Of a stretch of DNA of 64,000 bases, positions 1-64,000 are shown in pieces. How positions within the stretch are numbered: the first letter of the stretch is position 1; each line of letters opens with the position of its first letter. The position numbers and the translations under genes were made by a program. The stretch spans positions 124,001-188,000 of the forward strand of contig KQ965731.1 in the NCBI GenBank assembly GCA_001574975.1, in the 5' to 3' direction. Source of the stretch: Gonapodya prolifera JEL478. Its lineage: Eukaryota; Monoblepharomycota; Monoblepharidomycetes; Monoblepharidales; Gonapodyaceae. The notes under the pieces are model-generated. The model made no database searches. It was not told the origin of the DNA and saw only the letters and a list, made by a program, of their open reading frames with translations.

Positions 1-377
1 GAACTTTCAGTTGCTTCCAAGAATAACGTGATGCGGGTAGCACATTCGCGAAATAGTAAGAGATCACCTTCATCAATGACTTCCTTCAAAACGTCCTTTC
101 CACGGCCGGTAACTTTTCTCAGGACATCTCTGGTGTCCTCCGCACTTGAACCTAAAGCGGAAGGATCAATGCAAATGATGAAGCCGAGGTGGTTTTAGGG
201 TGAACTGACCAATGCCAGATTCTTTCAGTATTTCCCCTCCTTCTGCTATTAGACCGCTTGCTTTCTTCTGTGCAGAGCTCAATACGTTGTGTGCTGCGAA
301 TTTCACCCGTTTCTCTGTTACCGTTTGACAGAACGATGTCACCGTTATAACCTTCCCCGTATCGAGCGTTGCAGCAG
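1..377 (-). CDS. Partial gene of unknown function, clipped by the window edge
   Basis: Two open segments on the minus strand join cleanly. The first runs from about 377 to 210 and the second from 151 past position 1. The putative intron 152-209 (58 nt) begins GTCAGT, ends CTTTAG, and keeps phase. The joined product is rich in Ala, Lys, Glu and Asp and looks helical, with stretches such as AEGGEILKESGIG followed by SSAEDTRDVLRKVTGRGKD. An acceptor TTCGGTTAG at 378-386 could open the first segment, so further exons probably lie upstream. I do not recognise a family and see no start codon or stop. Coding status rests only on the open frame and plausible splicing. Confidence 0.35.
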
Positions 378-480
378 CTAACCGAAATCATCTCTTGCCC
401 GCTGATAGACTTTATCCGGAAGACTGCCACAGAAGAATGGTAAAAGGAACGCCAGCAGGAAATTTGAGCCCTGTCACCGC

Positions 481-702
481 TCACACGACGTTGAAGTAGT
501 AGTACATCGCCCCCATCACCACCATTCCACCAGCAAGTGCTTTGACGATGACTGATCTATTTCCCTTCAGGATGGTCTGGCCATCAGTTCGCCCAAGCCG
601 TGCAGATGTCACAGATAGCACACGTGTCCTTGCTTGCTGTTGGATGAAAGTGCTTCTGAAAGTGTGCAAATGGGGTTCTTGGAGGAAGCGTGATAGAGGC
701 AT
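481..702 (-). CDS. Small hypothetical single-pass membrane protein (73 aa)
   Basis: An ATG-initiated 73-residue frame. The first half is Arg/Gln/Ser-rich with no acidic run, resembling a mitochondrial presequence. The C-terminus has one hydrophobic segment (residues about 52-70, containing KALAGGMVVMGAMYYYF) and ends after NVV. The shape fits a small inner-mitochondrial-membrane protein, but no family is recognised. A longer open frame on the same strand reaches 1009 in another phase, so a 5' exon is possible. It could be a chance ORF, because length is the only statistical support. Confidence 0.33.
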   Translation of the reverse strand: MPLSRFLQEPHLHTFRSTFIQQQARTRVLSVTSARLGRTDGQTILKGNRSVIVKALAGGMVVMGAMYYYFNVV

Positions 703-1009
703 TGAAGCAAATGAAGAGGGTCAAACACTTTGTAATTTTTTTTTCCGGACCGGTGTTCCACTTCCAAGACGTCCGCAGTAGCTCGCAACAAAAAACCAAA
801 GTTCTCAACCAGCACTCTCTGCACCGACCAAACGAACGTACTGCGTGGAGGGCGCATCTCTTCTTACCGAACCATCGATACCCAGGCGTCTGTACGACAC
901 CATAGTCTCTCTCTCTGTGCGTTGCCCGTCGCGTGGCCACCTCTTCGGCGGCCAACCTTAGTCTTAGCGCACTGCATCCCCCAACCATATATGTTCGAAC
1001 CTGCGCCAT

Positions 1010-2508
1010 GGCGACTCTCTCCTCTCTTGGACGGACAGTGCTTGCGCTCCCACTTGTGCGGAAACTCCTATAATAATAGGAGAGTGCCTGACGCCCTGAC
1101 CAAAACGAAGTAGCAAAACCGTGAGAACTATGAGGGCAGAATAACAGGAAAAGGGGAAGCTGGAAGGAATCGAAAATGGAAAGAGAAAGTCTGGTGGTTG
1201 CGTGACCTCCCTTTGGCCGGAGGTTCCTGACTCAGGGTCCTCGTAACTGATCGGTTTTGATTTTCACCCAAATGATTCGGGAAGTAACGATTTGTCACAT
1301 GGTGATATTTTTATTACAGCGGCACATGGAATCTGAGGTGGCGCGGAGGACACTGGACATCTGTTTCAATAGTCTCTTGTCGTTGAGCTCGGTGAAATGG
1401 ATTTTAGTTCCCAGTGGATTTCTCGCGGACCTGACTGGATGTGGAATTTCGCCCAATGGGGGAAGCTTAACGTGGCTTACTTCGTGGAAGCATTGTTCTA
1501 ATCCTTTAGAGGGTGATGTCTCCACACGCACTTCGGACGGGCCACCACTCAAGTCATATTTTTGCCCCTTTATTTTGCTTAAATCGCCGGAACTTCTATT
1601 TGGGCTTATCCTCTTGAATGTAAGTGTTGCAATGGGCTGGGAGGCTTTGATCTCAACCCCGAAATGTCTCCGGCGACATGTGTCGAGAGTAGCAAGTATT
1701 TATAAATCCAACTCTCAAAATAGAAAAGAAAGATTGAAGAAAAGGGTAGAGGTGTCCTTTCTAAAGTGTGGCTTGGGGCATCTCGATTGGGTGGCACGAG
1801 CACACCAACGGTCCATCACCTTGCATCGGAGCAGAAAATCTCACCGGCGGGAAGAGCTTGAGGATCTGCGCAGTGCTTCCCAGACCAGAAGAAAGGGAGC
1901 CGCTGGCAGCGAGCGGGAGGAGAGAGCTGACTTGAGCGGAGCGGGAGTTGTGGCCGGTGAGTTTGGCGGAAGGGCGGAGAGAAGGAGAACAGAGGGGGAG
2001 CCGGGAAAGAGAGCGTAGCGAGAGAGAAGGGGAAAGCGGTGGACAAGGAGGGAAGCAAGCTGATAAAACGGGATATCTTGCGTGATTGAAATTTGAAGTG
2101 TTTGTTGGGACGGGACAGTTCATGTTGAGATGATAATTGCGGTTGAAGCCAATGGCAGAAAGAGAGAACCACAAAAGTAGACAAGTCGACGGTGAGAGCG
2201 CGGAAAGCGGAAGTGGAGTGCCGGAGGTGGAGGTGAGGTAGTGCCCGCATCCGATGTGCGGGAGTGAGCAAGAGGGGAAGCAAGAGACGGATACACTTGG
2301 TCCTTGAGCTCATGTGAAGCGAGGAGGGAGAGCTAAGAGGAAAGGCTGGCTGTTGGGGCAAGGAGTTTGGAGGGTGGGTGACAGAACAGGTGACTGCCAT
2401 CATTCCACTTGGCGCACACCTGTCACCAAGGGACACCGCACACTCTTGTACACGCTATATATTTTCACCTTTGTTAATCTTTCTTTTCCTTTACTCTCCC
2501 ATTCGGGA
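1010..2508. other. Intergenic region with a long purine-rich stretch
   Basis: About 1.5 kb between the small minus-strand ORF and the zinc-finger gene. From about 1830 to 2350 the plus strand is strongly G+A-rich, with runs such as gagagagaag. This inflates open frames on both strands, including a 253-codon frame at 1257-2018 that lacks protein-like composition. I read the region as promoter and 5' leader sequence of the zinc-finger gene and see no supported gene. Confidence 0.5.
2456..2463 (+). promoter_or_regulatory. Possible TATA element
   Basis: TATATATT lies 92 nt upstream of the ATG at 2548 and 53 nt upstream of the in-frame ATG at 2509, followed by a pyrimidine-rich leader. The position fits a core promoter, but the motif is short and common. 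Confidence 0.3.
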
Positions 2509-2547
2509 ATGCGAACGTTGCCGCACCCGGTTGTCAGCTCTACCATC

Positions 2548-5500
2548 ATGTCAACACCTGCGCTCTCTCTCATCGACAACTCCGTCGTCCCGTTCGACTT
2601 TACTCATTCCTCCTCACTTTCTCTTCGATCGCTGCTTTCGCTTGCTCGCATGGACTCTCTCTCCTTTCATTCAATCAATTCAATTGACTCCCACCACACT
2701 TCGTCCTCTCGATCGCTCAAACTTTCGACTCCTCTTGTTTCCCCGGATTCGTCTCGCGACTCCCGTGACACCCGACCGTACGCACTGCCAAGGGGCCGGC
2801 GTAGACCGTGGCTGCGATCCTCCCAAGACTTCGCCGTCATGGACCGGTCGTCACTTACTGACTCCAACACCATTAACTCGGCGCCTCCCCCGTCGGCACC
2901 CACCCACCTCGAATCTCTTGACACTTCGCTTACGCCAGCCCTTTCCCCTGCCTCTTCTTTCATCTCATCGCCAGCGTTCGAGGAATCACCTGAACCAGCA
3001 CTCTGCGGAATCGTCCAAGGGGAACTCCGAAGATCTCCGTCACCAAATTCTCCCCGATCTCCCACATTACTTGAGCCTGGAAAGTCGGAATTCGATCGAT
3101 CCAGCGAGTCTTCTGGGAACGTTGATGGGACGTCAGTTCTCACTTTCGATCGATCAGCGCCAAGTCGCCTCCCTCGCGAATCTGCGACGGACTCGATGAC
3201 AACTGACCGTTGTGGCTACAGTGAGCTGAGCTGCCTCACTTGGACAGGGACGGCCGACCAGCGCTTCGCATTGGCGCTTGGAGGACTCGTTGGCTTGGGG
3301 TCTGGATCGCTCGCTGGCTTCCCTGAACTGAAGTCCGACATCCAGGCGTATGGCCAACTTTCCGATGCCTCCAAATCAACAGGAGCGGCGGGTCTTATCC
3401 CCTCGTTGCCACCTGCGCCGTCTCCGCTCCCTCCCCCATCACCTGCCTACCCACCGTTCCCAGTTGCTCCCACCAATCACTCTGCCACCCCACCCCTTGC
3501 AAACCCAGTACCCTTTTCCACCCCTCCCCCGGCTCAGCCACACCTCCCGCCAACCTCGCCACCCACGGACGGAAGGCTCTCTCTCTTCCCCCGGCGGCCT
3601 GCGCGAACTCGGCCGCGGGCGTCTTCTGATGCGACTCGACCGGCATCCAGATTCCTGATGTCCGTGCACGCGTCCGCTCCACCATTCGTCGCCCCCGCCC
3701 GTCGTCGTCTCTCGAGACCACCTCGACCGGTAGTCCGAAGGGCCAACTCAGCGGAAGCAGAGCTCGGTGGATCATGGGCGTTTGCACTCTCGCGGGACTT
3801 GGAGGATACCACTGAGGCCGACGTTGAAGAGGACGATTCGGGCGAGGAGTCGGGTCGGGAGAAAGTGGGTCTGAGGAGGGCTGACAGAAGAAGAGGCGCA
3901 GCAGGAGATGGAACGGGTGCGGCAAGCCCGGGTGGCGTTGCAACCGACGGGATTGCTGGGGGAATGACAAAGGTGTTTGATTGTCCGTATCCGGAATGCG
4001 TCAAGTGGTGAGTTGAATTTCTATCGAGATTTGGATCAGGCACAATTGAAAGTGTGAGCGGTCTTGCTGGGTTCACACGCGAGTACTGGTCACATGATTG
4101 TTGACGTTGGAGGCGAGACGACGGATCCACCCTATGGGGAGATTGAGCCTCCAGGAGAAGGATTGGCGAAGTCATCTCTTGCCTTCCTTCCTGCCACAAG
4201 CCCCACTAATTGGATATTCTTAGGTTCTATGGCCAAGCTCAGCTCCGTGCGCATACCAAGGCCCACGAAGACCGTGGCGAAGTTCTGGTTGAAACGGATG
4301 GGTCGGCATCGGAGTCGGAAGACGGAGATAGCCGTGCGCGCACTGGAACATCACAAGGCTCCGAAACTTGGAGCATTGCGGGCAGCGGTGGAATAGGCGG
4401 CAAAAGGCACAAAGTAATGTGGAAGATGGTGGCTATGGAGAGTTTGACTGAGCAAGAAATGGACGAAGACGTGGAGGAGATGAGAAAGGGAGTGCGTGTA
4501 AGTGGGGACGTAGATGGAGGTGTCGAGCGGTCTGAGACGAAGGGTGCAACGGAGAAAGGCAGCGGAAGTGCAGCCAACGTTGGGATGATGAAGGAGAACG
4601 AGGTGGCGCGACCAGGGAAGGGAGGAAAAGATCACAAGGAATCCAAGGAGAGACGAGAGGCACCGAGAAAAGGTGAAGCTGTAGATGGGGTGGATGGGAA
4701 GCGTAAGGCGGCTGGGAAGGAAAATGGTGGCGGGGAGGCCAAGGACACGTCGGGGTCCTCATCGTCGGGATCTGGGTCAGGGTCAGGCTCCGGGACAACG
4801 TCAACGGACGCGTCCTCCACGACAACGTCTTCGACCAAATCCGCTTCGACGTCGTCGTCAAACTCGGCTTCCACCACCCGGTCTTCTGCCCGGCGTGTTC
4901 CGACACGGAACCGTCCCACGGCGTCCCCTGCCGGGGACCGATCCGAATCATCGGATGAAGAGACCGAGCCCAGAAGGAGCAGACGCAAGTCGGGTGGCCC
5001 ATTTGAGGAGGAAAGCGAGGACGGGACCTTGTTGGTGAATGGAATTGATAACTTTCCGAGATGCGCAGAAAGAGGGTGCGGCAAGGTGGGTTCAGGAGTC
5101 CNGGGGGAAGAACATACTGAAGGAAAAGAAGGGAGCGTGTTGTCGTGAAGTCCCGCTCGTAGTGGTGTAGTGAAAGAGTTACTGATTGGACTACTGGGGT
5201 CGTCAGTGATTTACTTACTTGCACCGTTTCTGCCGCCCATTCCCCTTGCCTTTCGCTCTCTTCTATAGTGGTTCTACAGTCGCGCCTCGCTTAAATCCCA
5301 CATGCGCAATCATCATGGTATCGAGGATGCTGACTCGCTCATACCGCCAGCACCGTCTCCTTTATCCGTTGCTATCGCAGGGGTAGCTGGGTTGAGTGAG
5401 CGACATCGGTCGCCTTCAAAGAAGTCGGGCGCGCCGCGTAGTACTGGAAGAGGAAAGAAGGAGGATGACGCCAGCAGTGACGAGGCAGAGGGGGTGGAGG

Positions 5501-8500
5501 ATAGTCGTGAGACGGAAGGGAGAAAAGAGAACCTGAACTCTATGAGAGGCCAGAAGAAGAAGGTGAAGGGGAGACGCGGTGACGGGCCGGAGCAGGTTCC
5601 GTTGGAGGGTGAAGGGGTTGCGGCCCTTGTGGTGAAAACCGAAGAGGGAGTTTCAGATGACGTAAAGGGTTTGGTAAAACACTTGGAGCTGGAAAATGGG
5701 AATGGCGACGGGGATGCGATAATGAAGGATGTCGATGTGGACAAGGAGGTTTTGTCGCATGAGGTAGAAATGACTGTTGTGAACGACACCGATCAGTCAG
5801 ATGTACATCGGAGCCAAGACGACGAGTTCGACAAAGATGGGGATGCAAAAGTGCGGGTTTTGGACGAATCGATTCTGGTTCAGTTCCCAATGGAAGTAGA
5901 CACAGTTCCGGATGGGAACAACAGTGGACGCGTTGGTGGGGGATCCGGCTCTTCGACCACTCCCGGGAAGAAGGACAAAGGGAAGTCGAAGTCAAAGGAA
6001 GCAAGGGAGTCGAGGGATCGGGGCAAGGTTGTGAGAGACGATTCAGGGAACGGGATTGATTCGTCGGGCAAGATCAAGCCAGAACGGGCCAAGGGGCAGA
6101 ATACTGTAAGCGTGACCGGGAAGCCTTTGACCCACCGCAAGACACTTTCTGCGACAGCGGGATCTGGTGCGACGACAAGACGGAATTCAATGCTTGTCGA
6201 AGTGCATAATACAGGCGCAAGGACGATTCCAAAGGATGATACATTCGAGACGTTGGATGAGTTTCCAAGGTGTCACCACCCGGGGTGTGAGAAGTGGTGA
6301 GTGGATGTATGGGATGCAGTGAGGGGCATGAAAGAAGAGGATAATGGAAGGTGGAAAGGAGAAGACCTCGCTGACTTCATGTTTTTATCACTAGGTTCTA
6401 CACCAAGTCGCAGCTCAAAGCTCATGAGCGTAATCATGTGGACGATTCTGATGAGGAAGAAGAGGTCGTCCCGTCGAAGCCCGCGAAGCCCGAGGCCGTG
6501 CGCGTAGTGAGCCACGCACGGGTGGGTTCGGTGGGAAGTGGGACGAGTGATCGACAGTCTAAGAAGCGCAAGGCGTCACCAGCGGCTCTGATTGTGGACA
6601 AGGGGGTTAAGCGAGACATGCGTGGTGGGATTGATATAGTGAAGGGGCACTCCACTGTGTCGACTCAGTCGCCCACACAAGGATCTGGAGGGACAATTTC
6701 TGCGACGCATCTCAAGGATAGACTTGAGGCGACTGATTCCCTGATCGAGCCGTCGGGGCTGGTCCAGATTGCATCTGCGGTCTCTACGGCTGTGACGGTA
6801 GCTCTTTCGCCATCCTCGTCCGTTTCGGTAGGTGTTTGGTTGTTTTTTTCGCTTCAGTGTAACTGAAAGTGTGCAATGGCGCGCCAAGACATTGCCCCCC
6901 GCAAGACCGCAACGGGCAGCGTCGGTGAAGAAGGATCGTCCTCCGAAGCCCGCACTTGATCCGCAGAACGTTGTTGAGTCGAAACTTCGATCAGGGCGTG
7001 GAGCCACAGATGTCAAACGGTCGACCTCAGTGTTGCGTTCCAAGTCCCGAAAAGATATGGTGAAGCAGGAACCAGAAGGAGAGGACGCGGTGATGACTGA
7101 TGCACCCATGAACTACCATGCGACACGGAGTTTCTCTCCTATCAGTCAATCGGCTAACTCTCCAACGGCATCTACGAGTTCGTCGCCAAGGTCTGCGACG
7201 CTGCCCAAGCACGCTTCCACTGGAAGCTTATCCTCATACAATCGCAACGCGACTTCCCATCACCCCTCCACCATTCCGAGTAAGCGTTCGGTGGACGCTT
7301 CTCGCGATGCCGTGATTGCTCCTCCCCAGAAGTTGACAAGGAAGTCCAATAGCCATCTGTCGGGGTTCCAGTTTCCCCAGAATCCCCGCTCCGGAGGTTC
7401 CGGTGGCCACAGTGGGAACTCGTCCTCATTGAAGGGATCTAACCGGCATCATAACAATCACCGAAACTCGTATGACAGCTCCTTACCTTCAACGACGGCC
7501 GCCTGGGGAGGCGTGAATAACCAGTGGCAGCCCCAGGTTTTCGGAGCGACGCATGATTCCATGAATATTCCCGGTGCATACGCTGCCCAGGTTCCTCCGA
7601 GGCACCACAAGGCTTCTGGGGATAAAAACTCCGAAAAGAACCGTAGGCCGTCGGTGAGCGGATCGGCTCCACCGGTGTACTCGGCGCAACCGACTAGTCG
7701 CCCTGCTCCGAACGTGGCGCCGGCAGCACCTCTGGCGGTACAGAGACAGGATCCACGTGAGCTTGACGATGTCTTTGAGGCACTTGTAGCTCTTCGCGCC
7801 GCCCCAGTGGAGCTGCCTTCGCCCTCCTCCTTCTCTTCGAAATCAGAGCCGTCAAACGTTGCAGCCCTCTCTCCAACCCGATCGGAAGCCAGCACGGCTT
7901 CATTTGCTATAGGATCGGTGGGATTGTTCTCGGGTGGGAAGATTCTCCCATTGCCCGTACCTTCGATGCCCATTGGATCCCGCAGCCCTCGGCTTTTGAG
8001 TTCCGTCTCTGTGTCAAGCTTTGCGTATACGCCACCTCAGCCATTGTTTCCTCCACTGTCTTCGTTGCCTTCACTGCACGGATCGCCGACTCTCGGGCGC
8101 TCACCTCAATCCACAACGTCTGCGGCTCCGAATGGCTCTTCAACAGGGCACTCTGCCTCAGCTCAAAGCTCTCAGCCAGCAGCATCCACGCAACAGCAGA
8201 GCATGGGAACCAGCTCGAGCGTCACTTTGTTTCAAGCTATCGTAATGCCGGCGAACTCTCCCGAGCTCTCTCCGACGTCTCCACGCGTGTACGCCTCCAC
8301 CGCTCCTAAAAGTCAGCATCATTTTTCCAATACGACACTTAGCCCCGCGACCTCCACTCACTCGTCCCTGCTTGGTCTGCAACCACCGCCAATTGGGAGC
8401 AGCCACCATAAGCACCCCAGTGTGCCATCGCTTTCGGAAATTCTTCAGCTACATGGAGCAAAGGACGACACGCTGTCATTGGCTCCAATTAGTATGGGAA

Positions 8501-9029
8501 CTGGCCCTTCGTGGCCACATGCTTGGAATACCAGCGCGCAAGTTCCTTTACGAGAAGAGAATAGAGGGGGCGTCACCGATATTCTAGCCAGAATCGAACG
8601 GGAGATTCCTGGCGTGACGATCAAAACTTCCAGTGGGAATGGTGGCGGCAATGAGCCACCCAAGACGGTTCCAATCACAGCTCCGTTGGCGCCTACAAAT
8701 CCAATGCCCAGTGGCGTCCCAGTTGGTGCATCCATGGATGGAAAAGAACTCAAAACCGCACTTGCCAATATAACAGATCCGACCGCTTCGCCTGGGAGGA
8801 GGAATGTCACCGTCTCGCTCAGGGCTTCACTTGCTGAAGGAAGTTACCTGGTAGTGGACGTCGCGGGTGACAGGTGCGTGTGTTGCTGGAAAACAACACT
8901 TGACGTTACGCATTGATGTTTACATTTGGTTTTTGTCTGGTGCAGCACTCGTCGTGATTGATGTCGGCAACCTTTGATAAACTTTGCTCTTCCAGTATTT
9001 CAAACACCCAAGCATTCTTTGCATCATGA
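2548..9029 (+). CDS. Very long nuclear protein with three dispersed C2H2 zinc fingers (about 1933 aa)
   Basis: Exons 2548-4007, 4224-5085, 5269-6296, 6395-6827, 6889-8873 and 8996-9029 give one continuous frame. An in-frame ATG at 2509 is an alternative start, and the short last exon is the least sure. Three fingers of form C-x4-C-x12-H-x3-H lie near residues 477-501, 768-791 and 1110-1134, each with a WFY core (for example CVKWFYGQAQLRAH). Each finger is cut by an intron at or beside the Trp codon. The rest is low-complexity Ser/Pro/Lys/Glu sequence with basic nuclear-signal-like patches (SKKRKAS) and acidic stretches. Spaced, diverged fingers in disordered sequence suggest a chromatin or transcription regulator, but no orthologue is recognised. 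Intron 5086-5268 contains the only ambiguous base (N at 5102). Confidence 0.8.
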
Positions 9030-9479
9030 CGACAAATAACAATTATGTACCATTTGCGAAAGGCCTTCATTGAGGGAACTGAAAGGGTGATTCGTTTGTC
9101 GAGGTTGACGGCCAAGCGAATTCTTGGATCCAGCTTTTATACCCAGAAGCATCGACTATCTTCGTGACCATTCGATTCCTCTAGTCTTTTTCGATTGTTG
9201 ACTTGGTGTCCGAGCGACGGACCAGTTGGATTAAAGCGTTTGTACTGCTATCAAATTGTATAAATTTTTCGCCCGGTTAGGATACGATGCCTGTGTTGGT
9301 GTTGACATAAAAAGAAATTAATTGCTGGAATTGGTGTGTGAATGAAAGTGGGAAGTGAACCTTAAAAAGGTGTGTCCGCAGCCACTTCGACGGTTTCCAC
9401 CTATCACCTATTGAACGACAACGAAGCGAGCTCCACTCTCCCTGGGGAAGGCGCGTCTATAGCCTGGTCAGTTCTTTCC
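9030..9479. other. Intergenic region
   Basis: About 450 bp, AT-richer than its flanks, between the zinc-finger gene and the UBA-domain gene. It presumably holds a 3'-UTR and a promoter. I see no repeat or gene. Confidence 0.5.
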
Positions 9480-11672
9480 ATGCCTTCTCTCGTCCCTGTT
9501 TTCCATCTCAACTCATTCCCTTCCATCGTAAATCTGAACCGGGGAGAGCTGGACAGAGGTCCTGTGACGCTCAAAAATGGGGCGGCATTTGTACGTGAAA
9601 CACTTTTGCGACTCGGAACATCGCCACCGAGACATCGACTACAAGTCAGCGTTAGTTCGCGAATCTACCCCTGATTGCTGGGCGACTCTGGAACACAGGA
9701 CCTCTGCGTATATCGGCTCGATCTTCCTGTGCGGTGAAGGTGCTTGGGTTCATTTGGGATCGAGGAGTTCACAAGATGAGTATCGCAGAATACTTTGTGA
9801 ACTTGACCGAGTATTGGCTGAGACGGAACTCTTTTCCTGTCGCGACGCTTGAAGAGCTGCAGATAAAACTCGCACTTTTGGGATGCGATGACGAGCGGCG
9901 TCCACGAACGCGCATCCCTCGGACACAGACGGCTGACAGCCCCTCCGTTTGTAGATTGGGAACCACCGTACGCAGCTGCAATTGCAGGCAATCAATACGC
10001 AAATATTATAAATAGTTTGCTTGGCTCCCAAGTGCTTCTTATTCCAGAAAGGTGCAGCTGATCTGAACAAGTACAACCCTGCCACAACATGGCCGTCGGT
10101 GTTGCTCTCTGCCCTCCTTCGAATACCAAACTTGGCTGACACTAGTGAGAAATGGACATGGGCATATGAAGGACCAACGATACATAAAAGCCAAGTAGTT
10201 CCATCGACGGGTACCCAGTCCGCCCCGATACTCCTAGATGCATCCAGACTCCCCCAGATGAACCCAAGTTCACCAGATTTGCGGGAAAAGGGTGGCGTGG
10301 TCAGTTTAGCCGGTTCATCCGCTCAAGCTCAGTCAGTCAGCGAGCTCCTCGCATCGGTTCGCTGGACGATGGACCCCACACTCGCTCGAGAACTCAGTGA
10401 ATATGCACCTCAAGTCTCAACCCTGCATCGAATGGGTTTCACAGACGAGTGCGCATTCTTCACTCCTTCAGTCACTCTTGCAGTTGCCCCATCGTGTCTC
10501 AAATCTCCTGTTTTGTTCCACGAATAGCGCAGCTAATATTGCAGCCTTGCGTCTTGTCTATGGCGATGTCTCGCGTGGTGCGTTTAAGTGACAAGTCGCT
10601 CTCCTTCATCACGTTGGAACCAAGGTGTGCGTTCTGCTTCAGCTGTTGCGGTCCTCTCTGGGGAAGAACCACCGCCAGTCAATGAGGCGAAATATATTCC
10701 CACCCCGCGGGCAGAGCCACAAACGCTGGAACAAGCGAGAAGAGAGGCGGCCGCTGCAAAGAAGATTGTGCACTCCGTCGTGAGTTTCGATTCCTGAGTG
10801 GTGGTGCGACGTTGCGACTTTGCTCTGACGACTGCAATATTTTCTAGCCGATTCCTCATGATTTGAGAAAGGAAGTCGACCAGGTGGAGGAAATGGGCTT
10901 CACGGATCGAGCAGCCATCATCGCGGCACTCCGCTCCCACAAAAACGCCGTACCTGCAGCAGTCGAAGCACTGCTTCGAGCTTCCAGTAGCAATGCACCG
11001 ACAAACGAGACCTCAACCCGCCATGACAGGGAACGGCACGGTGGATCACATCCTCAGTCGCAAGCCAGGTCAACAAAGCTCGACTCGTCGTGGACCACGC
11101 CTCCTCACACGGGGGGTATGGCGAGCGCAATGGGGACGCGCGCATTGTCTCCGCCGCCCTCAAATGCCGGTGCGCGGGCTAGAAGTCAACCCGCACCGGT
11201 AGTGTGGTCTGACGTGGGTGCGAGATCAAGGACATCAGGTGGTGTTGCTGTCGCGGACTTACTGGGTATGTGGTCTCAGCTCGCAATTCACCCCTTTACA
11301 TAGTGACATCGTTTTCATCAACGTTGGTAGATCTTTTCTCGGACCCCGCACCACCTCCGCAACCCAGGCCGCCAGTTCAAGCCTCGCTTCCCACCACTTT
11401 CTCACCAGTCTCTTTCGCAGTCACGCAAGCTCCCGGGCAAGTACATCCCAGAGGCAATTATGGTGCGCCCAACGTCGTCAGCCCTACATCAAAGTGAGCT
11501 CATTTGACAAAGAAGCAAAGTAGAATTGATGATCAATTTTTATCTACTACCGCGACGTGGTGTGTTTTCGTTCATCAGCAGTTCTTTTGCTATCGACAAT
11601 CCATTCGCTGATCCCACAACTGATCATTCTGTTTCCTCGTCATATTCTCACTTTTCGGGCGGCAGGCGTTGA
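9480..11672 (+). CDS. Double-UBA protein with clathrin-box and NPF motifs (candidate endocytic adaptor)
   Basis: The 3' part is firm: exons 10048-10448, 10528-10577, 10643-10779, 10848-11265, 11331-11493 and 11582-11672, all phase-consistent. UBA 1 is split over three exons (LHRMGFTD, then AANIAALRLVYGDVSR, then AVAVL). UBA 2 lies in exon 10848-11265 (VEEMGFTDRAAIIAALRSH). Splicing 11265 to 11331 creates LLDLF, a clathrin-box motif, followed by Pro-rich sequence. The last exon contains DNPFADP, an NPF motif known to bind EH domains. UBA, LLDLF and NPF together point to a ubiquitin-sensing endocytic adaptor. The N-terminal part (9480-9967, starting MPSLVPVFHL) has uncertain exon joins and matches no domain I recognise, including ENTH or ANTH. 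Confidence 0.7.
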
Positions 11673-11714
11673 ATGTCACCTGCGGGGGAAAGGAGTCGCC
11701 GCCCGCCTGACATT
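11672..11714. repeat. Imperfect inverted repeat at the 3' end of the UBA-protein gene
   Basis: Arms 11672-11686 (aatgtcacctgcggg) and 11702-11714 (cccgcctgacatt) can pair over about 13 positions with one bulge, just after the stop codon. It may fold in the 3'-UTR. Function unknown. Confidence 0.35.
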
Positions 11715-11929
11715 TGCGGGTTTTCAGATGTATTACATTAGTTGTTGATGAGGGCAGAACGAGTGGTGAAAGCACGTCCCCCTATTAATTATTTTATAGA
11801 GTGACTTCTTCAATTGAGAAGATGGTCGGACTTCGAGATGAGGTAGCGAAGGCAGGCAGCGAAGCTCAGTGCTTGCGCAACTCCCGCTTCTTCATCAGTT
11901 TACAAATCAAACACAGACTATCTCTAAGA

Positions 11930-13383
11930 ATGGATGCTCTTCCGCCATCAATTGTGCAGCTCATCGCTGTGTACCGCACGGCGATGTTCCAGAAATACGC
12001 TGGATTGTTTATCACAAGTGTTCTCGGAGATCTTTCTGTCTTGGCGTTCCTCGCTCTTGCTGCGATGTGAGGATGATAATTCTAAATGGAGATCTCTCTG
12101 GATAATCGCATTCATTCACTGCGTATTGTAGCGTCGACATTAATGTGTTTCGACCGACGCATATCAAACTGTTCGCAGTGCTCATCACATCAAACGTCCT
12201 TGCGATGTTTGGAGAGATCGGATTGTGGACGTCGGACCCCAAGTCGGGTGTGTGTAAGTGAGTACAGGTTGCGTCGGGTTTGAGTGGTAACCCGATGACT
12301 GTGCTTTGATGCCTTATGGTTCCCTTCCTTTCTTGTTGAATCCACCCTGAAGCTTTACAGGTTTTCTTACAATCACCGGATTCAGTGGAGACTTTTGCTC
12401 CAGCGTTTTCATTGTGATCAGGTGTGTTGTTAATACCGATTGTCTCGCGAGCTAACTCATACAAGGCTTCCTGTTTCAGTTTATTTTGGAGTATTGTCTT
12501 GAAAAAGCCAAAGCTCCAGGGCATACAGGAAGCAATGCTCGTTTCGGTGCCTATTGTGTATGCTGTTGGGTGGGGAGTTGCCACGATACCATTGTGAGTT
12601 TTCGTGATTGCTTTCACGCCGAGTCGTTTATTTTAACATCGCTACGTACATAGCATGGGTTTCGGGCTGGACACCGTTATGTGTTACTTCCTCGACTGGC
12701 ATGCTCCGATCGCTATTGTAGCCAACATTTGCACGGTTGTTCTTACGGCTCTAAACTTCGTTCTGGTACTCCTGATGCTCCTTTCACTGCGCAAGGATTC
12801 GAAAGCATCGGAGATTCTCACCACCGCACCGGGGCTGAAAACGAAACCGAACCAAAACAAAGTCAAGTCCGCCGTCGACAAAGTGTCAACGAGAATGATT
12901 TTGTACCCGATCATTATGCTTATAATGGGAGCGTGCGGAATGATTCCCATGTACTTTTTCGAAGGAAACCAGACGGTTGGGGAAATCGGAGGTGCGTGTG
13001 CGGTACTACTCTAGCAAATCAGCGAAACCCCCCCAACTTTCTTGTTGACGATCTCCTCCATGGCAGAATACGTTGTCTCTCTTATTGGAATTGTCAACTG
13101 TCTTGTATTCTTTTTCGTCGAGCCCACAATGGCCACTATCTCCCGGAAGCTCGCGGCTTCACTCGGAGAACGGAGAAAAACAAACGACTCTCCCATATTC
13201 AGGATGATGGAATCCATGTACCTGTTCTTGTCTCGCACCAAAGTAACGAAATCCACACAGTCATCAAGTGCGGCTTCCAAAAGCGTTACCAATCTTGGTA
13301 CATCATCTGTAGCGGGCCGAAACTTTGGGGCCTCCCGTACGACCACTGATGGACAAGGATCGACATATCTCGCAACTGCTTGA
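11930..13383 (+). CDS. Seven-transmembrane G-protein-coupled receptor (362 aa)
   Basis: Exons 11930-12066, 12132-12253, 12361-12421, 12480-12593, 12654-12991 and 13067-13383 give 362 residues. Seven hydrophobic segments are visible: TM1 (LFITSVLGDLSVLAFLALAA), TM2 (IKLFAVLITSNVLAMFG), TM3 (after SGVC, FLTITGFSGDFCSSVFIVI), TM4 (VSVPIVYAVGWGVATI), TM5 (IAIVANICTVVLTALNFVLV), TM6 (ILYPIIMLIMGACGMIPMYF) and TM7 (VVSLIGIVNCLVFFFVEP). The Cys at the start of TM3 fits the usual disulphide. A basic third intracellular loop and a long Ser/Thr-rich tail fit G-protein coupling and phosphorylation. TM6-TM7 resemble the cAMP-receptor/Git3-like group rather than rhodopsins, but subclass and ligand cannot be set from this sequence alone. 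Confidence 0.78.
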
Positions 13384-13963
13384 GCCTGTAATGTATGACC
13401 ACTTATATAATACCCAATAAATAGAGCGTAGAGGAAAAGGAGAACTAAAACTAGAGCGTACAGGAAAGGGGAATTACTTGTCATCAACTAGGGACCACTG
13501 AGATGTCTCAAATTCCACCATACAATCGCAATAATCCAGTTGGAAGCGGGTTCTTTCTTTGGTAGTGCCGTGCCACAAGTGGTGACGAAGCTTTCGGGTG
13601 ACGTCTACACATTTTGGACAAACGAAACGCGTTTCGACCAATCATACAGTTTTCGGAGTCTCCTGCGCATAAACGATAGATATCTTTTGACATCCGAGCT
13701 CTACGAGCGAGAGAGGAACGGACAACGTCTGCGCTTTTGAGCTCTCGTCAAAGCCCATTGGAAACGAAGGGAGGGATCGCCGGGTGAGGGAGATTCAGCC
13801 AGGAATACACTCTGAAGAGGAACCTTCGAAGGGAAGAACCGATGTGAGTGGTGATGCGATGCAGATGGCTCCGATTGATTACTCGGTCCAACCTTTATGC
13901 TTCCAGTTCGGGCAAGCGGACAGATAGGCAGGCTACGAACGAATTGTAACCAGCTAAAACTAG
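13384..13963. other. Intergenic region with a short imperfect direct repeat
   Basis: About 580 bp between the receptor and the bZIP gene. Near 13420-13475 a segment of the type agagcgta-aggaaaagg occurs twice. A 66-codon frame at 13540-13740 has no recognisable features. No gene is supported. Confidence 0.45.
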
Positions 13964-16132
13964 ATGGCGACAGTAGCGGTGTCGCAAGCGCACGGGAGCA
14001 TTGAGGGAGAGACTGACGCCATTACATCCAGCGGAAAAGTTATGGATGTCAGTTCCTCTTCTCCTGCCCCAACACCACTGCCGCAGACTCGGATATCTGT
14101 CCATGAGTCTTCATTGACGTCGGAGACAGTTTCTACTTCTACCACCACCTCTCAGGTCCCAACAACCGGACAGCGCGCCGTCTCTCTCAAGATAAAATTC
14201 AATCCTGCTGCTCTCAAGGCGGACCCTGACTCTTTTCCTAAAATGTCTCCAGTGCACCCACACCAACCCCCCAAGAAGTCCCCATCTCTTCCCGCACCTT
14301 CCTCTACACCTCCACACACCCCTATTGACTCTAGTACTACGGATGCCGCTGCTGTCGTCTCAACTCCCGTCACTTCTCCAATAGCATCAGAACCACCACA
14401 AACTACAGATAGCATTACCGCACCTTCAGCACCAGTCACCCATTCGCCAACTCAGGGGCCCGCAACAACGGTAGAAACAGAATCGAATCAAATTGATTCG
14501 AATTCGATAGACGATACATCATCCCACGCCACTGGTCCTCAAGTGAAGAGGAGGAGGATCATCGAACGTCCCAGTATCACCAGCAGACTCCAACCCATTG
14601 AATTTGAGCAATTTCCCGCGACTGACGAGACTGCCAGCCAGGAGCCTGAAATCTTGGGTGAAGCTCAAATCGAGACAGGCGGCCTGAACCTCGACCTTGA
14701 GCAGCCCAATGCGACTCAAAACACCACGGAGACTTCACAGGTGGACCAGCCACCGATCCAGGGCGTAGAACCAATGCGGACTGATCAAGAGCCGCTTCCC
14801 ACCGAAGAATCGAGTGCACTTCCCGAGGGTGCTCCGCCTGGTGATCCGCCCAGTACAGGTGCCGGTCGCGTCACGCGCTCCGCCATCTCAAACCGAAGCC
14901 GGCCCACTGCTACGTCCGCGACACCTGGTCGAAAACCAGTCACCCGTCCCACTGACACGGCTGCCACCGGTGCGGGGAGATCGGCCTCCTCTGCTCGCAA
15001 CGGTGGGGCATCGACCTCGGGCTCCTCGGGCACCATGAGGTCCACCGCGCGCTCGCTTCCTGACATCCTCCAGTCCGCCGCGCGCGCCGCCGCGATCGCA
15101 AAAGCGCGCGCCAAAGCCATCGCCCAGTCTGCCGTGGGATTCACGGACGAAGACGTCGCCGAGATCGAGGCGTCCACTGCGGCGACGAACGGGACCGTTC
15201 CGCCGTCCTCGGCGCGGGGCAAGGGGGGCAGGGGCAGGGGCACGCGGAACGATGATTCCGACGACGAGGACATGGATGTGGATGTGGACGAGGGCGGGGC
15301 AGGCGACGACGGAGAGTCGGGGACGACCGGGTCGACGGGGGGTGCGAAAATGGATCCTGCCAAGCGTGCACGGAAGCGAGAGCGCAACCGAGTGGCGGCG
15401 GCGCTGTACCGCAAGCGACATAAGAACCACGTGCGGTTTCTGGAGCGGTACGTAGGCGAGCTGGAGAAGCAGCTGGACCAGGCCATGCGGGATCTGGACA
15501 CGGCCAAGCGCGACATGGAGCTGACCTCGCGCGAGGCCGAGCTGGAGAAGAAGCAGGCGAGGCTGGACGCCGGGGCGGCGGAGGACGCAAGGGTGACGGC
15601 CGAGGCGGGAAGAAGGGTGGCGGAGGAGGAGCTGGTCAAGTTGAGGGAGGTTGTGGATGCGGCTGCGAGTGGCGATACCGAGGGCGTCGCGAGGGCCATG
15701 AGGGAGCGCGCCGAGGCGGCGGAGGAGGCTGGCAGGTGGTGGGAGAGGGAGGCGCAAGAGACGAGGGCGGAGATGGAAAGAATACACGGGCGGTTGATGG
15801 AGCTGGAGCAGGAGATGGAGGCGGTCAAGAAGGAGAACGAGGCGCTGGCGGATGATTTGAGTAAGGGGAAGGAGCGGCTGGCGGAGCTGGAGGCGAGGGG
15901 GCCCGTCGCAGGATTGAGGGCGAAGCGAAAGATGGACGATGGGGAGGCAGGGGCAGGGTCAGGTGCGGGTGGTGGTGGACACACGGTGGCGCCATACAAT
16001 CCGAGGCGGGGCCGCCCGAGGAAGAACGCCAAAGATGAGACAGACGAGGAGGGCGAGGACGCGAAGCGGCGAAAGGTGGAGGATGTGGCGGTCGAAGCGG
16101 GAGACGGCGATGACGTCAACGTGGAAAACTGA
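13964..16132 (+). CDS. bZIP transcription factor with a C-terminal AT-hook (722 aa, intronless)
   Basis: One uninterrupted frame from ATG 13964 to TGA. Residues 1-430 are Ser/Thr/Pro-rich and probably disordered. An acidic patch (about residues 430-450, DDSDDEDMDVDVDEG) precedes the bZIP at about 462-505. Its basic region (KRARKRERNRVAAALYRKRH) contains the N-x2-A-A-x2-Y-R core, with Tyr at a position that often holds Cys or Phe. It continues into an unusually long coiled coil (to about residue 650). Near residue 680 RRGRPRKNAK is a classic AT-hook. Expected action is dimeric DNA binding in the nucleus, and target genes are unknown. The coiled-coil part is very GC-rich and the N-terminal part is not. 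Being intronless stands out in this intron-rich region. Confidence 0.88.
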   Translation: MATVAVSQAHGSIEGETDAITSSGKVMDVSSSSPAPTPLPQTRISVHESSLTSETVSTSTTTSQVPTTGQRAVSLKIKFNPAALKADPDSFPKMSPVHPHQPPKKSPSLPAPSSTPPHTPIDSSTTDAAAVVSTPVTSPIASEPPQTTDSITAPSAPVTHSPTQGPATTVETESNQIDSNSIDDTSSHATGPQVKRRRIIERPSITSRLQPIEFEQFPATDETASQEPEILGEAQIETGGLNLDLEQPNATQNTTETSQVDQPPIQGVEPMRTDQEPLPTEESSALPEGAPPGDPPSTGAGRVTRSAISNRSRPTATSATPGRKPVTRPTDTAATGAGRSASSARNGGASTSGSSGTMRSTARSLPDILQSAARAAAIAKARAKAIAQSAVGFTDEDVAEIEASTAATNGTVPPSSARGKGGRGRGTRNDDSDDEDMDVDVDEGGAGDDGESGTTGSTGGAKMDPAKRARKRERNRVAAALYRKRHKNHVRFLERYVGELEKQLDQAMRDLDTAKRDMELTSREAELEKKQARLDAGAAEDARVTAEAGRRVAEEELVKLREVVDAAASGDTEGVARAMRERAEAAEEAGRWWEREAQETRAEMERIHGRLMELEQEMEAVKKENEALADDLSKGKERLAELEARGPVAGLRAKRKMDDGEAGAGSGAGGGGHTVAPYNPRRGRPRKNAKDETDEEGEDAKRRKVEDVAVEAGDGDDVNVEN

Positions 16133-17038
16133 AACAAACGGGGACAGTCCTTTCTGTATATAGTGGAGGTGGGTTGTGCGCTTGAGTTGACGTGTTGAGA
16201 GATGCGTTCACAGGTTCCACCATTTTAGCCGTTGCTCTTTGGTGGAGAGGAGAAATTTTGTAATGTTTTACCCCCTATGTGATGGATTTGAGCCCAGTAA
16301 ACTGTACTACAGAGCTTTTTAGCATGACGTCTTCGTGGGGTGGGTTACCGGCGTGACTATTCAGGGAGACGAGAGCAAAGCACAAAAGTTCGAAAACCCG
16401 CAATAAAGATAAGAATCTTGATCGTAGATACACAATATAAGCTTATCAGAACCCGGAGATTGACGCAAAAAACCGTCCTTAGTGCGCCCTCCCACCCTAA
16501 TCGCTGCCTCACCGGCGTGACAGGAATGAGGGGGAGGAGGGGAGGTTCACTGAGCTGGGAATCTGAGGCACTGGCCGATTTTCACGCGAAGAATTGCATT
16601 ATGAAAGATAGAAATGTTTTCCGGCGAAACTCTCCACGATTTACCCCAAAGTTGGCCCTCTCCAAAAAGCACAGCCCATCTCCCCGCAGCGTGCCTCTCA
16701 GGTTTCACCCCTATCGCGCTTGGCAGATAACACATCCAGCGCGCACACAGGAGAGAAAATCGCATCGTATTTCTGTTAAATCTGGCTATCGACGCCGATT
16801 GAGTTGCAATCGACCCAATCGGACGGGAGCAGGGGAGATAGCGGGAGATGGAGAACCCACCGCAGGGCTCCAGACAGGAGGCACGAGGATCCAAAGGACT
16901 TATAGATAGCGGGAATCTTTTGATCCGCATCGATCAGGGGAACGGAGACACCCTTCAAGGGTGCAGTACTTATGCACCGTTGATTCTGACCTTGCTGTTA
17001 TCTCGTCGACTCACCTTCGCCGCACACCAACACACACG
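16133..17038. other. Intergenic region: bZIP 3' flank and DUR3 promoter
   Basis: About 900 bp. A 189-codon frame at 16340-16909 lacks an ATG start and protein-like composition. The notable content is a cluster of GATA-factor-type sites, listed separately. Confidence 0.55.
16407..17003. promoter_or_regulatory. Cluster of HGATAR (GATA-factor) sites upstream of DUR3
   Basis: Sites matching HGATAR on either strand: 16407-16412 (AGATAA), 16443-16448 (reverse TGATAA), 16606-16611 (AGATAG), 16711-16716 (reverse CGATAG), 16725-16730 (AGATAA), 16786-16791 (reverse CGATAG), 16836-16841 (AGATAG), 16904-16909 (AGATAG) and 16998-17003 (reverse AGATAA). That is nine in about 600 bp, where equal base frequencies predict about two. 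In other fungi DUR3-type genes are known targets of nitrogen-regulatory GATA factors, so nitrogen-repressed control is the natural inference. Binding is not shown. Confidence 0.5.
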
Positions 17039-20000
17039 ATGGCAATCCTGGGGCAGGGCGTGGGATGGGCTGTTGTTCTTGGATTCGGGGCGTTCTTCGC
17101 CATCAGTGAGTTTTGTCTTTTAGTGTCGAAAGTCGAATCCATTCACCGAATCCAATTCAATTCGTCCGTGTTTGTTTTCCAGTCATGACGCTTTTAACAA
17201 AGGCGCAGGAGAGGTATCTCGGTGAAGTCCAAACTTCGGAGATGTTCATGACAGCTGGCCGAACTAGTAAGTTGCCGACCACACAATTCGGCCTCTTTCC
17301 ACGCCTCTCCGCCGAATATGAATATGACGCGTACTGGATACTTACTTGTCCCAACTCGTTGCCAACGTCCTCAGTCAAAACTGTGAGTCCCAAACAAACA
17401 GATCTGCACTTGATTCGCGTTTGGTAAAATAGAATCTCCTAGGGTTTAACTGCTTCTGCAGTCGTCAGTGCCTGGACATGGGCTGCCACACTTCTCCAAT
17501 CCTCGACCGTCGCCTACAACTACGGCGTTTCCGGTGAGTCGGAACCTCCAACCGACACGCCGTTTTAAAAAAACATTCCTCTATCCGATTTGCCCTTTGT
17601 GACATTCAGGACCGTTCTGGTACGCCTCCGGTGCAACAATCCAGGTCCTTCTGTTCGCCATCTTGGCCATCGAGCTTAAGCGCAAGGCACCCAACGCGCA
17701 CACCTTCTTGGAAATCATTCTCGCTCGTGTGAGTATTGTCGCCCACACTTGGCCGAGTGTGAAACGTTGGTTCGGTTCGACCCATCTGATCGCTTCCGCA
17801 CCGCGTCAAACAGTACGGCAAGAACGCCCACATTGTGTTCATGGTGTTCGGGTGCGTTTATCATGTCCGAAGAACCTGGCTGAAAACTCTGATCTCATCT
17901 TTCCGTGTCTGGCAGATTGGCCACCAACATGATCGTCACAGCAAGTGCGCTCGTAATCCCATCGTTCACACAATACCCGATCACTGACCTTACCCTCCTC
18001 CCATCTCCTTAACCTTCCCCTACACTTGCACAGTGTTGATTCTCGGCGGTGCTGCTGGTGAGTTCCCCCAACTGGCCGGACACGGATTCATGAGAATTCT
18101 ACCATCTCATCCTTGCGTCACCCCACCAGTCGTCAACGCCCTCACCGGAATGAACATCTACGCCGCCTGCATCTTTATCCCGCTCGGTGTTACCGTCTAC
18201 GTCGTCGCCGGTGGTTTGAAGGCGACCTTCTTGACCGACTACAGTGTACGTTGCTCACTTTTGGCGGAACCTTGTCCACTGCATCAACCTAACCACCTCA
18301 ATCTTTCTACCAGCACACTGTCTTCATTTACATCATCATTCTCCTCTTCGGACTCACCGTCTACGCCACCTCGGACCTCATTGGATCCCCATCTGCCATG
18401 TACGACCTCCTCGCAAAGGCGGCCGAGAAGCACCCCGTCCCCAACAACACCAACGGGCAGTACTTGACCATGGCGTCGACCGACGGTGTAAGTTCCTGCC
18501 TTTGGCGGTTGGCGTATTTCATGTACGAGTAAGATCTCATAACCACTCACCACTCCACTCAGCTCATCTTCGGTATCATCAACATCGTCGGCAACTTCGG
18601 TACCGTCTTTGTCGACCAGGCCTACTGGCAACGCGCCGTCGCTGCCCGCCCCTCCTCCACCGTCAAGGGATACCTTGTCGGAGGTACGTACTCTTCACAC
18701 CCACATCCTTCTCACGTGTGTTACCTGTGACCTGACATGTACTGGCCTCAATCAATCCCAGGTCTGTGCTGGTTTGCCATCCCATTCTTCCTCGCCACCA
18801 CGCTTGGTCTTGCTGGCGTCGCTCTCGAGAGCAACCCCGTCTTCCCGACCTACCCTGAACGTCTCGTAAGTGTTTTCCCATTCTTTCGCCTGGTCGAACG
18901 CATGCTTGACCTCGCTGTGAATCCAGGACGCCGCCTCCGTCAGCGCCGGTCTCGTCGCGCCCAACGCTGCTGTCGCACTGCTGGGTTCCGGCGGTGGTGT
19001 CGCGATCTTGATTCTTGTGTTCATGGCCGTGACCAGTGCAGCCTCCGCTGAACTCATCGCGGTGGCATCCATCATCACTTGTAAGCACACGCCCTTTGAC
19101 TGCTTGCTAGCCTCAGGATTCTAACGCATTTCACTACAGACGATGTTTACCGCACCTACATCAAGCCCGAGGCTACTGGCAAGCAGCTCGTGGACTTCTC
19201 GCACTGGGTCATTGGCGGCTTCGGAGTGTTCATGGGTGTCCTTGGTATCATTCTCAACTTGATGTGGGTGTCGTATTACTCGCGAAATCTCAGATTGTTA
19301 TCTAACTGCGAAATTCGACCATTCGGCCGATCAAATACACAGTGGTGTTTCTCTTGGATGTGAGTCTTGCTGATCTGTGTTTCTCGTTCGATAAGTCTTG
19401 ACCTTTGTCTTCTTTCATCAAAGACCTCTACCTCCTTATGGGTGTCATCGTCAGTCCCGCCGTGTTCCCCATTGCTGCCACGTAAGAATCTTGCTATTGC
19501 GATAGGCGTCTCCCTTCCGCTCACACTGCACTTTGGTGGTCTCTGAAGCCTCACTTGGAAGAAGCAGAACGTTTACGCTGCCATCGGTGCATGCATTTTT
19601 GGGTTTGCGGCTGGCATCAGCGCGTGGCTCGGCGTTGCAAAGGCCGAGGCCGGTGTCATTGACATCAACTCGACTGGAGCCAACAACCCTATGGTAAGCT
19701 GTCACATAGTGTGGGATACCAATGACGACGTTTGTCAACTCGCGTCTTCCGATCCAGCTCGCCGGTAACTTGGTGTCCCTCGGGGCTTCCGCTCTCTTCA
19801 GCATCGTTGTGTCTCTGATCAAGCCGGACGACTTCGACTTTAACATCACCAAGGAGAAGCTGGCGATGTTGATCGAGAAGGAGGACAAGGAGATGGGCAT
19901 CGAGCACGCCAACGAGGAGGACCCCAAGAAGCTCGACTCCGCCGCCAAGTTCGCATACGGCAGCAGTTTGGGATTGACGCTTGTCCTTATTATCCTCTGG

Positions 20001-20382
20001 CCCATCCCCATGTACGCCTCGGGAGTGAGTTTATGTGCCGTGTTTTGGCCGTGTGATCGTCGTGCTTATTCCGCATCCATTTCCATTTCATTTCTATATT
20101 CCTACTTCTTAGTACGTTTTCTCCAAAGGCTTGTGAGTAGATTTTGAATCTTGCCCAGATTGAATCCATCTCACGTCGATTTCCCATGACAGCTTCACTG
20201 GCTGGATCGTCTTTGGCTTAATTTGGTCTTTCATCGCGGCAATCACGGTAATCTTCTTGCCAATCTGGGAATCTCGAGGAGGACTGGTCATGTTCTTCAA
20301 AAATGTCGCTGGAGGCGCCAAGGAGCCCGCCATCGCACACACCGAATCTGAGACCACGATGATCAAACCCGAGGAGGCGTAA
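17039..20382 (+). CDS. DUR3: DUR3-type urea/polyamine transporter of the sodium:solute symporter family (649 aa)
   Basis: Twenty exons: 17039-17105, 17183-17266, 17375-17382, 17443-17533, 17610-17728, 17814-17851, 17916-17944, 18034-18057, 18130-18245, 18314-18487, 18563-18683, 18762-18865, 18927-19080, 19140-19263, 19343-19359, 19424-19481, 19549-19693, 19758-20024, 20113-20132 and 20193-20382. All phases close. The protein is a high-affinity plasma-membrane urea importer. DUR3-like blocks include [49 protein letters not shown] and [13 protein letters not shown]. There are about 15 hydrophobic helices, a charged loop near the C-terminal third ([16 protein letters not shown]) and a length close to fungal DUR3. 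Exons of 8, 17, 20, 24 and 29 nt are unusually small. GATA sites upstream suggest nitrogen control. Confidence 0.95.
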
Positions 20383-21473
20383 TTGCTGGGTCTGGGTCTG
20401 GCGTATTCATCATCAGTTGGCGTACGTAATCTAATGTCACAGTTGTAATTTTGTCAAAACGGGGAGAGTTAGGGGATCGAAATAAATTTAGGGTGGCCAA
20501 CGCTCTATTCAAATTTGGCAAGAGGCACCACCTGGAATCATTCAGGCAATCTCCCCTCAAAACCACCCCATCACATCGTAGAAATCAGAGTGTAAATCGC
20601 ATAAAACACCATCGAACGTCCAACCGACCGCCCAATCAAACTTTTATGCCCCCAATGCAACATATCCTTCGCCCGGAGCGAAAGGATCCCACCCATCGTC
20701 GCGGGATCCCCCTCCAAAGTGGTTTTTTTCGTCTCTCCGCCCATAACGCCGCCCAATCAGCGCTCCCGCGGCTCGAAAAGTTCATGAGGAACGTGATGCT
20801 TCTTTTGGCAGGCTCCTTTTTCTTTCTTGCCTTTTGCCCGTCGTTCACTCATTCTGTCACTTGCTAAAGCTATTTATCCACCCGCACCTGACCGCAGCTC
20901 AGATAATTTTTGGTTCCGAAAACACAAATTATGAGTAATTTATTAGTATTCACTATCGCTGTTTGAAATATTTAGTTTTGGGCGCGTGACTCTCAAACCG
21001 GAACGGAGATCCTCTGTCTATGTGGTTCCTTTCATCAGACACCATAAAAATGCCGCTGTCCACGTCGGGAGCGATACTATCGTCAATTGAACGATGGACA
21101 AAACTCAACCACACTCATACATATCCTCATGTATTTCCGCAAATACATACTACGATCCGGCCAGTTTTTGATCCAAGCACAACGCGGTTTACAGCTTGCC
21201 AGCAACAGGCGAGCTTTGGGCGAGGACCCCTTTTGTCTTTCTTGAAACAATCTTTCTGGGTGGAGAGGAGCGGAAATGCATATTGCTGAGTGTCAGAGTG
21301 TGGCCACAGCACCATTTGGGGCTCCCGATCTCGTTTCCAAAGTTTTGCGGGAACCCAAAAACACCGTTGGTGTGGAGCGATTTTCACTTGCAACGGGGAG
21401 CCATCTCGACATGGATGTTTGTGCTGCGTTTCTCTGAGCCATTTTCCATTGTTTTAGCCTGATTCGTGGACGG
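20383..21473. other. Intergenic region
   Basis: About 1.1 kb between DUR3 and the RING-finger gene. Open frames on both strands are short and lack protein-like composition. An AT-rich segment lies near 20900-20980. It probably holds the DUR3 3'-UTR and the RING gene promoter. Confidence 0.5.
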
Positions 21474-23667
21474 ATGTGGTGGATTGGGAGCACCCTACCA
21501 CGGCTGGCGGTCGCGCTGACCCTGCTTTTGCGATGGGTGGACAATGGTGGCGCACAGTCGACGCAAGGAATGATCACAGGTGAGAGTCGTGGTTGCCGAA
21601 TTTGCAAGTGGCCGACCTAATGGCATTTGCAAATGACCCACATCATCGCCAGAGGCCGTTCGCGTTGATGTCTCCCCCGCCGTCCTTGTCAAATCGTTTT
21701 CTTTATTGAACGGCAGCGAGATCTCATTGTTCAGTGGCTCGCCCAAACCTGACGGTGCCATCAGTGGACAATTCATGCCCTTCACGCCGGACTGTCCATC
21801 AGTTTTCTCTGCGGCCTACCCCCCCACTTCTCCTTACACTCTTCCTTCCACGTACAATAGCTTTCGCGCGATCGTACTTCTTCAAGCTTCCTCTCTAATC
21901 TGTCACCCGGACCCTGTCGATGGACTTCAGCGCATTCTTCCACGCCTTCTCTCTCTTCGGAACGTGGCGGCGGTGATGGTCTCACTGTCCTCACTTGGGA
22001 ATAACACACTGCCACCATCCATTTGGGATGTCGCGGCAAACATTTCTCTCGCCTCGAACTCGAGCTCAACTCTGGGAAACGCGACTTTACTCGCCCAGAA
22101 GCCCGTGTTCTGGCTCTCACAAGATCGGGCGACGGACATTTACTTTTCGTTCCTCTCACTAGCGCCGCCCAATGGCGATTATGCGGTCATCCCAACGAGA
22201 TCGTCTGTCTACGTCTTCATAACGACAATCGGTGGGGATGGATTGGCAGCCCAGTCTGACAGCCTCTATCGGTCTTCTGTTTACGTCTCAGCATCGGTTA
22301 CGGCGGCACTGGTGATGTTTGGGGCTGGATTATGGTACATTAATCAGACTCGTCGAAAGGTGAATGAATGTCGTGGAGTTTCAGTGCAACCACCTCGTCT
22401 AAACCCGTCATCCTCATGTAACCTATCATTCCAGCGTATTAGAAAGAGGGTTATGAGTCGGCTCGCGGAAGTACGAATGAACAATCAGACCCTCTACACG
22501 TTGTTAACAAGTGGCACACCGCTCAATCCAATTGCTCTAACAGTCGAAGAACGTGCGTTAGGACGGAGAATTCAACCTGCGACGATTGATCAGGTCGTTT
22601 TGAAGCAACTTCCAACATGGCGATGGAGCGAACCCCGCCCGGAACTTCCAGCGTCCCTGAAAGCAACCGGTGATTCTAGCAATAGTGCAGAGGAAGAAAA
22701 CATCGACTCGAATAATCTTTTGGCATCGACCGCGGCTGGAGAAGCGCAAGAAAGGGAAAAGGGGGAAGGCTGTCCCATTTGCTTGGAGCCGTACCAGGCT
22801 AATTCCGTTGTTCGGCTTCTTCCGTGTTCCCACTCATTCCACAGCAAATGCGTGGATGACTGGTTGGCAAAGCGAAGGGGTGTGTGCCCCCTTTGCCGAT
22901 TGGACATCAGTACCGACGGCGAGTGGTACCAAACCAGATTCGCCAAAACACCGCCGTCCAACGGTTCGTCAGCCGTGGGTGACACTGGAATGATGAGTAG
23001 GGCTAGGGACGTGCTGCGGCGCGCTGGAATCCGGAGTCGCCCGCAGGAGCGATCAACGGATGTGGAACTGGGGGAACAAACGAATTACGGGGAGACTGCA
23101 GGGGCAGTCGCCAGAACTGACGCGACACAGGAGCTTCTCACCCCTCCAGCTGCATATGCACCTGGAAGCATTCCACACCTACCCCAGGCAGCCGAGGAGT
23201 CGTCAGATGGAGCAAGTCGCGACGATGTATCATCGAGAACAATGGTGCCGGGAGACACTGTTCCCCCTCCCACCAATTCGAACCCCATTTCTCATCCTCT
23301 GAGCGGCCCGAATACTCTTGTCATACCCGCCGACGTGGACGCGGATATTCTTTTCCTAGCGATTCATCGTAAAGTAGCTCGCGAAAGAGCGAGGTTGGCG
23401 ACCGTTGCATCTGCAAATGGTGATACCGAGTTTACCCCGGGAACCTCTCCGAGGTCTCTCTCGGCCGAAGATCAAACACTTTGGCTGACACTCGAAGACT
23501 GGGACAAAGAATTGACTCGTTTAGACGGAGGTGTCGAGATTGAGGGAGCGCCACCGTTGCGTGCATGGTGGAGTTCACCTGAAGACGTTGGAAGGCGTCT
23601 ACTTGGATTTTTGGTGTATCCCGCGTCGGGGGTGATTGGGCGAATATCGCGTTTGCGCAATGGATAG
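21474..23667 (+). CDS. PA-TM-RING type E3 ubiquitin ligase (681 aa)
   Basis: Exons 21474-21579, 21653-22359 and 22435-23667. The N-terminus is a signal peptide (MWWIGSTLPRLAVALTLLLR). A lumenal domain of about 200 residues carries several N-glycosylation sequons (NNT, NIS, NSS, NAT). A transmembrane helix lies at about 243-265 (VSASVTAALVMFGAGLWYI), then a cytosolic tail with a RING-H2 at about 384-425. The zinc ligands read CPICLEPY, then CSHSFHSKCVDDW, then CPLCRL, matching C-x2-C, C-x-H-x2-H-x2-C and C-x2-C. The architecture is that of PA-TM-RING ligases (RNF13/RNF167-like, fungal Tul1-unrelated), which act on endosomal, Golgi or vacuolar membranes. The lumenal part is diverged, so the PA assignment comes from architecture. 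The roughly 260-residue disordered tail is long for the group. Confidence 0.85.
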
Positions 23668-23930
23668 GAAATGTAGATTGTCGCAGTTGCACATATGTAT
23701 TTAATTCAAGAGTTCGTTTCGTAGCAAACATTTTCGATAGTAGACACCAAGATAACAACTCAAAAGCAGCTGGCAAACAAAAGATCTGTATGGGGGTGCT
23801 GTCAATTGTTCTTCCAGCGTCCCAGGAGAACACACTTTGAGGGGGATATATGGGGGGATCCAGATTCACAAAAAAGCGATCCAAAATAAGTTGACGTAGG
23901 TTGACAGCCTCAATTCGGTTTCACTTCATC

Positions 23931-25699
23931 TCAGTTGATCCACATTTGCTGACCCTTTGTGGACTTCACCGGCTCTCCCGACATGATAAAGCTCGCGGGC
24001 TCTGCCGCAGCTGGGAACTCTGAGAAGGCCGGGGAGTGAAATGGCGTGGGAACACCTTTGAGGGGGAGGGGTGGTATCGACGTCGGCGGAGCTGGTTTGT
24101 GGGCATCCAAGACATGCCGGAGTTTGGTGGATACTGTGCGACTTGGAACAGCTGGGGGTGTAGTTGGCGGGGTCAAGGGATTGGCTTGTGTCGTTGTGAC
24201 GAACGCCAGAGGAAAGAAGCCCGACTGAATCGTGGTGCGATTTGTTCCCTACGAAAAGAGCAGTGATCTAGGTTCTGAAATACACCAACACGGAGCCGAG
24301 AGAGAAAAACGTACGGCACCCCATCCATCAGCAAACTGGAAAATGCACCAAATTTTGTCACCGGGAGTGAGAGTTAATTCATCGGAGTCACGGGGTGTGT
24401 ATGTGCACACCACCCTCATAGCTCTGTTCACAAGCGTTGGCGCAGGGAGTGGAGCCACGGATATCGGAACTCCTGCCCAGGGTTTCTCCGTGTTGTTAGA
24501 TCCTCCTCCACGCTGGCGGTCCGTATCAACATGACCGTTTTGAAGACTCCTCTGCCCATAACTGCTTAGGCGAGGTCCATTCTTTTGAGACGCGGTTCTC
24601 TCCTGGAGGTGGTGCTGAAGCTCGTCCACTGTTCTCTGAAGACTGTCGATCTTCTTGATCTGCTCTCCGAGTTGGGTGCGCTGGTCGCTGATAATTCGGA
24701 ATTGTTCGTCATTGATCCAGAGCTGTTCTGCGAGCGTTCGCGATAATTCGAGGACTGATGGATCAGGCATGGTGGTAAGTGCAGCACCGTTTGCAGTGCC
24801 TTTGCGATTCTGAGACGGAACCGGAGCGGGAGCAAGCGCTGCGTGCTGCTGCGCTGGAGAGCGGCTGTGAACTGCCGATGCATTCGGTGGTTTCCACTGG
24901 TTAGCGTGGTTCTCCAGAATCCGTGCAAATGTTCGGTCGGACAACTCCCAGGCAGATTCAAGAATGGAATCGGTAACCTGGGCTCCATGCGAAAGAAGAA
25001 CCTTCACAATTTCCGTGTTTGGCGAGAGTGGGTAGTCGTCGCAAACATGGTCCGCGTTTGAGGGATTGTGAAGGTTGACATGAGCTCCACGCTTGTTAAA
25101 GCCACGCCCACCCCAAGCAAGGGCAAAATTTAAGGCAGAAGGGTATCTTAGAGCATCGTGCTCAAACCAGCGTTGGTGATCCCACTTTTGTTGAGCTGCA
25201 GAATTGGTCGGTTTGTACAATCCTCAAACACAACCATCACTCGATCGCTACACACTCCACATGGTATGCCAGCGGGAAATTTTCCACTGGATTGGCCTAT
25301 TTGGATCACACCCTGTCACGATGCAATTGAATTTGCAAACATCAGTTGATGGCATGTTTTTGGAAACACGAGGAGCAAGAACATACCTCTGGCAAGCAGA
25401 CACTTGACGATATCAATCTTCTCATCCCTGATGGCAATCGCCAACACGCTTTCCATAAGATGCGTCTCTGTTTTCGTGACACCGTTCCTCAGTTTAACGT
25501 GAAGTGTCACGGACTTTCGCGAGAGGGAGGGATCCGCCCCCGCAGCGAGAGCCACCTGAACCATCTCGAGGTTGCCTGCTTCTACCGCCTCGACGAGCTG
25601 GGCGTTTGCCTCCTCCATTTGTCCAGGTCCAGAAAAAAAAGTGTTTACTGCAGGTTCGCCACAAAACGTCTGGCGGTTGGGCAGCGGTTCATGTTCCAT
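23931..25699 (-). CDS. Ankyrin-repeat, coiled-coil and SH3 protein (512 aa)
   Basis: Exons 25387-25699, 24315-25222 and 23931-24248; phases agree. N-terminal ankyrin-like units include QLVEAVEAGNLEMVQVALAA, AIRDEKIDIVKCLLARGG and TEIVKVLLSHGAQVT. About residues 255-300 form a coiled coil (EQIKKIDSLQRTVDELQHHL). An SH3 domain follows, split by the second intron: VCTYTPRDSDELTLTPGDKI and FADGWGA from one exon, GFFPLAFV from the next. The conserved ALYDY is reduced to VCTYT. The tail is Pro-rich (PLTPPTTPPAVPS) and could itself bind SH3 domains. The layout suggests a cytoplasmic scaffold for actin, polarity or signalling. No named orthologue. It shares a 237-bp divergent promoter interval with the GT31 gene. 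Confidence 0.75.
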
Positions 25700-25936
25700 C
25701 GCAATATCCCCCAATTTTCGCTTTTTATCCTACAGACAGATTTCAACACTTTCAATTTTTTGTTGTTGATTTCGCTTGTTGATTTTCTCTGACGAATCTC
25801 TCTGACTCTCAAGCTGTCATCGGCAAATAAATCACGCTATAAAATTAGCACACTTTGTAGATGTAATATCGTTTGGCCAAACCAATAATCGGGGAACAGA
25901 AGATGTGTCCCAAATTGGTCATATTGGGAGTTGGAA

Positions 25937-27257
25937 ATGCCCGAACGATTCATATGTTCCAGGCGATATCTTGTCATTTCCAATGTCGCATCTCTTCTCG
26001 CAATCACTCTGCTGTTGTTGAGCATTAATCGCGCTCCAGAACGTGCTCTCACACGGGAGCTGAGGACGTCCTCACCTTTTCGCGACGGAGTACACCAACC
26101 AACGACACAACACCCCATCAGAGTACAGCCTGATGTCCAATCGGAATCGGAAATTGGGACTCTCGTTCCGCCTCCAACACCACAAGCACCTCTCAAGCCT
26201 CGTCACCACCTCATCATTTCCGTTTTGGCCTCCGCGAAGCACATCGCGCGGGCGCTTGCGGTCCAAGCGACATGGAAGGACATTGCAGCGCGCGTTTCCG
26301 GACGTGCGGAGTTTGGATGGACCGTTGATGTGCGATTCGTTCTGGGCAAAGGCGCGCTTGACCAGATCGTGAGAGAGCATTCGGCTGTGAAGGAGGAAGA
26401 CGCCAGCAGCGGCGAGGTGCGGATCAAGTTCCAGGCGGACAAGCTGCCAAAGGATTTCACGCTTGATGAAATCCCGAACAGAATGAAAAGGAAAGATCCG
26501 ACAATGAAACCTGCGCCGATATTCAGTGGGGTGGTGGAAGCCGACGTGGAAGATTCTGAAGGCAGCGCGGTGACGAACCGCGTGATGTGGACGTGGAGGT
26601 GGGTGGGGTTTCCGGCTTACAGATGGGAGCATTAAATCATCACCACGGACGTTTTGCCACTTGTTTAGCTGGATGCATCGGACCTTTCCCACGCATGACT
26701 TCTACATGAAGTGCGATGATGACACATTTGTTGTTGTCGAGAACTTGATTCGCTATCTGGACTTGCAATTAAACAGCGGGACGGATGCTTCCAGAGGGCC
26801 AATGTACCTTGGCCGTGTCCTCAAATTTCCCTACGCCGGGGGTCAAATGCTTCCGTTCGCTTCTGGGGGCGCGGGCTACCTCCTGAACCGCGCTGCGCTG
26901 GACACTCTCACCAACCACCCAACACATCCCATCTCGACGTGCATGCCATCTCACCACGCAAAGCCGTACGACACTAACCCGGGCGAAGATGTCGCCATGG
27001 CGTTCTGTCTCACACGACTTGGAATACACCCCAGTGACGTCGCGGGCATGTACTACGCTCAGCCAGAAGGCGTCATCAGAGTGAGCGGGGGCGGACAGGG
27101 ATTTGGCGACGAGCGAGGCTTGGAAACGTGGCCGATATCGTGGCACTGGTTGCAACAGGCAGGCCGTATGGGCGAGATGGAATGGTTGCTGTATGGAGCC
27201 CGGGTGTGGGACGGTAGTGCAGAATCAACCCAGACTTATGAAGTTTCAGAACTGTAA
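25937..27257 (+). CDS. GT31-family galactosyltransferase, type II membrane protein (416 aa)
   Basis: Exons 25937-26598 and 26669-27257. A short cytosolic tail is followed by a signal anchor (about residues 11-29, LVISNVASLLAITLLLLSI) and a Pro/Glu-rich stem. The catalytic domain opens with HHLIISVLASAKHIARALAV and carries the metal-binding acidic triplet in FYMKCDDDTFVVVENLIRYL. Downstream are FASGGAGYLLNRAALD and PGEDVAMAFCLTRLGI, the Gly-rich and EDV motifs typical of GT31 (C1GalT1/fringe-like). It should sit in the Golgi and add beta-1,3-linked hexose from a nucleotide sugar; donor and acceptor are unknown. The start is the first ATG of the frame. The gene ends 43 bp from the convergent deaminase gene. 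Confidence 0.85.
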
Positions 27258-27300
27258 TGAATTGACAGAGTGTACATTATAATGCATATAAAGGCTATAG

Positions 27301-27974
27301 TCATCCTCGGTACAGACCGACGTCTTGTGGGAATATCGCCTCGCATTCCTTTTCCATGAATTGGATTACCCCATCCTCCTTTGTACACACCCCACATTTA
27401 AAGCCCTCGGAGCGCGCAATGATTTCTTTACACGGTATCAAAGTCTGCATATAGCCCCGTGACCGCAAGAATGGGATCGAAGCACCAAAAACAACGGATC
27501 GAAAACCTTGAGGAGTGTCAGAGTGTCAATCATACATTGGAGCGTGCACAGTGAATCTCAAACGCACCGCATCGCATTATGCTTCCGCAGCACATGATGC
27601 AGGGTTCAGCAGTCGTGTAGAGCGCGAGATTGTCAAAGTCGGGAATGGCATCCGTGGCAGCAACGCTGGCCGCAATCAAGTTTCGTATCGCGTTTACCTG
27701 ATACAGAGGCGCCCGAAACGTCGGTCACAGTTCGTTTTCTCTGAGCATTCGCGACGAAAATGGAGGGTTGACTCACCTCCCCGTGGTTCGTAGGATCCTT
27801 TGAATTGTTGTTCAAGCCCGTGCCCACGATTTCGTTGGACCTCACGTCGACGATGACAGAGCCGAACGGGAACCGCGGGTTCTTCGTCCCGATTTCGATT
27901 GCGGCGAGCATGTGGTCGGCGTTTGGCACAAATGGGGCATCGGCGGTGGACGCGTAGGTGGTTGATGCAGTCAT
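27301..27974 (-). CDS. Nucleoside deaminase, cytidine/deoxycytidylate deaminase fold (177 aa)
   Basis: Exons 27777-27974, 27568-27697 and 27301-27506 (534 nt in frame). The zinc site is visible: HGE in KDPTNHGE at the first exon end (the usual motif is HAE), and PCxxC in TTAEPCIMCCGSIMRC in exon 2. Other matches to guanine/tRNA-adenosine-type deaminases are FGSVIVDVRSNEIVGTGLNN and VVFGASIPFLRSRGY. The length suits a free-base or nucleoside deaminase. The long C-terminal segment after GYMQTLIPC argues against tRNA deaminase. The substrate cannot be fixed from sequence; cytosolic purine or pyrimidine salvage is likely. Confidence 0.85.
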
Positions 27975-28239
27975 TGGATGGCGATTGGATCGTGTCAGGA
28001 TCAAGCTGGGTGGCTGGGTCACTTGGAGCTCCACGATGTGGAGAGTCTTTTGCGAATCTCTTATCTTCTTCAAGAAAAATCGCTGGGTCGGTAGTTCATT
28101 GTAATGATCGGACCAAAGCAGCCCCGGAAGCACAATCCCCCCAACGGAACCAGGAAAGTGCCGGTCCTAATGTCAACAAAACGTAGTGAAATACGCTATT
28201 TAAATACGCGCTGTATCCAAATCCCTGTGTTTTGGGTCC

Positions 28240-29607
28240 TTACAGCATCGCCATCGCCCGCCCCCCTTCCAAACCAATGACAACCAACCGGGACAGATCA
28301 GCAGGGCGATTGACCTTCATCACAAGCATACACCACCAAAATAAGCACTTCCATCACAGTCCCATCACCTTCAAACACGACACAAACTCACCATCGGACT
28401 ATGTCCCGTCCGCAACTCGAGCTCCACATTCCCGAGAGCGCCGCTGCTCGCGACGGTCGCAGCTTGCGAGTACGTCATGGGCGTCGTGCCACATACGCGG
28501 CGAGCCATGTCGCGTTGCGCGGTGGGGCCGATTGCGCGGTCGAGGGTGAGAACGATATACGTCTGGCGATTGGGATGGGTCGCGAGTGCGAGTGTGAATG
28601 CGAAAGCGAAGAGAGACAATTTCGGTTCGAGATGATGAGTCACCTTTGGAACACTTCCCCAGGTACTCGGCGATGTAGTGACAGGTTCCCGAAACACTGC
28701 TGAAGGTTGGGGAGTGAGTCTCCAGAAACAGTAGTGCGCGTCCCGTTCGTCCAAGTCGTTGTAGAGGACGGGGATCGCGGTCTTTTTCCAGTCGGCGCAG
28801 TCATGTTCGTGAACGGCAGAGTGATTGTAGAAGGACAGGGATTGCATTGTCCAGTCAGCACAGTCAGCACAGACATGTTCATGAACGGCACAGAGATTGT
28901 AGAAGGACAGGAATTACGTCTTTTCCAGTCAGTACAGCAGTCACGACCGTACGGGCACAGAGAACAACAATTCTACCCCCTCACCTCGACACCTCTGAGG
29001 GAAATGGTCTTTTTATCCTTGCTCAGAACCATCTCCTTGCTCAGCAAGCTCTCCTTGTCCTTGGAGCTCGCCTTTGTCAACGACTGGCCCGATTCAAGCG
29101 CGAACGCTGATACGTACACGAGGCGTTCCAGTCGGTGCGGCCGTTGGTGCGCGGCAGAGGTGATGACTGGGTCGGTCGATTTCGAGGGTCAAGGTACGAG
29201 GATGAATGTAAGAGGATGAATGCAAGAAAGAGAGAACTCTGTCGGCAGCGACAACCAGTCCAGTCCGTTCTCACCCGCGCCTCCGGCCGAATGTCCCACT
29301 AAGACAATCCGCTCTGACCCGGGAATGGAATCAATGATGTCGAGTATGGATTTCGTCTGGTCGGCCAAAGTGACTGTCCGCGGGTCCACCGTCGACGCTC
29401 CCGCACCCGGAAGGTCCGGTGCAATCACGCGTCCGTGCCGACTCAGGAACGGAAACAGGCGGGACCAGCACCATCCCCCGTGCCAGGCCTGAAATTATAT
29501 GGAGATTCAGCGATTCGGTAAATGACGGTTTGGGCGACGCAACGCAAAGCGAGGTGGGCACGCACGCCGTGAACGAGGATAAAGGTACGGGATATGGGTG
29601 TCGGCAT
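28240..29607 (-). CDS. Alpha/beta hydrolase, methylesterase/EstA-like (273 aa)
   Basis: Exons 29566-29607, 29275-29488, 28985-29166, 28644-28781, 28392-28562 and 28240-28314. The frame is continuous. Features run in order: FILVHG with the oxyanion-hole motif (its last Gly at the exon 1 end), then AWHGGWCWSRLFPFLSRHG; nucleophile elbow GHSAGGA (Ser) at the end of exon 2; the cap region; Asp in TYIVLTLDRAI; and catalytic His in TGHSPM just before the last intron. This matches small hydrolases of the plant methylesterase/hydroxynitrile-lyase and bacterial EstA group, which cleave small esters. The substrate is unknown. Intron 3 (28782-28984) is longer than the others and holds tandem copies of its own 3' boundary, described separately. 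The start lies only 92 bp from the divergent gene at 29700. Confidence 0.88.
28771..28925 (-). repeat. Tandem copies of an intron 3'-end and exon start inside the hydrolase gene
   Basis: On the minus strand a unit of the form gactggaaaa(g)..atcc-ctgtccttctacaat followed by ctctg.cgttca.gaacatg occurs three times. Copies are anchored near 28910, 28838 and 28771, with periods of 72 and 67 nt. The last copy spans the true acceptor (GACTGGAAAAAG) and the first codons of exon 4. The two upstream copies lie inside intron 3 and have diverged. Confidence 0.7.
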
Positions 29608-29699
29608 GTCCTGAATGTGGTGCCATATAGACGTCAAAAGAACCAGAACAGATGCAGAAAACGCACGAAGCTTGAACAGGCACTCACGTTTATCTACGT

Positions 29700-30965
29700 A
29701 TGTCCACGATTTCCACTCTGAACGCTGTCCCCGTCAGTCCAACCACCTCCGGCTCAACTTCGGCAGCTTTGGTCACCGGCTCAACTCCCGTCTGCAGCTT
29801 CAGCTTCTGTTTCCCGATGCAAAGCGACGCCCAGCTCGCGGATTCGTCCCACCGCCTCCTCGCCACACTCCTCGTCCGCACGATTCCCTTATGCGACGCA
29901 TCGCTCAACAGGGCCCTCGCGCGCCTCGATGCCCTCACCAACCTCTACGACCAAATGGCCTCCATCATGGGCACCTTGCGATTCACAGAAACCGGTGCGC
30001 GTGACGGCGAAAAACGCGACGCAGGGTTGGAAATGCTCGTTTCGCAGTTCCCTAATCTCTTGACCAGACTGCTGGGAAAGGTGAGGCTTTCCGTCGAGAG
30101 AACGGCGTGGACGCTACTCTCAGACGACCTTGGGCTCCAAGGCGGTGTTGATGCGCCGGGGCTGGTGTCGAATCCGAGCGAGGCTCCACCAGAAGAGCGG
30201 GACGACGTCCAAGAACACCAGATCGAAGACGTCAATGGCGGAGAGGGAGCGGAGGAGTCGCCGTCACCGTCACGACGCACCGCCCGCCCACACTCATCCG
30301 CACGACCGAACTCGGATTCGAAATCTGCTGCTACTGCTTCTCGCAGCTCCGCATTAAGCGCCAGACCCACAGCATCCTCAACCTCGACCGACCTCCCCTC
30401 CCTTGCCCACCTGCACGCCCGCCTCCTCAATATCCACCGACGGGCTCTGCCCCTCCTTCGTCGCGCGCAAGACACGTCTTCACCGGCGATGTACAGCGGT
30501 CCTACGAGTATCGATCCCGTTGACTCGCTTACTTGGACAATCGCCATCGCGTCGCACGAAGCCACACGCATACACGAAAAAGTAGAATTAGCCCGGCTTG
30601 CTGTGCAGGGATGTTTTGGAGTGGGGCAGGGGCACGGTTCAAAGGACTCGTCGCAGGGCAACAAAAGCAACACCGGCAAGTTGAAAACACATCGGTTGGG
30701 GCACGTTTCGGAAGACTCGTCGCACGGCAACAACGGCAACGCCGACAAGTTGAAAACACATCGGTCACCATCACCGTCACCATCCTTATCGTCCGACTCA
30801 ACCTCAACCTCCTCCGCCTCATCAAACCCCTTTGACTACTCGGCGTTGCGCTTGCAATTCACTGAGCCCCGTGCACCAGACCTCGCCACGCTCCTTGAGT
30901 ACGCCAGGGATCGATACAGAGTCATGGAGAAGGGTGCCGCTCTCGAACGGGCCGGAGTTATCTGA
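29700..30965 (+). CDS. Hypothetical protein of unknown function (421 aa, intronless)
   Basis: A single frame from ATG 29700 to TGA. Two helical segments look structured: residues about 40-135 (QLADSSHRLLATLLVRTIPL through KVRLSVERTAWTLL) and 230-310. They are separated by a Ser/Pro/Asp/Glu-rich linker. Near residue 312 a unit of about 20 residues is duplicated (GKLKTHR, then DKLKTHR, each preceded by a DSS[QH]GN element), and a Ser-rich tract follows. The Leu/Arg-rich helices could be a helical-bundle interaction domain. I recognise no family. The upstream interval shared with the hydrolase gene is only 92 bp. Confidence 0.6.
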   Translation: MSTISTLNAVPVSPTTSGSTSAALVTGSTPVCSFSFCFPMQSDAQLADSSHRLLATLLVRTIPLCDASLNRALARLDALTNLYDQMASIMGTLRFTETGARDGEKRDAGLEMLVSQFPNLLTRLLGKVRLSVERTAWTLLSDDLGLQGGVDAPGLVSNPSEAPPEERDDVQEHQIEDVNGGEGAEESPSPSRRTARPHSSARPNSDSKSAATASRSSALSARPTASSTSTDLPSLAHLHARLLNIHRRALPLLRRAQDTSSPAMYSGPTSIDPVDSLTWTIAIASHEATRIHEKVELARLAVQGCFGVGQGHGSKDSSQGNKSNTGKLKTHRLGHVSEDSSHGNNGNADKLKTHRSPSPSPSLSSDSTSTSSASSNPFDYSALRLQFTEPRAPDLATLLEYARDRYRVMEKGAALERAGVI

Positions 30966-30990
30966 TCTCTTTGCTTTGTGTCATGGTTAG

Positions 30991-31158
30991 GAAACAGTCA
31001 TACATTCATGTTTGGTGTTTTGACTGCTCTATGTAGAATTCTTCTTCCTGTAGCATTGGTTACCGAATCACTCATCGAAACAGTCATACATTCATGTTTG
31101 GTGCTTGACTGCTCTATGTAAAATCTTCTTCCTGTAGCATTGGTAATCAATCAGTCAT
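30991..31158. repeat. Direct tandem duplication of about 86 bp between convergent genes
   Basis: Copy 1 (30991-31076) and copy 2 (31077-31158) both run gaaacagtcatacattcatg, then ttgactgctctatgta, then cttcttcctgtagcattggt, with few differences. It lies in the convergent interval between the unknown gene and the deubiquitinase gene, so it may be part of one or both 3'-UTRs. Near-identity suggests a recent duplication. Confidence 0.85.
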
Positions 31159-31256
31159 CAAACCCATCATCGCTATAAAAAGTGGACTCCTAACTAATGC
31201 CGCCATACTCCCACAGAGCCGGCAAACCACAGCAAGAATATCGCGGCGTCCACGAG

Positions 31257-34200
31257 TCACATCGAGGCCATCTCTTCATCCCGGTGTGGGTCTTGCTCCA
31301 GCATCTCCCCCGTCTCGTTCTCCTTCCACACGGTATCGGCATCGGCATCGTCCGCGCTGGCGCTGGCTGTGCGCACCACCGATTTGCCCTTCACTCGACT
31401 CAATGCGGCGCGCGCCCGCACTTCACGGTCTCCCTGCGACCCAGGAAATATCACGTCGGCGGCGGCGGAAGACCCGAGATTCTCTTCCATGGATATGGAG
31501 GGAGTGATTGAGATTCCAGGCGTTGCGGACCCGGACAGAGAATCGAAGCGTGACCATCCACTGCTGTCGCCCCCGATATACGATGTGTACGGAGGAGGGT
31601 AACTGCTTTCTAAACCAGGCATCACGTCGTCGGATGTCGAAGTAAGAGTGAGGGTTTGAGTTTGAGTTTCAGTTGCATCCGCAAGAGTCTCTGGAAATTG
31701 CCCAAATGGTGGGTCCAACACCGCGCCTCGTCTGCGGTAGAAAAGAAGGTAGGCACTGCTCGTCTATCAAAGAGCGTGTTAGGAGTGTGTCGCAAGTTTT
31801 TTACAGAATCGTGCAGCGTGGGAGCCAAAAACACTTACCACAACATTGTCTTCACTTGTGAGGGACACCGACGAGTCATCGAACTTGTACCAGTTCCCGT
31901 CAACGGGACTTTGAGCGTACGCCGTATAATGGCCTCCCCCCATTCCACCAAAGTGGTTTGAAACGGCGTACAGGTCGAAAACAGGATCGTCGGATTCGGG
32001 GTTTGAATTAGGGTCTGGAGAGTCCGAGGTCTCTTGTTCTGTGTTCTGCGTCGTCGACTTGTTCCCCGCACCAAGCACATATTCACGGAGGGACAATCCC
32101 CTGGGACGGAACAAAAAAACGTCAGAATCACTGGGGCAACCGGCGCAAGAAATCCTGCGTACTTCACCGGGAACTCGACCAGTGTGTCGATCTTGTCCCC
32201 ACCTCGAGCCCACGAGTACGTTCTCATTCCCGAATTGGAAAATCTTTTCAGATGAATGACCACCTGATCCGGCACACGCCAGACGTCCATCTTCTTTCGG
32301 ACCTTTTGATGAGCTTTACATTTTGGGCAAAACCATGTGTCTTCGTCCCCAAGCGTTTCTTCCTTTGTGAACTCCCGAAGGCATTCATGTAAGGTGAGTG
32401 ACTTCCCGCGAGATGTAACCATGCTGCCACTCTTAGCGTCTCGGGGCAAAGGCTCGTACTAAAGAAATCCAATCCGAAATTAGTCGCATCTCACAAAGTA
32501 AAGGCGTTCAGAAGATCAGGAAGCTTACAGGGAATTGGCTATCACCAATAGCAGTATTTGTCAATCTTCCCCCATACTGTTTGAATGTGGCACGGTCACC
32601 AAAAAGTTCCCGTGCTACTCGCGGCGTCCAAGCGCTGACAAGAACGTCATTCTTGCGGAACTCCACACAGTAGTCAATCCACCCATCAATCGGTTCTTCG
32701 GTATCCAGTTCACCTGAAACCATTGCCTCAACCCCGTATGCGGTCTTCTCAGAGCCCTCCTTGTACATAAGCCAGCTTTGAGTAGGTCGGTACGATCCGT
32801 GATTCTCAAACCAATCAGCACTTTCTCTCCATAATCTGTATTCACTATTAAGCCTGGAACCACCGTACATGGTGTGGACCGTCTTCTTCACAGGGTCCAT
32901 CGTTGTCCCGTTAAAAATAGGTGAAGGATCCTTTTCGATGGTCTCGCGAATGAGGTACAATTCGAAGAGATTAGGACGAACAACAGAGTCGTCCAAGGTC
33001 GTGTATGGGTCCTCGAAACACGGGGGATACAGTACAGCTTCCTTCAAATGGAGGCATTAGTTCGTCGAAAGGAGGTGTCGATTTCAGAAACCAGCCGACC
33101 CACATCCACTGTCTCGTTACCATTGATATCCTCCTTCCTCGTTCCAGGATCCAAGGGATCCGCTATTCCTCTGCTGTAATACCCATTCGTAGTGCTATCC
33201 AATCGTGCGAATGTGTCTCCCGCCGAATATGGTTGGGATACTTCATCATACGTGGGTGGACCATATTGATTGTTAAACCGAACCCTCGGCGCAATAGGCT
33301 CTGGTGCCAACGGGTCTGGGGCAAGGCGTTGGCTGTCCACATCCATCTCGTCCCTCTCGACTGGGCTATCCGATGGGGTAACTCCGACTTTGCGATCCGA
33401 GGATTTGATGTCTTCGGCATCCCATTGCTCCCCTTTGGCCAGCGCGATTTGTTTTTGAGTGAAGCGCTGAACTTGCCTCACAAACTCTCGGTACAGCTTC
33501 CAACCAACAAGTTCCCTTCCGATCTGACTGATCTGCTCATCTGTGGAATTTCTGAACCTGGGCACTTTCACCCACATGTTTGCAGGTAGTGACATAACAA
33601 TTGGTGTCCCAAACAATTCTATGTTGGAACGAGAGGGTGGTTTGAAGGAATCAGTCTTCTGTTTGGCCATGAACATCCCTGCTATGTTGACGGTGGCCCT
33701 CTGAGGCGGTGATTTCAAGAGTTCCAATCGAAGCATTAGTGATACTTCAGACAAATCTGTCAATGTCCTGTATAGAGGCAGTGGCGCTGGAGAGGTCCCA
33801 GACAGTCCACCGTACGGTGACGGTGTGCGTTTAACCGAGAGCCCAGGAGGTTGAATGGATCCTGCAACGGATCGATCTGTCCCATCACCCGTTTCTTCAG
33901 CGCCATCCTCTGGCTTCTTTATGTTTCGCTTGAGGATCTCCGATTCCAGCGCCTCTAGATGTTCCCTTTCATCGGGACTTGGGGCGGTCAACCCTCCTAG
34001 ACGGATTAGCACGTGGTGTTTTGGTTCGCACTCGTACACCCAAATGGTGTCCGAGTCCGAGATCTCGGTGATACCATCAAACTCGTCAAGTAATTTCCAG
34101 ATTTTATGCGAATACACCTCCCAGACTATTGCCTCCGGTGTTGACTCTCCTGGCTCCTTCCACCCAGTCGACAGACTCAACTTGTCTGCAAGTCCCTTGA

Positions 34201-37200
34201 TCCGTGAATCCTTTGGGAGAGTGATGGCAATTTCTTTCGCCCTTGCCTGTTCCAAACCTCGTGAGATTCTCCCGACCACAATGACTCTCTTGGTCTCCTC
34301 CTTGGTCTCAACTACTGGCACTGCAATATACATAAACGGATCAAAGGTTACGCTGACTCCATCGCAGACCGTACACGTCACTTTGCTCTTGAATTGGCCT
34401 TGGAATAGATCGACAACCACCGAATCATTGCGTGCCTTGTACACATCCCAACTAATTGCCGCTGCCTCCTCATCGCTCCTTTCGGAAATATCGTCAGGAA
34501 GGGAAACATACGGTTTCTTCTTAACCCGGTTAAGATCTTCGTGTAAGCCATCCAACAGCGAGGCCAACAGCTCCTGCGAATCGTGTTGGTGATAACCTTG
34601 GAAAGTTGAGTTGAAGCGTGCCATAACTGCCTTGAATTCAGAGGGGCGCACTGCACGGGAGTAGGATGACCAGTACGAAGATGAGGACCACCCTCCACCG
34701 CCAAAGTAGCTGGACGTGGTCCTCGACGTCGATTGCGCTTTCTTGGCCTCTTTCGCTTCTGCCCACAACTCCCTCACAAGCTTTGCGTACGCCTCTGCGA
34801 TCTCACCACGCATTCCCAGTGGGTTATCGCGATTAAGGTCAGCCCGCCAATTGGGTCCCAAAAAGAAGGCTGTTAATGCCCACGTAGCGGACATACACTG
34901 GACGGACGAGTTCATAAAGCACTGCAGCAGATTGCATGAGTGGTTGATACTTTGCGGCAAGCAGACACTCGAAGCCTCACAGTGTTCCCCAAGTTTACTA
35001 GTCCTGTCGCACCACGCGGCAAATCTTCATCGTCTTTATCCGCCGCTGTCCTCTGACTTGCCCTACCAAGCATTTCATCCTCTTCTCTCTCAGCGGACTT
35101 GAAAAAGTTACCCGCTACTGATACTGGGTCATCCTCGTCGCGTGACGATTCCGGTGGTCCAAGTATGATTGCACCTGAGGCTGTCCGTGGCGTGGAAGGG
35201 CCAATGGGCACAGGTGGAGCTGGCGGAGCAGCAGAAGGAGACATGCTTCTGGAAGATAGTGAGCGATGACGCTTCGCCGCAAATGCAAGTTGTGCATCCA
35301 ACTCACCCCTCACCGTCCCATTCGCTCACAACTTCTCTTTGGTCCATCTCTTCGTCACCTTCGTTACGATCTCCTTCTCCCAACCCACGAATTTCAATGC
35401 CACTGCCTTCTCCGCCTATCTCGAGCCCCAGGGCGTCTCCGATAAAACTCCCATCCCTCCGGCTCACCTCCACGCCAATCCAGCCTCCATCTCCCAATCC
35501 AGATCCCACACCAAGCACTTCGCACGCCGTCTTTTTGGCATCCTTCTTGACTACAGGTGCGCTCGGTCTGGGACTATCTCCTTCATCTCCAAGTCCCACT
35601 TTCCACAGCCTCGCCTGACGACCTTCTTCAGAACAGCCAAGACGTACTTCAAGAGCACGGAGAATTGAAGTCACAGTGGTACTTTGGGTGACTATGACGG
35701 CGAGTAAGGGGAATTCAGTGATGGGGAGATCCGCTGTTGGTAAAAGCACAATGACAGGAAGAAGTGCTGGGTAAAGATCCAGGACGTATGGTGCGGCTGG
35801 AGAAAATATGCGAGGGATGACATGGCGAGGTGTCAGAGGTTGATGCCTAAAGCGATTCCCAAATGAATCAGGAGATTTGAGACGGTTTGGAGACCGTTTC
35901 TGTTCCCCCCCCCTACGCTTTGACCTACCACGCCAGCAACTTCTGCCAACCTTCTTTTCGAACCATCACATAGTCAATCAAATGATGAAGTGGCTCTTTG
36001 AGCCTTCCTGCCACTCCAGCACCCATAGAGTCATACCCGTTTTTGCGAGGAGGCAAGAGCGAAGAGTTATCAATAGGTCCTGGCGTTGGGGCCTCTCCCT
36101 CTGCCTCACACCAAGTGTTGAAGCGACCATACCACCGGTCGGACAGTAAGTAGACGGGATCACCGGTGTGGGGAGCTTTCGGGGAACCCGCGATGATGTA
36201 ATTCTTCAGAATTAGTTGTTGAACGCGAGGGGGGCGGTTCGAAGGGAGGGTTGACGGAATGGTAGGGTTGGTCATTGGCGGAGTGCGACGGTTGCTTGGA
36301 GGAGGTGGGGCCGGGGGAATGTTGGAAGGAAACTGGATGATGAAGAAAAGATGAGTAGGTTCTTCCCCGCCATCGAGTTTCAACCTCTCATCCTTGCCCT
36401 CTGCCACGTCGCCACATTCCTTGGTAGAAGTATCCTTCCTTGACCCGGAATTCCGGTTTCGTCGACCCACCTTGGCCCCGGAGTCCCATTCGTACTGAGC
36501 GTCATCGGCAAGAACTGTGACGATGGGCGCCGCGATTATAGGCTCCGGTCCCGAAAATGATGCAGAGTCCTCATTCTCTTGAATCGAATACGGCGCCCCA
36601 ACGGTGTCTCCGCCTCTTTTCCACGACGGATCACGGACCATGTCAACACTGTATGCTTCATCGAACTCATCCTCCCTTTCCGACATGGTGTAAACGCCAC
36701 TTGGACGATTTTGAGGGCGTTCCATAGGATCAAATCCAGAGATCGTGGCATCTATATCCTCGAGTGGTGGCATATCCGAATAGTCATACCCAGGCTCATG
36801 GGGGGGAGTTGCTTCCGGATTTGGGGGGTGGGTAGAACCATGTGGAGGCCACCTGCCACCTGGGGGTGCTGTATAGTAGTCATTGAGCCCTCCGGAACGC
36901 GAAGTTGGGGGAGAGTGGGAGAACAATGGAGTTGAGGTGACTGGGGAATTGGTGAACGGGTCTGAGGAGACACCGAAGTCGTGGTGAGAAGACGCGTCAG
37001 TTGCAGCGTCCGAAGCTGCATCAGACTGCCAAGCGAAATCGTCTTGCGGTAGATATGGGGCAGGCGAAGCGGCAGGTGGTAGGGGGTTGTGCGAACCGGA
37101 TACCAACTGCGACGGGGACAGGGCAGGGGTGATGCGCGCGGGTGGCGGTGTCACTGTCCGTGAGTTTCGAGTCGGAGAGAGTGGTGGAGAGATCGACATG

Positions 37201-37412
37201 TTTCTCCCGTTCGACGTGTTGGGCTGTGAGGTGTGTGAGTGTGCGAGCTGCTGGGTCACCGACTTGAGCGTGGGTGTGGCCGGCGCGTGTCTGTGCGGCT
37301 GCAGTGGCGGCGGAGACAGCTGCGCTGAGTCGGAGTCTCGTTTCGTTCGGCCACTTGAGGGAACTGGAATCGGTGTCGAACGGCCAGTGTTGGGACTTCC
37401 AATGTCGCCCAT
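31257..37412 (-). CDS. UBP12: DUSP-domain ubiquitin-specific protease of the UBP12/USP4-USP15 type (1895 aa)
   Basis: Exons 35929-37412, 35307-35846, 34981-35248, 33104-34921, 32529-33041, 32163-32458, 31839-32100 and 31257-31763; phases close. A disordered N-terminus is followed by a DUSP domain at about 385-490 ([20 protein letters not shown]). The USP catalytic core starts at [17 protein letters not shown]; the intron 34922-34980 falls exactly before the catalytic Cys codon. Other landmarks are the QQ-type box [20 protein letters not shown], zinc-ribbon pairs CTVCDG and [15 protein letters not shown], the His box [14 protein letters not shown] and [12 protein letters not shown] long insert between the zinc-ribbon halves is usual for this group. 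It removes ubiquitin from substrates, and substrates are unknown. The extended Ser/Thr-rich N-terminus and tail make it longer than yeast or human relatives. Confidence 0.93.
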
Positions 37413-38125
37413 TCCCTCGTAACGGAATCAATCCACCTTCGACCTGCGAATCCCCCACTTGAATCGAATCCTATCCGTCGTTTCCTTTCGATGATTGTTC
37501 GCTGCTCGGCAGGCACCTCTTATTGCACGTAAACCCACGAGTTCCAGTTGTTCTTGTGTTTCCACCGTTTTCCTTAGCTTTGGGTATGGTCCGTCTCGCT
37601 TCCCAAGTAACTTCTCGAGCGCGTATGCTCCGCTACCACGGCCAGCGGCTCTCTCCTTCACCGATAATTGGATGTGTCCAATCCCCCTTATGCTGTGGTC
37701 TCGACATCTGCAAGTTAGATGTATGGTCTCTCTCTTCTTCCCCTCACCCTTCGCTGACGTTGAGCCAAAATCATTGCAATCGTTTGACTTTTACAAGCTG
37801 TTTTAGTGTTTGGGTGAGGACGTTTTCAACTTCAGTCTTTCGTTTGAGCCTGGCTAAATCCACAACTGTATGGGAAGCAAGTACTTTCGCATATTAAAAC
37901 GTCATGCAAACAGGGGGGCACATCGGCAAGGGCTGTTGAATCGTGCATTGCAACACCTAACACACAACCTGGTTTGACCTAAACAGTTATGCGAAGCACA
38001 CAAAGACAGTGTATGCAATCCTCTCGTCCAGAATTCCAACCCCAAACTCTTCGCCCCTTCGCAATCCGTCAGTTGCGCTACACTGGAGCCATTGTCCTTT
38101 CCCTTCTGTCCTTCTATTCAGGGTG
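37413..38125. other. Intergenic region, promoter side of the deubiquitinase gene
   Basis: About 710 bp. Open frames (for example 37523-37897 on the plus strand) are short and lack domain features. Pyrimidine-rich tracts such as tctctcttcttcccctc lie near 37725-37760. No gene is supported. Confidence 0.45.
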
Positions 38126-38537
38126 TCAAGAGGACTTGACGCTCTTGTTGACAGTGAGGTAGTGGTAGACGATGATTAGGAGGAATATGGAGCCGCCGAG
38201 CGTGTTGGCGATAAATTCCAGAGTCGTATCTCGGATCATTCACGGGGCGGTTGAGGTGGGAAGACGTGTGAGAAGGAGAGAAGAAAGTCCGAAATAGGAT
38301 GGGAAGACTTTTGTGATTGGTCTTGAGGGAAAGGTTCGAGCAATGAGGGGCAGAGTGGTCGACGCTGGCATTACGATAGGAGTGATTGTGGTGGTGCAGC
38401 AGCTCAAAGTCTGACCAACAGGGACGGCAGTCGACACACTTACTGGAATGTGAAACGGGGGGGAGGGACGGAAAGAAACGAGCACTGGAGTGGTCGTTCC
38501 CACTTGACGAGCGTGACCTGAGTGACTTTGGTCTCAT
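38126..38537 (-). CDS. Possible small membrane protein (65 aa, two exons)
   Basis: Exons 38444-38537 and 38126-38229 join in phase through an intron starting GTAAGT. The first half is basic and Ser-rich (MRPKSLRSRSSSGNDHSSAR). The second has a hydrophobic segment (LGGSIFLLIIVYHYL) and ends VNKSVKSS. Size and layout resemble small organelle or ER membrane subunits, but no family is recognised. The acceptor CCGAG is weak. The start is 84 bp from the divergent RAI1-like gene. Confidence 0.35.
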
Positions 38538-38621
38538 GTGACCAAAGAAATCACGTCTTTTCCTCTGCGTGATTTTTTAGGTCATCAGCCAGGATTTGTT
38601 GGCGTTTTCAAAAGCCGCGTG

Positions 38622-40349
38622 ATGCGACTTTCTTGGGCGTGTGCATGTGGACCCCTTTTCCCTTCATTTACACCTATCTCCACTGAATCCCCCCCACGCC
38701 TTGTGTCGACGTATCATGGACGTCGCAACTCAACTGTGTCGCGCCCTTTCGTCCGATCCCACTCCTACAAATCAAAACCCTCCAAGCCTCTCCGACAACC
38801 TTCCCTCAAAACAGCACTTGCTCACATTGACCACCCAACCGCAAACACGAGAGTCATTGCGCGATATCACCCGCGACCTGACACCGGTGTATTTTTTGCC
38901 GATGACAACAGCGACGAATTGTTCCTTTCTGCACCTCCAACATCAAACTCAACCCAACACTCGCTCTCAACACTACTGTCCACAAGACGTATTGGATCAT
39001 ACTTCTTACCTCTTGCCGCCCAAAACTCCTCGCTCGCTGATCCATCATCAGCTTCCAATTTTGCATCTCGCATGCTCTGCGTGCACCCTTTGGCTGACCC
39101 AGAATCCCTCCCTTTGCCGTTCTTTTCGGAACCGTCCGAGTGGCCTCTGTCGCTTCCTCCGGATGACGGAGGAGTAATTATTCCCCCCCCGGACTCCCCA
39201 GTTCCGGCCCTCCTTGCCCTCGAGTTCGCGAAACGAACCAAAAATGCTACTGCTGACAATGGGGCTTCATCTCCTTTGCACTCTGATCTAAGTGGAGGAC
39301 TTGGCTCCGATCTGGACCTCGTTGCCACCCGCGGTACACTTCGTGCGATGCTACTTCCCTCTCTTGATGAACGAAGATGGGTCGTCTTGGCGCAGCGCGT
39401 CGGGAAGACAGTGTATTTACGTCGCATCAGAAGGGCGAATATTATCAGGGTCGGTGAAAGCGGTTTCGGGTGGGAAGATGCATGTACGCGTTCTGGGAAG
39501 CGGTGGACCCAAGTCAAAAGTCAAGCAGCAGTTGGTGCATCAGGGCGAACTCCAACCTCCAAGAACACAGCTCCGTTTGGTGAGCGTGAAACTTCTCCGC
39601 GCTCCTCCGTTGAACCTACAATCTTCTCACTAAAAGAGCAGATTGTCAAGACCGTGGATGGCCCCACTATCCGAACACAGTACCGCTCCGTTCTCCACCT
39701 CGACTTTGCAGGTCTTAGCATCCTGTGCGACGCTGAAGTAGATGCTGTCCTTCCCCCAGGGTCCTCCTTTGGAGGCTTCTCTCGTTTACACAACGCCGTC
39801 TTCGAGCCACATCCACCTCCCCCACCCACCCCACTCACACTTCCACACTTGGAGTTGAAACTCCACGGTGCTCACATCCTGAACCCATCCCGCCTTCGCC
39901 ATCTCTGGTTGCAATGCGCCTTAGGCGGAGTATCTCACGCCGCTATTGGGATCCGGCTTCCTTCCAGTGCCCAAACGTCCCAACTAAGTCGTCGCGTGAG
40001 CGACCTGGTCCGCGTGCCGTGGATTGTGCAGCAGGGGACCGAGCTGGGTGGCGCCATAAATTCAGACGAACACCTGGGGTTCGATTTCGCACCGCCATCG
40101 GCCCATTTTAGAATTCTTGGAGCGGGCTCAGCCCTGTTGAAATGGGTTGTGTCGACACTTAAAACAATGCCTGATGCCCAGGCGGTCATGCTTTGCGCAG
40201 AGCGGGACTGGGAGGGCAGGGACAGCGTGGTGGTGCGAGAGGCACCCTCAATGAAGGGCTGGGAAGTTGTCGGAAAGGATGTGGGATCAGATGTAGTGGC
40301 GGCTGTGAATATCGGGAAGTTGACGGTACTATACAATCATCAAGCCTAG
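38622..40349 (+). CDS. RAI1/DXO-family decapping nuclease-like protein, diverged (575 aa, intronless)
   Basis: The first ATG of the open frame is at 38622. The DXO/RAI1 active-site signature is present in order: Arg in LVATRGTLRAML (about residue 237), G-phi-x-phi-E as GFGWE (about 281), E-phi-D as EVD in LCDAEVDAV (about 370), E-phi-K as ELK in LPHLELKLHG (about 412), and the later Gln in WLQCAL (about 430). Family members remove incomplete 5' caps from RNA in the nucleus or cytosol and some are 5'-3' exonucleases. Everything outside the motifs is diverged, and a Ser/Asn-rich N-terminal extension of about 100 residues and linkers enlarge it. All metal-binding acidic residues appear kept, so activity is plausible. 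It is intronless, unlike most neighbours. Confidence 0.8.
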   Translation: MRLSWACACGPLFPSFTPISTESPPRLVSTYHGRRNSTVSRPFVRSHSYKSKPSKPLRQPSLKTALAHIDHPTANTRVIARYHPRPDTGVFFADDNSDELFLSAPPTSNSTQHSLSTLLSTRRIGSYFLPLAAQNSSLADPSSASNFASRMLCVHPLADPESLPLPFFSEPSEWPLSLPPDDGGVIIPPPDSPVPALLALEFAKRTKNATADNGASSPLHSDLSGGLGSDLDLVATRGTLRAMLLPSLDERRWVVLAQRVGKTVYLRRIRRANIIRVGESGFGWEDACTRSGKRWTQVKSQAAVGASGRTPTSKNTAPFGERETSPRSSVEPTIFSLKEQIVKTVDGPTIRTQYRSVLHLDFAGLSILCDAEVDAVLPPGSSFGGFSRLHNAVFEPHPPPPPTPLTLPHLELKLHGAHILNPSRLRHLWLQCALGGVSHAAIGIRLPSSAQTSQLSRRVSDLVRVPWIVQQGTELGGAINSDEHLGFDFAPPSAHFRILGAGSALLKWVVSTLKTMPDAQAVMLCAERDWEGRDSVVVREAPSMKGWEVVGKDVGSDVVAAVNIGKLTVLYNHQA

Positions 40350-40921
40350 CTAACTCTCCGGTCCCACCCAGTCCGAAAATGATAACTAGACTTCCAGCTG
40401 TATGCCCACTGGAGATGCTTCCACCAAGTGAGCTGATGCGCACATCAAAAAGTTCGAGTGTGGGCGCGCAGAAGGTCACGTTCCAGATTTGAAAGAAGAT
40501 GCCTTTCTTTCGCAAAAACTCAATGTATAAGCAATTAATTAATTCATTCACATTGGATTCCATCTCGCGTCTTCTTCTTTAGTGCGCCCCCATTGTGTCC
40601 GACCATATGGACACACGCATCAAATAATACCCTCGGGGGCTTTGACGGTACTGCATGGTCGTTAGACTGGAAATCAATGGACAAACTTGACGCTCAGGTG
40701 AAGGCCGAAGGCGTTTTCTGAGGTAAATGGATAGAGTAGACTGCATTACAGACTTCAACAAGGTCACCGTAATATATGCACATGATGAGAAATAAATGGC
40801 ATCCATGCTTCCCTCTTCTTGAAATGCATTTTGGGGATGAACGAAAATGAAAGTCACGTGCAATCCTTCAAGACCCTGCGACTCCCGACAGGACACAAAC
40901 ACCTTTCAATTCACAGTAGCC
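40350..40921. other. Intergenic region upstream of the DAAO-like gene
   Basis: About 570 bp, partly AT-rich (near 40520-40560). No supported gene. It is the promoter interval of the DAAO-like gene and the 3' flank of the RAI1-like gene. Confidence 0.5.
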
Positions 40922-43900
40922 ATGCCTTCGGTCGTTGTTGTCGGCTGCGGTGTCATCGGACTCTCCACCGCATTAGTAGCGAAGGGAAGGGGATACGATG
41001 TCAGTTTTCATGCTCGTGCTCGTCGATCCTGCACATCGAGTCGGTTTTCACTCAATTACAACCTCGATTCCTTGTGATGGCTTCAGGTTACCATCATTTC
41101 CCTTGCGACTCCAGACGACACGTCCAGTGACCCCAACTACACATCTGACAATGCCACGACGCACTGGCGCTCCTCGGCGGACTTTGCCCCGGTCGCAGTC
41201 CGCGAAAGGCAGCGCCAATGGGACAAGCAGACTTTCCAAACACTCTGGCTTCTCGCGGCGGACCCTGTGAAACTACCGAATGGAAATCTGGGGCCCAGAG
41301 ATCCGAAAAGCGCGAAAGGTATCTCTAAAGTTACAGAACGACATGTGTTTCCGAGCAAACCACACGGCTGGACGGAACCATTCTACAAACGATTCATTCC
41401 CAATGTGAGATTGAGAGTCAAGGACCCGAGTGCGATATGCACCAAGTCGCTCAAGACAATCACTTTAAGTTTCGCTACTTGAAGCCCGCTGATCTTCCTA
41501 AAGGAATGAAATTCGGTTTCGAGTATACAACCGGTAAGGCTAATGTTTCCGGATCAGTCGGCGTTGTCACGGTTTCTCGCAACTCGGCATAGTTTCTATT
41601 CACCCTGATCAGTACCTCGGATACTTACTCAGATCTTTCCGTGCACTTGGGGGAAAGGTTGTTTCTGGAGTAAAAGTTGCAAGCTTGTCCGAAATAGTCG
41701 AAAGAGGTTTCGACGTCGTCGTAAACTGTACCGGGATCGGAGCTGCTTCATTGACTTCGACATCATCTTCAAACACAACCCTTGATTCCAACGTGTACGC
41801 TGTGCGTGGTCACAATGTGCTGATTAAAGCTCCGCACTGTACACAATCGACAATGGCAGACCCGGTAAAGTTCTCCAAAATTTGCTTCCCACCTTCCGCA
41901 AACTAAAATTTGCTCTTGCGATCCCGAAGACCTATATTATTCCTCTATTTGATGGAGAAGGCACTGTCTGCGTCGTTGGCACATACCAACCAAAGGAGGG
42001 GGAAAGAGGAGAGGGAGAGATGGTTGCTTCCATGTTATGGAAAGCCTCGCAGCTCGATCCAGCCATTGTCGTGTCCTCTGAAGCAAACCTCCTTGGTCAA
42101 AACAAAACAATGGGATGGTTGAACGACGACGATGATGATGGAGAGGACGAAGATGTGGAGCATGGCGACTTGTTTGATGAAAGAGCCGAAAGCGAGGAAG
42201 AGAATCGTGAGTGGCTCGTGATGTTGATCCAGTGTTCAAGAATCTCACAGATCCCCATCTCAGTCGAATATTCTGAACCGACCTCATCCCTCGATCATCC
42301 TCTGGGAACCTCCGAACATTTGCCGGTGACAAGTGCTGCTCCTCCGCGCTGGCAGCAGGCCTCACCCAATCATATCAGCAGTTCAACTGTCGATGAATCA
42401 CATTTTGAAGAAGAGCTGGAACCGCAATCTCTCCCCGAGACTGAGGACTCTTCGGACCTCACTGACGCTGTGGAAGAAGAAGTTGAGCATGCTACCAACC
42501 CTATGCCTGGAGACGGGGAACAAGAGATGTCTGCAGGGAGCAGTGTAGAGCACGCTCTCCAAGACGAAGAATCACTGGATCCTGATCATGCGCCTGATGA
42601 ATTCTCTGAAAAAAAGACAAAATCTATGGATCATGAGTCTGAGGAGCGAGCATCTCACGGTAATGACGACTTTGCGAAGGATGACCATGAAGAGGAGGGT
42701 GTTGAGTGTGAGCATTCGCGATCTCCCCACTTTTGTTTTTTATTATTTTTTTTTTGAATGTGACAGTTACAACAGTGAGCTCAAAGTCGACGGACTTCGA
42801 CAGTGTCGTCTCCCACGATGACATCTATCCAAATGAGAATGATGCACCCTCTCCCACATCCACGCTGGACCACCCTCTCGAAACCGCCTCCCAGCTTCCA
42901 GTTGAGCCGTCGAGCACCTCAAATACCGGCGCAGTCCCAGTTCCTTCGGCGTCTCTTGACGTTCCCACCTCGGCTTTCGCGGAGCAGCACGTTGGAGCTG
43001 TTGAGGAGATCATTTTTGACGAGGATAACGCGGTTACGGAGCCCAACAGTCTTGAGAGCTCGATTTCTGAAGAGGTAGATACTGGGGCTCAAGGCGCCGG
43101 TTTCGCCCAAGTGGAAGGAGTTGTTGCAACCACCGCAGAGGAAGAAACTACCGCTGAAGAAACGTTGGATGATGAGAACTTGTTCCCTGTTGAGGCCAGA
43201 AAGGGGCAACCGATTGCATCGACCATTCCGTATGTCGCAGAGGCAGAAGCTACGTCAGGCATCCTCGAAGCCGAAAATGCTGTTGTAAATGAATACTTGG
43301 AGGGTGGATTCGGTGGTTCAGGAAGTAGAGGAGATTTTGTGAACGCTGTTGAGCGGGAGGTAGAGGAACGTGTTGAAGGTAAGGAGCTTCATATTCTCGG
43401 TGTACTTTTTTATTGAACCTCTTGCTGGGATTACAGTGGAACCCAGTTATCCCAAGACTCTCCGGGAAGAAATTGAAGCCCAAGGTTTCTCTTTGCCTCC
43501 CGGTATTGAAGTCCTCAAAGTGAACGGTGGGTGTCCTACTAATTCAAATGACTCGGCTTCCTCTTACTTTCCACGTGTACCAACGTAAAAAGTCGGTCTC
43601 CGACCCCAAAGGCCGGATGACACTAGACTGAATTCCGAGGTTGTTGTGTCGAAACAGGGTAAGTGATATGATCATTACTTATTACTCGCACGTTAATCGT
43701 ATACCCTTCGCACCAGGCAAGAAGGTTCTCGTCGTCCACAACTACGGCCACGGTGGTGAGTGTCAGACGGTCTCTGGGAAGGACAACTCCTTCTTTTCAA
43801 TTACTAAAATTCGACCGTCTTTTATCAGGTTGGGGCTTCCAGAGTTCCTGGGGATCCTCTAATGCTGCAGTTGCAGAAATTGAGAAATATTTCCCTAAGG

Positions 43901-43965
43901 AGCCGTCAACTATCTGGGGAAAACTGGTTGCAATGGTATTCGGTCGCGCAAAAGCAAAGCTGTGA
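40922..43965 (+). CDS. D-amino-acid-oxidase-like FAD enzyme split by a large acidic insert (817 aa)
   Basis: Exons 40922-40999, 41087-41404, 41470-41533, 41593-41864, 41930-42707, 42767-43378, 43437-43526, 43593-43658, 43717-43755 and 43829-43965 give 817 residues in one frame. DAAO blocks appear in order: dinucleotide-binding VVVVGCGVIGLSTALVAKG, WTEPFYKRFIPN-FRYLKPADLPKG, PDQYLGYLLRSFRALGG, VVVNCTGIGAASL, YAVRGHNVLI, PLFDGEGTVCVVGTYQ, then much later VGLRPQRPDDTRLN and VVHNYGHGG-WGFQSSWG. Family enzymes oxidatively deaminate D-amino acids. DAAOs are usually about 340-370 residues. Here about 440 residues of Glu/Asp/Ser-rich sequence separate GTYQPKEG from VGLRP. The C-terminal AKL is a PTS1-type peroxisomal signal. 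Some DAAO residues are substituted, so the exact substrate (D-amino acid or D-aspartate) is open. Confidence 0.85.
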
Positions 43966-44094
43966 TGGTGGCCTGTGCGGAGCAAAACATACAATATATC
44001 GTGGCGTTGCCGGCCCCCAAATCCAATTGAACGATCGGAGCGGAAAAAGCAATCGATTTCTTCAGAGTTTTCAAATCGCAGCGTGTCAATTCAC

Positions 44095-45605
44095 ATGGAC
44101 TCCTCCGCCGGTGTCAATCTCGCCAATCCTCCCTTACCTGAACTGCACCAATCCGAAACACCTGCACCAATGTCCAATCCAACGGCGATCAATCTACTGT
44201 CCCATGATAGCGGCGCATCTGACCCAAAGGTTCCCGTCAAAGCCCATCCTGTTGTTGTGAAGCACCTTGGCTTCTTCCCCCTTGACTTCGTCGACGACGT
44301 TGTGGATGCGTTCAACTCTGTGATGTACCAAGGTGTAGACAAACTGAGGGATTACGTCGAAGAGCAATATGTATGGCCTGACTCGGACTTGGAAGTAGAA
44401 AATGTAAGTTCTTGACCAACAATGACTGGACAGCAAACGTCTGGGAGACAGACCTCTGGGAATCAGAAGCTGCTATTGTCCGCGAAATGATTTATGATTC
44501 TGACCCACGGTTTCCACTATAATCAACTCCCCCATGATTCGTAGGGCATGGCATCTATTGAGACACTTCTCGAGCATGCTCACGACGTCCATACTGACAA
44601 GTTTGAAATGATGAGCTTGAATAATGCATTCCGTGTGCCCGAGGAACTTCCAATCCGGTTGCCTTACGAGAAGGTGCGTGGTTCCCCGATTGGATGTCCG
44701 CCGTTGGTTGGTAGGCCGGTGGGTTCGCGAGGGTTAATTTGTGTGCCATTTGCCATTCGGAGTCATTTTGTCTCCAAAGGATCTCATTCTGATTTTTCAC
44801 GCCGGTCGATGTTTTGCTCCCCACATCTGTGTGTTAAAACTCCCTTTCTGCCGGTCACAGAACCTCGACTATGCGGTCAGTGAATCTGATGCTTTAGCCC
44901 TCGACGAAGAGCTCGAGCAACTGCGGAAGGAGGTCGCGGCCGTTGGTATCACGATTCCATCGCGTTTAGGGGGCCGTTCACAATTCTATGACGTTAGGAA
45001 ACACTACTCAACGCCCGCCTCCGTGCTCATGACGCCCGCCTTGCGTCCCGCCTCTCGATTCGCGCTCCAGACGCTGTACAGCAAGAGCGCATCGCAGAAC
45101 ACGCTCAAAGTGAGTGGATCCAATATCTGTCACACCAGCGTGCTTCTCATTCCGGTTTGATTGTGACGATATCCCGCCAGCCCGCCCACCACTGTCGAAA
45201 CTTGCCTCCCAGCTTACCCAACTAACGCGCGTTGTTCAATCCACACGCCCAATCCTCTCCACCCCTTTCCGCACGCTCCCGCCAACCTACCTAGACTCCG
45301 CCGTTGCCCGCCAGGCGGCTCGCGCTCGAAAAGCTGTGGGTGCTGACATCGATGGCGACGTTGTAGCAGGGAAGGTCGTCAGGGCCGAACGAGAGCGGAC
45401 GGAAGCATGGGCAGTCGGCGGACTGGGGGAGGTGAAGGTGAGCAGGGTCGTGTTCTGGGTCAGGACGTAAGCTTGACGCAATCTTTTTGCTTTTATCTTC
45501 TCTGGTACTCTGCGATGCTAGGATTTCTGGAAAGAGGTCGTGACAACCAAGTCACCAGATGCGATGCGGGTGGACGCGGACGACAAAGAAAATATTGCGC
45601 AATGA
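44095..45605 (+). CDS. MIS12: Kinetochore protein MIS12/Mtw1 (331 aa)
   Basis: Exons 44095-44403, 44545-44673, 44861-45109, 45213-45437 and 45522-45605. A disordered N-terminus of about 50 residues leads to the Mis12 core: HLGFFPLDFVDDVVDAFNSV and LRDYVEEQYV, then GMASIETLLEHAHDVHTDKF and LNNAFRVPEELP. The C-terminal half is helical and ends DDKENIAQ. MIS12 is a subunit of the four-protein MIND/Mis12 complex linking centromeric chromatin to the Ndc80 complex at mitosis. The length fits fungal Mtw1 (about 290-400). The gene starts 129 bp after the DAAO-like stop and converges on MED7 with 119 bp between stops. Confidence 0.9.
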
Positions 45606-45724
45606 GGAGTGGGTCAGTGGACGCACGGTTTTTCGAGGTCCAGAGACCGGGACTGTAGGATGAATCGACTAAGATCTTTTATTTACATTGTATTTTTTCA
45701 CTGGCTCCAATCTTTTCACAAAGC

Positions 45725-46839
45725 TTATCCAATGTCCATCTTTACCCTCACCTTCTCATCCAAATGTTCTTTACCCTTGCCTTTCAGTGCATTCCCCTCG
45801 CTGCCACTCAAGTCACGTCCACCCACGCCCATACCATCAGTCTCCATCGCGTCCGATGGTCTGGCCCCCGAAATAATCCGTCGGGTCCTCTCCTCCTCCT
45901 GCACCCTCCACTTGTCCAATCCATTCCACACATCCGACATATCCTTACGCGCCTTTTGCAGAATGCCGACGGTATTCTCCTGCGCCTTCTTTCGTTCGTC
46001 GAGCTGGCGGCGGAGAGCTGCGCGGAGGGTCGCACGCGCGAGGTGCGGACGGTGCGCGTTGAGGAGTTGGTGGAGGTTGGAGAGATTCTCATGTAAAGCC
46101 GCGAATGCCACCATCGGGGCGACCGCCAAGTGCGCGTGGACCTACAAAGTAACGAGTGAAAGCGAAAAAGGTCTTCGTTTGGGTTCCGCTGACGCATCCT
46201 TCTGATTCACAATGCTGAAGCACGCTTGACTACACCGTTCACATCTCCGAACACTCACATTCTTGCCTTCCGTACCTTCGAGGTGCCAGGGTTGGAACTC
46301 GACAGCTTTGGCATCAGGGGGTGGTTCGCCCGGATTTGTGGCAGCTGCGTCCAAGAGGTCCAAGTACGAGAGAAGGAGGGAATGCGAGAGTCGTTTGAGG
46401 GTGGATGCTACGCTTTCTGTTGAATCAATCTCTGTGTTGACGAATATGTAGACCACGCTGCAAGATGCGCTCACGCATTTCACCGCCTCCAAGGGCTAGT
46501 GGTTGGTGTGGTTTGTCGATGACCTGCGCGGAATTTCGAGAAATTGGGGTGCGATCGATTCAACGGGGAAGCAATCGTCCAGTCTTCTCATCCAACCCTC
46601 ACATCATATCCGAATCCAAACGCCTTCCAAAAGCCATCCTGCGGCTCGCGAGGTGGATCGAGAAAGACGCCGTGGGGAAGTGACCCCGCTGTGTCCTCCA
46701 TTGCGCCAGAGTCGGACTGTGTCGGTTCCCCATCTGCACCCTTGGACACGTGGAGCTTAATGTTTTCGTCCGAGTAGTGCACCCAGTAGCGCGGGGGATC
46801 GGGCCACGCCTTGCGCTCAGAGTCCAGTTGCGTGGTCAT
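45725..46839 (-). CDS. MED7: Mediator complex subunit 7 (about 292 aa)
   Basis: Exons 46603-46839, about 46457-46523, 46259-46416 and 45725-46141. The donor of exon 2 may instead be 3 nt further on (46454); both keep the frame. MED7 features: N-terminal WPDPPRYWVHYSDENI (the PPxxY-like start typical of MED7), LKRLSHSLLLSYLDLLDAA, and the signature helix FAALHENLSNLHQLLNAHRP followed by HLARATLRAAL. MED7 pairs with MED21 in the Mediator middle module in the nucleus. A Glu/Asp/Gly-rich insert after the first block and a charged tail (SGSEGNALKGKGKEH) are not part of the core. Confidence 0.88.
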
Positions 46840-47280
46840 TTGTGCAAATCGACTTCTTCATCGGCTAAATCTCGGCAGAAATATGTTGCGGACACCACGG
46901 CAGTGACCAAAGATACTGATTCTATTGATTCAGGAATAAATAAGAAAATATGTACATAGCATTTGGCATCGGCCTAAACTCGCCCTTGAACGAGCCTGAC
47001 TGCACGCCTGTATAGGAATAAGTGATAAGGCCATGGAGGAATAAATGATAAGGTCATCGTATTGGCACAACCATATTGTGACCGCCCACCTCGTTCGAAT
47101 CATGAATACAACGCTCCAGCACACACTCCGAAGGGAGCAACGTTTCGCGCTATCCACAGCTGCCAGTGAGACTTCTGAGCCCAGCTTGTTCCGAATATAT
47201 GCGAGGTATGATTGTTCGCTGTCAAAAACAAAGGGAAACATTTGTTCGACGTGCCGATCTTGAGGAAGAGTAGCATACCC
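46840..47280. other. Intergenic region with a short direct repeat
   Basis: About 440 bp between MED7 and the coiled-coil gene, both on the minus strand. Near 47013-47059 a segment gaataa(g/a)tgataagg(c/t)cat occurs twice. No gene is supported. Confidence 0.45.
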
Positions 47281-50200
47281 TCACTTTGCTTTCATCTGCT
47301 TGATCAAAACCGTCATGTACTTCTTTTGGAATGCCAAGTCCAGTACTTTGTTCTCGGCGGCCTGAGCCGCGCATCGTGCACCAAAAAGCTCTCGCGCAAG
47401 ACTCAGGTTGTGCTCTCGAAGCACACGCTCATCTGCGAGCAAGGACGTCACCTTTCGACGGTACTTCTCAAGTTTCCCCTCGATTCTGGGAAGCAAGCGG
47501 GCTGTTGAGTCGGAAGCGTACACGCCGAGATCTCTGCGAAGAGAGGACATCTCGGACTCGAGACTGCACGGCGGCTTTGCCAGTGACTCTAAAACCAGTA
47601 GACAAACAATATCCTTGTACTTACCGCTCGATGTGTGCCAACAAGTCCGATTGGTACTTGTCCTTCGCCTCTTCAGACGTGTTCAACCTGCGAATCTCCC
47701 TTTCCAAAGCAGTGAGCCTCTCCCTTGCCACAACCGCTTCCCTTTTATAAGACTCCTTCTTGTCCCAGAGCGTTTGGAAAGCATGTTTATGGTTGGAGGA
47801 TAAGTTTGAGATGCCTTTTAGAGGAAAACGAAAAAAAGAAAAAGAGAAAAGTGGAAGAAAAAGAGGTGCACAGACGGAACTACAACCCACCCATTTCTCC
47901 TTCTACTGGGCCAAATTCAGTTTGTACCGCTTCTGAGTGTCCGTGATAATTCGAAGGATTGGTCGGATGCCCCTCCTTCACCTGGTCCGTAGATTGCTCG
48001 CGACCCACAATGCGTGCTGTCGCCAGGTCTTCCCGTAGTCGACTGAGCTCTGTCTTGATTTCGGTAAGTTCGAATTCACGACTGTCGAGCTCTGATTGGA
48101 GCTGTTTTATCAGACTCGAATGAATGCATTTCATTTCGGTCCCTCCCCATTCTCCCTCAGGAGAACCCAGTCGCTCAAAGCACGTGTTTTGCTGGAGGAG
48201 TCCTTGGAAAGATCGCATCTCCTCCTCGAGACGACCCCTTTCTTCCGATATCCTCTCATTGTCCTCGAGAGCGGCTAGGAGTGCGGTCTTGAGCTGCAGC
48301 CGATCCGCTTCCATGGACCTCCATTGAGCTTCATGCTCCCGAACGAATAGATTCAACTTTGAAGAGTGGGCCGAAATTTCCTGATCTTTTTGAGCGTGCG
48401 CCGCCTCGAGTTCTTGAACACGACGCTCTAGGAAGTTTCGACGGTCGACGAGCGACTTTTGCTGCTTCTATACAGATAGCTCACGAAAGGTCATTCGTGG
48501 TAGCACTGCGATAACTCACCAAAACACTTGATTCCAACAATAGCCAAAAATCACGATTCCCAGTGGCTTGATCAATATTGTCCGTTCTTGGAGCAACGTC
48601 CAGAGCTGCGTTGTCCAAGACTGCTGTTGCCCCCATGGCATTTCGTTCCAAACCAGGTTTAGAATCGTCAAAGCTCTCTGTCTGTGTATTAGCGCCGAAC
48701 GACACCACGCTCTTGCCATACTGGTCAGGAGCAAGCCCATCAACGTGACTAGTTTGTAGCGACAGAAAAGAAACCAGTGCTTTCTTCCAAAGATTTATTT
48801 CGGAGTCGTACTTCTCCTGGATCTTCCTCTCGTTCTCATTGAATCTGGCTTCGGCTTGCTCGAAAGACTCTGAACGAGTTTTCAACTGTTCCTTGTATTC
48901 TTCGATTTCTATCAGAGCAGCCCTCAACAGTTCTTCCTGTCTGGATGGCACTGCGACATGACGCAAGGTCAACACTTCATCCTTTGGCGGCTGGTGCCGA
49001 TTTTGAAATGCTGCCAAAACAGATCGTTCAGAGGACAGTACACTGCCCTTGAGAGACATGTTATAACACGACTTACTTCCTTTGGGATGCGAGCTTGAAG
49101 AGTCAGATGTGTCACACAAAGGAGGCCCTTCACCATGGCTGTTCGAATGTCCTGAGCTGTCTTTTATGCATACGCTGTTGAAAGCATCTCCACTGTGCAG
49201 CATTGATTTCATGTTGAGCCCCGGACTGATTTGGACACTGGATCGATCCGTGTAATCCGAGTCACAAGTCGAATCAGCCGCTTTTTGATTCAAGCGATGA
49301 CTTGCTTCTGTAAGATTTCGTTTGAGATTCAAGATAAGAGCATTGTTGTCGTTGAGCGCCTGCTCTAGAAGGTCTTCGGAGCTGTTGTGTGTAGCTCTGA
49401 ATCAAACACTGAACAATAGCTTTCTATGACTCGAGACTCACGTCGCGATCGACAAGTCATCTTCAATTCGCTCGACAACGTTTGCATCTGGTTGAAAACG
49501 AGACTTTGTGCACTCAAGCTCAAGCTTGACTTCATTCAATTCTGTGGTCATCCGTTTTAGCTCCGCATTGGTGCAGCGCAAGTCTTCTCTCAGCAAGGAA
49601 ATCATGGCATCGTTCATAGAATTTTGCTCGTTTACAGCCTGCGCAGAAGCAGCAGTACCCCTGTCTATCATCACTTCTTCCAGACGCTCTTGCAACGACG
49701 CTGTCTCTTTCCTTAACCTTAGGTGATGTTCTCGCCAAGCAGCGCACTGAGTGATAAGGCGAGACTTCCAAAGAGCTTCAAGAGCCAGAACGAAATTGCG
49801 AAGCGCTTCTTGAGTTGGATGAGCTTTGCCAGACACATCCCTTGTTTCCAATGGCGAATTTTTAAAAACGCTGCGATTGATTTCATCAAACCAAGCGGTC
49901 ACATTTACGTTTGCTGATAGCGAGAGGTCATCTTCATTGCGGAGCGATTTCGATTCAAAATGTGTTTGTGAGGTTTCTGTCTCGACTTCTCTATGGTGTG
50001 CGGTGCAAAGTTCGGCCGCATTCAGTAAGACTTGCTTCAGCTCCAGTGAATCCCTCAAAGCCGCTTCTTTTTCGGCATTTGCAGACTCCACTTCAGATTT
50101 GAGCCCAGCTATCTCCACCAAGAATGCATCGTGTTGATCGGCCGACTTTTGCAGTGCTTCGTCTCTCAATTCTTCGAGGGCACGCAGCTGCGTCTCGTAT

Positions 50201-51316
50201 TGTTGAATGACATCTGCGCAGTGCGTTTCCCAGGTAGAAACCATGTTGGAGGTGAAATGCATTGCTTGTGCAGAAAGCCAACCACTTGCTGACCGCTCCG
50301 CCAAAACTGAGGTGAGTTGAGACGAAAGGGAGGCAACCTCAGCATGTAGGCTGAGTAAGATGTCAAAACGATGTGAGGGTATGAACAAACACTTGATAGA
50401 AAGAGCATACGCACAGGCTCACCACATGATTGTCCTTTTGTGCAAGCGCGACTGCCTCCTCCTGAGGTTGAGTGTCACTCTTTAGGTTGGTTTTCATTTT
50501 CCTTTCTAAGACAGCACCATCTCGACCCAAGCGTGACGAATCGCCCGAGTTCGGAGCTTCCTTCGCAAGTTCTGCTGAAGTTTCGTCTCCGCTCACGCTG
50601 TCTATATCAACGTCGCGCGTATCAACCATGGACACGTTGCAGGATTGTGCCAAGCCACACTCGGAAGACCTCGAATTTTCGGCTGACGATTGTTTAGTAG
50701 CCTCGACAAACGCTTTGATTTCATCGTCCTTCATCAATATCTTAGATTGAAGACCACGCATTTGATCCTCGTAACTTGCAATAGTTTGTTTCAAAGACAG
50801 AACTTGCTCTTCGAGTGAAGCGATGAGTGTTTCCTGGTTCAAATTGTTGGTACGCAAGGTTCTGCTCTCCTCTTCCAGTTTCCCTCGCGCCAGAACGTCC
50901 CTTGCCGCTTTTTCCAACTCAGCAGAGGTGGATTTCACTTGCGATTCTAGAGATGAGATAATCCCTTTGAAATGTTCGGCTTTGGAGCCATGCTGCTCCT
51001 TTGTGTGCAAAAAACTTGCGACCACGATCTTGTTTTCCTCCTCAAGACTTCGAACCTTCTCAACGAGTTCAAAATTTCGTTTTTTTAGGACTTCTATTTG
51101 CTGTGCGTCCACGGTCCGACGTTGTTCCAATAATGAAACTGCAGAATCCAGCTGCTTAATCACCTTCACCGTGTTCTCGGACGTGAGCTCCACCTGTTCA
51201 GCGACAAACGAAAGTTCTGAAGTGAGGACGGCCTCATTGCTTTTCAGAACCTCAAGGGAAGTGGCCAGGCGCGAAAGGGTATTGAAACTAACGCAATCGA
51301 CGTCGTCCAGTTGCAT
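47281..51316 (-). CDS. Long coiled-coil protein of unknown function (1240 aa), neighbour of a flagellar gene
   Basis: Exons 50415-51316, 49442-50350, 48520-49381, 47891-48467, 47625-47814 and 47281-47563; total 3723 nt in frame. Nearly the whole length is heptad-rich helix (examples: LEVLKSNEAVLTSELSFVAE, IASLEEQVLSLKQTIASYED, LQSELDSREFELTEIKTELS), broken by short Ser/Asp-rich linkers. No globular domain or membrane segment is visible. The product resembles basal-body, centrosomal or axonemal coiled-coil proteins in type, but I cannot name a family. It lies 125 bp downstream of the STPGR gene on the same strand, which makes a flagellar or basal-body role attractive. Golgin-like or other structural roles remain possible. 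Confidence 0.75.
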
Positions 51317-51441
51317 CCCACACTTGGGCTTCGGTCCAGTTTAATGTTAGATCAAGGGATGGGGCGGAGTGCTGGCGGAACGAAAGGGGGGGGCCGGGGA
51401 AGCTGTCTTTGTATTTAGAGAAGGAACGGCAACAACTGTAT

Positions 51442-53078
51442 TTACACGCCAAGGATTCGGGCTTCTGGCACAAACGCTTCGTATTCCGAATGCCTGACTC
51501 GGAAGCTGAAGCTGGGCGCCTTCTTTTTCGCAACTTGAAGAGAAGGACTGTTCACATTGTAGGTGTTGGGTGCTGGGGCGGGTACGTCCAAAAGTGGTTC
51601 AGGCAGAGCCACAACGAATGGCCCTTTGGTTGATGTAGTACCGCTTCTGGGGCGCTGGGGTGAAGTTTCGGCGTCGCCACCTTCGCTTGAGTTCGTTTTC
51701 TGGCGTTTATGTGAAATTATCGTCCGGACAATTGGTGGTAGTTTCGAAGGATCATCACTGGGGGAGACAACCAGAACAGTGTGTTCTGTAGAAATGGTTG
51801 GCGTCTTAGTCGGCAGACAATATCCAAAGGAACAGCGTCTTCACCTCGTCGAGAGGTAAATGGATCCAAATACTTCACCCGAGATCCAAAGCTATAAGCC
51901 GGGCTTGCTTTCATTGTATTCTCTGCAACCATTAATGTGTTATATGCAGCTGGACCGGGGCTGGTATTCGTCACTTGTTTCCCCTTTCGTGTTAGATGAT
52001 GGAAGTGGAGCCTGACACATCGAACTCTCACTTTTTTCTGGGTGATTTTGCCGGATCGTGTATGAAGGAGGTGCTGGCATGTTTGGAGAGGGCTTCGGGC
52101 CGATTGTTGGAGCCGCAGAATAACTGAATGGACTCGAGGTGAGGTGGTACCACAAGAAATTTCAACGCCGAGCTCACTCTCCAGGACCAGGTTGGGGTCG
52201 AGGATTATTAATGTGCCATCGACCTGTCAGAGAATACTTGGGTGCTCCCACATTGCTTGTCGCGTCGATTGTTGGATCGTCTTTTGCAGTGTAATTCCTC
52301 ACCAAATGATATCTCATCAGCAATATATAACTTCACTACTCACATTTCCCCGGCCCCGGTGAGTTGACGTCCAACACAACTTTGGGCGCCAGTGTCAGGA
52401 ATCAACATAACTTGCGAATCATGAGTATGAAGATCATCACTCACCCTCTTCGTCCGACGACCGAACAACGACCACTTTTCCATCTTTTCTGTCCTTCTTG
52501 AATCCTGCTCCCATCGAAAACGCCGGTCCTTTGGTCGCGCCATGTCTATCGCAACCCGGAAAGAACGCGTTGGGAGCTGGTGCGACCCAAGCCGTTGGGG
52601 AAGGCGCTTTCACTCCAAATGTATACATAGGAGATCGCTTCCACTTCGGTTTGATCATATAATGAACATTTGAACCCCCAATCGTTGGAGGTAATCCATA
52701 GGCGGCGGGACCGGGGCCCTTGATACGAGCTGCTATGGGGATCTCTCCTGGTTTGGTCTGCCCTTTCTGCCCTTCGTCGCTGGAACTTGCTACGGTGGTT
52801 GTTATCGGCTTCTCAACCTTGTCCGTTGGAGATCGGCTGTGGGCACCACGATCATTCTTCACCGTGGGTTGACGATTCCTCTCCACTTTGGTCGGAAGCG
52901 GTGGCACTGATTGTGGTGCCAATGTGCGAATAATGCTATGACAAACGGTATCATTGAGCTTACCTTTGCTCCCATCACTTTCCGCTTGTTGGTGTGCATC
53001 ATCTGACACAGGGGCTTTCTTGATTAAAGGAGTAACAGGACTATACTGGGACTGTAGGCCCTCCAATGATTTGTTCAT
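51442..53078 (-). CDS. Sperm-tail PG-rich repeat (STPGR/SHIPPO, ODF3/CIMAP-like) protein (about 410 aa)
   Basis: Exons 52445-53078, 52344-52379, 52178-52280, 52032-52123, 51845-51973 and about 51442-51680. The last intron's ends are the least certain; an acceptor at 51700 is an alternative. At least five PG-type repeats occur: KGPGPAAYGLPPTIGG, SPGPGKYDDPTIDA, QPGPGDYSAAPTIGPKP, TSPGPAAYNTLM and APAPNTYNVNSPS, mostly followed by a phi-(S/T)-F-G or SF element (YTFGVK, YSFGSR, FSFRVR). Several repeats are split by introns near the PGPG core. These proteins coat or fill ciliary microtubules, so the gene implies a motile flagellum in this fungus. Residues 1-110 are disordered and Lys/Ser-rich. 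The start is the first Met of the frame; an upstream exon cannot be excluded. Confidence 0.83.
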
Positions 53079-53289
53079 TACCCCAACCGAGGATGTGTTT
53101 CCACTCAAAGAAGACAAGGTGAAGACATTCGCCGATCACTACAGTGAAAAGGTGCCTAATCGTCCCTCAGATCTATTATTTGAACTTCTTCATAGTGTAC
53201 GGGGTCAATTTTAATGAGAGATAGCGTGCCTAACATATGTTGCGTGATGAGTCGAGCGATCCAGGTCATTGAGTAACGGAGGTCACGAC

Positions 53290-54537
53290 TCACCAATGCG
53301 AACGAGCACCCATGATGGACGTGGTAACTCCAACCAAGGAGAAAATACCGTCATCAACCTACAAACGGATTGCCAGTGAAAGCAAGCATTCATAATTGCG
53401 AAAGCTCAAATAAACACATACCGTCACATATCCTAGGTTGGACGCCGGAAGAACAGCATCGAGGGAGTCTTGGAGCAGATTGTACAGAATGTGGTTCCGT
53501 TGACTACAAGGACACGTTTATATGAGCTTCAAAAAACGGCTCTGCTCTTTGTCAATACTTACGTCAACAGATCCCGGGTCTGTTCCTTGGATGACTCGTC
53601 GGCTTTCCCTTTCGCCCTTTCAAGATTCTCCGAGTTTTGGCGAAGCCTGTACACATGCGCAAGAATTGAGAAGACCAATCCGGCAAGCCAAAACTGGCTA
53701 GCGCGTTTCGCGACGTCGTTGATTTTTTCGACTTTCCAAATGCCGGCAGCATGGACCTTACAAGATTTCGGTAAGCGTTGTACGAAACAAATAACATCTC
53801 TTTTTGTTACTTACCCAGGTCAAGGCATCATTAGACATCCAGAACGACCAAGAAAGTGACTTGAGCATTGTGAGGTACTTAATCGGAACATCCTTGATGT
53901 CTGAGGCTTTTGAGAGAGCTCGCATGAACTCCTGCGATTTTCCGATCTGGAAAACTAAGCACCAGAGTACAATTGGAGCTAGGTGTCAACAAGCAATCAA
54001 CCTGCACGTTACTCACGCTTTCGGCTGGATGCGACTGCCGACGTAAGGTTCTTCCAACGGTCTACAACGTCCTTGTGGTATCCCTCTACACGAGATGACA
54101 GAAGAGAAACGAGGTATGGTCACTTGTACGCCTTCAGGTGCCAACGGAACTTTAACACACTCTTGGTGGTGTACCATTGCAAAAACTTGGCCAAGAACTG
54201 GACAAGACTATGTCACATTATGTACGTGGTCCGAATGCAGTTCAATAATTTAACGCCACACTCAAGTGAGTTGGGGTGATCACGAATCGATTGATATCGC
54301 GGGACTCACCGGTTCACTTTGTCGCGTCCTGTCGACGTATTCATGAACTTGTACAAGAATTCGTGAAATTACCGTCTCTGAGAGTGTGTAAAACGTTTCA
54401 TTCTTACGCGGATGAGCTTGTCCTGTTTGATTCAGTACGGGTCACCATGAGCAATGAGCACACACGTCGGAGCACTAAGATGATGGTGAGCTTACTTGGA
54501 AATCATTGTAAGCCTTCAATTGCTTTGCGAGCGACAT
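53290..54537 (-). CDS. PEX11: Peroxisomal membrane protein PEX11 (231 aa)
   Basis: Exons 54496-54537, 54408-54422, 54310-54347, 54161-54207, 54017-54085, 53815-53954, 53563-53756, 53422-53503 and 53290-53358. All phases close to 231 residues, the usual PEX11 size. Motifs: DKLIRFMNTSTGRDKVNRLV and QFLAKFLQWY (amphipathic membrane-remodelling region), then LTSAVASSRKLFQIGK (the family's SRK-x-(F/L)-x-x-GK box), TMLKSLSWSFWMSNDALTWV, SQFWLAGLVFSILAHVY, and the C-terminal helix SLVGVTTSIMG before HW. PEX11 elongates and divides peroxisomes. Exon 2 is only 15 nt. The neighbouring DAAO-like protein carries a peroxisomal signal. Confidence 0.93.
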
Positions 54538-55015
54538 GTTTGTCGAATGTGATTCCGACCTGTCGGATGGCAGAATTTGTCGGAGGAATTGAAACCGGCC
54601 AACCTCCCCCACTTCCCCCACTGTCCACATGTGAACTGCAAATATCATACCACGGATAAGAGTGTTAAGATATTAACTTTCAAACTTCTTGGCTGCACAC
54701 CAATGCTTCTTCCAGACAGATGAGCGCTAAAATTATGCAATTTTGATGCGTATTTGTTCAGGGAAGGAGATTCAGGGAAGGAGGTGGGTTTTGTGGGTTG
54801 TGGTTTTGTGGGTTGTCAGTTGGCTTTGCACCACCCATTGCACCACCTTGTGATTGGCGGCGGACGCACATTTCCCGAAAGACCACCATTTGGGAAGGTG
54901 GGCCATCGTTTTGGATTAATCGAGAGTGAATTGCCGACTCATACTTTCCGGAATCCCTGAAATTTCTCCATGGGCGTTGGTAAAACTCATTCCTTTAGCA
55001 ACACAATCTGGCACA
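54538..55015. other. Divergent promoter interval between PEX11 and the UBE2C-type E2
   Basis: 478 bp between two divergent start codons. Near 54778-54820 the plus strand has a short tandem GT-rich repeat (ggttttgtgggttgtggttttgtgggttgt). No gene is supported. Confidence 0.45.
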
Positions 55016-55739
55016 ATGGACACTGCGATGAGACCTACAGCGCGCCGATCGGGAAAACAACTCGCATCGGGGACTAAATCAGGGAGTCAGAGTGTCGCAA
55101 AGCGGTAAGTTGTGATGTGGAAGATGCGGGGGCTGCATTCACGATCTTGCTGATTTGGAACTGCGTTTCCTGGAAGTCTACAAAATGAATTAATGGCTTT
55201 AATGGTCGCGAACATCCCTGGCATTTCCGCCTTTCCCGAAGGTGATGGCCTTATGAACTGGAAGTGGACGCTTGCGGTGAGTCAAGCAAGAAGACGATGA
55301 CCTGTAAAACTGACTCCATAATTTTTCACGCTGTTTCAGGGTCCGTCTGCAACAGTCTACGAGGGCCTTACATTCAAAGGGTCCATGACTTTCCCAGCAA
55401 CATACCCAATTAATCCTCCCGTTGTGAGGTTCGACACCAAGTTGTTCCACCCGAACGTTGACTTGGAGGGGAACATTTGCCTTGATATCTTGAAGGACAA
55501 GTGGAGTGCCGTCTACACAGTTGATAAAGTTCTATTGAGTTTACAAGCACTTTTGGCGGGTGCGTAGATTCTCATTCGCCTTGTGATTCATTGTTTTGCT
55601 GACATTACCTTCAATGCTGCAATTTTAAGACCCAAATTTGTCTAGTCCACTGAACGTAACAGCGGCGGAAATGTGGGACCGCCAGAGCGATGTATTGAAG
55701 GTGGTATTGAAAACTTATAAGGAGAGCTCAGATCTGTGA
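55016..55739 (+). CDS. UBE2C: Ubiquitin-conjugating enzyme E2 of the UBE2C/UbcH10 type (172 aa)
   Basis: Exons 55016-55104, 55177-55276, 55340-55559 and 55630-55739. A basic N-terminal extension (about 30 residues) precedes the E2 fold: [37 protein letters not shown], the PxxYPxxPP-type element [10 protein letters not shown], and the active site [15 protein letters not shown] with Cys at about residue 110. [17 protein letters not shown] follows. GISAFPE and DILKDKWSA are characteristic of UBE2C (fission yeast Ubc11), which primes APC/C substrates such as cyclins and securin. The N-terminal extension is also a UBE2C trait. Confidence 0.92.
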
Positions 55740-55864
55740 ATATTTTCAAGAATTCATAAAACTACATGTAGCATTATTATATTCATACCCAAAAAGAGGA
55801 AGGGGAAATGGGGAGAAAGATTTATTAATAGATTGTGCCAGTTCTTCCAACTTCACGTTCAATC

Positions 55865-58249
55865 ATGGCTTCTGGTACCTTCGTTACGGACGAATACGGC
55901 CGACCCTTTATCATCCTGCGGGAGCAAGGAAAGAAGTCGCGGATTTCGGGTATTGACGCCGTCAAGGTATGAACTTCGTGTCTCGCTTGCTTTTATTTCT
56001 GGAAAGCGGTGGGCGTTTTTTCACCGTCACACAAGAGGGCAACTTCTGGCCGTTTAATCTACTGGATTTGAGTTGAATTGGCGCGTTTCCATTCCCCTTG
56101 AACGAGAGTTTCTTTCCTTCTCTCGTCAACACATTCCGCTGTCTAACAATGAAAGATTTGACGTGGACGAGTGTCACCCCGAGGAGATTCTGAATGTACT
56201 TCAACATAAGTTTCTGACACTTGTTTGTGGGCGCGCCCTCGTGTTCTTTCTCCCCGGATCCTCACTAGTCCCACATACTCGCCGCCAAAACGGTAGCTAA
56301 CATCGTCAAGACGTCATTAGGACCCAAAGGTGACGATTCTCGCTCTCATGCAATGCTTTTTGTTATCTGACACATTGTTCCTTCCGATTCACGCGGGAAC
56401 GTGCAGGTCTCGACAAAATCCTGATTTCACCTGATGGAGAAATTACAGTTACAAACGATGGCGCCACAATTTTGTCTCAAATGGAAGTGGAACATCAAAT
56501 TGCCAAACTATTGGTGCAGCTGAGCAAAAGCCAGGATGACGAAATTGGAGACGGGACGACGGGAGTTGTTGGTAAGTTCTAATACAACGGCGTCGGCTCT
56601 CACCACCGCTAAAGCATTGCGCTTCCGTGCTAACCTTTAATATGTGGTAGTTCTTGCTGGCGCCTTGTTGGAGCAAGCTGAGGCGCTACTTGATCGTGGC
56701 ATCCACCCCATTCGTATCGCCGACGGTTACGAAGCTGCTTGTGCCCTCGCCGTTGCCCACCTTGACAAAATCTCGGATGTCGTGCCATTCACAAGGACTG
56801 ATACGGTCAACTTGCTGCAGGTGGCCAAAACGAGTCTTGGCTCAAAAATGTGGGAGAAAGGCAGAATCCGCTCCCATGAAGATAGCAACTAACAAACTTT
56901 GCCAAAGTGTCTCTAAATGTCACGACAAGTTCACGAGCATGGCAGTAGAGGCTGTTCTGTCTGTAGCAGACCTCGAGCGCAAGGATGTGGACTTCGAGCT
57001 CATCAAAGTTGATGGCAAAGTGGGCGGTTCCCTGGAGGAATCGGAGCTCGTGTATGGTGTTGTTATCGACAAGGACTTTTCCCATCCTCAAATGCCGAAA
57101 GCCATCAAGGATGCTAAGATTGCCATCCTTACATGCCCGTTCGAGCCCCCGAAACCCAAAACCAAGCACAAACTCGATATTACCAGTGTGGAGGAGTTCA
57201 ACAAGCTGAAGCAGTATGAAACGGATAAATTCGAGGAGATGGTCAACCGGGTGAAAGATTCGGGAGCGAATCTCGTGTGTTGTCAGTGGGGCTTCGATGA
57301 CGAAGCAAACCACTTGCTGCTGCAGAAGAAGTTGCCAGCAATCCGATGGGTCGGTGGACCAGAATTAGAGGTGATTGCAATGCTGGCGTATATATACCGT
57401 CTATTGTTGTTGTTGACATTCCGCCGCTTTACAGCTTATTGCAATTGCAACAAATGGCCGTATCGTTCCTCGGTTCGAAGAATTGGCTCCGGAGAAGCTT
57501 GGCTCCGCCGGTGTAGTGCGAGAAATGTCGTTCGGCACCACGAAGGACCGTATGATCGTCATTGAGGAGTGCGCCAACACTCGCGCGGTCACCATTTTCA
57601 TTCGAGGTGGAAACAAAATGGTACGTGGTTCGAGCCATTCACCCAGAACACTGACTTAAGTGTGCTTCCGTGTAGATTATTGATGAAGCGAAACGAAGCA
57701 TTCACGACGCTTTGTGTGTTGTTCGGAACCTTGTGCGGGATAACAGGGTTGTTTATGGTGGTGGCGCGGCGGAGATCGCGTGTTCTCTGGAGGTTTCACG
57801 CGCTGCAGATTCCATCTCCACCATTGAGCAATATGCGATGCGGTCCTTTGCCGCTGCTCTTGATGCAGTTCCTTTGACGTTGGCCGCAAACTCTGGTCTT
57901 TCGCCCATAGAAACACTTGCGGAAGTGAAGTCAAGCCAAGTCAAGGAAAAGAACTTCCGACTTGGAATCGATGCAGGATTGAATGGCGACAACGGTATGT
58001 ACTTTCGTCAGACAGTCAATTGTGGAACTATGGCTCATTAGTGCTTTCTTCCAGACATGCGGGCACAACACGTCATCGATCCTCTCATTTCGAAGCGACA
58101 GCAATTCCTTCTTGCAACGCAGCTCGTCAAAATGGTTTTAAAAATTGACGACGGTGAGTTTGTGTGAGACCCAGATCCAAAGCATTCAATGAGACTAATT
58201 TGGATATATTTTCAAAGTCATTATGCCAGGGGAGGGTGACGGCTTCTAG
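55865..58249 (+). CDS. CCT5: T-complex chaperonin subunit epsilon, CCT5 (541 aa)
   Basis: Exons 55865-55966, 56269-56329, 56407-56571, 56651-56849, 56908-57370, 57435-57620, 57676-57994, 58055-58153 and 58218-58249 give 541 residues, the length of animal CCT5. The start [20 protein letters not shown] is epsilon-specific. ATPase motifs VTNDGATIL and [12 protein letters not shown], plus [16 protein letters not shown], are present, and the end DDVIMPGEG is typical. The gene product is one of eight subunits in the cytosolic ring that folds actin and tubulin. The first intron (302 nt) is far longer than the other introns (about 45-85 nt). An apparent frame break near 56850 is a normal intron (56850-56907). 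Confidence 0.97.
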
Positions 58250-58310
58250 TGCTCGAATCCTCTCCCAAAATGTAGTCATGAAACAAGTCACAATAGACAT
58301 GCTGCACAGA

Positions 58311-59342
58311 TTAAAGTTCGATAGACCCGCCCCTCACATTATCTACGACATCCTTTAATTTGCGGAATCCCGCAAGTTTGTGGGACTTTTGGTATGCTGC
58401 GACTCTTGTGTCCGTTCAGAAAGGAATGAATTCGCATCAAAACCTTTAACGTACTCACCTCCCCGATGGTGATACCATGGGGAAAAGTATTACTTTGGTC
58501 CGTTGGGCTGGCGTTGGGGAGCAGGCAGGAATCGTTTGAAAGTAAGGTGATACTGTACTTGAACTGGGTGACGTGGAGGGCTCCACTGCGTCTTGAAGCT
58601 CTGCGAAGGTAATAGCATGCGGGACATTCAATTCGTCTGGTGACACTCGTCGTCCCAAGAAGGTCTCGTATATTCTGTTGAGAGAAAAATGTGAGAGAAA
58701 AACTGGTTACGTAAGAGAAAAATGTCCACCACGTTGTTCATTGCGTCTAACTCACCCTTTTCCCAAAAAGCAAACAACTTTGGGCTTGTACTTCAAGAGC
58801 TTGGATTTCAAAGGAATAACACCGTCCATGAATTCTTGCTTGGAAATGTCGCTTGCACCTTCCAACACACACTTCTGAGGTTCTGTCGGAATACATGGAA
58901 AGAAGCTCTTACTCCTAGATGGTCGACTGACCAAATTCGTGAACCCCATCGAGAATTCCTTGGGACAAGTGTGGTCGTCAGAGTACGAGAGGGGCCTGTC
59001 CACGAGACCCGACTCGAAAAGGCACGGCCAGAATGCATTGTTTGGCCCCGCGCTGTGAGCCGCCAATCAATGACGGCCAACGATGAATGTTCACGCAGAG
59101 CATACTAATGATGGGATTTCTGGCTGGATTTGATCCCGGGATTGATGCCTTTTCATAACAGGCAGTCTTTCATCAATTTTATCGACGAGGACAAAACAAA
59201 TGATACCTGTGAATAAGATGTCGAGGTCCATCGCCAAATGGTCTGGAATCGGTTGCAAATTTTGATTTCCTCCTCCCTTTTCTGCTTCCTTCGGTCCTAG
59301 AGCCGCGGACCTCGACGATTTGCGGACACGCACAGGCCCCAT
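58311..59342 (-). CDS. TDG: G/T(U)-mismatch DNA glycosylase of the TDG/Mug family (243 aa)
   Basis: Exons 59207-59342, 59106-59148, 58913-59052, 58756-58858, 58459-58674 and 58311-58404, all in phase. It contains FTGINPGIKSSQKS (with the catalytic-type Asn of GINPG), HHYAGPNNAFWPCLFESGLV, PKEFSMGFTNLVSRPSRSAS (the intercalating-loop region), YKPKVVCFLGKG and the C-terminal GRVAAYQKSHKLAGFRKLKD. Exon joins fall inside motifs: the GINPG Gly codon and the HHY Tyr codon are both split. Mug/TDG enzymes excise U or T opposite G. The usual Gly before HHYA is Ser here. The gene converges on CCT5 with 61 bp between stops. Confidence 0.92.
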
Positions 59343-59550
59343 AGGCACGGTTTCTGGGAGGTAGTTGGGGAAGACGAGACAAACGTTGAAGAAGGGATAT
59401 TCGCCCGGTGACCGCAGATTCTGCCGGAGGCATGAATATAAATTGTCAACTACACATCTTTCAAAATTCCTCCGTTATATATTCAGAGTGTACCTGCCCA
59501 TTTACAACATTATTAAAGTGAGGGGAAGAGGAGTAGAGAATTCAATACGC

Positions 59551-62374
59551 TCAAGCATCTCTCGCGTTGAGTTCCGTGTCGGACGCAAGCTCGCGGGCCC
59601 ACTCCTCAGACGTCTTGCGCATCCGGATCTCGTACATCCAGATCAATTGAACGCACACCATGGCGGCGAGTGTCAGCGCGAACGAGATCCCTGTGCAAAA
59701 TTGTGTGACGTTGATTTACAGTCTTGAAAAGTCCAAGAAGCACGCTCTACTCACAGATGGCGTTGATGTAGAGCGGAGCCCAGGAATTTGGGTACGCGAA
59801 AGGAGCGACTGGTGTGGGATGTGTCGTTTAGTAATGAACCACGTTCCGCCAAGCAGTTCGTTCGCAACTCACTGAACCCGCCAATGTTTCCAATGGCGAT
59901 CGTCAGACCCGTAGCAGTGGCCTGGGCAGTGCTTCCCTTGAGGGTGTTTGCGCGGTAGGAGAAGAGAATGGGGAGTGCGGGTCCGGCGAAAGCGGAGACA
60001 AACATGAAGAAGCTAGGGGGATGTGTGAAACGAGGGTCAGATGGTGGCGTCCAACACTGCGCATTCCGCGACCACTCACTATCGAAGCCCCGGAGCCCAC
60101 AGCCTGATCTGTCCGGTCAACAACAAGGCGGATCCAACAAGACCGGTAAACAGAGCGAATTGGACTTCGCCACAACAAGTGTCGGTGTTGTTCAGAGACG
60201 GGCGTACTCATGCGGCTCTACACGGAAAACAACTCACTGTGCATCGGCCGCTCCTTGTACTTGTCCGAGCGCCAGCCCCAGTATTGGTCGAATACGGCGG
60301 TGACGACACCTGGCCATGCAGACATCAAATTGGCCATGTTTCCTGACCCAACAGGCGTGTTAGATCTGTTTGCACTCGAGGTCGAGGACGGCATGTTCTT
60401 TCTCACCAGTGAAACCCAATCCGGCGATGATTGACGGTCTAAAGTAGGTCGTTCCGTATCCTGGAAGCACCATGAAGAAGGCAGCAAGCTGAGACGGAAG
60501 ACGGGACGGTGAACGGTTGCTCTGGTGCGCAAATCGCGGGTATCGGTGACTTACCGAGAACAAGATTAGGACGGGGTCCTTGAGGGTGACCCAGAACTCG
60601 TTCAGATCAAAGTGCTTCTCGGTGAGCGACGCGGCCGTGGTGGGGAGGCGCGCAATGGCGATTTCTTGCTCGCGGGGTGTGAGGAAGAATTGGGACTAGT
60701 GTGTGAGGGGGACAGCACGCGTTGTAAAGCTGTAAAGTGAAGATAGGTCCCCTTGAGAGGTAGTAGACTCACGTTTTGGGGGAAGTTTGGCAGCATGAAG
60801 AAGGCGACGAAGCCGACAATGACCGAGGGTGCGCCTGGACATGTCGCAGGACGTTTGTGTGTTAGACACAACGTACTTACGATAGACCAAAAACAACTCA
60901 CCTTCGAGTATAAGAATCCACTGCCATCCCTTCAAGTTACCCTGGCCGTTGAGCTGTGCAAGTGCTGATGGAGGGGTGGGTATTGGTCATGAAGTGCACA
61001 AGGCTGGAAATAGGCGCGAGAGTCTCACCGGTCGCGAGCAGGCCGCTGAAGGCGGACGCAATGGAGTTGAAGGAGAACAGGACGGCCTTTTGAAGAAAAA
61101 AAACGGGTTGGTATGTCGGAGGGGTGAAGGGGTGGATAGCGCAGGGCGGTACGTACGACACGGGTAGAGATTTCGTGTTTCTGCAAGGGGAAAAGGAGTA
61201 GTTAAGGGTACAGCACTTAGTGAGTGACGGTGTGTGATGACTAACCCTGTACCAGAACGTGAAGAAGAACATGACGCCTCTGTGTGTGTTTGGAGGTGGG
61301 TTGGGGGTCAGTGACGTAACAGATTTTCGCGACGGCACACAAACGCTCACGGGAAGAGACCGGCCTGGATAAAAATGGGACCACGATCAGCACGACTGGC
61401 AGGACACAACAACGCCGTGAAGAGAACGTACCTCTGCAGCACCGAGCAAGGCGCGACAGGCCATGATCCCTGCAAAGTTTGACGCAAAGGCCTGGCATGT
61501 GGAGATGATTCCCCATGTGACCATCTGAGAACATGGCATGGGAGCGGTGCGTAGATGTGCAGGGTTGGTTTAATGGGTGTGAAAAAGAAGAGGGAAAGGG
61601 AACAGAACAAGACACTCACGATCCGGGCAAGCCAGATTTTCGGGCCAGCGATGCGCATCATGAAGTTGCTGGGGACTTCGAGAAGACAGTACTGGGTGGA
61701 AGTGGAAGGGGGGATTGTGAGTTTGGTGACGATGTGACGCCTTCCCTTCGACTTCCACGTCGCCTAATCTCTCCTCCGAGTGCGGTGTTCCTTGTCCGCT
61801 TGCAATTTTCCCGGTGTCTCCTGTCCTCCCGAAAAGAAGGGACTCTATTCTCGAGGACTTACCGGAATAAAGAAAATTGCGACGGTCCAGTTGAATTGGA
61901 AGTTGTCCAGACCCAGAGAGGCCTCCATTGTGTCGCTGCGTGTGCGAGTGAGCGGAGCGTCAGCACGAACGTGGAAGATGATGAGAGGTGAAGCGGAAAA
62001 ACTGACCCTTTTACGTCATTGTTGGCGACCTTGGCTGGAACAAATAAGAGCGAGATGGTAAGAAGATGGTGAAACAATGACAACGGAAAAGGGAAGCAGG
62101 AAGTGGGAGGACGTACCGTTACCAATGTTGACACGGTCGAGGAAGGCGAGAAAGTACATGAACGAGACGAGCGGGATGATTCGCCAGTCGAGCTTTTTGA
62201 CAAGGGCTTTCTCCTCTTCGGGCTGCGTGGCAGTGGAATCGAAAACAAAGCGAGTTGAATGGCGAGGGAAGGAGAGTTGGGAGTGGGGAGCTGAGCGGCG
62301 AGACTCACGGAGTAAGAGACGTACTGATCGTCGCCCTTGAGCGCCTTCTCTGCCGTGTCTGCGGTGTCTGCCAT
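59551..62374 (-). CDS. MFS anion:cation symporter, Dal5/TNA1-like permease (479 aa)
   Basis: Nineteen exons: 62309-62374, 62117-62222, 62007-62034, 61863-61935, 61620-61691, 61432-61524, 61351-61364, 61246-61279, 61157-61180, 61029-61086, 60902-60964, 60773-60834, 60555-60695, 60407-60488, 60238-60342, 60080-60164, 59873-60012, 59755-59808 and 59551-59690. Phases close to 479 residues. The family start KALVKKLDWRIIPLVSFMYF plus LAFLDRVNIGNAKV is clear. About 12 membrane helices follow, with the Dal5-type loop 4-5 (LLGAAEAGLFPGVMFFFTFW) and the central loop (SQFFLTPREQEIAIARLP). Relatives import allantoate, nicotinate, pantothenate or similar anions at the plasma membrane; the substrate is not predictable here. 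Exons of 14, 24, 28 and 34 nt are striking. Confidence 0.93.
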
Positions 62375-64000
62375 TGCTGCGTGGTGTGGAGTGAGTGTCG
62401 CGAATGGATTGCGATCTGTGTTTGCCCTCCGTGGTTTTCATTTTGAGCTTCAGGCGGAGCCCATCTGGCCGACGGAAGCGCCGAACCCCTTGAGGCACCG
62501 TCCCCCAAAATGTTCCCCACTTGTCTCCCCCGTTTCATTAAAATTCGAATCTGGAGCCTGTGCGCTGGGAGAGGAGGGGCCGGCGGTGGGTGCGATGCAG
62601 CGCAAAATCTGCGGCGTGCTAGGGAGAGAAGAGAGGCTGGGAGACAGCAGTGGCGTCAGCTGGCGCAGCCAAAACCTTAATCTGGCAAATCGTTTTCTGG
62701 GCCGTGGAATTTACGTTTGGACAGCAGCGGCGTTTGGTAATAGTATACGGCACGCGAGATAGTGTTTTTCTTCATTTTAGTGTCAAGTCTACGTTGCCGA
62801 AAATGGGAGACGTTGCAAACAGAGTGCGAAGACGGAAGCAAATGGATTTGCGCAGGTAGCGGAAAAGGGACGCCGCTCGCCGACTGCTCACCGATGAAAG
62901 ACGGAAGCAAAACGAGTGTTGAGAGACGGGGGTAGCGCACCGACGGAGTTCAGCACACAAGAGAAAGAAATTTGAAATTAAATTCATGCAACTCCACACG
63001 TTGATACCCTTTTCCACGGCATCAGCGCCGACATCGTCTCCACAACATGCCCACTTGTGCATCTCTTTGACACTTAGCAACGCAAAGTGCCGATAGGGCT
63101 GAGAAAAATATGAATGCGTCAACGGTGTGGTGGATGATATCGACGCTTTCCCTTTCCCTTCCCCGAGAGATGAATTTTGGAAACGTATAGAGAATTGGTC
63201 ATTTGAGCTGCACGAATGAAGTTACCTAAACACCACGATCGCCCCCCAATATCTGTTCGTGGTCACACGGTCTCTGGTCTCACGAATCCGCCTCTCTCAC
63301 GGTCTGACCGGGCCGAAATCCGTCGCCACAGCATCGTCCATCGCCACACCATTCAATTTCCGTATGTACGCGCCTACTCCTCGACATCAAAAAGTAGCGT
63401 TCATTTTTTTAGCTCATTGTCCGAGACCTAAGCGCGAAAGTCGGGACTAGCGCGAAGCGTTGACCGTGGCGTGGAGGGAGTTGCAAGGCCTAAGCGCGAA
63501 GCGCTAACCGAGGAGCCTGCTGGAGGCGAATCAACCTTAGCCTTTTCATTTTTCAACGCATTCACTTGCGGAGTCCTGAGCGTCGTATGGGAATGAGCCG
63601 GTTGTCTCACCCAAAAGACGGAAGAGAAGCGTGAGACCACACGAAGACCGATTCAATTGTCGAGACAGAACAAGGCACACATACCGTTCGCTTGCCCTTC
63701 CGCTGTCACCGGGCACTTGAAGGAGGATCAGGTCCACGTCCACGGAGCAAACACCCCACGTGTCGCACGCATTTGCATACATGGTTTTTCACATCACAAA
63801 GTGTCCGACAGCCCGCTGCCTGCTCTGGACATCTTCTTTGAGGTGTTCATTTGTCGCCATAAGAATGAGTGACGGTTGACTTCGCATTGTACCGTCCGCA
63901 GGAGCGCGACCGAAGCACACCGAAGCACACCGAAGCAACACTCGCCAAGTCGACTTACAAAAAACATTCACGCAGCACGCAGCACCCACACACTCGCCAC
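62375..64000. other. Region without a supported gene
   Basis: 1.6 kb upstream of the permease gene to the window end. Open frames are short, and a plus-strand candidate at 63216-63431 could use a GTATGT donor but runs into stops after the intron. A GC-rich repeat sits near 63427-63505: cctaagcgcgaa occurs at 63428 and again near 63491, the second time within agcgc-gaa-gcgct, a small perfect hairpin. At 63909-63938 cgaagcacac is repeated in tandem. A gene starting near or past 64000 is possible. Confidence 0.4.

Follow-up and report, generated by a model that had tools for sequence, protein, structure and literature searches.

D-amino-acid oxidase (DAAO) represents a well-studied flavoenzyme fold, which is in use for biocatalysis and as a tool in cell biology, and eukaryotic DAAOs typically carry a C-terminal peroxisomal signal. 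Among solved structures the closest relative by sequence of the protein described here is the yeast enzyme 1c0i (phmmer against the PDB, E 3.2e-29), which we take to be the DAAO of Rhodotorula gracilis. The likeness covers the whole core, including the catalytic Tyr/Tyr/Arg set, and in one loop the yeast enzyme has 6 residues and the present protein about 419. The DAAO of Rasamsonia emersonii (7ct4) is similarly alike in its core and in the VVHNYGHGG block, and human D-aspartate oxidase (6rkf) in its core and in the GLRPxRP...YGHG block, but neither has the insert. The human enzyme differs further at the one position GGT[Y/R], where it has the Arg that is presumably the mark of a D-aspartate oxidase and the present protein has Tyr263. 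Finally, there are circularly permuted bacterial DAAOs of the same fold family, whose break falls in the very loop that holds the insert; in these the blocks are reordered and several N-termini are signal-like, whereas the order is normal here.

With respect to location, Dao1 of Ustilago maydis is also a fungal peroxisomal DAAO, and it gathers in peroxisomal cores, which are sub-compartments of the organelle (PMC11842775). The portion of that paper available here mentions no insert in Dao1, and the sufficient core motif that it describes, TIIV of Mac3, is a short peptide rather than an acidic chain. Placement of a DAAO within peroxisomes therefore does occur in fungi, according to this portion of the paper, and nothing ties it to the insert. 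The present protein has a long acidic insert in the DAAO loop at which permuted relatives begin and end. No insert-bearing DAAO was found among the matches listed when open-licence PubMed Central was searched by titles and the starts of abstracts, so that the initial annotation, which knew of no such DAAO, is not contradicted within that scope. What might such an oxidase gain from an insert that exceeds its own core in length, and what is it about this loop that allows it?

The gene and its catalytic core

The gene lies on the forward strand at 40,922-43,965 of the window, that is, of the whole 64,000-nucleotide stretch of DNA that was analysed. The best model has 11 exons, separated by introns of 57-87 nt, and encodes 798 residues ending in AKL-stop at 43,954-43,965. 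The initial annotation had described a chain that stays in phase and ends in AKL, which holds, and had given it ten exons and 817 residues, which the best model revises: the gap of 19 residues arises because intron 5 (42,207-42,263; donor GTGAGT, acceptor CTCAG) was retained in that version. This intron, at 57 nt, is a multiple of three and free of stops, such that the frame is unbroken whether it is spliced or retained, with retention giving the 817-residue product. Intron 2 was set at 41,405-41,469 because the product, PNFRYLKPADLP, then matches the PNYRPLPSSECP of yeast DAAO; the alternatives to this intron also preserve the frame, and for the gene as a whole there are ten in-frame combinations of introns. 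Intron 6 has two candidate acceptors, at 42,766 and 42,775. Introns 3 and 5-10 are all in phase 1, and exons 6-10 are symmetric (1-1).

The identity of the protein is given by two stretches of homology that flank the insert. The N-terminal core (residues 1-291; 40,922-42,070) comes from exons 1-4 together with the greater part of exon 5, and includes Tyr246 and Tyr263, while the C-terminal core (residues 708-798; 43,493-43,965) includes Arg722, the HNYGHGG block at residue 748 and the AKL end. The Pfam DAO family, the profile against which a check had been proposed, matches residues 4-283 with E 5.1e-27 and 95.8 bits against a cut-off of 27.9. The phmmer alignment to 1c0i comes in two pieces, with residues 3-290 covering chain residues 8-268 and residues 710-773 covering 275-356; on its own the C-terminal piece scores 12.9 bits against 1c0i, 36.3 against 7ct4 and 26.8 against 6rkf. 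The blocks named in the initial annotation are all present, with GTYQPKEG at 41,978, LDPAIV at 42,053, VGLRPQRP from 43,526, its first codon being split by an intron, and VVHNYGHGG from 43,731. The FAD motif GxGxxG is found as GCGVIG at residue 8, ahead of the GLRP...HNYGHGG block, so the order is the normal one and the protein is not circularly permuted. Tyr246, Tyr263 and Arg722 align with Tyr223, Tyr238 and Arg285, the catalytic residues in the active site of the yeast enzyme, and the AKL at the C-terminus resembles a PTS1-type peroxisomal signal. At 798 residues the chain is far from the 338-388 of 17 solved relatives, although length is a family-typical trait rather than the defining one of a DAAO. 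The enzyme core thus looks intact, and with the insert placed where the chain ends of some bacterial relatives lie, the predicted enzyme could well remain folded and active.

The acidic insert

The insert comprises residues 292-707 (42,071-43,492), from the end of exon 5, through exons 6 (42,264-42,707) and 7 (42,767-43,378), both of which consist entirely of insert, to the start of exon 8 (43,437-43,526), where its final residues are joined to the conserved PPGIEVLKVN. It stands between the helix ending in LDPAI and the strand IEVLKVNVGLRP, equivalent to a position between residues 268 and 275 of the 1c0i chain. The long acidic insertion that had been proposed is thereby borne out, with DAAO homology on both of its sides, whereas the suggested length of about 440 residues comes down to some 416-419 by phmmer against 1c0i. 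Its nearness in sequence to the active-site segment likewise stands, as only a short stretch separates its end from the strand whose Arg aligns with Arg285 of the yeast enzyme. The sequence argues against a separate gene here, the refuting condition named in the initial annotation, because the reading frame runs on into DAAO sequence in both directions.

The composition of the insert is extreme. Asp and Glu make up 26.0% and Lys and Arg 3.8%, for a net charge of -92, and Cys is absent. It exceeds in acidity each of nine other ORFs measured in the window, its most acidic 100-residue stretch reaching -33 against a lowest value of -17 in those ORFs. A run of 416 stop-free codons has a probability of about 1.7e-9 from base composition and arose in 0 of 20,000 shuffles, a figure flattered by the choice of splice sites that preserve the frame; most of the signal comes from two stretches, of 309 and 234 codons, that are open without any splicing. 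Codon usage was uninformative as a coding test for core and insert alike. Searches with the insert gave no family in Pfam and, in the PDB, a sole match to 8pjt at E 0.019 that was taken as chance. Within the 64-kb window a tblastn search with the insert returned the gene itself, two copies of a short element containing LDHPL and a match at 35,369-35,533 (E 0.87), also taken as chance. Since Pfam holds no match and both ends of the insert lie inside exons that also bear DAAO sequence, the insert has probably grown within the gene rather than been acquired as a foreign domain.

On a charge-hydropathy plot the insert as a whole falls on the disordered side (distance -0.234), whereas the core plots with folded chains (+0.159). 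By part, the values are -0.523 for the end of exon 5, -0.398 for exon 6, -0.052 for exon 7 and +0.072 for exon 8, so that exon 7 barely counts as disordered and exon 8 counts as folded. When exon 7 was modelled alone by single-sequence AlphaFold the mean pLDDT was 51.8 and the pTM 0.15, and the only structure in the model was a pair of short helices near the end. The disorder claimed in the initial annotation is therefore probable, the composition and the exon 7 model hinting at it rather than establishing it.

The only internal similarity of the insert that rises above chance is a 17-residue element, PTS[ST]LDHPL...LPV, present as PTSSLDHPLGTSEHLPV at 42,278-42,328 and as PTSTLDHPLETASQLPV at 42,853-42,903, which are 70.6% identical. 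The two S-[ST]-LDHPL copies noted earlier are accounted for by this element (SSLDHPL at 42,284 and STLDHPL at 42,859), and the best ungapped 15-residue pair between them was reached in 0 of 1,000 shuffles. With the element masked, 333 of 1,000 shuffles attain the similarity score that remains between the halves of the insert. Both copies can thus be taken as real, although what is repeated is a short element and not an exon. A whole-exon duplication giving rise to exons 6 and 7 was rejected, the shared part being the 17-residue element alone, and so was a set of four quasi-repeats of about 90 residues, for which one of six pairs beats shuffles, that pair being the one that holds the element. 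No tandem array was found within the insert. At the nucleotide level an 18-nt direct repeat (43,134-43,151 and 43,236-43,253; 89% identical, 102 nt apart) lies within exon 7, and a 14-nt direct repeat (42,780-42,793 and 43,514-43,527; 86% identical), which may be chance, joins the region near the start of exon 7 to the end of exon 8.

The loop in prokaryotic relatives

A profile (A1) built from the core of this gene and three solved relatives was run on one genome per GTDB species, and 30 of 595 candidate stretches among the matches listed encode relatives. In the unpermuted prokaryotic DAAOs the GG strand and the G of GLRP lie 42 residues apart in all 22 measured (among the matches listed), 19 having been counted by script and three (L010, L017 and L018) by eye; these are 22 of the 24 unpermuted loci, with L005 and L030 left out. 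By the same count the distance is 48 in the yeast enzyme, slightly longer than in the bacterial ones, and 460 in the present protein. The constancy of the prokaryotic count means that this loop does not normally vary in length, and such rigidity could be read as an intolerance of insertion.

The permuted relatives bear on the same loop. Six of the 30 GTDB loci (L024-L029; among the matches listed) are permuted, together with L031, the single relative from IMG/VR; a search of IMG/VR with the core of the gene alone returned no relative. In all seven the GLRP/CLRP...HNYG[HY]GG...S[WFL]G block comes first and the GxGxxG block second. A profile (A2) of these seven sequences matches the solved D-aspartate oxidase 6rkf in swapped order with E 1.5e-44, profile positions 81-347 aligning to chain residues 6-266 and positions 22-77 to residues 273-331. 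The permutation break therefore falls between residues 266 and 273 of 6rkf, which is the loop of the insert. The position of the chain end is clear in five of the seven (L024-L028), where it lies just past the helix that precedes this loop, and is ambiguous in L029, which extends beyond the loop, and in L031, whose frame stops earlier. An AlphaFold2 model of L026 (7 rows) gave a pLDDT of 79.7 and a pTM of 0.82, and Foldseek with this model returned human D-aspartate oxidase and human DAAO as the top two PDB entries at E 1.5e-16, with TM values of 0.59-0.60 by query over 274-284 columns of the 372-residue model. Such partial coverage is what a permutation would give, because Foldseek aligns in chain order.

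Permuted forms recur in wider groups of genomes. At E 1e-40 or better, A2 has matches in at least 11 of 240 genomes in the class of the genome that holds L026, and in 9 of 151 in the phylum of the genome that holds L027, the starting genome being counted in each case; of the matches in the latter phylum two lie close to the cut-off, one of them with an internal stop. Both motifs lie in one frame in 12 of 20 fetched loci, all 12 of which are permuted; the remaining eight did not show both motifs. Two of the 12 (L032 and L043) are L026 and L027 again, and the others are L033-L036, L039-L041, L045, L047 and L048. Named records with permuted DAAOs come from Komagataeibacter, Maricaulaceae, Rhizobiales, Chlamydiae and Phycisphaerales. 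The genome with L029 has a second A2 match, over profile positions 30-353 (E 5.4e-85). By eye, several permuted DAAOs have twin-arginine- or lipoprotein-like N-termini, which suggests that they may be exported. A search of open-licence PubMed Central by titles and the starts of abstracts found no natural permuted DAAO among the matches listed.

Judging by the predicted proteins of these relatives, some members of the DAAO fold family manage without an unbroken chain at the loop of the insert. A long unfolded chain at this point is, because the permutants are broken in the same loop, structurally plausible for the fold. The permutants do not reveal what the insert does, and the idea in the initial annotation that it might tune activity, import or partner binding is speculative.

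Explanations for the insert

The explanation that is tentatively preferred, at somewhat short of an even chance, is that the gene encodes a peroxisomal DAAO that performs the usual chemistry, and that the loop separating the LDPAI helix from the strand with the carboxylate-binding Arg has expanded, from some 6 residues to some 420, to form an acidic bristle or tether with docking motifs. The core would fold and bind FAD as normal, and the insert would hang out as an acidic unfolded chain. As a bristle it might keep a hydrogen peroxide-producing oxidase soluble; as a tether it might anchor the oxidase to a partner through the two PTS[ST]LDHPLxTxxxLPV motifs, either in the cytosol before import or within the peroxisome. 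Short known motifs (CK2, SP/TP, PxxP, LIR and others) were looked for in the insert and none was enriched over shuffles, so nothing known backs the docking role.

Nearly as likely, and a serious rival, is neutral growth, whereby a permissive surface loop has gathered acidic low-complexity sequence by slippage and small duplications and the insert is functionless but tolerated. Fungal low-complexity regions are reported, in the portion of PMC11878562 drawn upon here, to be over-represented in A, D, E, P, N, Q, S and T and depleted in Arg and Lys, and the composition of the insert fits this description. The absence both of a Pfam match and of enrichment in known short motifs is what such growth would leave, the 18-nt repeat at 43,134 and 43,236 hints at local duplication, and it is at this loop that the chains of the natural permutants are broken. 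The frame, however, has remained open across 416 codons, and the 17-residue element is kept twice at 71% identity while the rest has no internal similarity, which looks like selection, although a recent small duplication could equally yield two LDHPL copies. 

A broader reading, which appears improbable, would make the loop a general seam at which DAAOs are broken and inserted into, with bacteria reordering the enzyme, perhaps for export, and the fungal insert controlling where or when hydrogen peroxide is made; for instance, a 416-residue chain with two motifs might hold the oxidase in or out of peroxisomal cores.

If the insert and the break of the permutants both hold, then the loop is a structural seam of DAAO, and fusion proteins could usefully be built at a seam with room for long chains. 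With this gene one could also ask directly if a disordered acidic loop positions or restrains an enzyme that produces hydrogen peroxide.

Splicing might instead control the insert. The symmetry of exons 6, 7 and 8 would by phase alone let them be skipped in frame, to give short and long isoforms, and intron 5 can be retained in frame. Against this, introns 9 and 10 are also in phase 1, so that the symmetry may be chance, and exon 5 keeps 46 insert residues in any exon-skipped isoform. A route to an enzyme of canonical length is not favoured either: the five GT sites near the start of the insert include no good donor, the best scoring 0.6 against 6.4-11.0 for the donors used, a gap that is partly by construction because the matrix was built from the same ten donors. 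Acceptors near the end of the insert are adequate, 43,520 scoring 7.2 on the matrix from the gene's own introns. Splice control of this kind is accordingly rather unlikely. More doubtful still is an artefact of the gene model, in which the transcript ends before the insert, or 42,071-43,492 belongs to another gene, and there is no insert-bearing oxidase. Retention of intron 6 or intron 7 would indeed stop translation early, at the stops that close the two unspliced open stretches, but the frame runs continuously between the DAAO halves across well-formed introns, and the conserved C-terminal half, with Arg722, HNYGHGG and AKL, is hard to explain in unused exons. The insert might also be an inhibitory or regulatory arm, keeping the active site blocked until cleavage or binding of the arm. 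This would suit its place directly before the Arg722 strand in sequence, but neither a protease site nor any other known motif was identified in the insert, and this is very unlikely.

Elsewhere in the window, ORFs score above the Pfam cut-offs for CCT/TCP-1, UCH, DUSP and Mis12, and below the cut-off for Med7, a set that would suit a fungus, and the introns mark the DNA as eukaryotic. The UCH-type ubiquitin protease ORF (33,047-35,026, reverse strand) has some 300 extra residues in its catalytic domain, residues 35-495 spanning only positions 9-162 of the profile; such inserts are known in the UCH family. A tandem repeat at 30,629-30,765 has a period of 69, with 2.0 copies and 86% matches.
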